Of a DNA stretch of 64,000 nt, positions 1-64,000 are shown piece after piece. This stretch comes from Bradyrhizobium sp. dw_78 (GTDB lineage Bacteria > Pseudomonadota > Alphaproteobacteria > Rhizobiales > Xanthobacteraceae), in assembly GCF_018449525.1 (NCBI RefSeq), contig NZ_JAAVUS010000006.1:186001-250000 (forward strand), read 5' to 3'. A model generated the notes under the pieces. That model made no database searches. It was not told the DNA's origin and saw only the letters and a list, made by a program, of their open reading frames with translations. The position numbers and the translations under genes were made by a program. The number at the start of each line of letters is the position of its first letter. Position 1 is the first letter of the stretch.

Positions 1-489
1 AGCTCGCTGTTCGCGCAGCAGGGATGGCTCGGCGCGCCGCTGGCGGCGCTTGGCATCAAGGTCGCGTTCACGCCGATCGGGATTTTCATCGCCATGATCT
101 TCATCGGCATTCCTTTCGTGGTGCGGACGGTCCAGCCGGTGCTGATCGACCTCGATCCCGAAATCGAGGAGGCGGCGGCGAGCCTCGGCGCTAGCCGCTG
201 GCACACGGTGTTCCGGGTGATCCTGCCGAGCCTGATCCCGGCGCTGCTCACGGGCTTCGCACTGGCGTTTGCCCGCGCGATCGGCGAATACGGCTCGGTG
301 ATCTTCATTGCGGGCAATCTGCCGAACGTCTCGGAAATCGCCCCGCTGTTGATCGTGATCCGGCTGTCGGAATTCCGCTATGCGGATGCGACCGCGATCG
401 CCGTGGTGATGCTGGTGGCCTCGTTCCTGATCATCTTTGCGGTCAACCGGTTGCAGCGCTGGGCGCAAACCCGAATCCCCACGCATTGA
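1..489 (+). CDS. cysT: Sulfate/thiosulfate ABC transporter permease CysT, 3' part
   Basis: This is the last 162 codons of an inner-membrane permease that runs in from before the window. The reading frame is open from base 1. It carries the permease EAA-loop signature (EEAAASLGASRWHTVFRVIL, about residues 57-76 of the visible part), which docks on the ATPase, followed by the G-EYGSVIFIAGN stretch typical of CysT/CysU. With CysW and CysA, which follow at once on the same strand, it forms the channel for periplasmic sulfate or thiosulfate. The binding protein (Sbp or CysP) is presumably upstream, outside the window. The split from CysW rests on order and motifs. Confidence 0.93.
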   Translation, partial: SSLFAQQGWLGAPLAALGIKVAFTPIGIFIAMIFIGIPFVVRTVQPVLIDLDPEIEEAAASLGASRWHTVFRVILPSLIPALLTGFALAFARAIGEYGSVIFIAGNLPNVSEIAPLLIVIRLSEFRYADATAIAVVMLVASFLIIFAVNRLQRWAQTRIPTH

Positions 490-501
490 GAGCTGTCCCG
501 G

Positions 502-1360
502 ATGAGCCTGCAACAATTGACAGTGTCCGCGCCGCGGGTGGATTTGCGTACCGAGCCGAGACCGATGCGCATCGTCATCATCGCGACTGCGCTGATCTTT
601 CTCACCGTGTTCGTCGTGCTGCCGCTGGCGGTCGTGTTTGCACAGGCGTTCTCCAGGGGAGTCAGCGCCTATGTTGCGGCGCTGTCCGATCCGGAAGCAC
701 TGTCCGCGATCCGGCTGACGCTCCTGGTCGCGACGATATCGGTCGGTTCCAACCTGGTGTTCGGCGTGATGGCGGCCTGGGCGATCGCCAAATTCGACTT
801 TTCCGGCAAGACCTTCCTGATCACGCTGGTCGATCTGCCGTTCTCGGTGAGTCCGGTGATTTCGGGTCTTGTCTTCGTGCTGCTGTTTGGCGCGCAGGGC
901 TATTTCGGGCCGTGGCTGCAAGGCCACGACATTCACGTGTTGTTCGCGGTGCCCGGCATCACGCTGGCCACGATCTTCGTGACGTTTCCGTTCGTGGCGC
1001 GGGCGCTGATTCCGCTGATGCAGGAGCAGGGCACCCAGGAAGAGGAAGCCGCGATCTCGCTTGGCGCGTCCGGCCTGCAAACCTTCTTCCGCGTCACTCT
1101 GCCCAATATCAAATGGGGCCTGCTTTATGGCGTGCTGTTGTGCAATGCGCGGGCGATGGGCGAATTTGGCGCGGTATCCGTCGTTTCCGGCCATATTCGC
1201 GGCGAGACCAATACCATGCCGCTATTGGTCGAGATCCTCTATAACGAGTACCAGTTCGTATCGTCGTTCGCGATCGCCTCGCTGCTGGCCATGCTGGCTC
1301 TGGTGACGCTGGTGGCGAAGACCGTTCTGGAGCGGCGTCTGGACGAAGGACAGTTGCTGC

Positions 1361-1371
<11 letters not shown>
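502..1371 (+). CDS. cysW: Sulfate/thiosulfate ABC transporter permease CysW
   Basis: Second permease of the sulfate transporter, 289 aa, the usual family length. It has about six membrane segments, the first near residues 24-50. The cytoplasmic EAA loop reads [20 protein letters not shown] near residues 175-194, followed by the CysW-typical [20 protein letters not shown]. It starts 12 bp after the cysT stop and its end overlaps the cysA start by 11 bp, so the three genes are one translationally linked operon. The ATG at 502 is kept although the Shine-Dalgarno is weak, because coupling to cysT would explain that. Confidence 0.95.
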
Positions 1372-2413
<1,042 letters not shown>

Positions 2414-2418
2414 CCATT

Positions 2419-2536
2419 CGTCATTCCGCGATGCTCCGAAAGGACCAGGCCTCAGATGCGCAATTGCGTATCGGGGAATTTCGCGCCACAATTCCTAGAT
2501 TCCGGGTTCGATGCTCTGCATTGTCCCGGAATGACG
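2419..2536. repeat. Intergenic repeat, family C copy 1
   Basis: Spacer element between cysA and the CAP lipoprotein gene. It begins with CGTCATTCCGCG and ends with ATTCCGGGTTCGATGC followed by TCCCGGAATGACG, so the two ends form an inverted repeat (CGTCATTCC against GGAATGACG). Similar elements occur at 6761-6842 and 42943-43022. It is placed at a gene 3' end and has no coding capacity. Confidence 0.6.
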
Positions 2537-2615
2537 GCGGGGAGATCGGCCCCTCGCGTTCACTATTCAGCCATGGTTGGTATGCAACAACGGCCCGTCA
2601 ATTTGGGGCTGGTTC

Positions 2616-3119
2616 ATGCGGGCTGCGGCGGCGATTCTCGTAACTCTCTTGCTTGGCGGCTGTGCCGCGGACAACACCGTCACCGAACAGCCGGCGATGT
2701 ATGCCAATATGGCCGAGCCGGGCGCGAAGCTCGATGCGCAGGTGGCGGCGTCGATGATTTCGCAATACCGGCAGAATAACGGCCTCGGCGGCGTGACGAT
2801 CGATCCCGCGCTGATGCAGCTTGCGGAATCGCAATCACAGGCGATGGCGGCCAAGAACAAGATGGATCACGATGTCAGGGCACCGCTGTCCAAGCGGCTG
2901 GGCGAGGCCGGCTATCCGGCGACGCTTGCGGTCGAAAACATCTCGGCCGGCTACCACACCATGGCGGAGGCTTTCTCGGGCTGGCGCGATTCGCCGCCGC
3001 ACCGGGAAAACATGCTTAAAAACGGTGTCACAAAAATGGGCATTGCTGCCAGCTATGCTCCCAATACCAAATACAAGGTGTTCTGGACGCTCATTCTTGC
3101 ATCAACCGACCAGCGATGA
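2616..3119 (+). CDS. CAP-domain (SCP/PR-1-like) lipoprotein
   Basis: 167-aa secreted protein. The N-terminus is a lipoprotein signal ending in LLLGGC, with the lipidated Cys at residue 16; this is why ATG 2616 is preferred over the TTG at 2577, which would put a polar stretch in front of the signal. The mature part is a CAP domain: a first helix with LMQLAESQSQAMA, the putative metal-binding His in KMDHDV, the central ENISAGYHTMAEAF and the hallmark W-DSPPHRENML. CAP proteins in bacteria are mostly uncharacterised; envelope or lipid-binding roles are suggested for some. No clear operon partner. Confidence 0.85.
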   Translation: MRAAAAILVTLLLGGCAADNTVTEQPAMYANMAEPGAKLDAQVAASMISQYRQNNGLGGVTIDPALMQLAESQSQAMAAKNKMDHDVRAPLSKRLGEAGYPATLAVENISAGYHTMAEAFSGWRDSPPHRENMLKNGVTKMGIAASYAPNTKYKVFWTLILASTDQR

Positions 3120-3209
3120 CTTTCGCGTGATCCCCGTGATTTTTCACGGATTGACGCCGGCGAGAACTGTCGCCACGGTACGTTGTCTTTGGATATTTAA
3201 TCGGAAGTA

Positions 3210-4394
3210 ATGACGGATATTTCCGACCCAGCCCCGGCAAGGACGCCCGCCAAGGCGCGGCGTGTGCTTGTTCTGCAAGGCGGTGGCGCTCTCGGCTCCT
3301 ATCAGGCCGGCGCCTATCAGGCGCTGTCTCATTTTGATTTCGAGCCCGATTGGGTCGCCGGGATCTCGATCGGCGCCATCAACGCCGCGATCATCGCCGG
3401 CAATGCGCCGGAAAAACGCGTCGCGCGCCTGAAGGAATTCTGGGAACTGGTGTCGTCGCCGGTGCCCTGGAATCCGATCGTGAAAAGCGACCGCGGGCGC
3501 ACGGTCTTCAACGAGGCCAGCGCCGCCCTGATCGCAACCTTCGGGGTTCCCGGCTTCTTCACCCCGCGCATTCCGCCGGCGCCGCTGTGGCCGCAGGGCA
3601 GTTCGCAAGGCCTGAGCTATTACGATACCGCGCCGCTGAAAAAGACGCTGGAGCGCATGGTCGATTTCGACCGGATCAACGATCTCAAGACCCGGCTCAG
3701 CGTCGGCGCGGTCAGCGTTACGACGGGCAATTTCACCTATTTTGATAACATCGAGTTCAAGAAGATCGGCAAGAAGATCGGCCCGGAACACATCATGGCG
3801 TCCGGCGCGCTGCCGCCGGGCTTTCCCGCCATCGAGATCGAGGGCGAGCATTATTGGGACGGCGGCATCGCCTCCAACACGCCGCTCGACTATGTGCTGG
3901 ATGAAGAGACCAGCGAGGATCTCTTGATTTTCCAGGTCGACCTGTTCAGCGCGCGGGGGCCGTTGCCGACCTCGATACTGGAAGCGGCGGAGCGCGAAAA
4001 GGACATCCGCTTTTCCAGCCGCACGCGCATGAACACCGACAAGAACAAGCAGGTTCATAACGCCCGCAAGGCGTTGCGCGAGCTGATCGGCAAATTGCCG
4101 GAGGATCTGAAAAACGATCCGTCGGTGGTTTATCTGCGCGAAGCCGCCAAGGAAAACACCGTCACGGTGGTACATCTGATCTATCGCAGCAAGAATTACG
4201 AATCCTCTTCCAAGGATTATGATTTTTCCCATTTCGGAATGGTCGAGCATTGGGGCGCGGGCGTTCGCGACGTTCATTTGTCAATGCGTCATGAAGAATG
4301 GCTAGAACGGCCTCAAACCGGCGAAACCATGGTGACTTACGATCTGACGGGGGATGGTACCGTGAGCCCCGAAGACAAACAGGAGCGGAAATGA
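3210..4394 (+). CDS. Patatin-like phospholipase (DUF3734 type)
   Basis: 394-aa predicted serine acyl-hydrolase. It has the patatin signatures in order: oxyanion loop GGGALG (24-29), nucleophile elbow GISIG with Ser53, and the DGG of the Ser-Asp dyad near residue 217 (YWDGGIASNTPL). The long C-terminal half, rich in charged residues, resembles the DUF3734 extension found in rhizobial members. There is no signal peptide, so it is probably cytoplasmic or membrane-associated. Its stop overlaps the start of the next gene, 3-hydroxybutyrate dehydrogenase. This pairing suggests a role in lipid or polyhydroxybutyrate turnover, but that link is inference. Confidence 0.92.
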   Translation: MTDISDPAPARTPAKARRVLVLQGGGALGSYQAGAYQALSHFDFEPDWVAGISIGAINAAIIAGNAPEKRVARLKEFWELVSSPVPWNPIVKSDRGRTVFNEASAALIATFGVPGFFTPRIPPAPLWPQGSSQGLSYYDTAPLKKTLERMVDFDRINDLKTRLSVGAVSVTTGNFTYFDNIEFKKIGKKIGPEHIMASGALPPGFPAIEIEGEHYWDGGIASNTPLDYVLDEETSEDLLIFQVDLFSARGPLPTSILEAAEREKDIRFSSRTRMNTDKNKQVHNARKALRELIGKLPEDLKNDPSVVYLREAAKENTVTVVHLIYRSKNYESSSKDYDFSHFGMVEHWGAGVRDVHLSMRHEEWLERPQTGETMVTYDLTGDGTVSPEDKQERK

Positions 4395-5182
4395 TGGGTA
4401 CGTTGACAGGCAAGACTGCGGTGGTGACCGGTTCGACCAGCGGCATCGGGCTGGCTTATGCGCGCGCCTTTGCAGGCGCAGGCGCCAATATCGTCCTCAA
4501 CGGCATGGGCGTGCCCGCCGACATCGAGAAGGAACGCTCCGGCATCGAGACCGATTTCAAGGTCAAGGCGGTGCATTCGCCCGCCGACATGACCAAGCCG
4601 GCCGAGATCGCCGAAATGGTTGCGCTCGGCGAAAAGACCTTCGGCTCGGTCGATATTCTCGTCAACAATGCCGGCATCCAGTTCGTGTCGCCGATCGAGG
4701 AATTTCCGCCGGAGAAATGGGAAGCGATCATCGCGATCAACCTGTCGTCGGCGTTTTACGGCATCCGCGCCGCCGTGCCCGGCATGAAGAAGCGCGGCTG
4801 GGGCCGCATCATCAACACCGCATCGGCGCATTCGCTGGTGGCCTCGCCGTTCAAGTCGGCCTATGTGTCGGCCAAGCACGGCATCGCCGGATTGACCAAG
4901 ACGGTGGCGCTGGAAGTCGCGACCTTCAAGATCACCTGCAACTGCATCAGCCCGGGCTATGTCTGGACCCCGTTGGTCGAGCACCAGATCCCGGAAACCA
5001 TGAAGGCGCGCAACATGACCAAGGAACAGGTCATCAAGGACGTGCTGCTGGATGCGCAGCCGACCAAGGAATTCGTGACGTCCGAGCAGGTCGCCGCGCT
5101 GGCCCTGTTCCTGTGCGGCGACGACGCGGCGCAGATCACCGGCGCCAACCTGTCGATCGACGGCGGCTGGACTGCGGAGTAG
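4391..5182 (+). CDS. bdhA: 3-hydroxybutyrate dehydrogenase (SDR family)
   Basis: 263-aa short-chain dehydrogenase that would interconvert 3-hydroxybutyrate and acetoacetate with NAD, the step after polyhydroxybutyrate depolymerisation. Visible motifs: TGSTSGIG cofactor loop near residue 12, NNAGIQ, the catalytic Ser in NTASAHS, Y158 and K162 (YVSAKHG), and the C-terminal GANLSIDGGWTAE typical of this subfamily. ATG 4391 overlaps the patatin stop and is preceded by AGGAGCGG at 4381-4388; ATG 4394 is the alternative. Long Q-rich lid segment before the C-terminus fits the HBDH subfamily rather than FabG. Confidence 0.92.
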   Translation: MMGTLTGKTAVVTGSTSGIGLAYARAFAGAGANIVLNGMGVPADIEKERSGIETDFKVKAVHSPADMTKPAEIAEMVALGEKTFGSVDILVNNAGIQFVSPIEEFPPEKWEAIIAINLSSAFYGIRAAVPGMKKRGWGRIINTASAHSLVASPFKSAYVSAKHGIAGLTKTVALEVATFKITCNCISPGYVWTPLVEHQIPETMKARNMTKEQVIKDVLLDAQPTKEFVTSEQVAALALFLCGDDAAQITGANLSIDGGWTAE

Positions 5183-5191
5183 CCCGAACAT

Positions 5192-5281
5192 CGTCATGGC
5201 CGGGCTTGACCCGGCCATCCACGACTTCGTTTCTGCAGCAATTGGAAAATATGGATGCCCGGAATAAGTCCGGGCATGACG
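5192..5281. repeat. Paired inverted repeat, family A copy 1
   Basis: A ~90-bp composite element between two convergent genes. The left arm is GTCATGGCCGGGCTTGACCC plus GGCCATCC; the right arm is the related sequence in reverse orientation (ATGCCCGG, then CCGGGCATGAC). Each arm folds into a hairpin. The head-to-head arrangement with a ~30-bp middle resembles enterobacterial BIMEs. Other copies: 8520-8606, 16131-16222, 23963-24049, 31515-31606. Confidence 0.85.
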
Positions 5282-5290
5282 CTGCGAGGC

Positions 5291-6661
5291 TCAGTTCTTC
5301 CCGAACGCCAGCACGTGCAGCCCGAGCCGCTGCCGCACGATCCAGAACAGCATCATGGTCTCGAACGTCAGCGAGATCGAGGTCGCGGCTGCCGCGCCAT
5401 GACCGCCGAAACGCGGCACCAGCGCGACGCAGAGCGCGACATTCATGACGAAGGCCAGCGCATAGGCCAATGCGCAGATTTTCTGATGGCCGAGCATGTT
5501 CAACAGCCGCTCGACCGGGCCGATCGCGGAGCGGACCACCAGGCCGATGGCGGCGACGAACATGATGTCGTAGCCGCCGACGAATCGCGATCCGAACAAC
5601 CACAGCAGCGGTTTGCCCAGCGCCAGCAGCACGGCGGTCGCGGCCAATGACGGCCAGAACGTCCATTTGATCGCATACGCGACATAGGCGGACAGCCGTT
5701 CCTTGTCGCCGAGCGCGTGATATTCGGCGAAACGGTGCGCCGTCGTCGCCGACATCGCGTAGTGGATAAAGGACACCAGCGCCAGCGTCTTCACCACCGC
5801 GAAATAGACGCCGACTTCCTCCGGCGAGCGGAATTGCTGCAACACCAGCACGTCGGTGTAGGAGAGCAGCAGATAAAAGCTTTCCACCAGCAGGATCGGC
5901 AGCGAAATCGCGAGCCAGCCGCGTATATCATAGGCCTTCGGTCCCGGCTCGATATGGCGGCCGAGCCTGCGGTTCAGCACGATCATCTGCCCGATCATGG
6001 CGATCCACACCGCGGCGGCGCTGGCGAGCATCGCAACGGTGGCGCCGAGGTGGAAGCCGAGCGCGAAGGCGCCCGCGGTCAATCCGATGATCAGCGCCTG
6101 ACGGACGATGAATTGCGGCATCAGGCCGAGCCGCATCCAGTCGTGCGAGCGTGCGATGCCGTCCTGGGTATTGGCGACCACGAAGGCCGGCAGCGTCAGG
6201 CAGCCGACATAGAGCGGCACGATCTCACCGCCGCCGATCCACGGCGACAGGCTTTTCACGATTGCGGCCAGGAGGAGCGAGATGGCGCCCGATACGCAAA
6301 ACGTCATCCAGCGGCTGCCGGACAGGAAGCCGCGCAGCAGTGCATGCTGGCCGCCGGTGCGGTATTCCGGAATGATCTTTTGCGCCGACGCCGAGATGCC
6401 GAAATCCATCATGCTGCCGAGCAGCAGCACCCAGGTCCAGACATAGACATAGATGCCGTAGTCCGAACCGCCCATCCAGCGCGCGAGCAGGATCTGCGAC
6501 AGATAGGCAAGGCCGGCGCTCAGGACACGGATGATGAAGATGGTGCCGGCAAGCCGTTTCGTTACCGACGCTTCGCTCGACCCGTCGAGCAGGCCGCGCA
6601 GCAACGAACGCAGCCGCGCGATCGCGCCGGTCGGCAAAGTTGCTGCGGATTGCGCATCCAT
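5291..6661 (-). CDS. Polysaccharide flippase family protein (Wzx/MATE-like)
   Basis: 456-aa integral membrane protein with about 12-14 predicted membrane spans across its length. The N-terminal half carries LSAGLAYLSQILLARWMG and YGIYVYVWTWVLLLGSMMDF, typical of lipid-linked oligosaccharide flippases, and the C-terminus keeps PRFGGHGAAAATSISLTFE, the usual late helix. It probably moves a lipid-linked glycan unit across the inner membrane. No glycosyltransferase is adjacent, so the substrate cannot be inferred. A GTG one codon upstream (6664) is an equal start candidate; no convincing Shine-Dalgarno is seen for either. Confidence 0.85.
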   Translation of the reverse strand: MDAQSAATLPTGAIARLRSLLRGLLDGSSEASVTKRLAGTIFIIRVLSAGLAYLSQILLARWMGGSDYGIYVYVWTWVLLLGSMMDFGISASAQKIIPEYRTGGQHALLRGFLSGSRWMTFCVSGAISLLLAAIVKSLSPWIGGGEIVPLYVGCLTLPAFVVANTQDGIARSHDWMRLGLMPQFIVRQALIIGLTAGAFALGFHLGATVAMLASAAAVWIAMIGQMIVLNRRLGRHIEPGPKAYDIRGWLAISLPILLVESFYLLLSYTDVLVLQQFRSPEEVGVYFAVVKTLALVSFIHYAMSATTAHRFAEYHALGDKERLSAYVAYAIKWTFWPSLAATAVLLALGKPLLWLFGSRFVGGYDIMFVAAIGLVVRSAIGPVERLLNMLGHQKICALAYALAFVMNVALCVALVPRFGGHGAAAATSISLTFETMMLFWIVRQRLGLHVLAFGKN

Positions 6662-6760
6662 CACGTCGACAGAACAAATTCCGAAGAGCTGCCGCCGGAA
6701 GCGGCGACGGCCCGGCCTAGCAACGATTCCTTAAGATTCGGTTGGGTGCCTTCTCGCGCG

Positions 6761-6842
6761 GCGTTCCGGAGCAGCCCTGTAGGGCTGAACCCGGAACCTC
6801 TGGATTCCGGGTTCGATGCTGACGCATCGCCCCGGAATGACG
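6761..6842. repeat. Intergenic repeat, family C copy 2
   Basis: Lies in the spacer upstream of the flippase gene and downstream of the DsbD-like gene. It shares ATTCCGGGTTCGATGC and CCCGGAATGACG with the copies at 2419-2536 and 42943-43022 and contains the small hairpin AGCCCTGTAGGGCT. Confidence 0.6.
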
Positions 6843-6869
6843 ATAGAGGAGAGCCCATCTGGGATGGGC

Positions 6870-7712
6870 CTACTCCAGATTGATATTAAATTCGTAGGAA
6901 TGTTCGTCGCCGACCAGCGTCAGCTTGAGCGCCGCGCCGTCGGGATTCGTGCCCGGAGGCAGTCCGTCGAGCTCGAAGGAGAAACGTTTGATGCCGGGCG
7001 GGCCATGTTCGAGCAGTTTCGGGACCGGCAATCCCCATTCCGGCGTCGGTCCTTCGACGAACAGATTGACGTCCTTGGCGTCCGGCGGTGCGACCACGTC
7101 GACCAGTACGGCTGATTTTCCGTCGCGCTTGACGTCGCGGATGGTCAGCGGATTGGGATCGCCGACATTGGCAGGCTTCGGCACGGTGTCGAGGGCGGCG
7201 AACAGCGCATTGTCCTCGGTGCTCGCCACGCTGGTAAAGGGAAGTTCGGCATTGGCCTCGACGGGAATGCAGAGCTTCTCGCAGACCGCGTAATTGATGG
7301 CGGCGCGAAGCGTCACCGGCTTGTCGGTGTTTTTCGCGACGATCCGCAGCGGCAGCACGACCTGATTGTGATAGCCGAGCGAGTGACCGCCCGCGCCATC
7401 GTCGAACTTGGTCGGGGCCGGCCACAGAATGGTCACGGCTTCGATATTTTCGGACTTGGAAAAGTCGAAGCGCGGGGGTACGCCGGAATCGCCGGGAGTC
7501 CGCCAATAGGTTTTCCATCCCGGCTGAAGCTGGAAGGCGATGCCGCCGAGCAGCACCGAGCCGCTGCGCGAACCCGCCAGCAGACGAACCGCGGAATGTC
7601 CGTCGGCCTGCCACGGCGAGGCATCCTGGGCGTGTACCGCGATCGCCGGCAAAGACGCCAACAGCGTCGCGATGAAACCAAGTGCGGCGCGCCTGGGAAC
7701 TATGGTGATCAT
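6870..7712 (-). CDS. Periplasmic DsbD N-terminal-domain-like protein
   Basis: 280 aa with a signal peptide ending around AIAVHAQ (residue 29). The mature protein resembles the N-terminal (alpha) domain of the thiol:disulfide interchange protein DsbD, with the cysteine pair YAVCEKLCIP and the preceding strand region KPVTLRAAINY. The membrane and C-terminal thioredoxin domains of full DsbD are absent, so this is a stand-alone domain that probably exchanges electrons with another periplasmic partner. ATG 7712 was chosen because it directly precedes the signal peptide; the upstream part of the open frame is not signal-like. Divergent from yqgE, sharing a 133-bp promoter region. Confidence 0.82.
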   Translation of the reverse strand: MITIVPRRAALGFIATLLASLPAIAVHAQDASPWQADGHSAVRLLAGSRSGSVLLGGIAFQLQPGWKTYWRTPGDSGVPPRFDFSKSENIEAVTILWPAPTKFDDGAGGHSLGYHNQVVLPLRIVAKNTDKPVTLRAAINYAVCEKLCIPVEANAELPFTSVASTEDNALFAALDTVPKPANVGDPNPLTIRDVKRDGKSAVLVDVVAPPDAKDVNLFVEGPTPEWGLPVPKLLEHGPPGIKRFSFELDGLPPGTNPDGAALKLTLVGDEHSYEFNINLE

Positions 7713-7845
7713 GTGACATTCTCTAAAGGTCGATAGCGTCGCAGACCACTGAATTGCGTGTGATGTATGACTAAAGGCGGCCCAGTGCTTGATTGACAGC
7801 GCCGTCACCCAATATCAGGATATGAATCAGCAAGAGGGCCTTCGG

Positions 7846-8496
7846 ATGAATCCTGAAGGAAAAAGACCGAGGACGTCTGGCCGGAAGGTCGCCATCCGTG
7901 GCGAGAATCCGCCGGGTTGCGGCTATCTCGATGGCCAGCTTCTGATCGCCATGCCGGTCATGGACGATCCGCGTTTCGAGCGGTCGGTGATTTATCTCTG
8001 CGCCCATTCTTCCGAGGGCGCGATGGGCATCATCGTCAATCGCCCGGCCGGCAGCATCGATTTTCCCGGCCTGCTGGTGCAGCTCGACATCATCGACCAG
8101 GCCGACCAGATCACGCTGCCGGAAAACGCCGAGACCATGCGGGTGATGAAGGGGGGCCCGGTCGAGACCGGCCGCGGCTTCGTGCTGCATTCGAGCGATT
8201 TCTACATCGACGACGCGACGCTGAACATCGATGACGGAATCAGCCTGACCGCCACCGTGGATATTCTCAAGGCGATCGCAAAGGGCGTCGGGCCCAAGCA
8301 CGCGATCCTGGCGCTGGGTTATGCCGGCTGGGCGGCGGGGCAACTCGAAAATGAAATCCAGCACAATGGCTGGCTGCATTGCGACGCCGATCCTGACCTG
8401 ATCTTCGGCGGCGACATCGAGGAAAAATATATCCGGGCGCTGCGCAAGATCGGCGTCGATCCGGGCATGCTGTCCACCAATGCGGGGCACGCGTAG
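7846..8496 (+). CDS. yqgE: YqgE/AlgH family protein (UPF0301)
   Basis: 216-aa protein of the YqgE/AlgH family. The family signature is clear: [20 protein letters not shown] near residue 33, then [20 protein letters not shown] and the late block [16 protein letters not shown]. Function is not settled; AlgH was linked to alginate regulation in Pseudomonas, but most members are of unknown role. The start ATG 7846 has AGAGGG at 7833-7838 with 7-nt spacing; the upstream ATG 7822 and TTG 7789 have poorer sites and would add residues unusual for the family. Confidence 0.93.
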
Positions 8497-8519
8497 CTTT
8501 CGGGCCACTTGGCTTTGCT

Positions 8520-8606
8520 CGTCATTGCCGGGCTTGACCCGGCAATCCATCCAATTCGAAAGATGCGTTTTTGAAGATGGATACGCAGGTCAAGCCCGCG
8601 TATGAC
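8520..8606. repeat. Paired inverted repeat, family A copy 2
   Basis: Left arm GTCATTGCCGGGCTTGACCC with GGCAATCC; right arm in reverse orientation ending in CAAGCCCGCGTATGAC. It sits immediately after yqgE and is followed by a family B element, so the 254-bp spacer between the convergent yqgE and dioxygenase genes is almost wholly repeat. Confidence 0.85.
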
Positions 8607-8633
8607 ATCGGACGTGTCGCCGCACCGTTCGTC

Positions 8634-8736
8634 TTAGAGCCTTATCGGTTCTGACTGAACAGAACCGGGCTCTCATATTTGTTTTGATGCGTTTTCTTCA
8701 CGCGAACCGGTGTCCACTTCGCTCGAAAACGCTATG
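8634..8736. repeat. Rhizobiales-type ~100-bp repeat, family B copy 1
   Basis: Begins TAGAGCC, contains the hairpin CGGTTCTG...CAGAACCG, then TTTTGATGCGTTTTCTTC, ACGCGAACCGG, and ends ACTTCGCTCGAAAACGCTAT. Three more copies lie at 31431-31511, 38036-38166 and 58804-58906. From memory this sequence is widespread in Bradyrhizobium and other Rhizobiales. No coding capacity. Confidence 0.8.
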
Positions 8737-8750
8737 GCCCGAGTCTATGT

Positions 8751-9638
8751 CTATTCCGCCGCCTGCTGCGCGACCGTCGGCGCGGTGCCGGCAACGGTCG
8801 CGCGGCGCATGTCGCGCGGTTGGGATTGGTCGTAGCGGCGGACGCGGTGCATGGTCTGGCGGTTGTCCCACATCACGAGGTCGTGCAGCGTCCATCGGTG
8901 GACATAGACGAATTCCGGCTGCGTGGCGTGTTCGGTCAGATCGCGTAGCAGCAGCCGCGCTTCCGGCATCGTCATCCCGATAATGCCGCCGGCATGCGAT
9001 GACAGATACAGCGACTTGCGGCCATGCACCGGATGGGTGCGGACCAGGCGTTGCAGCACCGGCTTGAAAAGCCGCTTCTCTTCCTCGCTGTAGTCGAGGA
9101 AGCCCAGCGATCCCCGTGAATATATCAGCGAGTGCTCGCAGATCAGCTCCTCGATCTCGCCCCTGGTTTCGTCGTCGAGCGCGTCATAGGCCGCGCGCAT
9201 GTCGGCGAATTCGGTGTTGCCGCCCTTGGGGTTCACGAGGCGCGCCGACAACAGCGAGAATTTTGCCGGAATCGGCCGGAACGAACTGTCGGAATGCCAC
9301 AGACAGTTGCCGAGATTGAACAGATGGGTGCGGTGGTCGCGGGGCAGCGGCCTGCCGTCCTTGCCGAGGTTGGAGACGTCATTGAGGCCGGAGGTGAGCC
9401 GGTAATCTTCCTTCCTGGTCACATTGCCGCCATGCGCATTTTCGCGCTCGCCGAAATGGCGCGCGAAAGCCAATTGCTGTTCGTCGGTGATGTCCTGGCC
9501 GTGGAAAATCAGCACGGCATATTGGTCCATGCCGGCTTCGATATCGGCGGCCTCCCGCGGCGTCAGCTTCTGCCGCAGATCGACGCCACTGACCTCGCCG
9601 ACGAAATGCGGATGAAGCTGGCGGATCGCGACAGGCAT
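8751..9638 (-). CDS. TfdA-like alpha-ketoglutarate-dependent dioxygenase
   Basis: 295-aa Fe(II)/2-oxoglutarate dioxygenase of the TauD/TfdA family. The facial triad is visible as H115 and D117 (LWHSDSSF) and H264 (QTMHRVRR), with basic residues for 2-oxoglutarate in the PRDMRRAT tail. The stretches GGNTEFADMRAAYDAL, EHATQPEFVYVHRW and HDLVMWDNR are very close to what I recall of 2,4-dichlorophenoxyacetate dioxygenase TfdA, so it may be of the chromosomal TfdA-alpha group of Bradyrhizobium. The natural substrate is unknown. ATG 9638 (MPVAIRQLHPHF) starts where the family starts. No chlorophenol-degradation genes are nearby. Confidence 0.88.
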   Translation of the reverse strand: MPVAIRQLHPHFVGEVSGVDLRQKLTPREAADIEAGMDQYAVLIFHGQDITDEQQLAFARHFGERENAHGGNVTRKEDYRLTSGLNDVSNLGKDGRPLPRDHRTHLFNLGNCLWHSDSSFRPIPAKFSLLSARLVNPKGGNTEFADMRAAYDALDDETRGEIEELICEHSLIYSRGSLGFLDYSEEEKRLFKPVLQRLVRTHPVHGRKSLYLSSHAGGIIGMTMPEARLLLRDLTEHATQPEFVYVHRWTLHDLVMWDNRQTMHRVRRYDQSQPRDMRRATVAGTAPTVAQQAAE

Positions 9639-9784
9639 GGCGTCTCTCCCGGCCGAGTCGGGCGGTTTGTTCCGCTCCGTTTCGTTAAAAGCTACTCTCC
9701 GGTTGAACGATGTCAACGCGCAACAAGCCCGCCGCGCGCGGAGATCTGTCGTTGCGGAAAACCGCGATCGCTTGAAAAAGCCGG

Positions 9785-11476
9785 CTACCGCGTAAAGAAG
9801 TCCGGCGCTGATGCCGCGCGGCCGACATTCTCCGGAGGACGCGGTGATCGCGGTCCTTGCGGCTGGCGCGGCCCATTTCCAAATCCGAAGAAATTCCCCG
9901 CCGAGTCTGGCGGGCCCGACTGAGCGGCGGGGCCATGCGTCTTCTTTGGTTTTGGCGGCGTCGCGGCAGCAGGAGTCCCCGCCGGCGTGACGGCCGGAGC
10001 CGCCGCGGTCGTCGCATCCGGAGCGACGGAGGCGACCGGCGCTTCGCCCTTCGCCGGCTCCTTGGCCGGCTCGCGTCCGATCTCGCGGCGCGGCCAGGTA
10101 AAGTCATCGGCGCGGCCGGCCGGCGGAGCCAGCGGCTCGCCCTTCACCAGCGTCCGTGCCGCCAGCGCGTCCACCGCGGCCGGCCGCGAGCCGGGGCCGC
10201 CGAGCAATTGATCGCTGCTGACCGAAGAGGCGACCAGCGGCAGGATCGGGCCCGCCAGCGGGCGCGGCGCCGGTTGTCCGGGCTGTGCATTGGCATCGGG
10301 GATTCCCGGCTCGGTCGGCAGCGCGATCGGCCCGGAGCGGGCCGCCAGCAGCCGCGTCACCTCGCGCTCGACATAATGGGCAAGCTTGCGCGCGCCGGCC
10401 TGGGTGAAGAACACGCCGTCATAGGAGCGCAGGCGCCGCATCTGGCCCTCGAAGTCCGGGCCCTGCTGCAAATAGCGGCCGGCTTCGTCGACGAAGCCGT
10501 CCCAGACATCGACATAGGTGATGCCGGCCTTGCCGGCGGCGTCCCGATACAGCGCGTCCAGGAACAGCATATCCGATGTGCCCTTGGGGCCGCGTATCGC
10601 GGGCAGCCCGACCCACACCACCGGCACGCCTTTCGACTTCAGGACGCCGATCATCTCCTCGATCTTCTTGCTGTAGAGTTCGACCCAGCGTTCCTCGCGA
10701 AACTCATAGACGCCGTTCGGTGAGCGCGCGCTCTTCTCCGGCGCGATGGCCGGCGGCACATCGCCGTTGTCGGAATCCTCCGGCGACAATTCGCTGTCTT
10801 TGTCATCCGGCTTCGCCGCGGTATCCGCCGGTCCGTTGGGTTTGGCACGGGCGTCTTTCTTCTTTTTGTCGGTCGACTTGTCGTCGGATTTATCGGCCGC
10901 CGGTTCGCGGAGCGCCATGCGGTCGTTGAGCCCGAGCATCACGACGATGACCTCCGGCTTCTCGGTGGCGAGAATCCCCTTGGCGGCGGCGGCCCAGTCC
11001 GCGGGATCGCCCTTGGGCTGATATCTGATCAGGCCGGAAACCGTCTTGTGCCGGCGAAGGACGCCGATATCCGGCTGGTCGGCATAGGCGTCCTCGAGAC
11101 CGTAGGCCAGCCAGTCGGCCATGGCGTCGCCCAGCACCAGGATGTTGCGCTCCGGCACGGTGTCGTGTTTCTCCGGCGGCGGCGCCTTGGAATAATCCTC
11201 GCGGACGGTTCGCTTTGGCGCCTGCTGCTGGAATGGCGCAAACACATCGCCGCCGAACCAGCCCCCGCCGCCAAAGAAACCGCCGCCACGCGGCTGTGGC
11301 CGCGATGGTCCGCCGAAGCCGAAGAACTGGGCGGAAGCCGGTCCGGCCACTCCGAGCAGCACCATCGTCGCGACGGCCAACGCGATCAGCGGGCCGCTTG
11401 CGGTGAACACCCGGAAAAAGGACCGGGATGAGAACCCGGTCGGAAGCTTGGGCGGAAAGGGCTTGGGCTTGGCCAT
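9785..11476 (-). CDS. DUF459 / SGNH-fold secreted protein lacking catalytic residues
   Basis: 563 aa. A signal sequence or membrane anchor (about residues 28-50, ending PASAQ) is followed by a Gly/Pro-rich linker, an SGNH-fold core of the DUF459 type, and a ~150-residue Pro/Ala-rich tail. Core motifs: block I ILVLGDAMADW (112-122), block III MLGLNDR (180-186), block V YDGVFFTQAGARKLAHYVE. In active SGNH hydrolases block I is GDS and block V is DxxH; here the Ser is Ala and the His is Phe, so it is probably not a classical esterase. An acidic/lysine-rich insert lies around residues 195-240. GTG 11482 is an alternative start two codons upstream. Likely a cell-envelope protein next to a murein enzyme. 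Confidence 0.82.
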   Translation of the reverse strand: MAKPKPFPPKLPTGFSSRSFFRVFTASGPLIALAVATMVLLGVAGPASAQFFGFGGPSRPQPRGGGFFGGGGWFGGDVFAPFQQQAPKRTVREDYSKAPPPEKHDTVPERNILVLGDAMADWLAYGLEDAYADQPDIGVLRRHKTVSGLIRYQPKGDPADWAAAAKGILATEKPEVIVVMLGLNDRMALREPAADKSDDKSTDKKKKDARAKPNGPADTAAKPDDKDSELSPEDSDNGDVPPAIAPEKSARSPNGVYEFREERWVELYSKKIEEMIGVLKSKGVPVVWVGLPAIRGPKGTSDMLFLDALYRDAAGKAGITYVDVWDGFVDEAGRYLQQGPDFEGQMRRLRSYDGVFFTQAGARKLAHYVEREVTRLLAARSGPIALPTEPGIPDANAQPGQPAPRPLAGPILPLVASSVSSDQLLGGPGSRPAAVDALAARTLVKGEPLAPPAGRADDFTWPRREIGREPAKEPAKGEAPVASVAPDATTAAAPAVTPAGTPAAATPPKPKKTHGPAAQSGPPDSAGNFFGFGNGPRQPQGPRSPRPPENVGRAASAPDFFTR

Positions 11477-11656
11477 GCGCACCGGTCGGCGATGAAGGTC
11501 TGAGTGCTTTTATACTAACAGAATCTGGCTGTAAGCGGGCGGTTCCATCAGACGATAGATCGGGCCGTATGCGCGGCCGTCAAGGGCGTGGCGCAGACAT
11601 CGTGTGTTCCAGGGTTACCGGCCCCCGCATTCGAGCGCTAATCCGGCGGGCCTTAT

Positions 11657-13042
11657 TCAGTGGCCCCGGAGCCGTTCCAGCACGTCGGCGGAGGCAAATC
11701 CGTCCGCCGGCGCGCCGATGGAGGCCTGGAACCCGCGCAGGGCGTTCCGGGTCTCGCCGCCGAATTGGCCGTCGGGAGTACCGCGATAGAAGCCGCGTTC
11801 GGACAGCAATTGTTGCAGTTCCAGCCGTTCGGCGCGCGACAATTCGCGTTCCTGCCGCGGCCAGGGCTGCACGAACGGCGCGCCGCCGCGCAGGCGGTCG
11901 GCGAAATGGCCGATCGCCAGCGCATAGGCTTCCGCCGGATTGTATTTCATGATGACCCGGAAATTCTGCAGCATCAGGAAGCCTGGGCCCTCGGCGCCGG
12001 CCGGCGCCAGCAGATAGGCCTTCTCGGCCGGATGCAGGAACGGCTTACCGTCGGCATGTTTCAGCCCGAGATGTTCCCATTGCGAAAGCGTCATCAGCTT
12101 GGCGCGGTCCGCCAGCATGTAGTTGAAGCCGGGCGGTACCACGACCTCATAGCCCCAGGTCTCGCCGGGCTGCCAGCCGTCCTTTTTGAGGTTGTTGGCG
12201 GTGGAGGCGATCAGGTCGGCGGGATCGTCGACCACGTCGCGGCGGCCGTCGCCATCGGCATCGACGGCGTAGCGCTTGAACGCGGTCGGCATGAACTGGG
12301 TTGGCCCGAACGCGCCGGCCCAGGAGCCGCGCAACTGTTCAGGCCGCAGATCGCCGTGGTGCAGGATTTCCAGCGCCGAAAGGAATTCATCCTTGAAATA
12401 GGCCTGCCGGCGGCCGATGCAGGCCAGCGTCGCGGTGGATTGCAGCACGCTGCGGTCGCCGACCTGGGTGGAGTAATTGGATTCGATGCCCCAGATCGCC
12501 GCGATCACGTGGCGGTCGACACCATAGGCCGTTTCCGCGGCGTCGAATTGCGGCTTGTATTTGGCGAGGATATCGCGGCCCTTGGCGAGACGGTTGTCGT
12601 TCACCAGAATATCCAGATAATCCCAGACCGATTTGGTGAATTCCGGCTGCGAATCCAGGAAATCCATGATGTGAAGGTCGGGCGAAAGCCCCGCGGTGAA
12701 GCGCTGGAAGCTTTCCTGCGAGATGTTCCGGCGCGCGGCGTCGGGCCACATCGAGGCGATGCAGTTGTCGAAATTCGCAGCCGCGTCGCGGATCGCGCTT
12801 GCGGTCATCAGCGGATGGCCGGAAGCGCCGTTCTCGCCGCTCCAGGCCTGTGTTGCGCCGTTGCCGACGGGGGCCGTCGGCTGAGCTCCATTCGAGCCCG
12901 AACCGGTGAAGATGTTGCTGAGGAAACTGAAAGGGCCGCCGCCGGACGATTGCGCTTGCGCCTCGCCGCCAAGCAGCAATGCCGCCGCGAGCGTGACCGC
13001 AACCATCCGCCCGTTCGCCAACCGTCCCGTCCGTCGCGTCAT
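11657..13042 (-). CDS. Lytic murein transglycosylase, MltB-type, with peptidoglycan-binding domain
   Basis: 461 aa. It cleaves peptidoglycan glycan strands to 1,6-anhydro ends in the periplasm. There is a signal peptide (to GGEAQAQ near residue 31), an SLT_2 catalytic domain with E187 in WGIESNYST, the family stretches GSWAGAFGPTQFMPTAFKRYAVD and DPADLIASTANNLKKDGW, and a C-terminal PG_binding_1 domain (LELQQLLSERGFYRGTPDG). ATG 13042 has AGGTGGGA just upstream, which decides it over GTG/ATG candidates at 13102 and 13006. A probable partner in envelope maintenance with the DUF459 gene downstream. Confidence 0.93.
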   Translation of the reverse strand: MTRRTGRLANGRMVAVTLAAALLLGGEAQAQSSGGGPFSFLSNIFTGSGSNGAQPTAPVGNGATQAWSGENGASGHPLMTASAIRDAAANFDNCIASMWPDAARRNISQESFQRFTAGLSPDLHIMDFLDSQPEFTKSVWDYLDILVNDNRLAKGRDILAKYKPQFDAAETAYGVDRHVIAAIWGIESNYSTQVGDRSVLQSTATLACIGRRQAYFKDEFLSALEILHHGDLRPEQLRGSWAGAFGPTQFMPTAFKRYAVDADGDGRRDVVDDPADLIASTANNLKKDGWQPGETWGYEVVVPPGFNYMLADRAKLMTLSQWEHLGLKHADGKPFLHPAEKAYLLAPAGAEGPGFLMLQNFRVIMKYNPAEAYALAIGHFADRLRGGAPFVQPWPRQERELSRAERLELQQLLSERGFYRGTPDGQFGGETRNALRGFQASIGAPADGFASADVLERLRGH

Positions 13043-13273
13043 GTTCCCACCTGCACCGCCCGACACGCCCCCGCCCTCAGGAGGCCCAGCTGCGGTTTCC
13101 ACCAGCTTAACAAAGGCGTTTTTTTGTTGTCAGTCGTCCCGTCCGGCCCCGCCCGGCCTTAACTCTGCGGCAAAGGGAGCCATACATGCGTCTTTGTTCA
13201 TGGCCGTAAAACGGCTACCAACATGCCATTAAACCCGTTTTCCGTACGCTTTTCGAGGCACAACGATAATCCC

Positions 13274-14149
13274 ATGAAAATCCGTAAAGCCGTTTTCCCG
13301 GTCGCCGGTCTCGGCACCCGCGTTTTGCCCGCCACCAAGGCGATGCCCAAGGAAATGCTGACCATCGTTGACAAGCCGCTGATCCAATATGTCGTGGATG
13401 AGGCGAAGGAAGCCGGCATCGAGCATTTCGTCTTCGTCACCGGCCGCAACAAGGGCGTGATCGAGGATCATTTCGACCGCATGTTCGAGCTCGACACCAC
13501 GCTGGCGGCGCGCGGCAAGAAGACCGAGATGGAAATCCTGGCGCGCGACCAGCCGGAGGCCGGTTCCGTGAGTTTCACGCGGCAGCAGGCGCCGCACGGA
13601 TTGGGCCACGCGGTATGGTGCGCGCGCGACATCATCGGCAACGAGCCGTTCGCGGTCGTGCTGCCGGACGAACTGGTGCTGAATGCGCCTGGTTGCCTGG
13701 CCCAGATGATCGAGGCCGCCAACAAGCTCGGCGAGAAATCGAATCTGATCGCGGTGGAGGCCGTACCGGACCATCTCACGCATCAATACGGCATCTGCGG
13801 CGTCGGCAAGCGCGACGGCAGGATATTCGAGGTCGACGGCATGGTGGAGAAGCCGGCAAAGGGCACCGCGCCGTCGAATCTTTCGATCACCGGGCGTTAC
13901 ATCCTGCAGCCGGAAATCTTCAACATCCTGGCGACTCAGGAGCGCGGCGCCGGCGGCGAGATCCAGCTCACCGACGCGATGATCGGGCTCGCCAAACAAC
14001 AAAAATTTTACGGCGTCGAGTTCGAGGGCGAGCGCCATGATTGCGGCTCCAAGGCCGGCTTCCTCCGCGCCAACATCGCCTTCGGTCTGGCGCGCGACGA
14101 TCTGCGCGACGGCCTGCGTGCCGCAATGGAGAAATATCTGAAGAAGTAG
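13274..14149 (+). CDS. galU: UTP-glucose-1-phosphate uridylyltransferase GalU
   Basis: 291 aa, the normal GalU length. It makes UDP-glucose from UTP and glucose-1-phosphate in the cytoplasm, feeding exopolysaccharide, glucans and glycolipids. Visible: nucleotide-binding G-GTRVLPATKAMPKEM (10-26), VDKPLIQYVVDEA, GLGHAVWCAR, LPDELVL and GEIQLTDAM, all typical. ATG 13274 begins the canonical MKIRKAVFPVAGLG; the open frame continues upstream without family similarity. Confidence 0.97.
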   Translation: MKIRKAVFPVAGLGTRVLPATKAMPKEMLTIVDKPLIQYVVDEAKEAGIEHFVFVTGRNKGVIEDHFDRMFELDTTLAARGKKTEMEILARDQPEAGSVSFTRQQAPHGLGHAVWCARDIIGNEPFAVVLPDELVLNAPGCLAQMIEAANKLGEKSNLIAVEAVPDHLTHQYGICGVGKRDGRIFEVDGMVEKPAKGTAPSNLSITGRYILQPEIFNILATQERGAGGEIQLTDAMIGLAKQQKFYGVEFEGERHDCGSKAGFLRANIAFGLARDDLRDGLRAAMEKYLKK

Positions 14150-14194
14150 CGCGGGGCCGGATTTTCAATCCGTCATTATCCGCCGGCCGGCCGC

Positions 14195-15706
14195 TCAAGC
14201 CGCCAATGTCAGCTCGGGAACGCTGGCCAGCGCCGATTGGTTGCGGCCGTTGGCCTTGGCGGCGTAGAGCGCCTTGTCGGCGGCCCGCACCAGGTCGCAC
14301 CAGTCGGTCGTGGCGCCGGGAATCATGCTGGCGACGCCGATGCTGACGGTGTTGATCTGCTGCGAGCCATCGGACCATTGCTGGACCTTGAGCCGGATTT
14401 TTTCGGCCACCGTCAGCGCATCCATGGGCGCGAGCCCCGGCAGCAGCACGGCGAACTCCTCGCCGCCATAGCGCGCGACGCAATCGCCGGCGCGATGCAC
14501 CGAATCCGAGATGCAGATAGCAATCCCGATCAGCACCTGGTCGCCGGCCTGATGGCCGAACGTATCGTTATAGGTCTTGAAATGATCGGCATCGATCATC
14601 AGGAGCGCGAGCGGCATCTGCTGGCGGATCGCGCGGCGCCATTCCTCGTCGATCGTGGCGTCGAACTTGCGCCGGTTCTTCAGGCCCGTCAGCGCGTCGG
14701 TGGTCGCGAGTTCCTCGAGCTTGTCCTCGGCCTGCGCCCGGCGGCCGATCTCGCGCGCGAGGAACAGCGTCACGGCCAGCATGAACAGGACCAGCGCCGT
14801 CATGGTGGCGCCGATGCGGACAGCTTCCTCCTGCCAGAGGTTCAGCAGGTCGCGCCACGGCTTGCCCACGATAACGACAAGCGGATTGGTGCTATCGCGC
14901 CAGACATACAGCCGCCGTTCGCTATCCAGCACGCTCAGGCCTGTATACGATCCGCTCGGTTCGGACAGCGCTCGCTTCACGCCGGGCACGTCGCCGATGT
15001 TCTTGCCGATGACGTCGAGGTCGAACGGTGTTCGCATGATCACGGTGCCGTCGCGGCGCACCACGGTGATGCTGTCGGACGGACCGAGCCGGAGCCGGCT
15101 GAACAGCTCGTGAAAATAGCTGAAACGGATCGAACCCACGACCACGCCGAGAAAGCGCCCGTCGGCGCCGGTGATGCGCCGGCTCAGCACGATGGCATAG
15201 GAGCCGCGATGCAGCATCGGACGGCTGATGAACAGGCCGACGTCGGGATGGTCGCGATGAATGGAGAAATATTCCTCGTCGCTGCGGTCTTCGGCGGGCG
15301 GATCGAGCGTCGAGGCGTCGATCGTCAGCCGTCCCTCCGGGTCGAACACCTCGATCGCGCCAAAATGTTTCGCGCTCGCGGCCTGGTTGAACAGGATCAA
15401 CTGCCGGATCGGTTTGCTGACATCCTTGAGTTCGGGCATCACCAGGCTGCCGGCGACCGCGCGCAGCGAGACGTCGTAAAGCTCCAGATTGCGGCTGATA
15501 TCGGCGTCAATGCTCGATGCAAGGTTATCGAGCGTCTGGCGGGCCAGCGCTTCTTCGCCGCGCCGCATGTCGAATACGACGCTGGCGCAGATCACGGAGA
15601 AGCCGATCACCGTCACGATGGAGGACAGGATCAGCCATTTGGCGGATAGCCGCCGGGGCCGGCTGGAAAGCCGACTACCCGTATTGTTGTGCCGTCCAAG
15701 CGCCAT
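14195..15706 (-). CDS. Membrane sensor diguanylate cyclase (dCache-GGDEF)
   Basis: 503 aa. TM1 at about 24-45 and TM2 at about 296-316 enclose a ~250-residue periplasmic sensor domain of Cache type. The cytoplasmic GGDEF domain starts at DALTGLKNRR (337) and has the active signature GGEEF (414-418), D372 and D374 region DADHFKTYND, and an I-site RAGD (405-408) five residues before it, for product inhibition. It should synthesise cyclic di-GMP in response to an unknown extracellular ligand. ATG 15706 has GGGAG upstream. The window also holds a PDE-type partner at 16249-19122, which could antagonise it. Confidence 0.93.
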   Translation of the reverse strand: MALGRHNNTGSRLSSRPRRLSAKWLILSSIVTVIGFSVICASVVFDMRRGEEALARQTLDNLASSIDADISRNLELYDVSLRAVAGSLVMPELKDVSKPIRQLILFNQAASAKHFGAIEVFDPEGRLTIDASTLDPPAEDRSDEEYFSIHRDHPDVGLFISRPMLHRGSYAIVLSRRITGADGRFLGVVVGSIRFSYFHELFSRLRLGPSDSITVVRRDGTVIMRTPFDLDVIGKNIGDVPGVKRALSEPSGSYTGLSVLDSERRLYVWRDSTNPLVVIVGKPWRDLLNLWQEEAVRIGATMTALVLFMLAVTLFLAREIGRRAQAEDKLEELATTDALTGLKNRRKFDATIDEEWRRAIRQQMPLALLMIDADHFKTYNDTFGHQAGDQVLIGIAICISDSVHRAGDCVARYGGEEFAVLLPGLAPMDALTVAEKIRLKVQQWSDGSQQINTVSIGVASMIPGATTDWCDLVRAADKALYAAKANGRNQSALASVPELTLAA

Positions 15707-15871
15707 CGATTGCTCCCGATCCCCCCTGCATTATGCACCGGGAATCGTCGCCGACGGCTAAAGTGACGACAGCGGCGCATTAATCGGTTAACGCTAGGTT
15801 GCTGTAACCGCGCCAATGCTGCGCAACAGCGTGCGATGGTTTTTAATTCATGACACGGTTCGGGAATACAC

Positions 15872-16120
15872 GTGAACGACTATGATGCGCTGCGCGATTA
15901 TCTGAAACGGCAGACCCTGCCGGAATTGGTCCTGAGCTTCGATCAGATCGAGGAGATCATCGGCGCTGCGCTGCCGCGGGCCGCGCAGCGGGCGTCATGG
16001 TGGGACACGTTGCGCAGTCCGCAGGAAAAAATGCCGCAGCGCGAGGCCTGTCTTGCCGGCGGCTATGTCGCCACGCGCCTGGCCGACGGCAAGAACGTCA
16101 AATTCAAGCGGATGAAGTAG
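15872..16120 (+). CDS. Small conserved protein, DUF7662-like
   Basis: 82 aa, start GTG 15872 with GGGA at 15862-15865. The sequence has a Leu-rich helical first half (DYDALRDYLKRQ, LPELVLSFDQIEEIIG) and a basic end with WWDTLRSPQEKMPQ and CLAGGYVATRLADGK. It resembles small single-domain proteins annotated DUF7662 as far as I recall; function unknown. Divergent from the diguanylate cyclase. Codon use and a standard start support it as real. Confidence 0.7.
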   Translation: MNDYDALRDYLKRQTLPELVLSFDQIEEIIGAALPRAAQRASWWDTLRSPQEKMPQREACLAGGYVATRLADGKNVKFKRMK

Positions 16121-16130
16121 GGGCGTTGTT

Positions 16131-16222
16131 GTCATACGCGGGCTTGAGCTGCGTATCCATCAATCTTCGCAAAATGCATCGTTCGAAAGGGATGGATTGC
16201 CGGGTCAAGCCCGGCAATGACG
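16131..16222. repeat. Paired inverted repeat, family A copy 3
   Basis: Between the convergent DUF7662-like and EAL genes. Left arm GTCATACGCGGGCTTGAG, less regular than in other copies; right arm ATTGCCGGGTCAAGCCCGGC followed by AATGACG in reverse orientation. Confidence 0.85.
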
Positions 16223-16248
16223 ACCATTCTATCCAGCTTGCATTCTCT

Positions 16249-19122
16249 CTAGCTCGCCGCTTCCAGCCGTTCTTCGGTCAATAGCCGCATCGCGGCGTCG
16301 GCGTCCATCGGTTCGCCGAAGGCAAAGCCCTGTGCGTATTCGCAGCCGAGCTGATAGAGCTCGACCGCATCGGAATCGGTTTCCGCGCCTTCGGCGACCA
16401 CGTCCATGCCGAGGTCGTGGGCCATCGCGATGATCGATTTCAGGATCACCGGCCTGGTGCCGCGGTTGGTGGTGCGCACGAATGACTGGTCGATCTTGAT
16501 GGTGTCGAACGGGAAGCGTTGCAGGTAGGCCAGCGACGAATGGCCGGTGCCGAAATCGTCCAGCGACAATCCGGTGCCGAGCTCGCGGATTCGTGTCAGC
16601 ATCTGCGCCGCATGTTCCGGATTTTCCATCACCAGCGATTCCGTCAATTCAAGCTTCAGCGTGCCGCGCGCCACCGAGGAGCGCGACAGCACGGTGCGGA
16701 TGTCGTGGATCAGATCGTGCCGCAGCAATTGCCGCGAGGAAACGTTGACGCTGGCGAAGATCGGCTCGCGCGAGCGCATCGCGCGCTGCCAGATCGACAG
16801 CTGCCTGGCGGTGCGGTCCATCACGAACATGCCGAGATCGACGATCAGGCCGATTTCTTCGGCGATGGAGATGAATTCCGACGGCGACATCCGCCCCAGC
16901 TTCGGATGATCCCAGCGCGCCAGCGCTTCGAAGCCGGCGATCGAACGGTCTTCCAGCCGCACGATCGGCTGGTACAGGATGGAGATTTCCTCGCGCTCGA
17001 TGGCACGGCGCAATTCGGATTCCAGCGTCAGCCGGTCGGTCTTGCGCGAGCGCATCACCGGCTTGTAGACGTCGATGCGGTCGCCGCCGATCCGCTTGGA
17101 ATGATACATCGCAAGCTCGGCGTCCTTGATGATCTCTTCGGTGAGCTGCGTCTGCGGGTCGCTCAGCGCCAGTCCGATGGACGCGGTCAGGAAGATCTCG
17201 CGGTCGTTGAAGGCGATCGGCGCGCGGATGGTCTTGCGGATGGTCTCGGCAAAGGCGGTGATGCGCGCCGGATCCTGCTCCGACATCAGGATCAGTCCGA
17301 ACTGGTCGCCGGCCAGCCGCGCCAGCGTGTCCTGCGGTTTCAGGATGCGGGTCAGCCGCCGCGCCAGCGTCAGCAGAATGGAGTCGCCGACCGCGATGCC
17401 GACGGAATCGTTGACCTGCTTGAAGCGGTCGAGGTCGATCACCATCAGCGTCGGCCGCAGGCTGGGCATGGTCTTGGCGAAATTGGCCACCGCGTTCAGG
17501 CGGTCGATGAACAATTTGCGGTTCGGCAGGCCGGTGAGGTTGTCATGCACCGAATCGTGCAGCATGCGTTCCTCGGCGTTCTTGATGTCGGTCACGTCGG
17601 TCAGCGTGCCGACCACGCGCGACACTTCGCCGTCGGAGCCGACCACGGGCCGGGCCTTCAGCGCAAACCACATGAAATGCCCGTCGGGCGTGCGCAGGCG
17701 GAAATCCTGCACCAGCCGGCCGCGGCGCTGGTCGAGCACGCTGTCGAGCGCGGCGCGGAAACGGTCCTGGTCGAGCGGATGCAGCACTTCGAGCCATTTC
17801 GCGGCGGGGCCTTCCAGCGTGCCGCGTTTCAGCCCGAGCATTGTTTCGGTCTCGGGGCTGGTAAAGACCTTGTCGGCGGCGACATCCCAGTCCCAGATCA
17901 GGTCGCCGGAGCCGGTCAGCGCCAGCGCGCGCCGCTCCACATCGGAGACCACGCCATTGGTGGCGCCGCCGCCGGCGAAGGCGTGCTGCATGACGGTGAA
18001 GCCGATCAGCATCACGATCAGGACCAGGCCGCCGAGCAGAGCGGGGCCGACGATGTCGTTGGTCACGCTGCCGGCGACGGTCATGCCGGCCGCCACCACC
18101 CAGACCACCAGCAGGAACCAGGTTGGGATCAGCAGCACCGCGCGGTCGAAGCCGTGGGTCGAGAGGTAGACGATCAGGGCGAAGCCGGCGAAGGCGATCA
18201 GCACCAGCGATATCCGCGCGATGCCCGAGGCGACCGCCGGATCGAACAGCGCCAGCGCCACCAGCGATCCGAGAAACACCAGCCAGCCGATGGTGATGTG
18301 AGAATAGCGTACGTGCCAGCGGCTTAAATTGAGATAGGCGAACAGGAACACCAGCAGCGTCGCGGCCAGGATCGCTTCGCCGGCGGCGCGCCAGACGCGC
18401 TCGGCGTTGTTCGACATGTCGAGCACCTTGCCCCAGAAGCCGAAATCGACGCCGATATAGACCAGCACCGCCCAGGCCAGCGCCGCTGCGGCGGGAAACA
18501 TGATGCTGCCCTTGACGACGAACAGGATGGTCAGCACCAGCGCCAGCAGGCCGGAGATGCCGATCACGATGCCCTGGTACAGGGTGAAGGAGTTGACCTT
18601 GTCCTTGTAGGCGTCGGGTTCCCAGAGATAGAGCTGCGGCAGCTTGTCGGTGCGCAATTCCGCGACGAAGGTGATGACGGCGCCGGGGTCGAGGGTGATG
18701 CGGAAGATGTCCGCGGTCGGGCTTTCCTGGCGTTCGGGACGGTCGCCGGCCGACGGCGTGATGGTCGCGATGCGCGACAGTCCGAGATCGGGCCACAGCA
18801 GTCCCGACGACACGATGCGGTAATGCGGCGCGACGATCAGGCGATCGAGCTGGTCGTCGGTGTTGTTGGCGAGCGCGAACACCACCCAGTTCTGGCCGCC
18901 TTCGCGGGCGCGGACTTCGATGCGCCGGACGATGCCGTCGGTGCCGGGCGCGGTCGAAACCTGGATGCGGTCGGTGTCGCTGTGCTGATGCTCCAGTACA
19001 CCGGTCAGATCGATCGCGGGCGCGTCGCTGCGGACGCTGACGGCGTCAAGCGCACGCGCCGGCGTGGCAGCAAACATCATGAGGCCCAACGCAAGCGGCG
19101 CAAGGCACCTGAGTAGGCGCAA
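16249..19122 (-). CDS. Membrane PAS-GGDEF-EAL protein, probable c-di-GMP phosphodiesterase
   Basis: 957 aa. Domain order: signal peptide (1-24), a ~150-residue periplasmic domain resembling 7TMR-DISM extracellular sensors, seven membrane segments (about 181-380), a PAS domain (about 395-520), a GGDEF domain with the degenerate motif LAGDQF (603-608), and an intact EAL domain: EAL (732-734), ELTES (825-829), DDFGTG (855-860), KIDQSF. The cyclase half should be inactive and possibly regulatory, leaving c-di-GMP hydrolysis. The start is TTG at 19122, supported by GGAGAA six nucleotides upstream and by the signal peptide following directly. Confidence 0.92.
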   Translation of the reverse strand: MRLLRCLAPLALGLMMFAATPARALDAVSVRSDAPAIDLTGVLEHQHSDTDRIQVSTAPGTDGIVRRIEVRAREGGQNWVVFALANNTDDQLDRLIVAPHYRIVSSGLLWPDLGLSRIATITPSAGDRPERQESPTADIFRITLDPGAVITFVAELRTDKLPQLYLWEPDAYKDKVNSFTLYQGIVIGISGLLALVLTILFVVKGSIMFPAAAALAWAVLVYIGVDFGFWGKVLDMSNNAERVWRAAGEAILAATLLVFLFAYLNLSRWHVRYSHITIGWLVFLGSLVALALFDPAVASGIARISLVLIAFAGFALIVYLSTHGFDRAVLLIPTWFLLVVWVVAAGMTVAGSVTNDIVGPALLGGLVLIVMLIGFTVMQHAFAGGGATNGVVSDVERRALALTGSGDLIWDWDVAADKVFTSPETETMLGLKRGTLEGPAAKWLEVLHPLDQDRFRAALDSVLDQRRGRLVQDFRLRTPDGHFMWFALKARPVVGSDGEVSRVVGTLTDVTDIKNAEERMLHDSVHDNLTGLPNRKLFIDRLNAVANFAKTMPSLRPTLMVIDLDRFKQVNDSVGIAVGDSILLTLARRLTRILKPQDTLARLAGDQFGLILMSEQDPARITAFAETIRKTIRAPIAFNDREIFLTASIGLALSDPQTQLTEEIIKDAELAMYHSKRIGGDRIDVYKPVMRSRKTDRLTLESELRRAIEREEISILYQPIVRLEDRSIAGFEALARWDHPKLGRMSPSEFISIAEEIGLIVDLGMFVMDRTARQLSIWQRAMRSREPIFASVNVSSRQLLRHDLIHDIRTVLSRSSVARGTLKLELTESLVMENPEHAAQMLTRIRELGTGLSLDDFGTGHSSLAYLQRFPFDTIKIDQSFVRTTNRGTRPVILKSIIAMAHDLGMDVVAEGAETDSDAVELYQLGCEYAQGFAFGEPMDADAAMRLLTEERLEAAS

Positions 19123-19242
19123 AGTCAGTTCTCCGCTTTCAACGACCGCGATGGGCGAAGCAGGTTGCCCAATGTTGCTGCGATAAATGACATGAAAGCG
19201 AGGGAAAACAAAGGCTTTCCAGTAACGCTTGGTTCACAAGCG

Positions 19243-20244
19243 TCAGGTCAGCAACACAATTTTGCCAATATGTTCGCTGGTCTCCATGCGCCGATGCGCG
19301 TCGGCGGCCTTTTCCAGCGGAAATGTACTGTCCATGAGCGGTTTGATGCGCCCTTCGCGCAGCAGCGGCATCACCTTGGCCTCGATGGCCGCGACCATCG
19401 CCGCTTTATCCGCATTACTACGGGGACGCAGTGTCGAGCCGGTGTGATGCAGGCGCTTCATCATCAGCTTGGCGAAATTGGCGGTGGCCTTGGGCTGGCC
19501 ATTGAGAAACGCGATCTGGACCACGCGTCCTTCGACCGCGGCCGCGTCATAATTGCGGTCGATGTAATCGCCGCCGACCATGTCGAGGATGACATTGGCG
19601 CCGTTGCCGCCGGTGATGGTCTTGACCTCGGCGACGAAGTCCTGGGTCTTGTAGTTGATCGCGTGGTCGGCGCCGAGTTTGAGGCAGGCGTCGGCTTTTT
19701 CCTGGGAGCCGACGGTCACGATCACGCTGGCGCCGAAGGCCTTGGCCAGCTGGATCGCCATGGTGCCGATGCCGGAGGAGCCGCCATGGACCAGCAGCGT
19801 CTCGCCGGCCTTCAGCCCGCCGCGTTCGAACACATTGTGCCAGACCGTCATCAGGGTTTCGGCAATCGCGCCGGCCTCCTGCATCGACAGTGACGGCGGG
19901 ACCGCCATCGCCTGGCCGTCCTGGGCGATGCAATATTGCGCGTAGCCGCCGCCGGCGACCAGCGACATCACCTTGTCGCCGATCTTGTGCCGCTTGGCGC
20001 CGCTGCCGATCGCGACCACTTCGCCCGCGATTTCCAGGCCGGGCAGGTCGCTGGCGCCCGGCGGCGGCGGGTAGCTGCCAGAGCGTTGCGCCACATCGGG
20101 CCGGTTGACGCCCGCAGCCGCCACCTTGACCAGGATTTCGCCCGGACCGGGCACCGGCACCGCGCGGGTTTCGGGCAGCAGCACTTCCGGTCCGCCGGGC
20201 TTGCTGATGCCGATGACGGTCATTTGCGAAGGCAGCTTTTCCAT
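19243..20244 (-). CDS. NAD(P)H quinone oxidoreductase, zinc-free MDR (PIG3-type)
   Basis: 333-aa medium-chain reductase. It has the quinone-oxidoreductase opening GPGEILVKVAAAGVNRPDVAQR, SYPPPPGASDLPGLEIAGEV, and the Rossmann stretch HGGSSGIGTMAIQLAKAFG; the structural zinc cysteines of alcohol dehydrogenases are absent. It probably reduces quinones or other enones with NADPH in the cytoplasm. ATG 20244 has AAGGA seven nucleotides upstream, which decides it over the longer frame. Confidence 0.92.
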   Translation of the reverse strand: MEKLPSQMTVIGISKPGGPEVLLPETRAVPVPGPGEILVKVAAAGVNRPDVAQRSGSYPPPPGASDLPGLEIAGEVVAIGSGAKRHKIGDKVMSLVAGGGYAQYCIAQDGQAMAVPPSLSMQEAGAIAETLMTVWHNVFERGGLKAGETLLVHGGSSGIGTMAIQLAKAFGASVIVTVGSQEKADACLKLGADHAINYKTQDFVAEVKTITGGNGANVILDMVGGDYIDRNYDAAAVEGRVVQIAFLNGQPKATANFAKLMMKRLHHTGSTLRPRSNADKAAMVAAIEAKVMPLLREGRIKPLMDSTFPLEKAADAHRRMETSEHIGKIVLLT

Positions 20245-20365
20245 GATTTGTCCTTGCGGGAATTCGGGAAGAGCTACCTGCTTAGCCAGCCATGCTGCGG
20301 CTGACAACCGCCTCGGTCGGCCAACGGAGGATCAGGACAGGACGAGGATCAAGGGAGGACGATGC

Positions 20366-20557
20366 ATGGCGATCGAGGATGACGACCGGCCGAGGAAAAA
20401 AATCAGCCACGAGATCGGGCAGGATCTTTCGCTGTTGTCGGTCGAGGAACTGGACCAGCGGATCGCGCTGTTGATGTCGGAGATCGAGCGGCTGCGGCAG
20501 GCGGCGGCGAAGAAGCGCGCCTCGAAGGATGCGGCGAACAGCCTTTTCAAGTCGTGA
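20366..20557 (+). CDS. DUF1192 small protein
   Basis: 63 aa. Charged N-terminus (MAIEDDDRPRKK), then SLLSVEELDQRIALLMSEI, the conserved DUF1192 core that forms a short coiled coil, and a basic Ala-rich end. This is a typical alphaproteobacterial housekeeping protein of unknown function. Start chosen by GGGAGG at about 20353-20358. Divergent from the quinone oxidoreductase. Confidence 0.88.
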   Translation: MAIEDDDRPRKKISHEIGQDLSLLSVEELDQRIALLMSEIERLRQAAAKKRASKDAANSLFKS

Positions 20558-20760
20558 GCGATTTGAACCCGATCTCTCGAACCCGGTCTCTCCATGTCTC
20601 GTCCCGGACAAGTGAGCGCGAGCGAACGCGATCCGGAATCCATGACCACAGGCGGATGTCGTCGCGAGGGTTGGAGCCCCAACGTGCCATGACAATGCCG
20701 CACTCGGCCACTGGCCGACATGGCAAACAAAGCCTGAAGAAAATCGCTCGTTTACGAGCC
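20558..20760. other. Non-coding spacer with possible degraded repeat
   Basis: No credible gene. The stretch 20575-20720 holds GC-rich sequence with GTCCCGGACAAG and ATCCGGAATCC, reminiscent of family C repeats, and a Gly/Leu-free open frame structure unlike coding sequence here. A perfect 5-bp hairpin GCTCG-TTTA-CGAGC lies at 20746-20759 just before the RNA candidate. Confidence 0.4.
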
Positions 20761-20774
20761 GTTAAGCTTTCCCG

Positions 20775-20882
20775 AGTATGACTGGAAGCGTCCTCTTTGG
20801 ACACCGAGTGGCTCCTGTCCACTCTGTTTGACGCCTCCCTGTTATCAACTTCAAAAGCCGCCGGAAACGGCGGCTCTTTTTT
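20775..20882 (+). ncRNA. Candidate structured small RNA with intrinsic terminator
   Basis: An outer stem GCGTC (20788-20792) with GACGC (20830-20834) encloses a 6-bp hairpin GAGTGG (20806-20811) / CCACTC (20819-20824). This is followed by a single-stranded link and a strong terminator (20856-20882). Total about 100-110 nt, in a 517-bp gap between DUF1192 and rcdA. No open frame fits. The 5' end is not fixed; no strong promoter is seen. It could instead be a processed 3' region of the DUF1192 transcript. Confidence 0.45.
20856..20882 (+). terminator. Intrinsic terminator with GAAA tetraloop
   Basis: Perfect 8-bp stem AGCCGCCG / CGGCGGCT closed by a GAAA tetraloop, followed by CTTTTTT. An AAAA run on the 5' side makes it potentially active on the minus strand too, but no minus-strand gene ends here. 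Confidence 0.85.
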
Positions 20883-21074
20883 GTGCGTCGGTGCATCCGC
20901 GCCAAATTGTGTCGAAACCGGACGTCCGGGCGTTGGTTTTCGAATAACCGCACCTCGTGGAAACCATAAAAAGTCTTGTGTCTGGACTCTCGTCCACACC
21001 CGCGCAATGATTTGTTCATCATAAGCCGGCGCTTCCCAAGCCGGTCGCGTAACCAGTGGCGTGAGGCGTTAACC

Positions 21075-21587
21075 ATGTCGGACCGTTCGCAAGGAGAAGC
21101 CGCTCTCGTGCAGTTCAGCGAACGGCTGGCCAATTCCGCGGCGTTTGGTGCCTTGTTCCGGGAAGGCATGGATCTGGTCGAGGAAACCGCGGCCTATCTC
21201 GACGGGGCCGGCCGCACCGAGGCCAAGGCGCTCGACCGTGCCGTCGGCCTTACTTACGCGACGGAAAGCATGCGGCTGACCACGCGCCTGATGCAATTGG
21301 CGTCGTGGCTCCTGCTGCATCGTGCGGTCAAGGAAGGCGAGATGACGCTGACTCAGGCCAATCGCGAAAAGACCAAGGTCAAGCTCAGCGCGGCCGATCC
21401 CGGCGCGGCCGACATGATCGAAAAGCTGCCGCAACAATTGCAGGATCTGATCGCCCGTTCGATGGCGCTGCAGACCAAGGTCCGCCGTCTCGACGGCACC
21501 ATGCATGCCCAGATGACGGAACAGGTGGCGGTCGGCAATCCGCTGGTGCCGCAGCTCAATCGCCTGAAGGAGGCGTTCGAGCAGTAA
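21075..21587 (+). CDS. rcdA: RcdA-family protein (DUF1465)
   Basis: 170 aa, the normal length of the DUF1465 family, to which Caulobacter RcdA belongs. RcdA is an adaptor in ClpXP-dependent degradation of the cell-cycle regulator CtrA, working with CpdR and PopA. Visible are the family helices FSERLANSAAFGALFREGM, ETAAYLDG-GR and ESMRLTTRLMQLASWLLLHR. No signal or membrane segments; a helical bundle is expected. ATG 21075 has GAGG about 8 nt upstream. A bidirectional terminator follows. Confidence 0.88.
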   Translation: MSDRSQGEAALVQFSERLANSAAFGALFREGMDLVEETAAYLDGAGRTEAKALDRAVGLTYATESMRLTTRLMQLASWLLLHRAVKEGEMTLTQANREKTKVKLSAADPGAADMIEKLPQQLQDLIARSMALQTKVRRLDGTMHAQMTEQVAVGNPLVPQLNRLKEAFEQ

Positions 21588-21620
21588 GCGGCGCCTCATA
21601 AGAGATCACGGACAAACAAA

Positions 21621-21644
21621 AACGCCCCTGACCAGGGGCGTTTT
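21621..21644. terminator. Bidirectional intrinsic terminator between rcdA and rpmE
   Basis: Stem AACGCCCCT / AGGGGCGTT with a GACC loop, flanked by AAAA-type sequence on the left and TTTT on the right. It can end both the convergent rcdA (+) and rpmE (-) transcripts. Confidence 0.85.
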
Positions 21645-21708
21645 GCGTTGGGCTCAAAGGCAGTGGGCTCGGAAGAAAGCAGGGCTCAAAAGAAAGTGAT
21701 TGAGCGCA

Positions 21709-21936
21709 TCAATCCTTCTTGAGGAAGCCCGAAAACTTCTTCTGGAACCGCGACACGCGGCCGCCGCGGTCGAGCAGCTGCTGGGAGCCGCCGATCCAGG
21801 CCGGATGCGACTTGGAGTCGATATCGAGGTTCAGCTTGTCGCCTTCCTTGCCCCAGGTGGAACGGGTCTGGTACTCGGTGCCGTCGGTCATTACGACCGT
21901 AATTGTATGATAATCCGGGTGAATTTCGGCTTTCAT
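21709..21936 (-). CDS. rpmE: Large-subunit ribosomal protein L31, zinc-free form
   Basis: 75 aa: [19 protein letters not shown] start, [19 protein letters not shown], and a basic C-terminus. The CxxC zinc ribbon of C-plus L31 is missing, as is usual in alphaproteobacteria. ATG 21936 has AAGGA upstream. Divergent from the ABC exporter gene. Confidence 0.97.
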
Positions 21937-22129
21937 GGCATATCCTTCGGCGCGCCGGCGCCCGTCCAAGAGATCTCAGGGTGTGCGGATTTGGGCGGGT
22001 CTATAACGCAGCCGGGCCGGTAAAACAAGCCAACTCGTCCTGGCTCGATGTCGTATCTCTACGGATTTGCCAGCGCTGGCGGCGGAGCCTATCTGGAAGC
22101 GACAGGGCGGAAGCGACAGGTCGGATCTC

Positions 22130-23953
22130 ATGAGCGTGGTGGAACGGTTGGACGGCGGCAACGGCGAAACCTCCGTCGAATCCGATCTGGCGGCATCGGC
22201 GGTGAAAGGCCGGGCGCGGCTGCGTCCGCTGGTGGAGCTTGCGCCTTACATGGCGCGGTATCGCTGGCGCGCCATTCTGGCCCTGATCTCGCTCACGGTG
22301 GCCGCGATCACGACGCTTGTGGTGCCGGTTGCGGTGCGGCGGATGATCGATTTCGGGTTCACCCCGGAAGGCATCGCCATGATCAACAGCTATTTCAGCG
22401 TGATGATCGCGGTGGTCGCCATCCTCGCCCTTGCCAGCGCGTCGCGCTATTATCTGGTCATGACGATCGGCGAGCGCATCGTCGCCGATCTCAGGCGCGA
22501 CGTGTTCGCGCATCTGATCGCGCTGTCGCCTTCCTTCTTCGATTCCGCGCGCAGCGGCGAACTGATCTCGCGGTTGACCGCCGATACCACCCAGATCAAA
22601 TCCGCGGCCGGCGCCTCGGCCTCGATCGCGCTGCGCAACCTGCTGATGTTCGTGGGCGCCGCCGCGATGATGGTGATCACGAGTCCGAGGCTTTCGGGCC
22701 TGGTGCTGCTGGCGATTCCGCTGATCGTGCTGCCGCTGGTGGCGTTCGGCCGCTGGGTTCGGCGCTTGTCGCGCAACGCCCAGGATACGCTGGCCGACGC
22801 CTCGGCCTATGCGTCCGAGCTGGTCGGCGCCATCCGCACCGTGCAGGCCTATACCGGCGAGCGGCTGGCCAATGCGCGCTTCGGCCGCGAAGTCGAACAG
22901 GCCTATGACGCGGCCCGGACGTCGGCGCAGGCGCGCGGCTTTTTGACCGCGATCGTGATCTTCATCGCCTTTACCAGCGTCGTGATGATCCTGTGGACCG
23001 GGTCGCATGACGTGCTGAACGGCGCCATCACGCCGGGCCGGCTCGGCCAGTTCGTTCTTTATACGGCGTTCGCCGCCGCATCACTCGGCCAGCTCAGCGA
23101 GGTGTGGAGCGAGGTTTCGGCGGCGTCGGGCGCGGCCGAGCGGCTGTTTGAACTGCTTCGCGTCAAATCCGCGATCACCGCGCCGGCCTCGCCCCGCGCG
23201 CTGCCGGTGCCGCCGCGCGGCGACGTCGGGTTCGAGAATGTCAGTTTCGCCTATCCGACGCGGTCCGATACTTCGGCGGTTGACGGCGTTTCGTTCTCGG
23301 TCCGCGCCGGCGAGAAGGTGGCGATCGTCGGCCCCTCGGGCGCCGGCAAGAGCACGCTGTTTCATCTGCTGCTGCGGTTCTACGACCCCACATCGGGCAC
23401 GATCACGCTCGACGGCGTGCCGATCAGGGCGGCCGATCCGCATGATTTGCGCAGCCGCATCGCCCTGGTGCCGCAGGAATCCGTGGCCTTCGCCGCGACG
23501 GCGCGCGAGAACATCCGCTTCGGCCGGCCGGATGCCACCGACGCCGAGGTCGAGCGCGCCGCGGGCCTCGCGCACGCCACCGAGTTCATTCGCCGCCTGC
23601 CAGGCGGTTTCGAGGCGCAGCTTGGCGAGCGCGGCGTGACGCTGTCCGGCGGCCAGCGCCAGCGCATCGCGATCGCGCGCGCGATCCTGCGCGACGCGCC
23701 GCTGTTGCTGCTCGATGAGGCGACCTCCGCGCTGGATGCCGAAAGCGAAACGCTGGTGCAGACCGCGCTGGAGGAATTGATGCGTCACCGTACCACGCTG
23801 GTGATCGCCCACCGCCTCGCAACGGTGCTGTCCTGCGACCGGATCCTGGTGATGGAGCACGGCCGCATCGTCGAGCAGGGCACCCACGCCTCGCTGGTCG
23901 CCGCCAACGGACTCTATGCCCGGCTGGCGCGGTTGCAGTTCGAGGGGATTTAG
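22130..23953 (+). CDS. ABC exporter half-transporter (MsbA/multidrug type)
   Basis: 607 aa: a six-helix membrane domain (about 45-330) fused to an ATPase domain. Walker A GPSGAGKST at about 400-408, Q-loop LVPQESVAF, signature [14 protein letters not shown] near 505, Walker B LLLLDEATSALD, H-loop IAHRLATV. It should work as a homodimer exporting a lipid or drug-like substrate; the substrate cannot be told from sequence. Start ATG 22130 (MSVVERLDGG) is preferred over TTG 22067. The 193-bp spacer to rpmE holds the promoters of both. Confidence 0.93.
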   Translation: MSVVERLDGGNGETSVESDLAASAVKGRARLRPLVELAPYMARYRWRAILALISLTVAAITTLVVPVAVRRMIDFGFTPEGIAMINSYFSVMIAVVAILALASASRYYLVMTIGERIVADLRRDVFAHLIALSPSFFDSARSGELISRLTADTTQIKSAAGASASIALRNLLMFVGAAAMMVITSPRLSGLVLLAIPLIVLPLVAFGRWVRRLSRNAQDTLADASAYASELVGAIRTVQAYTGERLANARFGREVEQAYDAARTSAQARGFLTAIVIFIAFTSVVMILWTGSHDVLNGAITPGRLGQFVLYTAFAAASLGQLSEVWSEVSAASGAAERLFELLRVKSAITAPASPRALPVPPRGDVGFENVSFAYPTRSDTSAVDGVSFSVRAGEKVAIVGPSGAGKSTLFHLLLRFYDPTSGTITLDGVPIRAADPHDLRSRIALVPQESVAFAATARENIRFGRPDATDAEVERAAGLAHATEFIRRLPGGFEAQLGERGVTLSGGQRQRIAIARAILRDAPLLLLDEATSALDAESETLVQTALEELMRHRTTLVIAHRLATVLSCDRILVMEHGRIVEQGTHASLVAANGLYARLARLQFEGI

Positions 23954-23962
23954 AAGTCAAAT

Positions 23963-24049
23963 CGTCATGCCCGGACTTGATCCGGGCATCCCTCTTCTTC
24001 GAAAAAATTCTTCAAAGTGATGGATTGCCGGGTCAAGCCCGGCAATGAC
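23963..24049. repeat. Paired inverted repeat, family A copy 4
   Basis: Between the convergent ABC exporter and GNAT genes. Left arm GTCATGCCCGGACTTGATCC plus GGGCATCC; right arm ATTGCCGGGTCAAGCCCGGC plus AATGAC, reversed. Confidence 0.88.
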
Positions 24050-24063
24050 AACCTTTGCAATCG

Positions 24064-24513
24064 TTATGGCTTCCACGCCATCCGCAGCACCGGCCGGCCT
24101 GAGGTCGGGTTGACGTCCTCGCCTTCATGCACAAAGCCGTTGCGCTCGTAGAAGCGGATGGCACGGGCGTTGTCCTTGTTGACGAGCAGCGTCACGCGCT
24201 TCGGTGACAGGCGCTTTGCTTCACCGGCGAGCGCATCGCCGAGCGCCGAGCCCCACTGTTCGGGAGCAGCCACCAATTGGTCGAGATAGCCGGAGGCGTC
24301 GATGGTGACGAATCCGATCAACATGCCCGCCTGTTCCGCCACGATGATCGCCGCGTTCGGCACCAGTTCGTTGCGCCAGCGTTCGCGCCACCAGTGTAGC
24401 CGCGCGGCAAAGTCGATCGCGGGATAGGCCTGCTGCCAGCTACGCTGCCACAGCGCGATGGCGGCGTCTTCATCCCCGGCGCGATAGGGACGAAGCTGAA
24501 ATGCCGTAGCCAC
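24064..24513 (-). CDS. GNAT-family N-acetyltransferase
   Basis: 149 aa. N-terminal FQLRPYRAGDEDAAIALWQRSW, beta-4 IGFVTIDASGYLDQLVAAPEQWGSALGDAL (acetyl-CoA loop region, somewhat divergent from the usual Q/RxxGxG/A), and the late ARAIRFYERNGFVHEGE typical of GNAT enzymes. Substrate unknown. The GTG start shares one base with the stop of the upstream MotB-like gene (TAGTG), so it is translationally coupled to the channel pair. Confidence 0.88.
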   Translation of the reverse strand: MATAFQLRPYRAGDEDAAIALWQRSWQQAYPAIDFAARLHWWRERWRNELVPNAAIIVAEQAGMLIGFVTIDASGYLDQLVAAPEQWGSALGDALAGEAKRLSPKRVTLLVNKDNARAIRFYERNGFVHEGEDVNPTSGRPVLRMAWKP

Positions 24514-25541
24514 TACCGTTCCGTCAGCTTCAATTCGATGCGGCGGTTGCGCTTGTAGGCATCGTCGGTCTGGGCGGTGTCGAGCGGCTGGAATTCGGCA
24601 AAGCCAGCCGCGACCAGCCGCTGCGCCGGTACGCCGAGCGAGATCAGATATTGCACCACCGCGATCGCGCGGGCCGAAGACAATTCCCAGTTCGACTTGA
24701 ACACCGGGCTGTTGATCGGCCTGGAATCGGTATGGCCGTCGACCCGCAGCACCCAGGCGATCTCGCCCGGGATCTGCTTGTCGAGATCGATCAAGGCGCC
24801 CGCCACCTTGTCGAGCTCGGCGCGGCCCTCGGGCAGCAACAGCGCCTGTCCGGTGTCGAAAAACACCTCGGACTGGAACACGAAGCGGTCGCCGACGATG
24901 CGGATATCCGGCCGGTTGCCGAGGATGGCGCGAAGCTGGCCGAAGAATTCGGAACGATAGCGCGACAGTTCCTGTACCCGCTGCGCCAGCGCGACGTTCA
25001 GCCGTTGTCCGAGATCGGCGATCCGTCCCTGCGATTCCTTGTCGCGCTTCTCCGAGGCGTCGAGCGCGTCCTCCAGCGCCGCGAGCTGCCGGCGCAGCGC
25101 GCTGATCTGCTGGGTCAACACCTCGATCTGCGCCAGGGCGCGCGCCGACACGCCCTTTTCGGATTCCAGCGCCTTGTTGAGTTCGGTGGTGCGGCCGGCG
25201 GCGTCGTTGCCGGCATTGGCGAGGCCGTCATACAGGCCCTTGATGCGGTCGCGCTCCCCCTCGGCGGAGGCGAGGCCGGCGCGCAGCTGCGAGATCTGGT
25301 CGTCGAGCGTGAGCTGGCCGAGCTTTTCGAGCGACAGCATGTCGTTGAGCTGCGCGATCTTGGCGTTGAGCTGCTCCAGCGCCTTGTCCTTGCCGGAGAT
25401 CTGCTGCGACAGGAAGAACTGCACCACCAGGAACACCGACAGCAGGAACACGATCGACAGCACCAGCGTCGACAGCGCGTCGACGAAGCCGGGCCAGTAG
25501 TTGAACGCGGATTCGCCGCGGCGCGTACGTGCTAGGGCCAT
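24513..25541 (-). CDS. MotB/OmpA-like peptidoglycan-anchored channel subunit
   Basis: 342 aa. A short basic N-terminus is followed by one membrane helix (about 22-46) with a MotB-type aspartate at its start (WPGFVDALSTLVLSIVFLL, D21). Then comes a ~130-residue coiled coil (about 50-185) and a C-terminal OmpA-like peptidoglycan-binding domain (VDGHTDSRPI, NWELSSARAIAVVQYLISLG, KRNRRIELKL). With the MotA/ExbB-like gene upstream it forms an ion-driven stator-like complex; no flagellar genes are near. The coiled coil is longer than in flagellar MotB. The product is likely an envelope motor of unassigned function. Confidence 0.9.
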   Translation of the reverse strand: MALARTRRGESAFNYWPGFVDALSTLVLSIVFLLSVFLVVQFFLSQQISGKDKALEQLNAKIAQLNDMLSLEKLGQLTLDDQISQLRAGLASAEGERDRIKGLYDGLANAGNDAAGRTTELNKALESEKGVSARALAQIEVLTQQISALRRQLAALEDALDASEKRDKESQGRIADLGQRLNVALAQRVQELSRYRSEFFGQLRAILGNRPDIRIVGDRFVFQSEVFFDTGQALLLPEGRAELDKVAGALIDLDKQIPGEIAWVLRVDGHTDSRPINSPVFKSNWELSSARAIAVVQYLISLGVPAQRLVAAGFAEFQPLDTAQTDDAYKRNRRIELKLTER

Positions 25542-25557
25542 CGGAAGTCTCCGCTGT

Positions 25558-26559
25558 TTAATTCTTCTCCGGCTGGCGCGCCAACCGTTCGAGCAGCTTC
25601 TTGATCTCGCGGTTCTGCTCGCCCTGGCCGTCGGCCCATTCGCGGATCATCTGCTGCTCGGTCCGCATATGCGCGACGAGACCCTGAATGGCCTCGGCGA
25701 GATTGGCCATCGCCGTCGTGGTGCCGCGATTGGCGCCGCTTTCTTCCACCGCCGAGCGCAACCGCTCGAGCGCGCCTTGCAGTTCGCCGCCGGTGCCGGC
25801 TGCGGTTTCGCTGCCGGAATATTCGCGCACGGTGGTGGCGAGCCAGTCTTCGAGGTCGGTATAGAAGCGATTTTGCGCCTGGCTGGATTGCAGGTCGAGA
25901 AAGCCGAGGATCAGCGAGCCGGCAAGACCGAACAGCGACGACGAAAACGAAATGCCCATGCCGCCGAGCGGCGCGGCCAGGCCTTCCTTGAGGGTGTCGA
26001 ACAGCGCGCCGGCGTCGCCGCCGACCTTCAAGCCGTCGATCACCTTGCCGACCGAGCCGACCGTTTCGATCAGGCCCCAGAACGTGCCGAGCAGCCCGAG
26101 GAACACCAGGAGGCCGGTCATGTAGCGGGAGATATCGCGGGCCTCGTCGAGCCGGGTCGCGATCGAATCCAGAAGATGCCGCATGGTCTGTTGCGAGATC
26201 GTCATCCGCCCGCTGCGTTCGCCGCCCAGGATCACCGCCATCGGTGCCAGCAAGGTCGGGCGCCGCTCGATGGCGAGGCCGGGATCGGCGATGCGGAAAT
26301 TGTTGACCCAGGCCACTTCCGGATAGAGCCGGATCACCTGGCGGAACGCCAGGATGGTGCCGATCAAAAGCACCAGCCCGATCAGGGCGTTCAGGCCGGG
26401 ATTGGCGAAGAACGCCGTCACGATCTGCTTGTAGAGCACCACCGCCACCAGCGCGCACAGCACCAGGAACACCAGCATCCGCACCAGGAAGATCCGGGGC
26501 GATGACAGCTTGGTCAGTTCGATTTCCATCGCCGAGCGGGAAGGGGGAGCTGAAGGCAT
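25558..26559 (-). CDS. MotA/TolQ/ExbB-family proton-channel protein
   Basis: 333 aa with four membrane helices: about 25-48 and 55-78 near the N-terminus, then MTGLLVFLGLLGTFWGLIET, the family signature helix, and GGMGISFSSSLFGLAGSLIL. A cytoplasmic region rich in charged residues (about 115-150) and a C-terminal helical tail of ~100 residues complete it. It is the motor half of the pair with the MotB-like gene 16 bp downstream. ATG 26559 has AGGTGA upstream at 10-nt spacing; TTG 26604 and ATG 26529 are less likely. Confidence 0.9.
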   Translation of the reverse strand: MPSAPPSRSAMEIELTKLSSPRIFLVRMLVFLVLCALVAVVLYKQIVTAFFANPGLNALIGLVLLIGTILAFRQVIRLYPEVAWVNNFRIADPGLAIERRPTLLAPMAVILGGERSGRMTISQQTMRHLLDSIATRLDEARDISRYMTGLLVFLGLLGTFWGLIETVGSVGKVIDGLKVGGDAGALFDTLKEGLAAPLGGMGISFSSSLFGLAGSLILGFLDLQSSQAQNRFYTDLEDWLATTVREYSGSETAAGTGGELQGALERLRSAVEESGANRGTTTAMANLAEAIQGLVAHMRTEQQMIREWADGQGEQNREIKKLLERLARQPEKN

Positions 26560-27044
26560 TGGCTGATCATCACCTGTTGCGGGAGAAATGCTTTCCGGCA
26601 CCAATATGGCACAGCGGCGCTAGGAAAAAAGCCGATTGTTCCGCGCGCGTCATGAACGTCAACATGAAAGCCGGGCGGAAGTCGTGCCGTCAGCGGACGC
26701 CCGCCGGCTTCGGTCTTGCGGGCGGACGGGTGTTGGTGCCTGCGGGATTGAGCGCCGTGGACTGATTCGTTGCCGACTCACGATCTTGCGCTTCGACTCA
26801 TCATTGCGAATTTAAATGGTCCGCGGCTCCTCAGGACGCGGCGTTGCGCGAGGGAACCCGTCCCCGCGACAATTTAGCGGGCGGTAAAATCGTTGTTCGA
26901 TGAGGGCGATAGAGGCGTGTGACATTGCGCCGCCCGCTCCACGCGTTGCGTTGCAGCAGGCTCTTCCTATCCTGCCGTCACCATGAGCGCGGACGTTTTC
27001 GCGTCACGCGAATTCAATTTTCGGTCGAACGCAAATCGGGGGCG
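26560..27044. other. Divergent promoter region between the channel pair and the RND pump
   Basis: 485 bp without a credible gene. It contains a 7-bp hairpin CGCCCGC (26698-26704) / GCGGGCG (26718-26724) without a T tract, and AT-richer sequence around 26795-26820 that could hold a promoter. No regulator gene of the TetR or MarR type lies next to the pump. Confidence 0.5.
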
Positions 27045-28271
27045 ATGGTTTCAATGTCAGAATTTCGCGCGCAGTCGGCATGCATTGCATTGGTCCTTGC
27101 CGCCGCAGTCCCTCTGCTCGCGGGATGCGATGAACCGAATTCCGCTTCGGCGGCGGCGCAGCCGTCCGAGCCCAGCGTGAGCGTCGTCGCCGTCAAGCCG
27201 CAGCCGCGCGCGGTCGTGCGCGAACTTCCGGGACGCATCGCGCCGACGCGCGTTTCGGACGTGCGCCCGCGCGTCTCCGGCATCGTCGTGAAACGGATGT
27301 TCAGCCAGGGCAGTGAGGTGAAGGCCGGCGATCCGCTCTATCAGGTCGATCCCCGGCCGTTCGAAGTGGAGGTCCAGTCCAACGAGGCCGCGCTGGCCAG
27401 GGCGCGGGCCGTGCTCGAACAGGCCGCGCAGCATGCCCGCCGGATCGCCACGCTGACCGCCCAGCGCACGACTCCTGAAGCCGAAAACGAAAAGGCCGTC
27501 GCGTCCCTGCGCCAGGCCGAAGCCGATGTCGAGGGACGCAAGGCCGATGTCGCCCGCGCCAGGCTGAATCTCGACTATGCGACGATCCGCGCGCCGATCG
27601 ATGGCGTCATCGGCGCCGCGCTGGTCAGCGAAGGCGCGCTGGTCGTGCAGAACGAAGCGGCTAATCTCGCCACGATCCAGCAACTGGATTCGATCTATGC
27701 CGATTTCACCCAATCGGTCTCCGAACTGGTTCAGTTGCGGCGCGCCTTCGAAAGCGGCGATCTCGACCGCATTGCGCCCGACGCCATGAAGGTTCGCCTG
27801 GTCCTCGACGACGGTACGGTCTATCCGGTTCCCGGCAAGCTTTTGTTCTCCGAAGCCAAGGTTGACGCGCAGACCGGCCAGGTGACGCTGCGCGGCGAGT
27901 TTCCCAATCCGAAGCGCGAATTGCTGCCGGGCATGTATGTCCGCGTGCGGATCGAGCAGGGCATCGACACCGATGCCATCGCCGTGCCGGAGCAGGCGAT
28001 CCAGCGCGACAGCGGCGGCGGCAGCGAAGTCTTCGTGGTCAAGAACGACGATCATGTCGCGACGCAGGCCGTTCGCACCGGATCGCTTCAGGACGGCCAA
28101 TGGTTCGTCACCGACGGGCTGAAGGCCGGCGACAGGGTCGTGGTCGAAGGCTTTCAGAAATTCGCCGCCGGCGACAAGGTCAGGCCGCAGGCCTGGACCG
28201 AAGCGGATGCGTCCACCGATGCCGTTCCCGAAGCGGATGCGGGACCGACCCGGCAAACGGCGCGCCGGTGA
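27045..28271 (+). CDS. RND efflux periplasmic adaptor (AcrA/MexA-like lipoprotein)
   Basis: 408 aa. Lipoprotein signal with lipobox PLLAGC (Cys28). The mature protein has the barrel-sandwich halves (RPRVSGIVVKRMFSQGSEV near 80; LNLDYATIRAPIDGVIG near 180) around a helical hairpin, a beta-barrel domain, and a final membrane-proximal domain (GDRVVVEGFQKFAAGDKV). It links an inner-membrane RND pump to an outer-membrane channel; no TolC-type gene is in the window. ATG 27045 and 27054 are both possible; the first has a GGGGG stretch just upstream. Confidence 0.92.
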   Translation: MVSMSEFRAQSACIALVLAAAVPLLAGCDEPNSASAAAQPSEPSVSVVAVKPQPRAVVRELPGRIAPTRVSDVRPRVSGIVVKRMFSQGSEVKAGDPLYQVDPRPFEVEVQSNEAALARARAVLEQAAQHARRIATLTAQRTTPEAENEKAVASLRQAEADVEGRKADVARARLNLDYATIRAPIDGVIGAALVSEGALVVQNEAANLATIQQLDSIYADFTQSVSELVQLRRAFESGDLDRIAPDAMKVRLVLDDGTVYPVPGKLLFSEAKVDAQTGQVTLRGEFPNPKRELLPGMYVRVRIEQGIDTDAIAVPEQAIQRDSGGGSEVFVVKNDDHVATQAVRTGSLQDGQWFVTDGLKAGDRVVVEGFQKFAAGDKVRPQAWTEADASTDAVPEADAGPTRQTARR

Positions 28272-28277
28272 CATCCG

Positions 28278-31200
28278 ATGCCGGGCTTCTTCATTGACAG
28301 GCCGATCTTCGCCTGGGTGGTCGCGCTGTTCATCTGCCTGATCGGCGCGATCTCGATTCCGTTGCTGGCGGTTGCGCAATATCCGATCATCGCGCCGCCC
28401 TCGATCTCGATCTCGACCAGCTATCCCGGCGCATCGCCGGAAAACCTCTACAACAGCGTCACGCGGCTGATCGAGGAGGAGCTCAACGGCGCGTCCGGCA
28501 TCCTGAATTTCGAATCCACCAGCGACTCGCTCGGGCAGGTCGAAATCACCGCCAATTTCGTGCCGAGCACCGAGACCGGCGCGGCGTCGGTCGAGGTCCA
28601 GAACCGCCTCAAGCGGGTCGAGGCGCGGTTGCCGCGCGCCGTGATCCAGCAGGGCATCCTGGTCGAGGAAGCTTCAAGCGCGGTGTTGCAGATCATCACG
28701 CTGCGATCGACCGACGGCAGCCTCGATGAGGTCGGCCTTGGCGATTTCATGATCCGCAACGTGCTCGGCGAAATCCGGCGCATTCCCGGCGTCGGCCGCG
28801 CCACGCTTTATTCGACCGAGCGAAGCCTGCGGATCTGGATCGATCCCGACAGGCTGGTCGGCTACGGCCTGACCGCCGACGACGTGACCACAGCGATCAA
28901 CGCCCAGAACGCGCAGGTCGCGTCCGGCAGCGTCGGCGCCGAGCCAAGCACGCCGCAACAGCGGATCTCCGCGCTGGTGCTGGTCAAGGGCCAGCTCGGT
29001 TCGCCCGATGAATTCGGATCGATCATCCTGCGCGCCAATGCCGACGGCTCGACGGTGCGGCTGCGCGACGTCGCCCGCATCGAGATCGGCGGGCTCAGCT
29101 ATCAGTTCAACACCCGCCTCAACGGCCAGCCCACCGCCGGCCTGTCGGTGTTGTTGTCGCCGACCGGCAACGCGCTCGCCACCGCCGGCGCGGTCGAGGC
29201 CAAGATGAAGGAATTGTCGCGGTTCTTTCCGGCCAATATCGCCTACGACATCCCCTACAACATCACGCCGGTGGTCAAGGCATCGATCGAGAAGGTGCTG
29301 TCGACGCTGGTCGAGGCGGTGGTGCTGGTGTTCGTCGTGATGTTCCTGTTCCTGCAGAACATCCGCTACACCATCATCCCGACCATCGTGGTCCCGGTCG
29401 CGCTGCTCGGCACCTGCGCCGTGCTGCTGCTCGCCGGTTTTTCCATCAACATGCTGACGATGTTCGGCATGGTGCTGGCGGTCGGCATTCTCGTGGACGA
29501 CGCCATCGTCGTGGTCGAGAATGTCGAGCGCATCATGGCGGAGGAGGGATTGCCGCCGAAGCAGGCGGCCCGCAAGGCGATGTCGCAGATATCGGGCGCC
29601 ATCATCGGCATCACGCTGGTGCTGGTCGCCGTGTTCGTGCCGATGGCGTTCTTTCCGGGATCGGTCGGCATCATCTACCGGCAGTTCTCGGTCACGATGG
29701 TGGCGGCGATCGGCTTCTCGGCCTTGATGGCGATGTCGCTGACGCCGGCGCTGTGCGCGACGCTGCTCAAGCCGGTGGCCGCGGGCCACGGCCACGCCCG
29801 CAAAGGCGTGTTCGGGGCCTTCAACCGGCTGCTCGAAACCAGCCGCGACGGTTATTCGCGCACGGTGAGGGGGGCGCTGAAGCGCACGGGAAGGCTGATG
29901 CTGATCTATGCGGCGCTGCTGATCGGATTGACCTGGGCGTTCGTCCGCCTGCCCGGCGGGTTCCTGCCGGTCGATGACCAGGGCTTCATCACCACCGACG
30001 TGCAGACGCCATCGGATTCCTCCTATGCACGCACCGAAGCCGCGGTCGAAAAAGTCGAGAAATATCTGGCGCAGCGCGCAGGCGTCGAGAATGTCACGTT
30101 CCTCACCGGCTTCAGCTTCCTCGGCCAGGGCATGAACACGGCGCAGGCTTTCATTTCGCTGAAGGACTGGTCGGAGCGTTCGGCAAAGGATTCCGCCGCC
30201 GCGATCGTGGCCGACATCAACAGCGAATTGTCGTCGATCCGCGACGCCAAGATCTCGGCGCTGCAACCGCCGCCGATCGACAATCTCGGCAATTCCTCGG
30301 GCTTCAGCTTCCGCCTGCAGGACCGCGGCCAGAAGGGCTATGCGGCGCTGATGAACGCGGCCGACCGGCTGGTCGCGGAGGCCAATGCGAGCGAGGTGCT
30401 GCAAAAGGTCTATATCGAGGGGCTGCCGACGGCGCCGCAGGTCAATCTTGTGATCGACCGGGAAAAGGCCGGTGCGTTCGGCGTCACCTTCGAGGACATC
30501 AACAACACGATCTCGACCAATCTCGGCTCCAACTACATCAACGATTTTCCGAACCGCGGCCGGATGCAGCGCGTCATCGTTCAGGCCGATCGCGACGACC
30601 GCATGAACGCGGAAGATATCCTGAATTACAATGTGAAGAACAGGACCGGGCAGCTGGTGCCGTTTTCCGCTTTTGCATCGGTCGAATGGTCGAAAGGGCC
30701 GACCCAGATCGTCGGGTTCAATTACTATCCGTCCGTGCGCATCAGCGGCGAAGCCGCGCCGGGCTACACGTCGGGCGACGCGATCAAGGAGATGGAACGG
30801 CTTGCGGGCAGGCTGCCGCGCGGTTTCGGCTATGATTGGGCCGGGCAATCGTTGCAGGAAAAATTGTCCGGCTCGCAGGCGCCGTTTCTGCTCGCGCTCT
30901 CCGCCCTCGTGGTGTTTCTCTGTCTCGCCGCGCTGTATGAAAGCTGGACCATTCCGCTGGCGGTCTTGCTGACGGTGCCGCTCGGGATCTCCGGCGCGGT
31001 GCTGGCAGCGATGCTGCGCGGACTGCCCAACGACGTTTATTTCACCGTCGGCCTGATCACCATCATCGGGCTTGCGGCCAAGGATGCCATCCTCATCATA
31101 GAATTCGCCAAGGATCTGCGCGCGCAGGGCAAGCCGCTGATCGAGGCGACGGTGGAGGCCTGCAGCCTCCGGTTCCGGCCGATCCTGATGACGGGGCTTG

Positions 31201-31430
31201 CCTTCGTCTGCGGCGTGCTGCCGATGGCGATTGCGAGCGGCGCCGGCGGGGCGAGCCAGCAGGCGCTCGGCACCGGCGTCATGGGCGGCATGATCGCCGT
31301 CGTCGTCCTTGCGCTGCTGATGGTGCCGGTATTCTTTGTCTCGGTGCAGCGCTTTTTTGCACCGGACCGCGAGATCGTCGCGACGCCGGCCGGTGAGGTG
31401 TACGGACCGCCGGCGCGGGCTGTTCACTAA
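28278..31430 (+). CDS. RND multidrug efflux permease (AcrB/MexB-like, HAE1)
   Basis: 1050 aa, the expected length. Opening MPGFFIDRPIFAWVVALFI and the 12-TM, two-porter-loop plan fit HAE1 pumps. The central TM4 proton-relay stretch GMVLAVGILVDDAIVVVENV keeps the paired aspartates, and the C-terminal half carries FLCLAALYESWTIPLAVLL and VGLITIIGLAAKDAILIIEF. It exports hydrophobic compounds using the proton gradient. It starts 6 bp after the adaptor stop, so the two are one operon. Efflux substrates cannot be inferred. Confidence 0.97.
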   Translation: MPGFFIDRPIFAWVVALFICLIGAISIPLLAVAQYPIIAPPSISISTSYPGASPENLYNSVTRLIEEELNGASGILNFESTSDSLGQVEITANFVPSTETGAASVEVQNRLKRVEARLPRAVIQQGILVEEASSAVLQIITLRSTDGSLDEVGLGDFMIRNVLGEIRRIPGVGRATLYSTERSLRIWIDPDRLVGYGLTADDVTTAINAQNAQVASGSVGAEPSTPQQRISALVLVKGQLGSPDEFGSIILRANADGSTVRLRDVARIEIGGLSYQFNTRLNGQPTAGLSVLLSPTGNALATAGAVEAKMKELSRFFPANIAYDIPYNITPVVKASIEKVLSTLVEAVVLVFVVMFLFLQNIRYTIIPTIVVPVALLGTCAVLLLAGFSINMLTMFGMVLAVGILVDDAIVVVENVERIMAEEGLPPKQAARKAMSQISGAIIGITLVLVAVFVPMAFFPGSVGIIYRQFSVTMVAAIGFSALMAMSLTPALCATLLKPVAAGHGHARKGVFGAFNRLLETSRDGYSRTVRGALKRTGRLMLIYAALLIGLTWAFVRLPGGFLPVDDQGFITTDVQTPSDSSYARTEAAVEKVEKYLAQRAGVENVTFLTGFSFLGQGMNTAQAFISLKDWSERSAKDSAAAIVADINSELSSIRDAKISALQPPPIDNLGNSSGFSFRLQDRGQKGYAALMNAADRLVAEANASEVLQKVYIEGLPTAPQVNLVIDREKAGAFGVTFEDINNTISTNLGSNYINDFPNRGRMQRVIVQADRDDRMNAEDILNYNVKNRTGQLVPFSAFASVEWSKGPTQIVGFNYYPSVRISGEAAPGYTSGDAIKEMERLAGRLPRGFGYDWAGQSLQEKLSGSQAPFLLALSALVVFLCLAALYESWTIPLAVLLTVPLGISGAVLAAMLRGLPNDVYFTVGLITIIGLAAKDAILIIEFAKDLRAQGKPLIEATVEACSLRFRPILMTGLAFVCGVLPMAIASGAGGASQQALGTGVMGGMIAVVVLALLMVPVFFVSVQRFFAPDREIVATPAGEVYGPPARAVH

Positions 31431-31511
31431 AGCCTTACGGTTCTGATTGAATCGGAACCGGACGCGTTTTCTTCACGCGAACCGGAATCCACTTCGCTCG
31501 AAAACGCTATG
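31431..31511. repeat. Rhizobiales-type ~100-bp repeat, family B copy 2 (shortened)
   Basis: Same element as at 8634-8736 but lacking ~20 bp of the middle after the CGGTTCTG/CGGAACCG hairpin. It starts right at the stop of the RND permease gene and abuts a family A element. Confidence 0.8.
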
Positions 31512-31514
31512 ATT

Positions 31515-31606
31515 CGTCATTGCCGGGCTTTGACCCGGCAATCCGTTATCCCGAAAGTGCTGTTTGTGAAGTGTGATGGATGCCCGGATCAAGTCCGGGC
31601 ATGACG
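31515..31606. repeat. Paired inverted repeat, family A copy 5
   Basis: Left arm CGTCATTGCCGGGCTTTGAC, right arm GCCCGGATCAAGTCCGGGC plus ATGACG reversed. Between the convergent RND permease and suhB genes. Confidence 0.88.
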
Positions 31607-31620
31607 ATATCGCTGGACTG

Positions 31621-32412
31621 TTACCCCAGCGGCTTCAGGATCTTCACCAGTTCGCGATGCACGAATTCATTGCCGCAGATCACGTCGCCGGTCTTGAGCG
31701 GATCGTCGTCGCCGACGATGCCGCTGACGACGCCGCCGGCCTCGCGCACCATGATCTGGCCGGCCGCCATGTCCCAGGGTTGCAGATTGCGTTCCCAATA
31801 GCCGTCCAGGCGCCCGGCGGCGACGAAAGCCATGTCCAGCGAAGCGGCGCCGAAGCGGCGAAGGCCTGCGACCTTGTTCTGGATCTCGGTCATTTCCCGG
31901 CGCGACAGCTCATGGTCACCGCGCCCGATATGCGGCAGGCCGCAGGCGATCACGCATTCATCGAGCCTGCGGCGGCCGGCGACGCGCAGCCGCTGCTCGT
32001 TGAGGAAGGCGCCCTTGCCGCGCTCGGCGATGTAGAGCTCGTCATTGGCGGGATTGTAGATCACGCCCGCGATGATCGTGTCCTCGCGCTGCAGACCGAT
32101 CGAGATCGCGAATTGCGGGATGCCGTGCAGGAAATTCGTGGTGCCGTCGAGCGGATCGACGATCCAGGTGTGGCTCTTGTCGGTGCCCTCGCGGCTGCCG
32201 CCTTCCTCGCCGATGAAGCCGTAACCCGGCCGTGCCTTGGCGAGGTCGGTGTAAAGCATCTCCTCGGCGCGCTTGTCGGCGAGGCTGACGAAATTGGCGG
32301 GCCCTTTCAGCGAGACCTGAAGATTTTCGATCTCGCCGAGATCGCGCGAAAGACTGCGGCCGGCGCGGCGCGCGGCCTTGACCATGACGTTGATGAGGGC
32401 TGAATGCAGCAT
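31621..32412 (-). CDS. suhB: Inositol monophosphatase family protein SuhB
   Basis: 263 aa. Metal-binding motifs of the family are intact: GFIGEEGG near residue 67, WIVDPLDGTTNFLHGIPQF near 82-100, and the late WDMAAGQIMVREAGG. In bacteria SuhB dephosphorylates inositol phosphate and related sugar phosphates and, in some species, binds the transcription machinery. It is the last gene of the minus-strand tkt-to-suhB series, 107 bp after the Sel1-repeat gene. Confidence 0.95.
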   Translation of the reverse strand: MLHSALINVMVKAARRAGRSLSRDLGEIENLQVSLKGPANFVSLADKRAEEMLYTDLAKARPGYGFIGEEGGSREGTDKSHTWIVDPLDGTTNFLHGIPQFAISIGLQREDTIIAGVIYNPANDELYIAERGKGAFLNEQRLRVAGRRRLDECVIACGLPHIGRGDHELSRREMTEIQNKVAGLRRFGAASLDMAFVAAGRLDGYWERNLQPWDMAAGQIMVREAGGVVSGIVGDDDPLKTGDVICGNEFVHRELVKILKPLG

Positions 32413-32519
32413 GATCCCGGCTTGTGCGGTGGTTCAACGCAGAGACTGCGCTTCTCTCCCACCGGGGAGAGGTGAAACAGGGACTGGGTGCCTTGCGGTG
32501 GCTCCGGCGTCAAGGTGCA

Positions 32520-33650
32520 TCATTTGGCGCCGAGCCATTTGCGCGCCGCCGCTTCCGCCTTGGCACGGTCTTCGGGGCTCAGATCGCCCAGCGCCTCGTC
32601 GAGCATCGGGTCGCCCTTGCCGGAGGTTTTGGCGACGAGATGCCATTTGAGGCCCTCGATCTTGTCCATCGGCGCGCCCTGTCCGTTCACCAGCACCCAG
32701 GCGAGCCGGTTTTGCGCGATCGGGCTGCCCTCCTTGGCGGCCCTGCGCAGCAGCGTCACCGCGGCGGGACGGTTTTGCAGCGTGCCGGTGCCGTTGAAAA
32801 GCGCGATGGCATATTCGACCTCGGCGTCGGTATTGCCGCCGAGCGCCGCGGCCTGCAACAGATGCACCGATTTTTCGATGTCTTTCGGTACCCCGTTGCC
32901 GTCCTTGTAGAAGGTCGCGAGAGCGTATTGCGCTTCCGGACTACCGGCGTCGGCCGCCTGGCGCAGCAGTTCCGCGGCGCGCTTGAGATCCTGCGGCAGG
33001 GTCTGTCCGTCGATATAGAGCAGCGCCAGGTTATAGGCGGCTTTCATGCTGCCGAGCTTGACCGAGGACGCCAGCAATTTCGCCGCCTCCGTGCCGCCGT
33101 CCGGGCCGCCTTGTCCGGCCAGGCGAAGCATGGCGAGCGAGAACATGGCCTCGCGGTCGCCGGCGTCGCAGGCGCGCCGGTACCATTCGATCGCCTTGGC
33201 GGTGTCGCGCGGGACACCAAATCCGTTGGAATAGAGCTCGCCGAGCATCGTCATGGCTTTCGGATCGCCCTTTTCCTGCACACGCTTGGTCGCAAGATCG
33301 AACGTGGCCTTGTAGTCCCCGCGCTGGAACGCGCCGTAGACCAGATCGACATGGGGATCGTCAGGCGTGGACGTAGCGGTTGTGGGCGCGGCCGGCTTCG
33401 GAATTGGTTCCGGCTTCGGCGCCACGGCGGGGGCCGGTGGCGGCTTCCTGACCGGCTCCTTGGCGACCTCGCGCGGCTTCGCTTTCGGCTTGGCCGCGGG
33501 CTGGCCGGTTGCCGGCGGCGGTTCGGCGGCACGGGGCGTCAGCGAGATCTGCGCCGCCGCGCCGCTTGCCGCCAGCGTCAGGCCGCAGGCGAGGGTCGCC
33601 ATAGCACGGATCGCTATGGCAAGGATCGCTATGGGATGCAGGATCTTCAT
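32520..33650 (-). CDS. Sel1-repeat (TPR-like) secreted protein
   Basis: 376 aa. N-terminal signal peptide (to SGAAAQ near residue 34), then a ~90-residue Pro/Ala/Lys-rich linker, and about five tandem Sel1-like repeats, for example AMTMLGELYSNGFGVPRD, AQYALATFYKDGNGVPKD and AQNRLAWVLVNGQGAP. Such proteins are usually periplasmic scaffolds. ATG 33650, with GGTGGA just upstream, is chosen because it leads straight into the signal sequence. It begins 8 bp after the ThiE-like gene. Confidence 0.88.
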   Translation of the reverse strand: MKILHPIAILAIAIRAMATLACGLTLAASGAAAQISLTPRAAEPPPATGQPAAKPKAKPREVAKEPVRKPPPAPAVAPKPEPIPKPAAPTTATSTPDDPHVDLVYGAFQRGDYKATFDLATKRVQEKGDPKAMTMLGELYSNGFGVPRDTAKAIEWYRRACDAGDREAMFSLAMLRLAGQGGPDGGTEAAKLLASSVKLGSMKAAYNLALLYIDGQTLPQDLKRAAELLRQAADAGSPEAQYALATFYKDGNGVPKDIEKSVHLLQAAALGGNTDAEVEYAIALFNGTGTLQNRPAAVTLLRRAAKEGSPIAQNRLAWVLVNGQGAPMDKIEGLKWHLVAKTSGKGDPMLDEALGDLSPEDRAKAEAAARKWLGAK

Positions 33651-33658
33651 TTCCACCG

Positions 33659-34339
33659 CTATCCCTGTGCGGCCGCGGCTTTTCCGGATGAGACGGCGTG
33701 GGCCTGCCGGATCGCCTGCTCCACTTCCGATAGCGCCGCTTCCGCGCCGCGCGGATCGGCCCAGATGAAATCGCCGACCAGGACGAAGTCCGCGCCGGCC
33801 GCGGCGAATTCGTAAGCCTCCTCGCGCGAGGCGGCAAACCCGACACAGGGCGGCTCGAACAGTTCGGCCCACCATTGCAGGCGTTCGGCGATCGCCTCGA
33901 TCGAGGGCCGCTGCCCCCCGGCGTCAGGCTCGCCGAACAGCACGTAGTCGACCCCGGTTTCGCCCGCGGTCATCGAATCGTGCCGCGTCGCCAGCCCGCC
34001 GACGCCGACGATCCGGTCGGGTTTCAGGCCCGGCAAAGCTTCCTCCAGGGCCGCGATGCCGGTCAGATGGGCGCCGTCGGCGCCGGCGCGGGCGACCAGT
34101 TCGACGTGACCGTCGAGCAGCAGCGCCGCGCCGCGCGCCTGCACCATTGGCGCCAGCGCCTTGATGCGCGTGATCATGGTGCGCGGGTCGGTCTCCGTCA
34201 GCCGCAGCAGCACCGCCGCGACATCGGCGCCGGCGAGCGCGCCCGCGAGGCTGGCCGCGAACGGCGACGGATCGTCCATGACGGGGGTCGCGAGATAAAG
34301 CCGCGGCACGGGGCGCGGCGGAACCGGTTTGGTGGCCAT
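33659..34339 (-). CDS. Divergent ThiE/TenI-family protein
   Basis: 226 aa with the TIM-barrel pattern of thiamine-phosphate synthase: LYLATPVMDDPSPF, AALLLDGHVELVARAGADGAHL, DRIVGVGGLATRHD, DYVLFGEPDAGG, and AAGADFVLVGDFIW. The substrate-binding signatures of true ThiE are altered: the QLRxK strand reads VLLRLTE, and the pyrophosphate loop PTxTK reads GEPDAGG. It may not make thiamine phosphate. Located 66 bp after fba and 8 bp before the Sel1 gene, an arrangement suggesting co-transcription with the glycolytic genes. Annotation as thiE is common but not proven here. Confidence 0.78.
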   Translation of the reverse strand: MATKPVPPRPVPRLYLATPVMDDPSPFAASLAGALAGADVAAVLLRLTETDPRTMITRIKALAPMVQARGAALLLDGHVELVARAGADGAHLTGIAALEEALPGLKPDRIVGVGGLATRHDSMTAGETGVDYVLFGEPDAGGQRPSIEAIAERLQWWAELFEPPCVGFAASREEAYEFAAAGADFVLVGDFIWADPRGAEAALSEVEQAIRQAHAVSSGKAAAAQG

Positions 34340-34405
34340 AATGCGGCTAGTTGCCCCCGGACTGCGGCCAAAAAAGGGGCGGCAACAGGCCCGCCTCTGG
34401 CGATC

Positions 34406-35473
34406 TCATGCGACTTTCGGATCGAGTTCGCCCTTGGCGTAGCGTTTGGCCATTTCCGCCGTGGTGAGAACCTTCTTGATCTTGCCGGCCTGGCCCGCGG
34501 TATTGAATTCCTCAAGCCGCTGCTTGCACAGCCTGGTCATCGCTTCCATCGCCGGCTTGAGATATTTGCGCGGATCGAACTCTTCCGGATTGTCCTTCAG
34601 AACTTTCCGGATCTGGCCGGTCATCGCCATCCGGTTGTCGGTATCGATGTTGATCTTGCGCACGCCGTTCTTGATGCCGCGCTGGATCTCGGACACCGGC
34701 ACGCCCCAGGTCGGCTTCATCTTGCCGCCATTGGCGTTGATGATGTCCTGCAAATCCTGCGGTACCGACGACGAGCCATGCATCACCAGATGCGTGTTGG
34801 GCAGCTTGCGGTGGATTTCCTCGATGACGTTCATGGCCAGGATGTCGCCATCCGGCTTGCGGGTGAATTTGTAGGCGCCGTGCGAGGTGCCCATCGCGAT
34901 CGCCAGCGCGTCGACTTTTGTCTCTTTCACGAACTTGACGGCTTCGTCGGGGTTGGTCAGCAACTGGTCGTGCGAGAGTTTGCCTTCGGCGCCGTGGCCG
35001 TCTTCCTTGTCGCCCATGCCGGTTTCGAGCGAGCCGAGCACGCCGAGTTCGCCTTCCACCGAAATGCCGCCGAGATGGGCCATGTCGGTCACGGTTTTGG
35101 TGACGCCGACATTGTAGTTCCAGTCGCCCGGAGTCTTGCCGTCCGCCTTCAGCGAGCCGTCCATCATCACCGAGGTGAAGCTGGCCTGGATCGCGGTCAT
35201 GCAGGTCGCGGGCTCGTTGCCGTGGTCGAGATGCACGCAGACCGGAATCTGCGGATAGATTTCGGTGACCGCATCCATCATGTGCCGCAGCATCACGTCG
35301 TTGGCATAGGAGCGGGCGCCGCGCGAGGCCTGGATGATGACGGGCGCATCGAGGCTGGAGGCCGCCTCCATGATGGCGAGCGCCTGCTCCATGTTGTTGA
35401 TGTTGAAGGCCGGCACGCCGTAATCGTGCTCCGCCGCATGGTCAAGCAATTGACGCAACGTGATGCGAGCCAT
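34406..35473 (-). CDS. fba: Class II fructose-bisphosphate aldolase, Calvin-cycle subtype
   Basis: 355 aa. Zinc-dependent aldolase joining glyceraldehyde-3-phosphate and dihydroxyacetone phosphate (and erythrose-4-phosphate in the Calvin cycle). Visible: [11 protein letters not shown], the zinc histidines in [10 protein letters not shown] and later HGAYKFT / VMHGSSSVP, and [10 protein letters not shown] for phosphate. The length and [20 protein letters not shown] insert match the subtype found in Rhizobiales and photosynthetic alphaproteobacteria. 37 bp after pgk on the same strand. Confidence 0.96.
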
Positions 35474-35510
35474 GAATCCATATCTCCGCGTTGGGGCTGT
35501 GCCCGATAAT

Positions 35511-36704
35511 CTATTTTACTTTCAAAACCTCGACGCCGGGCAGCGGCTTGCCTTCCATCCATTCGAGGAAAGCGCCGCCGGCGGTTGAAACATAGGTAAA
35601 ATCACCGGCCACGCCGGCCTGGTTCAGCGCCGCCACGGTGTCGCCGCCACCGGCGACCGAGATCAGCTTCTTTGCTTTGGTCCGCTCGGCTGCGTGCCTG
35701 GCGGCCTGCACGGTGCCGCGGTCGAACGGCGCGATCTCGAACGCGCCGAGTGGTCCGTTCCACACCAGCGTCGCGGCGTCGTCGATCGCCGCATGGATCC
35801 GCGCGATCGAGCGCGGGCCGACGTCGAGGATCATGCCTTCGGCCGGGATCGCGTCGAGGCCGTAGGCGTGCGACGGCGAGTTGGCGGCGAACTGGAACGC
35901 CACGACGGCATCGACCGGCAGGATGATGGCGCAGTTCGAAGCCTCCGCCTTTTCGAGAATGCGTAGCGCGGTCGCGGCGAGATCCTTTTCCGCCAGCGAC
36001 TTGCCGACGTTGACGCCCTGCGCATGCAGGAAGGTGTTGGCCATGCCGCCGCCGATCACCAGCGCATCGACCTTGGTGACGAGGTTTTCCAGCAGGTCGA
36101 TCTTGGTCGAGACCTTGGCGCCGCCGATCACCGCGATCACCGGCTTGGTCGGCGCTTCCAGTGCTTTCCCAAGCGCGTCGAGTTCGGCCTGCATGGTGCG
36201 TCCGGCATAGGCCGGCAGTCTGTGGCCGAGGCCTTCGGTCGAGGCGTGCGCGCGGTGCGCCGCCGAGAACGCGTCGTTGATCCAGATATCGCCGAGCCTG
36301 GCCAGTGCCGCGACGAAGGCCGGGTCGTTCTTTTCTTCTTCCTTATGGAAGCGGGTATTCTCCAGGCAGAGAATGTCGCCGTCCTTCATCGCCGCGACCG
36401 CCGCTTCGGCGGGCTCTCCGATGCAATCATCGGCGAACGCGACCGGCCTGCCGATGATCTGCGACAGCGCCGCGGCGACGGGTTTGAGCGATTCCTTCGG
36501 ATCGCGGCCCTTGGGCCGGCCGAAATGCGAAAGCAGGATCACCTTGCCGCCCTTGCCGGCGATCTCGGTGATTGTGGGCGCGACGCGCTCGATCCGGGTG
36601 CTGTCGGTGATGCGGCCGTCTTCGGCCGGCACGTTGAGATCGACGCGAAGCAGGGCGCGCTTGCCCTTTACGTCGACGTCATCGAGGGTGCGGAATTTGT
36701 TCAT
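35511..36704 (-). CDS. pgk: Phosphoglycerate kinase
   Basis: 397 aa. [18 protein letters not shown] at the N-terminus, [38 protein letters not shown], and the C-terminal nucleotide loop [15 protein letters not shown] are all canonical. It transfers phosphate between 1,3-bisphosphoglycerate and ADP in glycolysis and the reverse in gluconeogenesis or carbon fixation. Follows gap after a repeat-filled spacer and precedes fba by 37 bp. Confidence 0.98.
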
Positions 36705-36745
36705 GCGGGTACCACAAATTTACAGACCGTCTTCCGCGGACTCGG

Positions 36746-36873
36746 TTCACCTCTCCCCTAGTGGGGAGAGGTCGGCGCGTAGCGCCGGGTGAGGGAGCGC
36801 GGCTTTTACGAAAGACCTGAACCCCTCATCCGATTTGCTGCGCAAATCGACCTCTCCCTATGGGAGAGGTGAA
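36746..36873. repeat. Intergenic repeat, family D
   Basis: Spacer between gap and pgk. Two hairpins, CTCTCCCCTAGTGGGGAGAG and CCTCTCCCTATGGGAGAGG, enclose GCGCGTAGCGCC and ATTTGCTGCGCAAAT palindromes. A half copy (CTCTCCCACCGGGGAGAG) lies at about 32454-32471 between suhB and the Sel1 gene. It sits inside the presumed gap-pgk transcript and could attenuate or process it. Confidence 0.65.
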
Positions 36874-36879
36874 GCTCCG

Positions 36880-37887
36880 CTACAGCAGTTTCCCCATCGC
36901 CACCGCGGTATCGCCCATGCGGTTGGAAAAACCCCATTCATTGTCGTACCAGGCCATCACCCGCACCAGCGTGCCGTTCTGCACCTTGGTCTGGTCCATG
37001 TGGAACGTGGCGGAGTGCGGATCGTGGTTGAAATCGATCGAGACGTTGGGCGCGGTGGTGTAGCCGAGGATGCCCTTGAGCTGCTGCTCGCTGGCGCGCT
37101 TCATCGCCTCGTTGATTTCCTTGATGTCGGTCGCGCGCTTGGCGACGATCTTGAGATCGATCACCGAGACGTTCGGCGTCGGCACCCGGATCGAGACGCC
37201 GTCGAGCTTGCCTTTCAATTCCGGCAGCACCAGCCCGATCGCTTTGGCCGCGCCCGTGGAAGTCGGGATCATCGACATCGCCGCGGCACGGCCGCGATAG
37301 AGATCCTTGTGCAGGGTGTCGAGCGTCGGCTGGTCGCCGGTATAGGCGTGGATCGTGGTCATGAAGCCGGTCTCGATGCCGACGGTGTCGTTCAGCACCT
37401 TCGCCACCGGCGCCAGGCAATTGGTGGTGCAGGAGCCGTTGGAAACGACCAGATGATCCTTGTTCAGCGTGTCGTGGTTGACGCCGTAGACGATGGTCGC
37501 GTCGGCCCCGTCGGCGGGCGCGGAGACCAGCACGCGCTTGGCGCCGGCGGTCAGATGCGCGGCGGCCTTGTCCTTTGCGGTAAAGATGCCGGTGCATTCC
37601 AGCGCGATGTCGACGCCGAGCTCTTTCCAGGGCAGCTTGGTGGGGTCGCGTTCGGCGGAGACCTTGATCTTGCCGTTGCCGACGCTGATCGAGTCGCCTT
37701 CGACGGTCACGGTGCCGGGGAAGCGGCCATGCACGGAATCAAAGCGCAACAGATGGGCGTTGGTCTCGACCGGGCCGAGATCGTTGATGCCGACCACCTC
37801 GATATCCTTGCGGCCGGATTCCGCGATAGCCCGCAGTACATTGCGGCCGATACGGCCAAACCCGTTGATTGCGACCCGGACTGCCAT
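36880..37887 (-). CDS. gap: Glyceraldehyde-3-phosphate dehydrogenase, type I
   Basis: 335 aa. NAD-binding [15 protein letters not shown], the catalytic cysteine in [16 protein letters not shown], and the end [19 protein letters not shown] are standard. Works in glycolysis and, in reverse, in the Calvin cycle or gluconeogenesis. Part of the tkt-gap-pgk-fba series; both flanking spacers hold repeats. Confidence 0.98.
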
Positions 37888-38035
37888 CTCGCGTTTCTCC
37901 TCTCATAGCTGGTGCCAACCCCGCGGACGGCACGCCACGGAGATTTTTAAGGCAGATCGCCCGGTTCGGCCGGACGAGAACGGATAATATGCGGTTTAGG
38001 TAGCCCTTTTTCCGGGCAACCTCAACCGCCGGGCC

Positions 38036-38166
38036 AAAGCCTTTTCGGTTCTGGGTGAATCAGAACCGGGCTTTGGATTCCTGATTTTGACGCGTTTTCT
38101 CGACGCGAACCGGGATCCGCCCCGTTATCCAAGTCCGGGGCAGGCTTTCGCTCGAAAACGCTATAG
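38036..38166. repeat. Rhizobiales-type repeat, family B copy 3 (with insert)
   Basis: Same ends as the other family B copies (CGGTTCTG, TCAGAACCGGG; TCGCTCGAAAACGCTATAG), but with a ~26-bp insert that itself forms a hairpin GCCCCG / CGGGGC. It lies between tkt and gap, so the transcript may carry it. Confidence 0.8.
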
Positions 38167-38169
38167 AGT

Positions 38170-40155
38170 TCAGCCAAGCCGCTTCAGGGCAGCGTTAACC
38201 GCGGCCTCGGCGGTAATTCCGAAGTGCTTGAACAGGTCCTTGGCGGGGGCGCTGGCGCCGAAACCGTGCATGCCGATAAATTCGCCATCCGGGCCGATCA
38301 CGGCATCCCAACCCCAGCGCACCGCCGCCTCGATCGCGATCTTGACCGGGGCGTTGCCGATGATGGCCTGCTTCTGGTCGGCTGGCTGCGAAAGCAGCAG
38401 CTCAAGCGCGGGCACCGAGACCACCCGCGACGCGATGCCGCGCGCGGCGAGCTGTTTCTGGGCGTCGACCGCGATCTCCACTTCGGAGCCGGATGCGAAC
38501 AACGATACTTTCGCCTCGCCCTGGGCCGCGACCAGCTCATAGGCGCCGTGGCTGCACGGATTGTCGTTCGGTACAGTGGTGCGCAGTTGCGGCAGGTTCT
38601 GGCGGGTCAGCACCAGCACCGTCGGACCGTCGATCCGGTTCAGCGCCAGCTCCCAGCACTCCGTCACCTCGACCGCGTCGCAGGGCCGGAACACGCGCAT
38701 GTTGGGGATGGCGCGCAGCGCGGCGAGATGTTCGACCGGCTGATGGGTCGGGCCGTCCTCGCCGAGGCCGATCGAGTCATGCGTCATCACATAGACGACG
38801 CCGGTGCCCATCAGCGCGGCCAGCCGCATCGCCGGGCGGGCGTAATCGGTAAAGCACAGGAAGGTGGCGCCGTTCGGCGCGAAGCCGCCATGCAGGAAGA
38901 TGCCGTTCAGCGCCGCGGCCATGCCGTGCTCGCGGATGCCGTAATGGACGAAACGGCCCTTCGGCGTCTTGGCCGAAAAATCGACTGCCGTTTTCGCCTT
39001 GTTGTTGTTGGAGCCGGTCAGATCGGCCGAACCGGCGAGGAATTCGAGCGGCATCGCCTCCGCGATCGCGTCGATCGCGGATTCGGACGATTTACGGGTG
39101 GCGATATTCTGCGGTGTCTCAAGCAAAGCTTTCTTGTGGGCCTTGAGCGCTTTCGCCAGCGACGCCGGACGCTCATGCCGCAGCCGGCGTTCAAATTCGG
39201 CGCGCTTGCGATTGCCCAATTCCGCGAAGCGGGATTCCCACTCCTGGCGCGCGGCCGCGCCGCGGCTGCCGGCTTCGCGCCAGGCCTTCAACACATCGTC
39301 GGGCACCGAGAACGGCTCGAGCGAGATGCCGAGCTTTTCCTTGGCGCCCTTCAGTTCCACGGCGCCAAGCGCTTCGCCGTGGGCCTTCGCGGTGCCGGCC
39401 CTGGTCGGCGCGCCATAGCCGATCGTGGTCTTGCAGGCGATCAGCGACGGCTTGCTGGATTTTTGCGCCCGCGTGATCGCGGCCGCAATCGCCTTTTGAT
39501 CCTGGCCGTCGATCAACTCGGCAGCCCAGCCGGCCGATTTGAAGCGCTTCACCTGGTCGACGGAGTCGGAGATCGAGGTCGGGCCGTCGATCGAAATTCC
39601 GTTATCGTCATACAGCACGATCAGCTTGTTGAGTTTCCAGTGCCCGGCCAGCGCGATCGCTTCCTGCGAGATGCCTTCCATCAGGTCGCCGTCGGAGCAG
39701 AGCACATAGGTGCGATGATCGACGATCTTCTTGCCGAATTCGGCGGCCAGCATCTTCTCCGCCAGCGCCATGCCGACCGAGGTCGCAATGCCCTGGCCGA
39801 GCGGCCCCGTGGTGGTTTCGATGCCCTTGGTGTGGAAGTTCTCCGGATGTCCCGGCGTCAGCGATCCCAGCTGGCGGAACCGCTTGATCTGGTCGAGCGT
39901 CATCTCGGAATTGCCGGTCAGATAGAGCAGCGCATAGAGCAGCATCGAGCCGTGGCCGGCGGACAGGATGAAGCGGTCCCGATCGGGCCATGCCGGGTTG
40001 GCGGCGTCATATTTCAGGAACTGCGTGAACAGCACGGTGGCCATGTCGGCCGCGCCCATAGGCAGGCCGGGATGTCCCGAATTGGCTTTTTCGACCGCGT
40101 CCATCGCGAGCCCGCGGATCGCATTGGCCATACGGGTGTGATCGACCTGCGTCAT
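38170..40155 (-). CDS. tkt: Transketolase
   Basis: 661 aa. Thiamine-diphosphate enzyme of the pentose phosphate and Calvin cycles. N-terminal [26 protein letters not shown], the cofactor GDGDL-like motif as [33 protein letters not shown], and the central [18 protein letters not shown] are typical. ATG 40155 ([11 protein letters not shown]) is the natural start; the frame runs 99 codons further upstream without similarity. Divergent from the DUF4164-zapA operon. Confidence 0.97.
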
Positions 40156-40419
40156 GATGAAAATCCGTCTGAAATGAGATGCTTGGTTGCGATATGGGCG
40201 TGGGGGCCCACGGAAAGTCGGGGGCTGGATAGCACCTGTGTTCCCGGAGTCCAAGGCGATGAAACGCCTAACTCGGCCGAAAAGTTGCTTTGCGGTGCAT
40301 AGTTTGCAAGCGGCGTTGCGTTGGCCTCGCTTGCCACGTAAATTTCGTGCTCTAACCGCTTGCTGAGCCGTGGTATTTTGTCGCCCCGCGGCCGCATGAT
40401 GAGGGCCTGCGCTGACTGC

Positions 40420-40740
40420 ATGAGCGATCGTTCCTCCAACGGCCTCGGCCATGCCGAGCCATTTTCGGCGGACATTGACGCCGCGACGCGGCGGCTGATG
40501 GCCGCGCTCGACGCATTGGAAAGCGCGGTTGAGCGGCGGCGTGAAGCCGATCGCGACGAGGACGAGCTGGCGAGCCGGATTCAGGCGCTGGGTTCGGATC
40601 GCTCGCGGCTCGCCGACGAACTCGACGGATCGCTGGTGAAAACACGCCGGCTGGAGCGCGCCAATCGCGAGATCGCCGAACGGCTCGATGCGGCGATCAG
40701 CACGATCCGCGCCGTGCTGGATGCGGGAGAGAGTCCATGA
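40420..40740 (+). CDS. DUF4164 coiled-coil protein
   Basis: 106 aa, almost wholly one long heptad-rich helix (about residues 18-95), e.g. [20 protein letters not shown] and [23 protein letters not shown]4164 proteins sit beside zapA in Rhizobiales; a role in cell division is guessed from that. Its stop overlaps the zapA start (ATGA), so the two are coupled. Starts at 40396 or 40399 are possible; ATG 40420 is chosen by the family-typical MSDRS opening. Confidence 0.82.
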
Positions 40741-41120
40741 GCCATGTCAACGTCACCATCAACGGCCGGCAATACCGGATGGCCTGCGAGGCCGGGCAGG
40801 AGACGCGGCTGTTGAGCCTCGCGGAAGGGTTCGAGGAGCGGATCGGATCGCTGCGCGGCAAGTTCGGCGAAATCGGCGACGCCCGCCTCACCGTGATGGC
40901 GGCGCTGATGACCAGCGACGAATTGCTCGACGCCAATCATCGCATCACCAGCCTGGAGCAGGAGCTCGAAGCTCTGCGCGGCGTCCGCACCGCCTCGGCC
41001 GATCGCGCCAAGACGGTGCAGGCCGCGGTCGCCAACGCGCTGAACGCGGCCGCCGACCGCATCGAGAAAGCGACGCAAGTGATCAACCGCACCATCGGCG
41101 GCGGCGTCGCAATCGGGTGA
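40737..41120 (+). CDS. zapA: Cell division protein ZapA
   Basis: 127 aa. [20 protein letters not shown] is the ZapA globular head, followed by a coiled coil. ZapA bundles FtsZ filaments at the division site. Located in the conserved alphaproteobacterial order DUF4164-zapA-6S RNA-fau. Confidence 0.94.
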
Positions 41121-41167
41121 TGGCTGCGTTAGCGCTGGCGGATTACGCTCATCGTGGTTACATTGGT

Positions 41168-41333
41168 CCGGCGAGGCTGCATCGCACGTCAGGAGCCATA
41201 TATCCCCGGGGCCTTATCGATCCTTTAGGGAACTGTCCCTGGCCGGGTCCGTGGACCCGGACATATGGTGCCCACCTACTTTCGTAGGGAACTCCGGGAT
41301 CGAGCGCTCCAACGGCCATTGTGGCTTCGCACT
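41168..41333 (+). ncRNA. ssrS: 6S RNA
   Basis: Lies between zapA and fau, the classical position of ssrS. An 11-bp terminal helix pairs GCGAGGCTGCA (41171-41181) with TGTGGCTTCGC (41320-41330), counting G-U pairs. Inside, CCGGGTCC/GGACCCGG (41243-41260) caps a long central hairpin, and TAGGGAACT occurs on both sides (41226 and 41285), giving the rod with a central bubble that imitates open promoter DNA and binds the sigma-70 holoenzyme. A T-rich stretch CTTTTCTCTTT follows. Exact ends are uncertain by about 5-8 nt. Confidence 0.85.
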
Positions 41334-41403
41334 TTTCTCTTTCACTGCGAGTTTCCGCGTGTTCGCCAGCCACGCGGGTGACGACTGCAAAGCGTGACGC
41401 GGA

Positions 41404-41991
41404 ATGCCAGCCTTGTCGATAGAGCGATCAAAGGCAGAACTCCGTGCAACCGCCCTCGCAGCACGCGATGTGCTGAGCGGCGCGCAGCGCATCGCTGCGG
41501 CGCAGGCCATCGCCGCGCGCGGGCTGCCGTTCGCCCTTGCGCGCGGCGCAATTGTCGCCGGCTATTCGCCGATCCGCAGTGAGATCGATCCAGGTCCGCT
41601 GCTGCAAAGGCTCGCCACAGAAGGTGCAACGCTGGCGCTGCCGGTGATCGCCGGGCGCGATCAGCCGCTGCGATTTCATGCCTGGTCCGCCGGTGATGAA
41701 CTCGTGCGCGGCGCGTTCGGCATTCTCGAACCGCCGCCCGAGGCCGCCGAGGTTATCCCTGACATCCTGCTCGTTCCGCTGGCGGCCTTCGATCGCGCCG
41801 GGCACCGCATCGGTTATGGCGCCGGATATTACGACCGCAGCCTGGCGCAATTGCGCCGGTCGAAGGCGGTCACGGCGGTCGGCATCGCCTTCGCCGTGCA
41901 GGAAATCGAAGCCGTGCCGTCGCTGACGCACGACGTGGCGCTGGATTATGTGCTAACGGAAGCGAAAGTGTTCGATTTCCGGAGTGGATGA
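41404..41991 (+). CDS. fau: 5-formyltetrahydrofolate cyclo-ligase
   Basis: 195 aa. ATP-dependent conversion of 5-formyl-THF to 5,10-methenyl-THF. The opening RSKAELRATALAARDVL, AGYSPIRSEIDPGPLL, and the ATP/folate motif RIGYGAGYYDRSLAQL (commonly GYGGGYYDR) are visible. Co-located with 6S RNA as in many proteobacteria (ygfA), and its stop overlaps the next gene's upstream region. Confidence 0.95.
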   Translation: MPALSIERSKAELRATALAARDVLSGAQRIAAAQAIAARGLPFALARGAIVAGYSPIRSEIDPGPLLQRLATEGATLALPVIAGRDQPLRFHAWSAGDELVRGAFGILEPPPEAAEVIPDILLVPLAAFDRAGHRIGYGAGYYDRSLAQLRRSKAVTAVGIAFAVQEIEAVPSLTHDVALDYVLTEAKVFDFRSG

Positions 41992-41992
41992 C

Positions 41993-42817
41993 TTGCGTAT
42001 TCTTTTCGTCGGTGACGTCGTCGGCAGGGCGGGGCGCACCGCGCTTGCGGAACATCTGCCCGGCATGGTCCGTGACTGGGCGCTCGATCTCGTCGTCGTC
42101 AATGGCGAGAACGCCGCCGGCGGATTCGGCATCACCGAGGCGATCTACCAGGAATTTCTCGACGCCGGCGCCGACGTCGTCACGCTCGGCAATCATTCCT
42201 GGGATCAGCGCGAGGCGCTGGTCTTTATCGAGCGTGCGCCGCGGCTGGTTCGTCCGGCGAATTATCCGAAGGGCACGCCGGGCCGCGGCGCTGCGCTGGT
42301 CGACACCAAAAGCGGCAGGCGCGCGCTCGTCGTCAACGCGATCGGCCGCGTCTTCATGACGCCGTTCGACGATCCGTTCGAAGCCGTCCATCGCGAAATC
42401 GAGGCCTGTCCGCTGGGCATGGCAGCCGATGTGATCGTGGTGGATTTCCACGGCGAGGCGACCAGCGAAAAACAAGGCATCGGGTTTTTCTGCGACGGCC
42501 GCGCCAGCCTCGTCGTCGGCACCCATACCCATGTGCCGACCGCCGATCATCAGATCCTGCCCGGCGGCACCGGCTACATGACCGATGCCGGCATGACCGG
42601 CGATTATGATTCGGTTATCGGCATGCAGAAGGAGGAGCCGTTGCGTCGCTTCACCTCGGGCATTCCGTCCGGGCGGTTCGAGCCGGCGCTGGGGGCTGCG
42701 ACGCTCAGCGGCGTTGCGGTCGAGACCGACGATGCCACCGGTCTGGCACTGCGCATCGCGCCGGTGCGGGTCGGCGGCCGGCTGGAACAGGCGCTGCCGG
42801 GGTTCTGGATGCCGTGA
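41993..42817 (+). CDS. ymdB: YmdB-family metallophosphoesterase
   Basis: 274 aa. Calcineurin-like fold of the TIGR00282 family: MRILFVGDVVGRAGRTAL, VVNGENAAGGFGI, LGNHSWDQ, VDFHGEATSEKQ, and VGTHTHVPTADHQILPGGT contain the metal ligands. Relatives hydrolyse 2',3'-cyclic nucleotides. The start is proposed as TTG 41993 because GGAG at 41981-41984 is 8 nt before it and the protein then begins as family members do; GTG 41984 is the alternative. Confidence 0.93.
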   Translation: MRILFVGDVVGRAGRTALAEHLPGMVRDWALDLVVVNGENAAGGFGITEAIYQEFLDAGADVVTLGNHSWDQREALVFIERAPRLVRPANYPKGTPGRGAALVDTKSGRRALVVNAIGRVFMTPFDDPFEAVHREIEACPLGMAADVIVVDFHGEATSEKQGIGFFCDGRASLVVGTHTHVPTADHQILPGGTGYMTDAGMTGDYDSVIGMQKEEPLRRFTSGIPSGRFEPALGAATLSGVAVETDDATGLALRIAPVRVGGRLEQALPGFWMP

Positions 42818-42942
42818 GAGTCGGGCCGAAAATGCAACCGGATCGTAGGGCGGAATAGCGATCGCGTATTCCGCCCTTACAGTCGCCGAGTTGGCGGATT
42901 ACGCCTTCGGCTCAATCTGCCCGACGGGCTGAATCTAGCCTT
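42818..42942. other. Spacer with palindrome
   Basis: Contains the inverted repeat GGGCGGAATAGCG / CGTATTCCGCCC at about 42846-42876, a hairpin that could end the fau-ymdB transcript although it lacks a T tract. No gene. Confidence 0.5.
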
Positions 42943-43022
42943 CGTCGTTCCGGGATGGTCCGAAGGACCAGACCCGGAATCTCGAGATTCCGGATCGCCG
43001 CTTCGCATCGTCCGGAATGACG
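42943..43022. repeat. Intergenic repeat, family C copy 3
   Basis: TCGTTCCGGGATGGTCC at the left, GGTCCGAAGGACC internal palindrome nearby, and TCCGGAATGACG at the right. Related to copies at 2419-2536 and 6761-6842. Confidence 0.6.
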
Positions 43023-43029
43023 ATCGTAT

Positions 43030-43590
43030 TTAATGGTTGCTACGGGCTGATTTGCCTGACCGGCTGTTCTGCGATTCTGGTGTCCAGCCCTCTTCTCGAA
43101 AATATTTCGGTTCACAGCCAGGCCAAATCACCGCCATGTCGCGCCCCATCCCGCACCCGCAAGAGGGGCGTATCGCGATCGTCACGGACGTTGGTGCGGG
43201 AAGCGGTGGACGCGGCAGCGGCGAGAGACGAACGCCGATGAACGCGGACGGCGAAGCCGTGTGGTCCTGACGCCCCGACGCTGGCGTCAAGTTGGCGATG
43301 ATGCCTGCGCATCACGCTGGCGACGGTGACAATAGAGCCCGGTCACCGGGGAGAGCGCGGAGTAAGCCGTTAAAACCATTGCGCAGGGAAGGCCGGGTTG
43401 TCCCGGTGTACCTGTGGTGACGAACTCGTGTGCTTATCTACTTTGCACGCGAGGCTGCGGGTGCAACGGGCACCCGGCTTTCCCTGCGCCCTCTCTTGAG
43501 GGTCGCGCTGCGCCCTCTGCTTTCGAGGGAGAGGATTTTGCAACGCTCGGGCGCTATCGCGCCGCGAGAGGGCGGATGCTTGTCTTTTCC
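43030..43590 (+). repeat. ~550-bp Bradyrhizobium-type dispersed repeat
   Basis: A GC-rich block in the 855-bp gap between ymdB and the cytochrome gene. I recall near-identical sequence, including CGCAAGAGGGGCGTATCGCG, TCCTGACGCCCC, TCACCGGGGAGAGC and GCGCAGGGAAGGCCGG, scattered many times in Bradyrhizobium genomes and often mis-annotated as small hypothetical proteins (MSRPIPHPQEGRI type). Here that frame is 43136-43270 (44 aa), rich in Arg/Gly and without a good ribosome-binding site, so I treat it as non-coding. The right part contains a long inverted repeat around GCACCCGGCTTTCCCTGCGC. Boundaries approximate. Confidence 0.7.
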
Positions 43591-43672
43591 GTTCTTTTCC
43601 GTTGTTTGAAAATCGAATCGGAAATGACGCCTCCGACGCTGTGGCGCGCGACCTGTGCTCCGTCAGCCTCGG

Positions 43673-45016
43673 TTACTGCGACACCTGCTTGCGCAGCTCG
43701 GTGACGTCCTGCGCCGTCAGCTTCGATCCCTTGCCGCCGAAACGCGCCGTCACATAATTGGCGACCGCCGCGATCTCGTCGTCGGAATAGGCGTCGCCGA
43801 AGGCGGGCATCGAGATCGCGCCGTCCGGCGTATTCCGCCTGGTCCCGGCGATCACGATCTGCGCGACATTGGTCGCGCCGGGATCGTTCACCGCCCAGGC
43901 GCCGGTGAGCGTGGCGAACGGCGAGACTGGACTTTCGCCGGTCCAGCCGTGGCAGGAAACGCAGGCGCCTTCGAACACCATCTTGCCGCGCGCATCTGCG
44001 GTGACGCCGTCCTTGTGCGAGGCCGGCGCGGGCGGCGCCAGCGTCGCCGGCAGATCGGGCGACGGGGTCGGGGGCACGCTGCGCAGATAGGCCACGATGG
44101 CGCGGATATCGTCGGGCGCCAGCTGGCTCAGGCTCTGGTCGACGGCTTCGCCCATCGGGCCCGACGCGGTGCCATGACCGAGTGCATGTCCGGTCGACAG
44201 ATAGGAGATCAGATCGTCGTCATGCCACGCGCCAATGCCGGTTTGCTTGTCCGAACTGATGTTGAAGGCGCGCCAGCCGGCGGTGATCGCGCCGGCGAAT
44301 TTCTTGGGGTTGTCGAGCGCGAACGCCGGATTGCGCGGGGTGTGGCATTCGCCGCAATGGGCGAGGGCTTCCGCGAGGTAAGCGCCCCGGTTCCATTCCG
44401 GGCTCTTCGACGTATCGGGCTCGAACCGGGTGTCCGGATTGAACACGGCCGACCAGAACATCATGCCCCAGCGCTGGTCGAACGGAAATTCCAGCGTATT
44501 GGCGGGCGCGGGCGCGCGCACCGGCGGCAGGCTGAACAGATAGGCCTTGATCGCCAGCGCGTCGGCGTCGGTGAGATAGGTATAGGACGTATAGGGCATC
44601 GCCGGATAAAGCCGCGCGCCGTCGCGGCGGACGCCGCGGTGCAGGGCGTTCAGGAAATCCTGGTCGCTGTAATCGCCGATGCCGGTTTCCTTGTCGGGCG
44701 TGATGTTGGTCGAATAGAGCGTGCCGAACGGCAGCTTGAAGCCAAGGCCGCCGGCATATTGCTTGCCGTCGGGCGCAGTGTGGCAGACCATGCAGTCCGC
44801 GGCCTTCGCCAGGTAGGCGCCGCGTTCAACCAGGCTCGCCTGGGCGAGGGATGCAGGAACGCCGGCCGGATTGGTGCCGCGATAATCCGACAGCGCCACG
44901 GTCGTTCCGCCGGAGAAAGCCATCGGCCCCGGGCCGCGGAGCACCCAGAGACCGGCCGCCAGCGCCGCCACGATGATCACAACGATACCTGCGAGAATGC
45001 GCATGGCCGGGCTCAT
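43673..45016 (-). CDS. Tri-haem membrane cytochrome c subunit of a molybdenum dehydrogenase
   Basis: 447 aa. One N-terminal membrane anchor (about 6-27), then three cytochrome c domains with haem sites CMVCH, CGECH and CVSCH. ATG 45016 overlaps the stop of the molybdenum subunit gene (ATGA). It should pass electrons from the periplasmic dehydrogenase to the respiratory chain, as in the aldehyde dehydrogenase or alcohol dehydrogenase cytochrome subunits of acetic acid bacteria. The C-terminal sequence SMPAFGDAYSDDEIAAVANY carries the distal methionine ligand. Confidence 0.95.
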   Translation of the reverse strand: MSPAMRILAGIVVIIVAALAAGLWVLRGPGPMAFSGGTTVALSDYRGTNPAGVPASLAQASLVERGAYLAKAADCMVCHTAPDGKQYAGGLGFKLPFGTLYSTNITPDKETGIGDYSDQDFLNALHRGVRRDGARLYPAMPYTSYTYLTDADALAIKAYLFSLPPVRAPAPANTLEFPFDQRWGMMFWSAVFNPDTRFEPDTSKSPEWNRGAYLAEALAHCGECHTPRNPAFALDNPKKFAGAITAGWRAFNISSDKQTGIGAWHDDDLISYLSTGHALGHGTASGPMGEAVDQSLSQLAPDDIRAIVAYLRSVPPTPSPDLPATLAPPAPASHKDGVTADARGKMVFEGACVSCHGWTGESPVSPFATLTGAWAVNDPGATNVAQIVIAGTRRNTPDGAISMPAFGDAYSDDEIAAVANYVTARFGGKGSKLTAQDVTELRKQVSQ

Positions 45017-47187
45017 GATTTTTTTCCCGCCGCGATCAGGCTGCGGTCGATCGGCAGCCTGCGCAGCGCCACGCCGGTCGCGGCATAGATCGCGTTGCGC
45101 AGCGCCGGCGGCCCTGCGGTGACGCCGGTCTCGCCGATGCCGCCGGGCGCTTCGCCGCTGCTGATGACATGCACTTCGATTTTCGGCGCCTGGTCGATGC
45201 GCAGCATCCGGTAATCATGGAAATTGGACTGCTGCACCCGCCCCTTGTCGATCGTGATCTCGCCATAGAGCGCGGCGGTCAGGCCGAAGATCAGCCCGCC
45301 TTCGATCTGCGCCATAATGATATCGGGATTGACGGCGATGCCCGCGTCGACCGCGGAAGTGACGCGGCGCAGATGCACCTCGCCCTGTTCATCGACCTCG
45401 GCTTCCACCACGGTCGCGATGAAGCTGCCGAACGAAGGCTGGACGCTGACGCCGCGCCCGACACGCGAGGGAAGCGGCTGGCCCCAGCCGGATTTCTCGG
45501 CCACATAATCGAGGGCGGCCTTGAGCCGCGGCTCTCCCAGCGTGTCACGGCGGAAAGCCACGGGATCCTTGTTGGCCTTGCGCGCCAGTTCGTCGATGAA
45601 GCATTCGATCGCGAATACATTGTTGTTCGGACCGACGCCGCGCCAGAATCCGGTCGGCACCGCCGGCGGTTCGGCCCGCACATATTCGACGTGGAAGTTC
45701 GGAATGTCGTAGGGCATGTCGACGGCGCTATCGATGGCGTCGATGTCGATGCCTTTCTGGAACGCCGGCGGCAACCAGCGCGCGATCACGGCCGAGCCCG
45801 TGACCTTGTACTTCCAGCCCACGATCTTGCCGTCCGACAGCGTCGCGGCAATGGTGTCGCGATAGACCGGGCGATAGATATCGTGTTGCACGTCCTCCTC
45901 GCGCGTCCACACCACCTTCACCGGCCCGTCGACCTGTTTGGCGATGCGGACCGCGGCAATGACCATGTCGGGTTCGAGCTTGCGTCCGAAGCCGCCGCCG
46001 AGCAGATGGTTGGTGACGGTGACTTTGTCGACCGGCAAGCCGGCCGCCTTCGCCGCCGCCGACTGCACCCGGGTCATGATCTGGGTGCCGGTCCAGATCT
46101 CGCAGGAATCGGGCGTCACGTGAACGGTGCAGTTGACCGGTTCCATCGTGGCGTGGGCCAGGAACGGCAGCTCGTAGGATTGTTCGTATTTTTCGCCGGT
46201 GGCGAGGCCCTTGGCGATATCGCCAGTGGATTTGGCGACCACGCCGTCCTTTTCACTGGCCGCGCGCAGGTCCTGCCAGATGTCTTTGGAACTGATGCGC
46301 GCATTCGGGCCCTCGGCCCAATCGATCCTGAGCGCCTCGAGTCCTTTTTTCGCGGCCCACATATGATCGCCGACCACCGCCACCATATCGTCGAGGATCA
46401 CGACCTGCCGCACGCCCGGAATCTTCCGGGCGGCGCTGTCGTCAACCTTGCCGACCTTGCCGCCGAACACCGGACAGGCCGCAAGCGTCGCGAATTTCAT
46501 GCCGGGCAGCATCGCGTCGATGCCGTAGACCGCCTTGCCATTGACCTTGTCGGGCGTGTCGAACCGCTTCAGCGGCTTGCCGATATAGACGAAATCCTTG
46601 GGATCCTTGAGCGCGACATCCTTCGGCGGCGTCTGGCTGCCGGCCGTGCTTGCGAGCTCGGCGTAGGAAAGCTTGCGGCCGCTGGCGCCATGCGTGACCT
46701 CGCCTTTCGACGTGGTGCAACTGGCCGGTTCGACCTGCCATTGTTGCGCGGCCGCCTGCACCAGCATGGCGCGCGCGCTGGCGCCCGCATTGCGCAGCGG
46801 CTTCCAGAATGCACGGATCGAATTGGAATTGCCCGTGACCTGAATGCCGAATGTCGGATTCGCGTAAAGCTTGTCGTTCGGCGGCGCGGCCTCCAGCGTC
46901 ACTTGCGCCAGATCCGCGTCGAGTTCTTCCGCCAGGATCATCGCCACCGCGGTGTAGATGCCCTGTCCCATCTCGACCTGGGGCATCACCAGCGCGGTAT
47001 GGCCGGCGGCGTCGATTCGGATGAAGGCGTTGGGCGCGAATTTGCCGTCGGTCGTGTCCGGCGGTTGCACCGGCTCATTGGCGGCGCGGACCGGAACGTG
47101 GAAGGCGAACAGAAAGCCGCTCGCCAGACCGCCGGTCAGCAAGGTGCGGCGTGAAAACGCGTCGGGGATTTTCGCTGCGATGGTCAT
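45013..47187 (-). CDS. Molybdopterin subunit, xanthine-oxidase family (IorB-like)
   Basis: 724 aa. Tat-type signal (SRRTLLTGG near residue 12) indicates folded export. Motifs of the aldehyde oxidase/isoquinoline oxidoreductase beta-subunit type: GQGIYTAVAMILAEELDAD, LGGGFGRKLEPD, VPTGFWRGVGPNNNVFAIEC and GGIGETGVTAGPPALRNAI, the last with the glutamate expected at the active site. It hydroxylates an aldehyde or N-heterocycle; the substrate cannot be told. Partner genes: the [2Fe-2S] subunit directly upstream and the tri-haem cytochrome directly downstream. ATG 47187 has GGGAGG upstream. Confidence 0.94.
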   Translation of the reverse strand: MTIAAKIPDAFSRRTLLTGGLASGFLFAFHVPVRAANEPVQPPDTTDGKFAPNAFIRIDAAGHTALVMPQVEMGQGIYTAVAMILAEELDADLAQVTLEAAPPNDKLYANPTFGIQVTGNSNSIRAFWKPLRNAGASARAMLVQAAAQQWQVEPASCTTSKGEVTHGASGRKLSYAELASTAGSQTPPKDVALKDPKDFVYIGKPLKRFDTPDKVNGKAVYGIDAMLPGMKFATLAACPVFGGKVGKVDDSAARKIPGVRQVVILDDMVAVVGDHMWAAKKGLEALRIDWAEGPNARISSKDIWQDLRAASEKDGVVAKSTGDIAKGLATGEKYEQSYELPFLAHATMEPVNCTVHVTPDSCEIWTGTQIMTRVQSAAAKAAGLPVDKVTVTNHLLGGGFGRKLEPDMVIAAVRIAKQVDGPVKVVWTREEDVQHDIYRPVYRDTIAATLSDGKIVGWKYKVTGSAVIARWLPPAFQKGIDIDAIDSAVDMPYDIPNFHVEYVRAEPPAVPTGFWRGVGPNNNVFAIECFIDELARKANKDPVAFRRDTLGEPRLKAALDYVAEKSGWGQPLPSRVGRGVSVQPSFGSFIATVVEAEVDEQGEVHLRRVTSAVDAGIAVNPDIIMAQIEGGLIFGLTAALYGEITIDKGRVQQSNFHDYRMLRIDQAPKIEVHVISSGEAPGGIGETGVTAGPPALRNAIYAATGVALRRLPIDRSLIAAGKKS

Positions 47188-47197
47188 GACGGCCTCC

Positions 47198-47662
47198 CTA
47201 CGACTGACGCCCGGACGCAGCCTGCTTGATGGCTGCGCGGATCCGCACATAGGTGCCGCAACGGCAGATATTTCCGGCCATCGCCGCATCGATGTCGGAG
47301 TCGTCGGGGTTTGGCGTGGCCGCGAGCAGCGCCGCTGCCGACATGATCTGGCCCGACTGACAATAGCCGCACTGGATCACCTCCAGATCGAGCCAGGCCT
47401 TTTGCACCTTCGCGCCGGTGGGCGAGGCGCTGACGCCTTCGATGGTGGTGACGGCGCGGTCGCGCACGGCGCTGACCGGCAGCACGCAGGATCGCACCGG
47501 TTTGCCGTCGACATGTACCGTGCAGGCGCCGCATTGGGCGATACCGCAGCCGAATTTGGTGCCGGTCATGCCGAGGATGTCGCGCAGCACCCAAAGCAGG
47601 GGCATTTCCGGCGGAGCATCGACGGACTTCTGCTCGCCATTGATCATCAGCGTGGTTGTCAT
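47198..47662 (-). CDS. [2Fe-2S] subunit, xanthine-oxidase family (IorA-like)
   Basis: 154 aa. N-terminal plant-type ferredoxin cluster [20 protein letters not shown] and the second, all-helical cluster domain [10 protein letters not shown] plus [11 protein letters not shown] are intact. It relays electrons from the molybdenum site to the cytochrome subunit. ATG 47662 has GGAGG upstream. First gene of the three-gene operon; 10 bp precede the molybdenum subunit. Confidence 0.95.
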
Positions 47663-48069
47663 CAAAACCTCCAATGCGGCGCCGCGGGCAGCGGACGCCG
47701 TGGCGAAATTCGCCTTGGGCTGATCGCATATCGATTCGAACTATATCGCGCGACGGCGCGCGAAGAAGCGATATATCTTTGCAACGCTGGCTTGAACCGC
47801 GGACGGGAACGATTAGACGAAAAGTCCTTGCGGAATTTTGGCGCCGTGGTTGCTCGCGTTTGTGCTTTTTCGTTCGGGATTGCTGAAAATCCGCGGCGAA
47901 TTCATCCTTGCCGTGGTCGCCCGATGCGGTGGCGGTGTCGCCTCGCGGGCCGAAGGGCGCCATTATCGCGGGCTAAAAATTTCGGTAAACCTTTGATTTT
48001 ACCGGGGTCGCGGCCTATAAGGCCGCGCTTCCCCTCCTTAACGTTCTGGACGAATCCAAGAGACCTCGC
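47663..48069. other. Divergent promoter region, molybdenum dehydrogenase / yebC
   Basis: 407 bp without a gene. Contains an 8-bp inverted repeat TATATCGC (47742-47749) / GCGATATA (47768-47775), which lies 80-113 bp before the [2Fe-2S] gene and encloses a CGCGC-GACG-GCGCG hairpin, a candidate operator for that operon. The right end carries the yebC promoter. Confidence 0.6.
47993..48021 (+). promoter_or_regulatory. Probable sigma-70 promoter of yebC
   Basis: TTGATT (47993-47998), 17-bp spacer, TATAAG (48016-48021), about 50 bp before the yebC start. The -10 box lies in the loop of a GCGGCC/GGCCGC inverted repeat (48010-48026), unusual for a promoter. Confidence 0.65.
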
Positions 48070-48816
48070 ATGGCCGGCCATTCCCAATTCAAGAACATCA
48101 TGCACCGCAAAGGGCGGCAGGACGCCCAGAAGTCGAAGCTGTTCGGCAAGCTGGCGCGCGAAATCACGGTATCGGCGAAACTGGGAACCCCGGACCCGGC
48201 GATGAATCCCCGCCTGCGCGCGGCCGTGGTCGCGGCGCGCCAGGAAAACATGCCGAAGGACAATATCGAGCGCGCCATCAAGAAGGCGGTCGGCGGCGAG
48301 GGCGATAATTACGACGAGATCCGCTACGAAGGATATGGTCCGGGCGGCGTCGCCGTCATCGTCGAGGCGCTGACCGACAACCGCAACCGCGCGGCTTCCG
48401 ACATCCGCTCCTTCTTCACCAAGTCGGGCGGCAATCTCGGTGAAACCGGCTCGGTTGCCTTCATGTTCGACCGCACCGGCGTCATCGAATATGACGCCAG
48501 TGTCGCCTCCGATGACGCGATGCTGGATGCGGCGATCGAAGCCGGCGCCGACGACGTGGTTTCAAGCGAAAACGGGCACGAGATCTATGCCTCGCAGGAA
48601 ACCTTCCGCGACGTCGCCAAGGCGCTGGAGGCCAAATTCGGCGAAGCCCGCAAGGCGGCGCTGACCTGGAAGCCGCATAACACCGTGGCGGTCGACGACG
48701 AGACCGGCGAAAAGCTGTTGAAGCTGATCGATCAGTTGAACGAGCATGATGACGTGCAGAATGTCTACGCCAATTTCGAGGTTTCCGACGCCCTGATGGA
48801 GAAGATGGGCGGTTGA
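48070..48816 (+). CDS. yebC: YebC/PmpR-family transcription regulator
   Basis: 248 aa. [20 protein letters not shown] and [16 protein letters not shown] are the family hallmarks; the three-domain acidic protein ends [15 protein letters not shown]. Members bind DNA or ribosomes; it has the common genomic position upstream of ruvC. Confidence 0.96.
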
Positions 48817-48924
48817 TGTAGTCGCGGAATGCTTCCACGGCTCCGACGTATCGGATTTCCGCTTTCGCGGGGATGACGTTCTGTTTGTGTTTCGTTCCCG
48901 CGGCTCCGGCGTTATCACTACCCC

Positions 48925-49452
48925 ATGACATCGCCGCCGATTCGCCATCCCGTCCGCATCCTTGGCATCGATCCAGGCCTGCGCCGCACCGGCTGGGGCG
49001 TGATCGAGATCGACGGCAACCGGCTGAGCTTTATCGGTTGCGGCTCGGTGGAACCGCCGGACGACCTGCCGCTGGCGAGCCGCCTGCTCGCGATCCATGA
49101 GGGGCTTGCGGCGGTGCTTGGCGACTTCCAGCCGGCGGAAGCCGCTGTCGAGCAGACTTTCGTCAACAAGGATGGCGTCGCGACGCTGAAACTCGGGCAG
49201 GCGCGCGGCGTCGCGATGCTGGCGCCGGCGATGTTCGGGATATCGGTCGCGGAATATGCGCCGAACCAGGTGAAAAAGACCGTGGTCGGCGCCGGTCATG
49301 CCGACAAGAACCAGATCCAGGTGATGCTGAAGATCTTGCTGCCGAAGGCCGAGCCGAAATCGCCCGATGCCGCCGACGCGCTGGCGATCGCTATCACCCA
49401 TGCGCATCACCGCGCCAGCGCGGCGCTCAGGATGAAAGTCATGGGCCTATGA
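48925..49452 (+). CDS. ruvC: Crossover junction endodeoxyribonuclease RuvC
   Basis: 175 aa. Catalytic acidic residues are visible in [15 protein letters not shown] (first Asp), [20 protein letters not shown] and the late [15 protein letters not shown]. Resolves Holliday junctions after RuvAB branch migration. Overlaps ruvA by 4 bp (ATGA). Confidence 0.97.
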
Positions 49453-50066
49453 TCGGCAAGCTCAAGGGCCTGATCGACAGTTATGGCGAGGACTACGTGA
49501 TCCTCGATGTCGGCGGTGTCGGCTATCAGGTGCATTGCTCGGCGCGCACCTTGCAAACGCTGCCGTCATCCGGCGAGGCCGCGGTGCTGTCGATCGAAAC
49601 CTATGTGCGCGAGGACCAGATCAAGCTGTTCGGCTTTCATAGCGATGTCGAGCGCGAATGGTTCCGGTTGTTGCAGACGGTGCAGGGCGTCGGCGCCAAG
49701 GTGGCGCTCGCGGTGCTCTCGACCTTGCCGCCGGCCGAACTTGCGAACGCGATTGCCCTGCGTGACAAGGCGGCGGTGACGCGCACGCCGGGCGTCGGCC
49801 CGAAAGTCGCCGAGCGCATCGTCACCGAATTGAAGGACAAGGCGCCTCACTTCGCCAATGTCGATCCGGCGCTGGTGCATCTGTCCGGCGCGCTCGACGA
49901 CCAACGCGCGCCGCGTCCGGTCACAGATGCGATTTCGGCGCTGGTCAATCTCGGCTACGGCCAGCCGCAGGCGGCCGCGGCGATTGCCTCGGCCTCCCGC
50001 AGCGCCGGCGAGAATGCGGAAACCGCGCAACTGATCCGGCTCGGCTTGAAGGAGCTGGCGAAGTGA
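49449..50066 (+). CDS. ruvA: Holliday junction branch migration protein RuvA
   Basis: 205 aa. [20 protein letters not shown], the OB-fold [11 protein letters not shown], the helix-hairpin-helix [18 protein letters not shown] and [17 protein letters not shown], and the C-terminal RuvB-contact domain. Overlaps ruvB (GTGA). Confidence 0.97.
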
Positions 50067-51112
50067 ACCCGCCCTCCCGTATCGTCACCCCTGAACGCCG
50101 CACCGACGATGTCGGCGACACCGTGTTGCGCCCGCAATCGCTGTCGGAATTCGTCGGGCAGCAGCAGGCGCGCGCCAATCTCTCGATCTTCATCGAGGCA
50201 GCGCGCAAGCGCGGCGAGGCGCTGGATCATGTATTGTTCGTCGGCCCTCCCGGCCTCGGCAAGACCACGCTGGCGCAGATCGTGGCGCGCGAGCTCGGCG
50301 TCGGCTTTCGCGCCACCTCCGGCCCCGTCATCGCCAAGGCCGGCGATCTTGCCGCCCTGCTCACCAATCTCGAAGAGCGCGACGTTCTGTTCATCGATGA
50401 GATCCATCGTCTGAGCCCGGCGGTCGAGGAGGTGCTGTATCCGGCGATGGAGGATTTCCAGCTCGACCTCATCATCGGCGAGGGGCCCGCGGCGCGCTCG
50501 GTCAAAATTGAACTGGCAAAATTCACGCTTGTCGGCGCCACCACGCGGGCCGGTCTCCTGACCAATCCGCTGCGCGATCGTTTCGGAATTCCGGTGCGGT
50601 TGAATTTCTACACCGAGGAAGAACTGGAAAAAATCGTCATCCGCGGCGCGCGCGTGCTCAATGTCGGCATGACGCCGGACGGCGCCAACGAGATCGCGCG
50701 GCGCGCCCGCGGCACGCCGCGCATCGCCGGCCGATTGCTGCGGCGGGTGCGCGATTTTGCTTCCGCCGCCGATGCCGCCTCGATCGACCGCAAGATCGCC
50801 GACAACGCGCTGGGCGCGCTCGAGGTCGATAGCGCGGGCCTGGACGCCATGGACCGGCGATATCTCACCACCATCGCAATGAATTACGGCGGTGGGCCGG
50901 TGGGGGTGGAAACCATGGCGGCGGCGCTATCGGAGCCGCGCGACGCCATCGAGGACATCATCGAGCCCTATCTGATCCAGTGCGGCTATCTGCAACGCAC
51001 CCCGCGCGGCCGGCTTCTGACTTCGCACGCCTTCCGCCATCTCGGCCTCGCCGAACCCACGCGCGATCCGGCGCAGTTCGGATTGTTAGGCGGGGAAAGC
51101 GACGAGGAGTAA
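50063..51112 (+). CDS. ruvB: Holliday junction branch migration ATPase RuvB
   Basis: 349 aa AAA+ motor. Walker [11 protein letters not shown], Walker [10 protein letters not shown], sensor VGATTRAG, and the winged-helix end with [23 protein letters not shown] start at 50063 with GGAG upstream. In related genomes ybgC and tolQRAB follow; here oleate hydratase intervenes. Confidence 0.97.
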
Positions 51113-51119
51113 GGCAATC

Positions 51120-51166
51120 GCCGACCGAACCTTGATTCATTCAGTTCGATCGGCCGCGCTTTTTTT
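51120..51166 (+). terminator. Probable intrinsic terminator after ruvB
   Basis: Inverted repeat GCCGACCGAAC (51120-51130) / GTTCGATCGGC (51144-51154), 11 bp with one mismatch, followed five bases later by a run of seven T. It separates ruvB from the opposed oleate hydratase gene. Confidence 0.6.
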
Positions 51167-52773
51167 CAGTGCGTCAGCGTCTTCGCCGCCCCCAGCAGCA
51201 CGCCGAGATCATACTGCGCCTTGTAGAGCGGTGAGACCTTCTTATCGAGGCCGAGCAGCGCGATCACGGCGGTCTGCGCCGAACGCACCGAATATTCCAC
51301 GGTGAACACCACGTCGTCGGGAATTTCGCAATACTGCCCGATGAAGGCGATGTTGGTGGTGCCGGGAGGCTTGACCGGCGGCCGGTCGCCCATCACGCGC
51401 GGCATGAACTGGCTGGTGATGTACGGCATCATGCAGGGAATGCAGTTCGAGGTTTTCAGGATCAGATCCTTTTGAGCGTCGAAACGCAGGTGGCCGAGCA
51501 GCTCGATCATCAGCTCCTCGCCGCTGCAATCCGACATCTTCTTTTTGACGAAGTTGCCGACCTGATCGACGAACAGGCCATAGCCCCAGAACACCTTGAT
51601 GTTGTCGGGCTGGCCGATGAAATGCGGCTGGGCGGCGAGCACCACCGACATCAGCCAGTTTGAATCGGTGAAGGTGACGAGGCCGCCGGTGCCGGCGACG
51701 TTGCCGGTGAATTTCTCCATCATCTCGAAGAAGGTCGGATCCCGCATCGTCACCGTGAAGGACAGCCACTTCGATTCGTCGATCTTGCCGTTGAAGACGG
51801 AAGGCCGGCCAAACGCGGTATCCTTCGCGGCGAGCTTTTCCCAGAGCGTCCAGGATCCGTCGGTCTTGCCGTCTCTGTCGTGAAGTGCGGCCGGCTGGGT
51901 CATCGAACCCAGCTGCGAGGCCGCCGTCATCGACCCGTTGGTGACGAGCACCAGATCGTCGGCGCCGACAGCGATCGGCTCCGGCCTGCCGTTATGGACG
52001 CAGTGCAATCGCTCGACGCCCTTGCCATGCGGCCCATAGACGAAATCGAGGTCGGTGACGGCGGTGCCGGTCTGGAAGCGCACGCCTTGCGCCTTCAGCC
52101 AGTTCGTCACCGGCAGCACGATCGAATCGTACTGGTTGTAAGGCGTCCGGCGAACGCCGCCGAGCGTATGGATGCGGGGAAATTCCTGGATGAAGCGGTG
52201 CAGATAGCGTTTCAGTTCGACCGCGCTGTGCCAGGGCTGGAACGCGAAAGTCGTGACCCACATGTACCAGAAATTGGTGGTGAAGAACGAGGGCGCGAAC
52301 ACATCCTCGATCCGCTTGGCGCCAAGCGATTCCTCGGATGCCGCCATGAGCTCGATCAGGTCGAGCCGGTCCTGGTTGGAAAATCCCAGAACGGAGACGT
52401 CGACCTTTTTGCCGTTCCGCACCAGCCGTGCGCGCGAATGCGGGATGTGCTTCTCGTTGAATTCATGAATCTCCTGGCTGACGGTTTTTGCGGGATCGGT
52501 CAGCGACGGGATGAATGACAGCAGATCGAAGGTGCAGGTGTAGGCCTCATAGGTGAACATGCGGCCGCCGCGGATGACATAGCCATGCTCCGGCGAGCCG
52601 CTGCCATCGAGGCTGCCGCCGAGCTGCGCCGTCTCTTCGAAAATGCAGATATTGGAGCCCTTGAGGCCCCCGTCGCGGATCAGATAGGCTGCGCTGGCGA
52701 GTGCAGCGATACCGCCGCCGACGAGATAGGCCTTCACTTCGCCGCGCTGCGCGGATCGATCGGTGTTCGCCAT
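51166..52773 (-). CDS. ohyA: Oleate hydratase (FAD-dependent, MCRA family)
   Basis: 535 aa. FAD-binding YLVGGGIAALASAAYLIRDG, EHGYVIRGGRMF with the substrate-site region, and the C-terminal PPGTTNIAFIGQYCEIPDD are diagnostic of the MCRA/oleate hydratase family. It hydrates the cis-9 double bond of unsaturated fatty acids to 10-hydroxy acids, using FAD as structural cofactor. It sits alone, opposite to its neighbours, between ruvB and ybgC. An FNR/FixK-type box lies about 100 bp upstream. Confidence 0.94.
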   Translation of the reverse strand: MANTDRSAQRGEVKAYLVGGGIAALASAAYLIRDGGLKGSNICIFEETAQLGGSLDGSGSPEHGYVIRGGRMFTYEAYTCTFDLLSFIPSLTDPAKTVSQEIHEFNEKHIPHSRARLVRNGKKVDVSVLGFSNQDRLDLIELMAASEESLGAKRIEDVFAPSFFTTNFWYMWVTTFAFQPWHSAVELKRYLHRFIQEFPRIHTLGGVRRTPYNQYDSIVLPVTNWLKAQGVRFQTGTAVTDLDFVYGPHGKGVERLHCVHNGRPEPIAVGADDLVLVTNGSMTAASQLGSMTQPAALHDRDGKTDGSWTLWEKLAAKDTAFGRPSVFNGKIDESKWLSFTVTMRDPTFFEMMEKFTGNVAGTGGLVTFTDSNWLMSVVLAAQPHFIGQPDNIKVFWGYGLFVDQVGNFVKKKMSDCSGEELMIELLGHLRFDAQKDLILKTSNCIPCMMPYITSQFMPRVMGDRPPVKPPGTTNIAFIGQYCEIPDDVVFTVEYSVRSAQTAVIALLGLDKKVSPLYKAQYDLGVLLGAAKTLTH

Positions 52774-52865
52774 GAGAGATCACCTTTATGGGGTTGGTGG
52801 GCCGCCGGTATAGGGACCGAGTCCAGCCACGGTATCCTTTGGTATGCCTTTGGCGCGTTCCGGTC

Positions 52866-52879
52866 TTGACCTCGATCAA
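52866..52879. promoter_or_regulatory. Putative FNR/FixK box upstream of oleate hydratase
   Basis: TTGACCTCGATCAA, matching TTGA-N6-TCAA with near-perfect symmetry. Centre about 100 bp before the ohyA start on the minus strand; a class II site at -41.5 would give a leader of about 58 nt. It could also act on ybgC on the other side. Confidence 0.5.
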
Positions 52880-53023
52880 TGTTCCGGGGGCGGATTATTC
52901 CTTGCGGTCTACCCAGGGAATTGACGCCGGCCGTGTTGCGAGGGCATGTCACAATCGCGTAGAGCGTGATCCGGATCCAGAGGGTCGCATGAATCACGAC
53001 CCGCTCATTTCCGGGGACGTCAG

Positions 53024-53473
53024 GTGCAAACAGCTCATATCGATGGCGAGATCCGCGATGGCCGTCATCACATGCAGGTCCGTGTCTACTACGAGGACAC
53101 GGATTTTTCCGGCATCGTCTACCATGCCAATTATCTGCGCTTCATGGAGCGCGGGCGGACCAATCATCTGCGGCTGATGGGCGCCGAGCAGCATGCGCTG
53201 TTCGAACAGGCCCATGAGGAGACGCCGGGTTTTGCGTTTGTCGTGCGTTCGATGCAGCTCGATTTTCTGAAGCCGGCACGGATGGATGACGTGCTCGACA
53301 TCGTGACCTGGCCGGTCGTGGTGAAGGGGGCCTCGATCACGCTGGCGCAGGAGGTGCGGCGGGGCAAGGATGTGCTGGTCACGGCGCAGGTTCGCGTTGC
53401 CTTCATCAGCGAGGGACGGGCGCAGCCGATCCCGAAATCGCTGCGGCTTCTGATGAAGGCCGATCTGATTTAG
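53024..53473 (+). CDS. ybgC: Tol-Pal associated acyl-CoA thioesterase YbgC
   Basis: 149 aa hot-dog thioesterase: VRVYYEDTDFSGIVYHANYLRFMERGR contains the catalytic Asp, then FVVRSMQLDFLKPARMDDVL. It usually precedes tolQ; here seven accessory genes (over 7 kb) lie between them. GTG 53024 has GGGGAC upstream; ATG 53072 is possible but would truncate the N-terminus. Confidence 0.94.
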   Translation: MQTAHIDGEIRDGRHHMQVRVYYEDTDFSGIVYHANYLRFMERGRTNHLRLMGAEQHALFEQAHEETPGFAFVVRSMQLDFLKPARMDDVLDIVTWPVVVKGASITLAQEVRRGKDVLVTAQVRVAFISEGRAQPIPKSLRLLMKADLI

Positions 53474-53556
53474 CTATCGGCCGATAGGCACGATGCCATC
53501 GACTTGTCGCGTCACGGCGATAAATTCACGGCGGATCATCAAAGCCGGAGATCACC

Positions 53557-54024
53557 ATGTCGCGTCCGCCGTTTCCGCCTTTCACCAAAGAGACCGCCGC
53601 CCAGAAGGCCCGCATGGCCGAGGATGCCTGGAATTCGTGCGACCCCGAACGGGTGGCGCTGGCCTATACCGAGGACAGCCGCTGGCGCAACCGCTCGGAA
53701 TTTTTTCAAGGCCGTGCCGCCATTGTCTCCTTCCTCACCCGCAAATGGGAGAAGGAAAAGGACTATCGCCTGATCAAGGATCTCTGGGCGTTCGACGGCA
53801 ACCGCATCGCAGTGAGGTTCCAGTATGAATGGCACGACGCGGGCGGCCAGTGGCATCGCTCCTATGGCAATGAGCAATGGGAGTTCGACGAGCATGGCCT
53901 GATGCGACGCCGCGAGGCCAGCATCAACGATATCGAGATCTCCGAACAAGACCGCCGCTTCCGCTGGCCCGCGCCGGGCCCGCGACCTGCGGACGTGCCG
54001 GGCTTGGGTGAAAGCCCGTTTTGA
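53557..54024 (+). CDS. DUF1348 NTF2-like protein
   Basis: 155 aa of the nuclear-transport-factor-2 fold: [39 protein letters not shown], and [20 protein letters not shown] are typical of DUF1348. Function unknown. ATG 53557 has GGAG upstream. A terminator overlaps its stop codon. Confidence 0.92.
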
Positions 54025-54030
54025 TTTTTT
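53999..54030 (+). terminator. Intrinsic terminator overlapping the DUF1348 stop
   Basis: Stem CGGGCTT (53999-54005) / AAGCCCG (54012-54018), 7 bp, followed by TTTTGATTTTTT. The stop codon TGA (54022-54024) lies in the T tract. Confidence 0.65.
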
Positions 54031-54153
54031 GGGTCGTCCCCGCGAACGCGGGGATCCATACCGCGCAATCCATCGATGAAGCAGCGTGGCGGAGGTCACA
54101 TGTAAAATAACCGCTCCCTGTGGTTATGGGTTCCCGCGTTCGCGGGAACGACG
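54031..54153. repeat. Intergenic repeat, family E (paired inverted repeat)
   Basis: GTCGTCCCCGCGAACGCGGG at the left and TTCCCGCGTTCGCGGGAACG plus ACGAC at the right form two hairpins around ~70 bp. A diverged half (TTTCCGCTTTCGCGGGGATG) lies at about 48857-48876 between yebC and ruvC. Between convergent DUF1348 and ghrA genes. Confidence 0.7.
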
Positions 54154-54168
54154 ACAAGAGATCGCGTC

Positions 54169-55134
54169 CTAATATCCGCGCGTGGCATCGACGACGTTTT
54201 CAAGGGCGTCACCGGATTCGAAGCGTTCGATCTGGCGTGCCACGTATTTCGAGATCTCGTCGGCATCGGTGTCGGCGGCGTTATGCGGCGTCAGCACGAC
54301 CTTCGGATGCGTCCAGAACCGGCTGTCCGGCGGCAATGGCTCCGTTTCATAGACATCCAGCGAGGCGCCGCCGAGCGTGCCGTCGTCAAGGCAGGCGAGA
54401 ATGTCGGCCTCGTTTTGCAATCCGCCGCGCCCGGCGTTGATCAGCACCGGCGCGCCGAGCGGGCCGGTCCGATGCAGCTTCGCGAACAGATCGCGATTCA
54501 AAATGTGCCGCGTATCCGGCGTCAGCGGCAGCAGGCTGACCAGAATATCGGTCTGCTGCAGAAACGCATCGAGCTGGGCGGCGCCGTGAAAGCATTCAAT
54601 GCCGTCGATCCGCTTCGCGCTTCGGCTCCAGCCGGTCACGCGAAAGCCGAGTTGCGTCAGCGCCCGCGCGGCGTGTGCGCCAAGCGTACCGAGGCCCATG
54701 ATTCCGACCGAGATCGCGCTCGCCGGCCATTGATATTTCGGCGCCCAGCGCTTCTCGCGCTGGCTGGCGCGCAGGTAAGGTTCCTGCCGATGATGCATCA
54801 GCACGTGAAGCACGACATATTCCGTCATCCGCGCGGTCAGGTCGGAGACCGCCACGCGAACCAGCGGCACCTTCGGCAGGCTCCTGTCGGCCATCAAGGC
54901 GTCGACGCCCGCGCCGAGGTTGAAGATGACGCGCAGGTTTGGAAACGCCGCAAGCTCTCCCGGAGCGGGTTTCCAGACCGCGGCGTAACGGATCTCGGTC
55001 GGATCGAGCCCCGCATCCGGCAGCAGAACCACGCGCCGGTTGGAGCAGACATTGTCGAATCGGCTTTTCCATCGTTGCGGCGACCAGTTTTCGGTTCCGC
55101 CGTGGATGAGCAGCGCGAGTGCAGCTTTGTTCAT
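54169..55134 (-). CDS. ghrA: Glyoxylate/hydroxypyruvate reductase A-type dehydrogenase
   Basis: 321 aa D-2-hydroxyacid dehydrogenase. NAD(P) loop VGIMGLGTLGAHAARAL near residue 138, catalytic LINAGRGGLQNEADILACLD (Arg), ETEPLPPDSRFW and the final His in VVLTPHNAADTDAD. Reduces glyoxylate and hydroxypyruvate. ATG 55134 begins MNKAALALLIHGG; the TTG at 55158 is less likely. Confidence 0.9.
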   Translation of the reverse strand: MNKAALALLIHGGTENWSPQRWKSRFDNVCSNRRVVLLPDAGLDPTEIRYAAVWKPAPGELAAFPNLRVIFNLGAGVDALMADRSLPKVPLVRVAVSDLTARMTEYVVLHVLMHHRQEPYLRASQREKRWAPKYQWPASAISVGIMGLGTLGAHAARALTQLGFRVTGWSRSAKRIDGIECFHGAAQLDAFLQQTDILVSLLPLTPDTRHILNRDLFAKLHRTGPLGAPVLINAGRGGLQNEADILACLDDGTLGGASLDVYETEPLPPDSRFWTHPKVVLTPHNAADTDADEISKYVARQIERFESGDALENVVDATRGY

Positions 55135-55264
55135 TGGATTTTGCCCGGGATCTTTCAACGTTCCGGCACCATACTGGCCCAGCCGCTTGGCGCAAAATAT
55201 TTCCGGTTTATTGTCGGCTCCGCGGCCCGTTATTCGTCGTCACAGTGAACGGGAGCTTTTCCGT

Positions 55265-55633
55265 ATGCTCTATGCGATCCTTTGCTACCACGATGAAGAC
55301 CTCGTCGGTTCCTGGACCCAGGAACAGGATGCCGCGGTGATGCAGAAACTCGCCGTCGTGCAGGACAAATTGACCAGACAGGGACGGCTCGGCCCGGTAG
55401 CGCGGCTCCTGCCGACGACGGCGGCGACGACCCTGCGCAAGGAAAATCCGCCCGTCGTGCTCGACGGGCCCTTCGCCGAGACCAAGGAGCAATTGCTCGG
55501 CTTCTATATCGTCGATTGCAGGAATCTGGATGAGGCGCTCGATGTCGCCCGCGACCTCGGCGCCGCCAATCCCGGCGGCGCTTACGAGATCCGGCCCGTC
55601 GGCCTGCTCAATCCGGGAGGTCTGAAGCCGTGA
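55265..55633 (+). CDS. YCII-related DGPF-domain protein
   Basis: 122 aa. LYAILCYHDEDLV start, VVLDGPFAETKEQLLGFYIV with the DGPF hallmark, and a ferredoxin-like dimeric fold. Always seen with ECF42-type sigma factors, whose gene starts four bases before its stop (GTGA). The function of DGPF proteins is not established. Start supported by GGGAG 8 nt upstream. Confidence 0.93.
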   Translation: MLYAILCYHDEDLVGSWTQEQDAAVMQKLAVVQDKLTRQGRLGPVARLLPTTAATTLRKENPPVVLDGPFAETKEQLLGFYIVDCRNLDEALDVARDLGAANPGGAYEIRPVGLLNPGGLKP

Positions 55634-56913
55634 CCGACGTCGCCTGGATCGACGCCGCGCTGACCTCGGCGCGTCCCCAGGCGGTCGGCGCGCTGTTGCG
55701 CTACTTCCGCGATCTCGACATCGCCGAGGAGGCTTTCCAGAATGCCTGCCTGCGGGCGCTGAAAAGCTGGCCGCAAAACGGGCCGCCGCGCGATCCCGCA
55801 GGCTGGCTGATCATGGTCGGGCGAAATGCGGCCATCGACGATATCCGGCGCGGCCGCAAGCAGGAGCCGCTGCCCGAGGATGATGCGATCTCCGACCTCG
55901 ACGACACCGAGGAGGCATTGGCCGAACGTCTCGACGGCTCGCATTATCGCGACGACATCCTGCGGCTGCTGTTCATCTGCTGCCATCCCGAACTGCCGGC
56001 GACGCAGCAGATCGCGCTGGCGCTGCGCATTGTCTCGGGGCTTACCGTGAAGCAGATCGCGCGCGCCTTCTTGGTCAGCGATGCCGCGATGGAGCAGCGC
56101 ATCACCCGCGCCAAGGCGCGCGTCGCCGATGCGGAGGTGCCGTTCGAGGCGCCGGGCGCCGCGGAGCGCGCCGGGCGGCTCTCCGCCGTTGCCGCGATGA
56201 TCTACCTGATTTTCAACGAGGGCTATTCCGCGAGCGGCGACACCGCCGATATCCGCAACCCACTATGCGAGGAAGCGATCCGCCTGGCGCGGCTGTTGCT
56301 GCGGCTGTTTCAGAACGAGCCTGAGATCATGGGGCTGATGGCGTTATTGCTGTTGCAGCATGCCCGTGCCGCCGCACGCTTCGATGCCGATGGCGGATTG
56401 ATCCTGCTCGAGGATCAGGATCGCAATCTCTGGAATCAAACGCTGATCGCGGAGGGGCTGGCGCTGATCGACAAGGCGATGCGCCATCGCCGCAGCGGGC
56501 CCTACCAGATCCAGGCGGCGATCGCGGCCCTGCATGCCCGCGCCGCAAAGCCCGGGGATACCGACTGGAAACAGATCGATCTGCTTTATGGCGCGCTTGA
56601 GGTCATGCAGCCCTCGCCGGTGGTGACGTTGAACCGTGCGGTTGCGGTGTCCAAGGTGCGCGGGTCCGAGGCGGCGCTTGAGATGATCGAGCCACTGGGC
56701 GAGCGGCTGTCGAATTACTTTCATTTCTTCGGCGTGCGCGGTGCATTCCTGATGCAACTCGGCCGCCATGATGAGGCGCGCGTTGCCTTCGATCGCGCCA
56801 TCGCGCTTGCCAATACCACGGCGGAAGCCGCCCATATCCGCATGCATCTCGACCGTCTGATGCGCGAGGGGCGGCCGCAGGGCGCCAGGGCGGATAAGTC
56901 GCCGGCAAATTGA
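55630..56913 (+). CDS. ECF42-group RNA polymerase sigma factor with C-terminal extension
   Basis: 427 aa, far longer than ordinary ECF sigma factors. Sigma-2 region FRDLDIAEEAFQNACLRALK and GWLIMVGRNAAIDDIRR; sigma-4 region ATQQIALALRIVSGLTVKQIARAFLVSDAAMEQRITRAK. The remaining ~230 residues (about 190-420) are the helical, TPR-like extension of the group. ECF42 members lack a classical anti-sigma factor and pair with DGPF proteins, as here. Likely regulates a small regulon including its own operon. Confidence 0.93.
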   Translation: MTDVAWIDAALTSARPQAVGALLRYFRDLDIAEEAFQNACLRALKSWPQNGPPRDPAGWLIMVGRNAAIDDIRRGRKQEPLPEDDAISDLDDTEEALAERLDGSHYRDDILRLLFICCHPELPATQQIALALRIVSGLTVKQIARAFLVSDAAMEQRITRAKARVADAEVPFEAPGAAERAGRLSAVAAMIYLIFNEGYSASGDTADIRNPLCEEAIRLARLLLRLFQNEPEIMGLMALLLLQHARAAARFDADGGLILLEDQDRNLWNQTLIAEGLALIDKAMRHRRSGPYQIQAAIAALHARAAKPGDTDWKQIDLLYGALEVMQPSPVVTLNRAVAVSKVRGSEAALEMIEPLGERLSNYFHFFGVRGAFLMQLGRHDEARVAFDRAIALANTTAEAAHIRMHLDRLMREGRPQGARADKSPAN

Positions 56914-57188
56914 GAGGGCGTCACGGTCGAGACAAGTTGGGACAGGACGAGGCAAAATAAATTTACGTGCCCCGTCGGACCGCGCCTGCCCCGTTCGTTC
57001 TAGGGGCGGCATCAGCGCTTGGAACCGGCGGCGCCCTTGGCGGGTGGCTGGCCGTCACGGGGACGATGGACAAAACGGGTTATGCTTCGGGTGAAACGCG
57101 TGTTGATGTCGTTTTCGCGCTGAAGCGCAGGGAAACTATCGAACGTTTCAAGGATCATTCATCCGGGGATCAACCAGAGGAGCAGGCG

Positions 57189-57608
57189 ATGCAGATCAAT
57201 CCCTATCTGTTTTACGACGGAAATTGCGAGGCGGCGTTCACCTATTATGAGAAAGCGCTCGGCGGCAAGATCGAGCTGATGCTGAGAAACGAGGAGGCGC
57301 CGCCGGAGATGCCGTCGCCGCCGGAACGGAAAAAGAAAATCATGCACGCCAGGATCTCGATCGACGGCCAGGTGCTGATGGCGTCGGACGCACCTCCGGA
57401 ACATTTCCATAAGCCCCAGGGCTTTTCGGTCTCGCTGACGGTCGGCGATCCCGCCGAGGCCGAGCGCAAGTTCAACGCGCTCTGCGAAGGCGGCAGCATC
57501 AACATGCCGCTCGGCAAGACCTTCTTCTCCAAGGGATTCGGCATGGTCATTGACCAGTTCGGTATCCCCTGGATGGTCAATTGTCCGCTCGATCAGTACA
57601 GCCATTGA
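57189..57608 (+). CDS. VOC-family protein, PhnB-like
   Basis: 139 aa. Glyoxalase-fold: NPYLFYDGNCEAAFTYYEKALGG, MHARISIDGQVLMASDAP, and KGFGMVIDQFGIPWMVN. Related proteins (PhnB, 3-demethylubiquinone methyltransferase-like) have no proven activity. ATG 57189 has AGGAG upstream. It follows the ECF42 operon after 275 bp; ECF42 regulons often include such proteins, but that it is a target here is inference. Confidence 0.9.
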   Translation: MQINPYLFYDGNCEAAFTYYEKALGGKIELMLRNEEAPPEMPSPPERKKKIMHARISIDGQVLMASDAPPEHFHKPQGFSVSLTVGDPAEAERKFNALCEGGSINMPLGKTFFSKGFGMVIDQFGIPWMVNCPLDQYSH

Positions 57609-57653
57609 ACGGGCAATCTAATGCGAAGCCGGTGCCGATGGACAGCTGATGGT

Positions 57654-58091
57654 TCATCGGCACGACGGATAAATCGCCGCGAGTTCGCGTCCGCGCAGCA
57701 GCAATAGGCGGGACGACAATCCGCCGCGCCGCGAGATCCACGCTTGCACGGCGTCGGGATAGGCTTCCAGCACCAGCTCCGAGGCTTCCGGCTCGGCATG
57801 CAGGCGGCCGCGCCGGTCCATTGATCGCGCGGCATGAAATCCCAGCACAGCCCGACGGGTCACGCAGATGCGCTCGGAGGGAACCAGGCTCAGCACCAGT
57901 GTGCAGGCCGACAGGCACGGCCCGTCGATGACGACGCGTTCACCGGATTCGCGGACGCTTTCGAACAGATCGAGGAACGGGCCGACGGCTCCTCCGGGGC
58001 TGCCGAGAATCCGGATTTCGGCAGACGATGGCGAGGCGAGAACAAGCAGCAGTGTGACCGACAGAAAAATCTTCAGGCCGGTCTTTGGCAC
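57654..58091 (-). CDS. Secreted ClpP-fold-like protein of unknown function
   Basis: 145 aa. GTG start at 58091 with AAGGAG 8 nt upstream, leading straight into a signal peptide (KIFLSVTLLLVLASPSSA). The mature part reads GSPGGAVGPFLDLFESVRES, VIDGPCLSACTLVLS and RRAVLGFHAARS, an order recalling ClpP/SppA-type serine peptidases (Ser in LSAC, His in GFHAA) in minimal form. Probably a periplasmic protein of the COG3904 kind; activity untested. Confidence 0.72.
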   Translation of the reverse strand: MPKTGLKIFLSVTLLLVLASPSSAEIRILGSPGGAVGPFLDLFESVRESGERVVIDGPCLSACTLVLSLVPSERICVTRRAVLGFHAARSMDRRGRLHAEPEASELVLEAYPDAVQAWISRRGGLSSRLLLLRGRELAAIYPSCR

Positions 58092-58223
58092 GATGAGAAC
58101 TCCTTGGTGCCACGATGACTGGAACAATAGATCATGCGAGGCGCCGTCGTCCTTGAAGGCTCGCTTCGCGCGGGTCATGGCGTTGCGAAGCGAGCCTTCA
58201 GCAAGACCGAAACCTCCTTCGGG

Positions 58224-58517
58224 TCAAGCCGTGGTTCTGTTCTTGATGGCGCCAACAATGGCCGTAAGGACGGCGCCGGCAACGCCGCCGCCGGCCACCT
58301 GGCCGATGATGCTGCCGATATCCGGCGTCGAGGCGCCATTGGCGAGCAGCGGAATCAGCGTGCCGAGGATCTGTCCTCCGGCGCCGCCGCCGATGGCGCC
58401 TGCGATGGTGTTTCCAAGCGTACCGAGATCGATATTCTTCGCTGCGCCTGCGGCGACATTGCCGCCGACCGCGCCACTGATGACCTGAATGATCAGATTG
58501 ATGAGTAGTCCCGACAT
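58224..58517 (-). CDS. Small glycine-rich hydrophobic protein
   Basis: 97 aa, over half Gly, Ala, Ile, Leu and Val; repeats of the pattern GxxxGxxxG (GAVGGNVAAGAAKNIDLG, AIGGGAGGQILGTLI, IIGQVAGGGVAGAVL). No recognised family and no signal peptide. GAGGAG precedes ATG 58517, supporting expression. It may form amphipathic helices that insert into or assemble on membranes. Confidence 0.68.
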   Translation of the reverse strand: MSGLLINLIIQVISGAVGGNVAAGAAKNIDLGTLGNTIAGAIGGGAGGQILGTLIPLLANGASTPDIGSIIGQVAGGGVAGAVLTAIVGAIKNRTTA

Positions 58518-58803
58518 GACGTGATACTCCTCGCTCCGGTGTTTGAGGTTCAGCCCTGTCCGCGCACGACGCCGGACCATCGCCGCGTCACGGCAGAGCT
58601 TAGGCGTTTGGTCCGGGAAGTCATGCTGCGTGCGCGAAGAGGCGGGTGAATTGGCCGGCGAAATTGTTTTCAGGCTCCCACAACCTTTTTGAGCTGCGCC
58701 GCCTGACGCCGCGCATGGGCCGGTTCGACGCAATAAGGCCGCAGGGGGAGGCGAGATGCAGGGTCGATTGCGGCGCCCGTTAATCATCGGCTGTGCCGGT
58801 TGA

Positions 58804-58906
58804 TCTAGAGCATGTTCTGATTGAATCAGAACCGAAGCTCTCAATTCTTGTTTTGACGCGTTTTCTTCGCGCGAACCGGTATCCACTTCGCTCAAAAACG
58901 CTGTAG
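58804..58906. repeat. Rhizobiales-type ~100-bp repeat, family B copy 4
   Basis: TCTAGAGCATGTTCTGATTG start, TCAGAACC hairpin partner, ACGCGTTTTCTTC, CGCGAACCGG, and CTCAAAAACGCTGTAG end. It directly precedes the tetR operator, so any tetR promoter must lie in or next to it. The rest of the 58518-58942 spacer (425 bp) holds no gene. Confidence 0.8.
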
Positions 58907-58921
58907 TGACCTTTGCGGGCG

Positions 58922-58948
58922 GCTCATGTAAAAGCCATTTACATGAGC
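58922..58948. promoter_or_regulatory. Operator overlapping the TetR start codon
   Basis: Perfect inverted repeat with arms GCTCATGTAAA and TTTACATGAGC and a 5-bp spacer AGCCA. The ATG of the TetR gene (58943-58945) lies in its right arm. The same core (ATGTAAA-N5-TTTACAT) recurs at 59733-59751. Confidence 0.8.
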
Positions 58949-59665
58949 TGGAACAAAGAGCAGGGCCGCACCGAGCGCGGCTACCATCACGGCAATCTCA
59001 AGGAAGCGCTGTTGCAGGCGGCGCTCGACCTGATCGCGAAGAAAGGCCCGGCCGGGTTCACCTTCGCCGACGCGGCGCGTCTGGCCGGCGTCAGTCCGGC
59101 CGCGCCCTACCGGCATTTCCGCGACCGCGACGAATTATTGTCGAGCATCGCGCTGCGCGGCTTCGAACAGTTCGAGGCGATGTTGACCCATGCCTGGGAT
59201 GATGGCCGTCCGGAAACGGTTGCGGCGTTCGAGCGGGTCGGCAAGGCCTATCTCGCCTTCGCGCGCGAGGAGCCGGCATTCTATTCGGCGATGTTTGAAT
59301 CCGGGCTTCCTCTCGATCTTAACCCGGCGCTGCTTGCGGCCAGCGAGCGCGCGTTCAGCGTCGTCCGTGCGGCCGCGGAGCGCCTCGCCGCGTTGGCGCC
59401 GCCCGACGTGCCGCGGCCGCCGGCCCTGATGATGGCGCTGCACATCTGGTCGATGTCGCATGGCGTGGCGTCGCTGTTCGCGCGCGGCGATGCGGCGAGG
59501 CGCAAACTGCCGATGTCGGCCGACGATCTGCTGGAGGCCGAGGTTTTGATTTATCTGCGTGGGCTCGGTTTCCCGGTCGGCGGTGGGCCGGCCCAGCCAA
59601 CAGAGCGTGCCGATCAAAAGACCAAGGCCAGCCCTGCCTCCGGTCCCTGGGGCGCTCGCAAATAA
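58943..59665 (+). CDS. TetR-family repressor with WHG-type C-terminal domain
   Basis: 240 aa. Helix-turn-helix domain GYHHGNLKEALLQAALDLIA and FADAARLAGVSPAAPYRHFRDRDELL (about 12-60); the C-terminal part with HIWSMSHGVASLF is of the WHG ligand-binding class. ATG 58943 was chosen; TTG 58913 would place ten codons through the operator. The last ~30 residues are a polar tail. Predicted to repress itself and the next gene. Confidence 0.92.
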   Translation: MSWNKEQGRTERGYHHGNLKEALLQAALDLIAKKGPAGFTFADAARLAGVSPAAPYRHFRDRDELLSSIALRGFEQFEAMLTHAWDDGRPETVAAFERVGKAYLAFAREEPAFYSAMFESGLPLDLNPALLAASERAFSVVRAAAERLAALAPPDVPRPPALMMALHIWSMSHGVASLFARGDAARRKLPMSADDLLEAEVLIYLRGLGFPVGGGPAQPTERADQKTKASPASGPWGARK

Positions 59666-59705
59666 AGTTCCAGAAATAATTTGACGGGCGCCGGCTGCGC
59701 CTCGC

Positions 59706-59751
59706 TTGACAAAAACCCGGAATGGGTTAGGTATGTAAATGTTATTTACAT
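59706..59751 (+). promoter_or_regulatory. Promoter and TetR operator of the DUF2852 gene
   Basis: TTGACA (59706-59711), 16-bp spacer, TAGGTA (59728-59733), overlapped by ATGTAAA-TGTTA-TTTACAT (59733-59751), the same core as the operator at the TetR start. Bound repressor would cover the -10 region and start site. Confidence 0.75.
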
Positions 59752-59782
59752 TCACAACGGCGTGACGCCGATGGAGAGGGAA

Positions 59783-60265
59783 ATGGCCTACACCGCAGAT
59801 GTCAATCGATGGCGCGGCCCCGACAACGAGCCCTATCGGCCGCATTGGCGCGCGCAGCCCGGTTTGGTGATCGCGACCGTCTTAGGCTTCCTGCTGTGGT
59901 GGCCGGTCGGACTTGCCTTTCTCTTTTTCACACTCAGGAGCGCGAACATGGGTTGCTGGAATCATCAGGATCGCTGGCAGAACAAGATGGAGCGGATGCA
60001 GTACAGGATGGAGCGGATGCGCGACCGCATGGAGCAGCGCGGCTTTCCGTTCGGCGGCTTCCGCGGCTTCGGCCCGCCCTCGAGCGGCAACCGCGCCTTC
60101 GATGAATACCGCATGGAAACGCTGCACCGCCTCGAGGAGGAGCAGCGCGAATTCAGGGATTTCCTGGAGCGCCTGCGTCAGGCCCGGGACAAGGAGGAGT
60201 TCGACCAGTTCATGGCGCAGCACCGCCAGCGTCCGACTCCGCCGAACGATCAGCCGCAGGGCTAA
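59783..60265 (+). CDS. DUF2852 membrane protein
   Basis: 160 aa. One or two membrane helices (GLVIATVLGFLLWWPVGLAF, about 32-52), then a Met/Arg-rich coiled region (KMERMQYRMERMRDRMEQ), a Gly/Phe patch FPFGGFRGFG and a long charged helix (RLEEEQREFRDFLERLRQ). The DUF2852 family is of unknown function and is common in Rhizobiales. ATG 59783 has GGAGAGGG just upstream. It is the only structural gene seen under the TetR circuit. Confidence 0.88.
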   Translation: MAYTADVNRWRGPDNEPYRPHWRAQPGLVIATVLGFLLWWPVGLAFLFFTLRSANMGCWNHQDRWQNKMERMQYRMERMRDRMEQRGFPFGGFRGFGPPSSGNRAFDEYRMETLHRLEEEQREFRDFLERLRQARDKEEFDQFMAQHRQRPTPPNDQPQG

Positions 60266-60381
60266 AACATGATCGGAGCTAAAACATAATTCCGAAAGGT
60301 CGAGACCGGCGTTCGGAAAAGGGGGGCTTGCCCCAATCAAGATCAGACCCTGAGATTTAAGTTTTACGCCCTCGATCCCAT
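60266..60381. other. Spacer after the DUF2852 gene
   Basis: No gene seen. An AACATGATCGGAGCTAAAAC / AACATAAT tandem-like stretch at 60267-60292 follows the stop directly. Confidence 0.4.
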
Positions 60382-60456
60382 ACCCTCAGGCCTAGCGCCC
60401 CCAAACCTGAGGGCTACCCCCGCCGCCCACCTGCTCCCGCGGGTGGGCGGCTTTCT
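60360..60456 (+). ncRNA. Candidate two-hairpin RNA ending in a terminator
   Basis: Hairpin 1: CCCTCAGG (60383-60390) / CCTGAGGG (60406-60413), 8 bp perfect with a C-rich 15-nt loop. Hairpin 2: GCCGCCCACC (60422-60431) / GGTGGGCGGC (60442-60451), 10 bp perfect, followed by TTTCTT, a good terminator. It could be the 3' end of the DUF2852 mRNA or an independent small RNA; the C-rich loop is suited to pairing with Shine-Dalgarno sequences. Confidence 0.4.
60422..60456 (+). terminator. Intrinsic terminator
   Basis: The 10-bp GC-rich stem described for the RNA candidate, followed by TTTCTT; separates the TetR/DUF2852 unit from tolQ. Confidence 0.75.
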
Positions 60457-60753
60457 TGTGCCGGTAAAACTATGCCCCGCGGCGGCATGTCGGCGGGATG
60501 GCGCCTTTTGAAATCCCCTGTGGTAACTTCGCCTTAACCATGATTAGCGTCTGGTTAGTGACGTAAGGACGCGCGGACAGCCCTTGTTTTGACATGTTGG
60601 CAGGGAATGCAGGCTTCCGGCTTTGGACGGGCCTCCCATGCGACACAAAAAGGCTCTTGTGCGCTTTCCCGCGCGCCAGACGCGCGGCTGTGGGACCGGC
60701 AGCGATGCTCCCGGAGATTTTGGGACACATGCGTTGAAGAGGATACCGATAAA
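60457..60753 (+). other. tolQ upstream region
   Basis: 297 bp with no gene. AT-richer sequence TTAACCATGATTAGCG and TGGTTAGTGACG around 60535-60565 may carry the tol promoter, but no box pair is convincing. A GAAGAGGA stretch just before tolQ supplies its ribosome-binding site. Confidence 0.45.
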
Positions 60754-61467
60754 ATGAATCCGGCCGACGTGGCTCAGTCAGCTTTGCCGATCGCATCCGG
60801 CGACGTGTCGTTGATCGCATTGTTTCTGCAGGCCGCATGGATCGTCAAAGTGGTCATGTTGGGTCTGCTGGCCTGCTCCGTGTGGGTCTGGGCGATCGCA
60901 ATCGACAAGATCTTCCTGTACGGGCGCACCAAGCGTTCCATGGACCGGTTCGAGCAGGCGTTCTGGTCCGGCCAGTCGATCGAGGAGCTTTACCGCACGC
61001 TGTCGGCCAAGCCGACGCAATCGATGGCGGCCTGTTTCGTCGCCGCGATGCGCGAATGGAAGCGGTCGTTCGAAAGCCAGGCGCGGTCTTTCGCAGGACT
61101 TCAGATGCGGATCGAAAAGGTCATGAACGTTTCCATCGCCCGTGAAATCGAGCGGCTGGAGCGCCGGCTCTTGGTGCTGGCGACCGTCGGCTCGGCGGGG
61201 CCGTTCGTCGGCCTGTTCGGCACCGTCTGGGGCATCATGTCGAGCTTCCAGTCGATCGCCGCCTCGAAGAACACGTCGCTGGCGGTGGTGGCGCCCGGCA
61301 TCGCGGAGGCGCTGTTTGCCACCGCGATCGGCCTTATCGCCGCCATTCCAGCGACTATTTTCTACAATAAGTTCACGTCCGAGGTGAACCGGCAGGCGCA
61401 GCGGCTGGAAGGATTCGCCGACGAATTTTCAGCGATCCTGTCGCGCCAGATCGATGAGCGGGCATGA
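60754..61467 (+). CDS. tolQ: Tol-Pal proton channel subunit TolQ
   Basis: 237 aa, three membrane helices: first at about 30-50 (AAWIVKVVMLGLLACSVWVW), the others in the family core GSAGPFVGLFGTVWGIMSSF and APGIAEALFATAIGLIAAIP. With TolR it uses the proton gradient to energise TolA and keep the outer membrane attached during division. ATG 60754 follows GAGGATACCGATAAA. Confidence 0.96.
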   Translation: MNPADVAQSALPIASGDVSLIALFLQAAWIVKVVMLGLLACSVWVWAIAIDKIFLYGRTKRSMDRFEQAFWSGQSIEELYRTLSAKPTQSMAACFVAAMREWKRSFESQARSFAGLQMRIEKVMNVSIAREIERLERRLLVLATVGSAGPFVGLFGTVWGIMSSFQSIAASKNTSLAVVAPGIAEALFATAIGLIAAIPATIFYNKFTSEVNRQAQRLEGFADEFSAILSRQIDERA

Positions 61468-61518
61468 GGCAAGGTATTTGAGGGACGGTATCATTGTGAG
61501 CATCTTGGACATCAGATC

Positions 61519-61965
<447 letters not shown>

Positions 61966-61969
61966 GAGC

Positions 61970-62911
61970 GTGAAGGTGAAGGTCGACAAGACACTCCTCG
62001 CGTCCGTGGCCCTGCACGTCCTCGTGATCGGGTGGGGGCTGGTGTCGTTCTCGTCCAAGGCCTTCGAATCCGCGCCGGAAGAATCCCTGCCGGTTGACAT
62101 CGTTTCCGCCGATCAGCTCGCCCGTGTCACGGCCGGCTCGAAAACCGGCAAGAAGGAAAATCCGAAGCCGCTGGTGGAGAAGGTCGCCGAAGCCAAGCCG
62201 GTGGACGACGATGCCGTCGGCAAGATCAGCGACAAGCCGCCGGTGGTGACCGACACTTCGCCGCCGCCCGAGCCGAAGCCGGTGGAAAAACCGGTCGAGA
62301 AAACGCCTGATCCGCCGAAGCCGGTCGCCGAGAGCAAGCCGAAGGAAGAACCCAAGCCGATCGAGAAAAAACCGGATCCGCCCAAGGTCGATCCGATCGC
62401 GGAAGCGCTGAAGAAGGAAGAGAAGAAGCCGCCGCCGAAGCCGCAGACCCAGGCCGCGACACCTCCGCCGCAACAGAACAAGCCCAAGGAACGGACCTTC
62501 GATCAGTCCAAGATCGCGGCCCTGCTCGACAAGCGTGATCCGACGCGGCAGGCGGTGACCGGCGAAACGCTGAATTCGAACGCATCGCTCGGGCTTTCCA
62601 AGGGCAAGGCCGCCGACAATTCGGCGACATGGGGTTCGATGTTCAAGGAGCAGGTCGATCGCTGCTGGAAAAAACCCTATGGCGGGATCGAAGCCCAGAA
62701 GCCGCAGATCGTTATCGATATCAGGCTGAAGCGCGACGGCACGCTCGAAGCGCAGCCGATTCCGGAAGGGACGCCGGGCACGCCCTATCTTCGCGTCTAT
62801 CAGGAGAGCGCCCTGCGCGCGATCATCGATTGCCAGCCGTATAACCTGCCCGCGGCCTATTTCGACGAGTGGAAATATTTCGGGGGTTTATTCACCGACG
62901 AAAAGACCTGA
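61970..62911 (+). CDS. tolA: Tol-Pal linker protein TolA
   Basis: 313 aa. N-terminal anchor (about 8-30), a Pro/Lys/Glu-rich extended domain (about 55-180, with repeats of the type [16 protein letters not shown]), and a C-terminal globular domain ending [16 protein letters not shown] that contacts TolB/Pal. GTG start at 61970. Confidence 0.94.
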
Positions 62912-62961
62912 ATGCTGCTACCAACGGCAGCGCGAAACTGCGAAACGAAGCCCGTGACAAA

Positions 62962-64000
62962 ATGACCTACAAAGATGGATTGCGTGAAATGACGTTCCGC
63001 CCGAGCCGCCGGCAGCTCATTTCCGGAGCGGCCTCGCTTGGCGTGCTGGCCGCGGGCGGCGCCCGCAGCGCCTTTGCGCAGCAGGGACCAAAGATCGTCC
63101 CGATCCCCGGCGGCGAATTCCAGCCGATGTCGATCGCGATCCCGAATTTCGTGCCGGGCACGCCGTCGGACGGCGAGGTCGGCGCCAATGTCACGCAAGT
63201 CATCACCAACAACCTCAAGCGCAGCGGGCTGTTCGCGCCGATCGATCAGGCCGCCTTCATCGAGCGGATCACCAATATCGACGTCGCGCCGCAATTTGCG
63301 AACTGGAAGACCGTCAACGCCCAGGCGCTGGTGACCGGCCGCATGACCCGCCAGGCCGACGGCAGCCTGAAAGCGGAGTTTCGCCTCTGGGACGTCGCCA
63401 CCGGCCAGCAGCTCGCCGGCCGGGCCTATTCCACGTCGCCGGAATATTGGCGGCGCATCGCGCATATCATTTCCGACCAGATCTATGAACGGCTGACCGG
63501 TGAGAAGGGCTATTTCGACACCCGCATCGTGTTCGTCGATGAAACCGGACCCGCGCAGCATCGCATCAAGCGCCTCGCGCTGATGGATCAGGACGGCGCC
63601 AATGTCCGTTACCTGACCCGCGGCAGCGACCTCGTGCTGACGCCGCGCTTCTCGCCGTCGACCCAGGAAATCACCTATATGGAATTCGGCCAGGGTGACC
63701 CGCGGGTCTATCTGCTCAATATCGAGACCGGGCAGCGCGAGATCGTCGGCAATTTTCCCGGCATGTCGTTCGCGCCGCGCTTCTCGCCGGACGGCCAGCG
63801 CGTCATCATGAGTCTGCAGCAGGGCGGCAACGCCAACCTGTTCGTGATGGATTTGCGTTCGAAATCGACCACGCGGCTGACCGACACGCCGGCGATCGAC
63901 ACCTCGCCATCCTATGCGCCGGACGGCACGCAACTGTGTTTTGAATCCGATCGCGGCGGCAAGCCGCAGATCTATGTCATGGCGGCAACCGGTGGTCCCG
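62962..64000 (+). CDS. tolB: Tol-Pal beta-propeller protein TolB, 5' part
   Basis: 346 codons visible; the gene runs beyond the window. The signal region carries a twin arginine, [19 protein letters not shown], before a cleavable stretch ending AFAQ, so Tat export is possible instead of the Sec route of E. coli TolB. The mature N-terminal domain ([31 protein letters not shown]) and the propeller blades ([52 protein letters not shown]) are clear. Start ATG 62962; ATG 62989 is in frame nine codons later. Confidence 0.93.

What the first reader, a model, noticed from the sequence alone, without database searches (positions are those of the whole stretch)
58922..59751. Two matching operators define an autoregulated TetR / DUF2852 module
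The sequence shows an 11-bp perfect inverted repeat (arms GCTCATGTAAA and TTTACATGAGC) overlapping the tetR start, and the same core ATGTAAA-N5-TTTACAT over the -10 region of the DUF2852 gene. Both have the same 5-bp spacer. Two independent sites of one rare motif, one at each gene, make direct control by this TetR likely. The DUF2852 target is a Met/Arg-rich membrane protein of unknown function, so this looks like an undescribed inducible envelope circuit.
Basis: partly seen in the sequence, partly recalled or inferred. Interest (0 to 1): 0.72.

Follow-up and report, generated by a model that had tools for sequence, protein, structure and literature searches.

The report
TetR switch dedicated to a DUF2852 gene
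A DNA-binding repressor and one small membrane-protein gene carry matching DNA switches that have been kept together across many alphaproteobacteria, so this is very probably a real, dedicated on/off circuit, although what the protein does is still unknown.

Summary
Both palindromes are where stated and are the only exact copies of ATGTAAA-N5-TTTACAT in the 6.04-Mb genome (about 0.0008 expected). In an order-wide set, 47 of 48 genomes with a TetR ortholog carry the site at DUF2852, against 1 of 24 without; that one has an interrupted TetR gene. In a second sample, nearly all from other orders, 14 of 14 against 0 of 4. The site stays at DUF2852 even where tetR lies elsewhere (441 kb away in one genome).

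New here: (1) the DUF2852 operator is a 25-bp double palindrome, two 19-bp sites shifted by 6 bp, suggesting two dimers; the tetR site is single. (2) The tetR site covers a probably leaderless start codon. (3) DUF2852 is the more constant target; 6 of 28 distant genomes lack a tetR site. (4) The probable B. diazoefficiens ortholog is induced in microoxia and bacteroids (published table).

DNA binding, inducer and DUF2852 function are untested; 'envelope' is unproven. A new member of a known kind, unusually deeply conserved.

The parts
58906..58911 (+). probable -35 of tetR (GTGACC)
   Evidence: GTGAC found at -45..-25 in 73 of 81 close loci including the window; inference
58929..58934 (+). probable -10 of tetR (TAAAAG), inside the operator
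   Evidence: 17-nt spacing from GTGACC; inference. The generic sigma-70 scan found no promoter in 58800-60760
58922..58948 (.). tetR operator: 11-bp perfect arms, N5; 19-bp core 58926-58944; covers the tetR start codon
   Evidence: core with at most 2 mismatches in 81 of 81 close loci, at -17 in 79
58943..59665 (+). TetR-family repressor, 240 aa, TetR_N + TetR_C_33
   Evidence: Pfam PF00440 and PF13305 above cut-off; AlphaFold model, helical, pLDDT 78, matches TetR structures
59706..59711 (+). probable -35 of the DUF2852 gene (TTGACA)
   Evidence: CTTGAC in 90% or more of 74 distinct close sequences; inference
59729..59737 (+). probable -10 region of the DUF2852 gene (AGGTATGTA), overlapped by the operator
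   Evidence: 17-20 nt from the -35; inference
59733..59757 (.). DUF2852 operator: 25-bp double palindrome (19-bp core 59733-59751 plus a second, 6-bp-shifted site 59739-59757)
   Evidence: consensus ATGTnAATGTnAnnnACATTnACAT, 1 mismatch of 19 here (L215)
59783..60265 (+). DUF2852 protein, 160 aa, one predicted membrane helix (about residues 26-55) with a WWPVG kink, basic/Met-rich linker, C-terminal GNxAFDxYR...EFDxFM region
   Evidence: PF11014 144.5 bits, cut-off 22.5; hydropathy; model confident mainly in the helix
60422..60451 (+). intrinsic-terminator-like hairpin after DUF2852 and before tolQ (60754)
   Evidence: 13-pair stem with T-rich tail; consensus match, function inferred

Best explanation
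A dedicated, mostly local repressor circuit. The TetR-family protein binds ATGTnA half-sites. At the DUF2852 promoter it occupies a 25-bp double palindrome at and just downstream of the -10, probably as two dimers shifted by 6 bp, and blocks transcription. At its own gene it binds one 19-bp palindrome that covers the -10, transcription start and start codon of a probably leaderless mRNA, limiting its own level. An unidentified small ligand, linked in Bradyrhizobium to low oxygen or the bacteroid state, releases it and DUF2852 is made. Shown here: the sites, their rarity, their conservation and their dependence on presence of TetR. Inferred: binding, repression rather than activation, two dimers, leaderless mRNA, ligand.
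For: Only two exact sites in the genome. Close loci: DUF2852 site with 0-1 core mismatches in 80 of 80 assessable loci including the window; tetR site with at most 2 in 81 of 81 (these are the best 80 of 242 loci found, plus the window; L083 ends before DUF2852). Family scan: exact motif in 103 of 198 genomes, reversed control in 1 as I read the table. Order set: 47 of 48 TetR+ genomes have the site at DUF2852 against 1 of 24 TetR-; reversed control 0 in both (Fisher p = 1.5e-16, uncorrected for phylogeny). The TetR- exception G403 does hold a TetR homolog in an interrupted frame. Second set (19 of the 21 class genomes with DUF2852; all but one from other orders): 13 of 13 loci with adjacent TetR have it, plus G505 whose TetR is 441 kb away; 0 of 4 assessable TetR- genomes. 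Unlinked cases G235 and G443 keep it at DUF2852. Double palindrome: 46 of 46 loci with TetR over 51% identity have at most 2 of 19 mismatches, 2 of 10 with more divergent TetR; tetR sites have 4-8. Residues S51, A54, P55, Y56, R57, H58, in the expected recognition-helix region, are invariant in 34 diverse TetRs. An SD-like 5-mer precedes 0 of 81 close and 0 of 28 distant tetR starts but 114 of 149 DUF2852 starts.
Against: No binding or expression data for this TetR turned up in the paper searches. The pairing is not one to one: 6 of 85 TetR+ genomes of the order, all in family f20 and 48-54% identical, have no DUF2852, and no site lies near the TetR of the one I read (G398, L191). G216, also f20, has only weak sites. 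95 of 198 family genomes lack an exact site; I did not sort variants from absence. A perfect double palindrome lies at a contig end in G364, whose best TetR match is weak. In 6 of 28 assessable distant genomes, and 4 of 13 in the class set at up to 2 mismatches, the tetR start has no site, so autoregulation is not general. The model shows no helix at residues 48-61 where the recognition helix is expected. The microoxia link is from another species, ortholog identity inferred. Two-dimer binding rests on sequence pattern only; the pattern was read from the order set, so only the second set tests it independently (at most 1 mismatch in 11 of 13).
Confidence: 0.87

Rival explanations
1. The sites belong to another, perhaps global, regulator that happens to control both genes; TetR is a bystander.
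For: The motif also occurs exactly at a few loci with neither this TetR nor DUF2852 detected, e.g. L184, L185 and L186; no binding data.
Against: Only these two genes carry it in the genome; the site is absent where TetR is absent and follows TetR presence even when unlinked. L184 lies beside a different TetR gene.
Confidence: 0.06
2. The TetR is an activator, or binds as a single dimer at DUF2852 and the second pair of half-sites serves another purpose (e.g. promoter geometry).
For: Some TetR-family proteins activate (recalled). The window's fourth half-site departs from the consensus (TTCACAA, not TTnACAT). Loci with TetR at or below 51% identity lack the double form in 8 of 10.
Against: The operator overlaps the probable -10 downstream of a near-consensus CTTGAC -35, a repressor position; all four half-sites with the 6-bp shift are conserved across several orders.
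Confidence: 0.25
3. The conserved sequences are only promoter or start-codon elements, not operators.
For: The tetR site contains the ATG; the DUF2852 site overlaps the probable -10.
Against: DUF2852 genes of genomes without TetR lack the motif; conservation is palindromic and extends outside the hexamers.
Confidence: 0.03

Closest known systems
Classical autoregulated TetR-family repressor with an adjacent target gene
   Same: TetR_N HTH, helical ligand domain, palindromic operator-like sites at own and target gene
   Different: Target is a single small membrane protein of unknown function, not an efflux pump or enzyme; genes are head to tail with separate promoters (inferred), not divergent
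QacR / CprB type (dimer of dimers on one operator)
   Same: Long operator of overlapping palindromes at the target gene; 25 bp here against 28 bp for QacR and 22 bp for CprB (passages of PMC4150764)
   Different: Own gene has only a single-palindrome site; two-dimer binding untested; QacR is not among the 60 of 70 solved matches shown
PDB 3on2, Rhodococcus RHA1 TetR-like protein of unknown function
   Same: Best solved relative by sequence (E 1.5e-16) and by fold
   Different: From Rhodococcus, 28-31% identical in the fold alignment; entry titled as of unknown function
DUF2852 family (PF11014): bll7160 of B. diazoefficiens and BR2114 of Brucella suis
   Same: Same family; bll7160 is probably the ortholog, since 78 of 79 Bradyrhizobium genomes hold one copy
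   Different: No regulator was named for them in the passages I saw (PMC6515984, PMC6377625)

Membership tests
TetR family of regulators | N-terminal TetR_N helix-turn-helix | tested here: met
   PF00440 40.6 bits, cut-off 24; the model, however, shows no helix at residues 48-61
TetR family of regulators | helical C-terminal ligand/dimer domain | tested here: met
   PF13305 TetR_C_33 54.6 bits, cut-off 26.8; model matches TetR structures
TetR family of regulators | binds palindromic operators at its own and target promoters | not testable with these tools
   Sites and co-conservation shown; binding needs experiment
QacR-like dimer-of-dimers operators | two overlapping palindromes in one operator | tested here: met
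   DUF2852 operator, 46 of 46 loci with TetR over 51% identity; not met at the tetR site
QacR-like dimer-of-dimers operators | two dimers bind the operator together | not testable with these tools
   needs footprint, ITC or structure
DUF2852 (PF11014) | profile score above curated cut-off | tested here: met
   144.5 bits against 22.5
envelope-stress systems | product in the envelope and induction by envelope damage | tested here: inconclusive
   one hydrophobic helix; tolQ downstream in 35 of 65 close loci with room and in 1 of 40 distant 8-kb-or-shorter loci; induction not testable

The most novel reading that the evidence does not exclude
TetR and its DUF2852 partner are an ancient alphaproteobacterial switch with a single-target regulon. 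A two-dimer operator makes the target respond sharply while a one-dimer operator on the start codon of a leaderless tetR mRNA sets the repressor level. The switch opens in low oxygen or inside the host, and DUF2852 remodels the inner membrane or Tol-linked envelope then.
Probability: 0.2. Interest if true: 0.65.

Novelty: new member of a known kind. Interest (0 to 1): 0.45.

Why it matters
It gives a family of unknown function (DUF2852, in 231 of 297 genomes of the order) a probable regulator, an operator sequence and a probable inducing condition in those lineages that have the TetR (79 of the 231), so function and ligand become testable with one deletion and one gel shift. The pairing of a double operator at the target and a single one at the regulator would be a clean natural case of unequal operator strength.

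Tried and rejected
Rejected: a wider regulon in this genome. Beyond the two genes no further site stands out; up to 2 mismatches the genome gives 3 sites against 5 control sites. Three extra sites that I read in other genomes (L184, L185, L186) lie by unrelated genes, another TetR or a contig end. In the order-wide scan at up to 1 mismatch 118 of 297 genomes match, but the reversed control also rings in a number of them, so that scan was not used as proof.

Rejected: a conserved operon or fixed synteny with tol-pal. tolQ follows in 35 of 65 close loci with at least 4.2 kb downstream and in 1 of 40 distant loci; a terminator-like hairpin lies before tolQ.

Led nowhere: the DUF2852 model is confident mainly in the membrane helix, and no solved chain matches DUF2852 better than E 0.11. 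The generic promoter scan found nothing. NCBIfam gave no match over a cut-off for either protein. Paper searches: DUF2852, 2 papers; bll7160/bll7161, 1 paper; motif with TetR, nothing relevant among the 15 listed of 52; 'WHG domain' with TetR, none. So no report of this pair was found in that open-access library; most subscription papers are not in it.

Caveats on counts: the 72 genomes are not a random draw. They are the 30 best DUF2852 matches, then one or two listed genomes per family, then five more chosen as TetR+; that is 48 of the 79 genomes with both genes and 24 of the 152 with DUF2852 only. Families whose DUF2852 match was not listed with coordinates were mostly not fetched. Genomes fetched twice (G429, G234, G474) were counted once, but one search counts rows. 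L126 (contig cut at tetR) was left out of the tetR-site count. G345's apparent unlinking may be a contig break, because both genes lie near contig ends; G422 is uncertain for the same reason. G599 was not fetched; L228 starts at a contig edge and was left out of the 0 of 4.

Full report
What was claimed and what is there. The two palindromes exist as described. The tetR site (58922-58948) has perfect 11-bp arms and a 5-nt spacer, and the DUF2852 site carries the same 7-bp half-sites at 59733-59751. They are the only exact copies in the 6.04-Mb genome, against 7.7e-4 expected from base composition. At 2 mismatches the genome has 3 sites and 5 control sites, so weaker sites cannot be told from noise.

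Genes. The upstream gene (58943-59665) is a TetR-family protein with TetR_N and TetR_C_33; the downstream gene (59783-60265) is DUF2852. They are head to tail, 117 bp apart, and a terminator-like hairpin at 60422-60451 lies between DUF2852 and tolQ. Where both genes were found in one locus they are on the same strand in 122 of 122 rows (a few genomes appear twice).

Close relatives. In the 80 best of 242 named loci (mainly Bradyrhizobium, with Rhodopseudomonas, Afipia, Tardiphaga, Nitrobacter) plus the window, the tetR site has at most 2 core mismatches in 81 of 81 and sits at -17 from the ATG in 79. The DUF2852 site has 0 or 1 in 80 of 80 (L083 ends before the gene). A CTTGAC -35 is nearly invariant ahead of the DUF2852 site. 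In the family, 103 of 198 genomes have an exact site and 95 do not; the reversed control rings in one, as I read the table. I did not sort the 95 into variant sites and absent genes; one of them, G022, has a site with 1 mismatch at DUF2852 (L140).

Distant relatives. DUF2852 occurs in 231 of 297 genomes of the order and TetR at E at most 1e-35 in 85 of the same 297; 79 have both, 152 DUF2852 only, 6 TetR only, 60 neither. The six TetR-only genomes all belong to family f20 with 48-54% identical TetRs, so there the homolog may serve another target. Among 72 genomes whose DUF2852 upstream region I read, 47 of 48 with TetR have the site (double palindrome with at most 2, or core with at most 1 mismatch) and 1 of 24 without; the reversed control gives 0 in both. 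The one exception without TetR, G403, proved to hold a TetR homolog in two pieces in different frames. The exception with TetR, G216 (f20), has weak sites. Families f13 and f29 each contain both kinds of genome, and the site follows TetR. The test is not corrected for relatedness.

A second sample. After the motif was fixed, DUF2852 was sought across the class: 21 of 142 genomes, all but two outside the order. Of 19 loci read besides the window's own, 13 have TetR next to DUF2852 and all 13 have the site by the same rule. G505 has the site with its TetR 441 kb away. Of five whose best TetR match is no better than 1.4e-31, four could be assessed and none has it. Unlinked pairs also occur in G235 and G443, and the site stays at DUF2852.

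The DUF2852 operator is double. Aligning distant loci shows ATGTnAATGTnAnnnACATTnACAT, two 19-bp palindromes shifted by 6 bp. All 46 loci whose TetR is over 51% identical to the window's have it within 2 of 19 mismatches; of 10 with more divergent TetR only 2 do, and 8 have the single core within 1 mismatch. In the second sample alone it is within 1 mismatch in 11 of 13. tetR sites differ from it at 4-8 positions. This would explain why, in the close loci, the five 'spacer' bases of the DUF2852 site do not vary while those of the tetR site do.

The tetR site covers the start codon. The offset of -17 recurs in 20 of 23 distant rows with a site. An SD-like 5-mer precedes 0 of 81 close and 0 of 28 distant tetR starts, but 114 of 149 DUF2852 starts. 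With GTGAC about 35 bases upstream (73 of 81) the simplest reading is a leaderless mRNA with -10 and start inside the operator. This is inference. In 6 of 28 assessable distant genomes there is no tetR site, and in the class set a tetR core within 2 mismatches is seen in 9 of 13, so DUF2852 is the more constant target.

Structure. The TetR model (pLDDT 78) is helical and its best solved match is 3on2, of unknown function. It shows no helix at residues 48-61, where the recognition helix is expected, so the model says nothing about DNA contacts; the residues there are nonetheless invariant in 34 diverse relatives. The DUF2852 model is confident mainly in one long hydrophobic helix.

Physiology. 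In B. diazoefficiens the DUF2852 protein bll7160 is listed as raised in microoxia (log2 2.5 protein, 2.1-fold transcript) and 4.9-fold in soybean bacteroids, and is not marked as a NifA+RpoN1 or FixK2 target (PMC6515984, one passage and part 1 of section 18). As 78 of 79 Bradyrhizobium genomes hold one DUF2852, bll7160 is probably the ortholog; I did not see its sequence or neighbours. In Brucella suis a mapB mutant has less of the DUF2852 protein BR2114 (PMC6377625, one passage). These hint at an inducible membrane or periplasmic role but do not prove it.

Verdict. A real and deeply conserved dedicated repressor-target pair. It works like an ordinary TetR repressor, perhaps QacR-like at its target. 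What is new is the pair, its operator and its spread, not the kind of system.

Noticed in passing
window 58869-58891 (also 8700, 31475): A dispersed repeat (..GCGCGAACCGGTATCCACTTCGC..) lies just upstream of tetR; two more copies with 2 mismatches are in the window.
   Followed up: partly
window 55630-56913: Sigma-70 region 2/4 protein with DUF6596 (an ECF-type sigma factor by my reading), about 2 kb upstream of tetR.
   Followed up: no
window 58224-58517 (minus): Small glycine/alanine-rich 97-aa ORF, no Pfam or NCBIfam match at E 0.01.
   Followed up: no
L185 2392-2441: Two ATGTAAA/TTTACAT-type palindromes 31 bp apart between divergent ORFs, in a genome with no match to this TetR at E at most 1e-10: perhaps another regulator with a similar operator.
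   Followed up: partly
L184 2906-2924: Exact 19-bp motif just upstream of a different TetR-like ORF and near a divergent aminotransferase-like ORF (both names are my reading of the translations).
   Followed up: partly
L186 1-80: A perfect double palindrome (minus strand) and an exact 19-bp site at a contig start, in a genome whose best match to this TetR is weak (E 8.8e-17); the gene it serves may lie off the contig.
   Followed up: partly
L203 / L208 (genome G403): TetR homolog split between two frames while its DUF2852 keeps a perfect operator (L168); pseudogene or assembly error.
   Followed up: partly
L191 (genome G398, family f20): A 48% identical TetR with no DUF2852 in the genome and no site nearby: possibly re-purposed or a different orthologous group.
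   Followed up: no
L127 and L135 (both family f2): A second DUF2852-like C-terminal piece lies downstream of the main DUF2852 gene.
   Followed up: no
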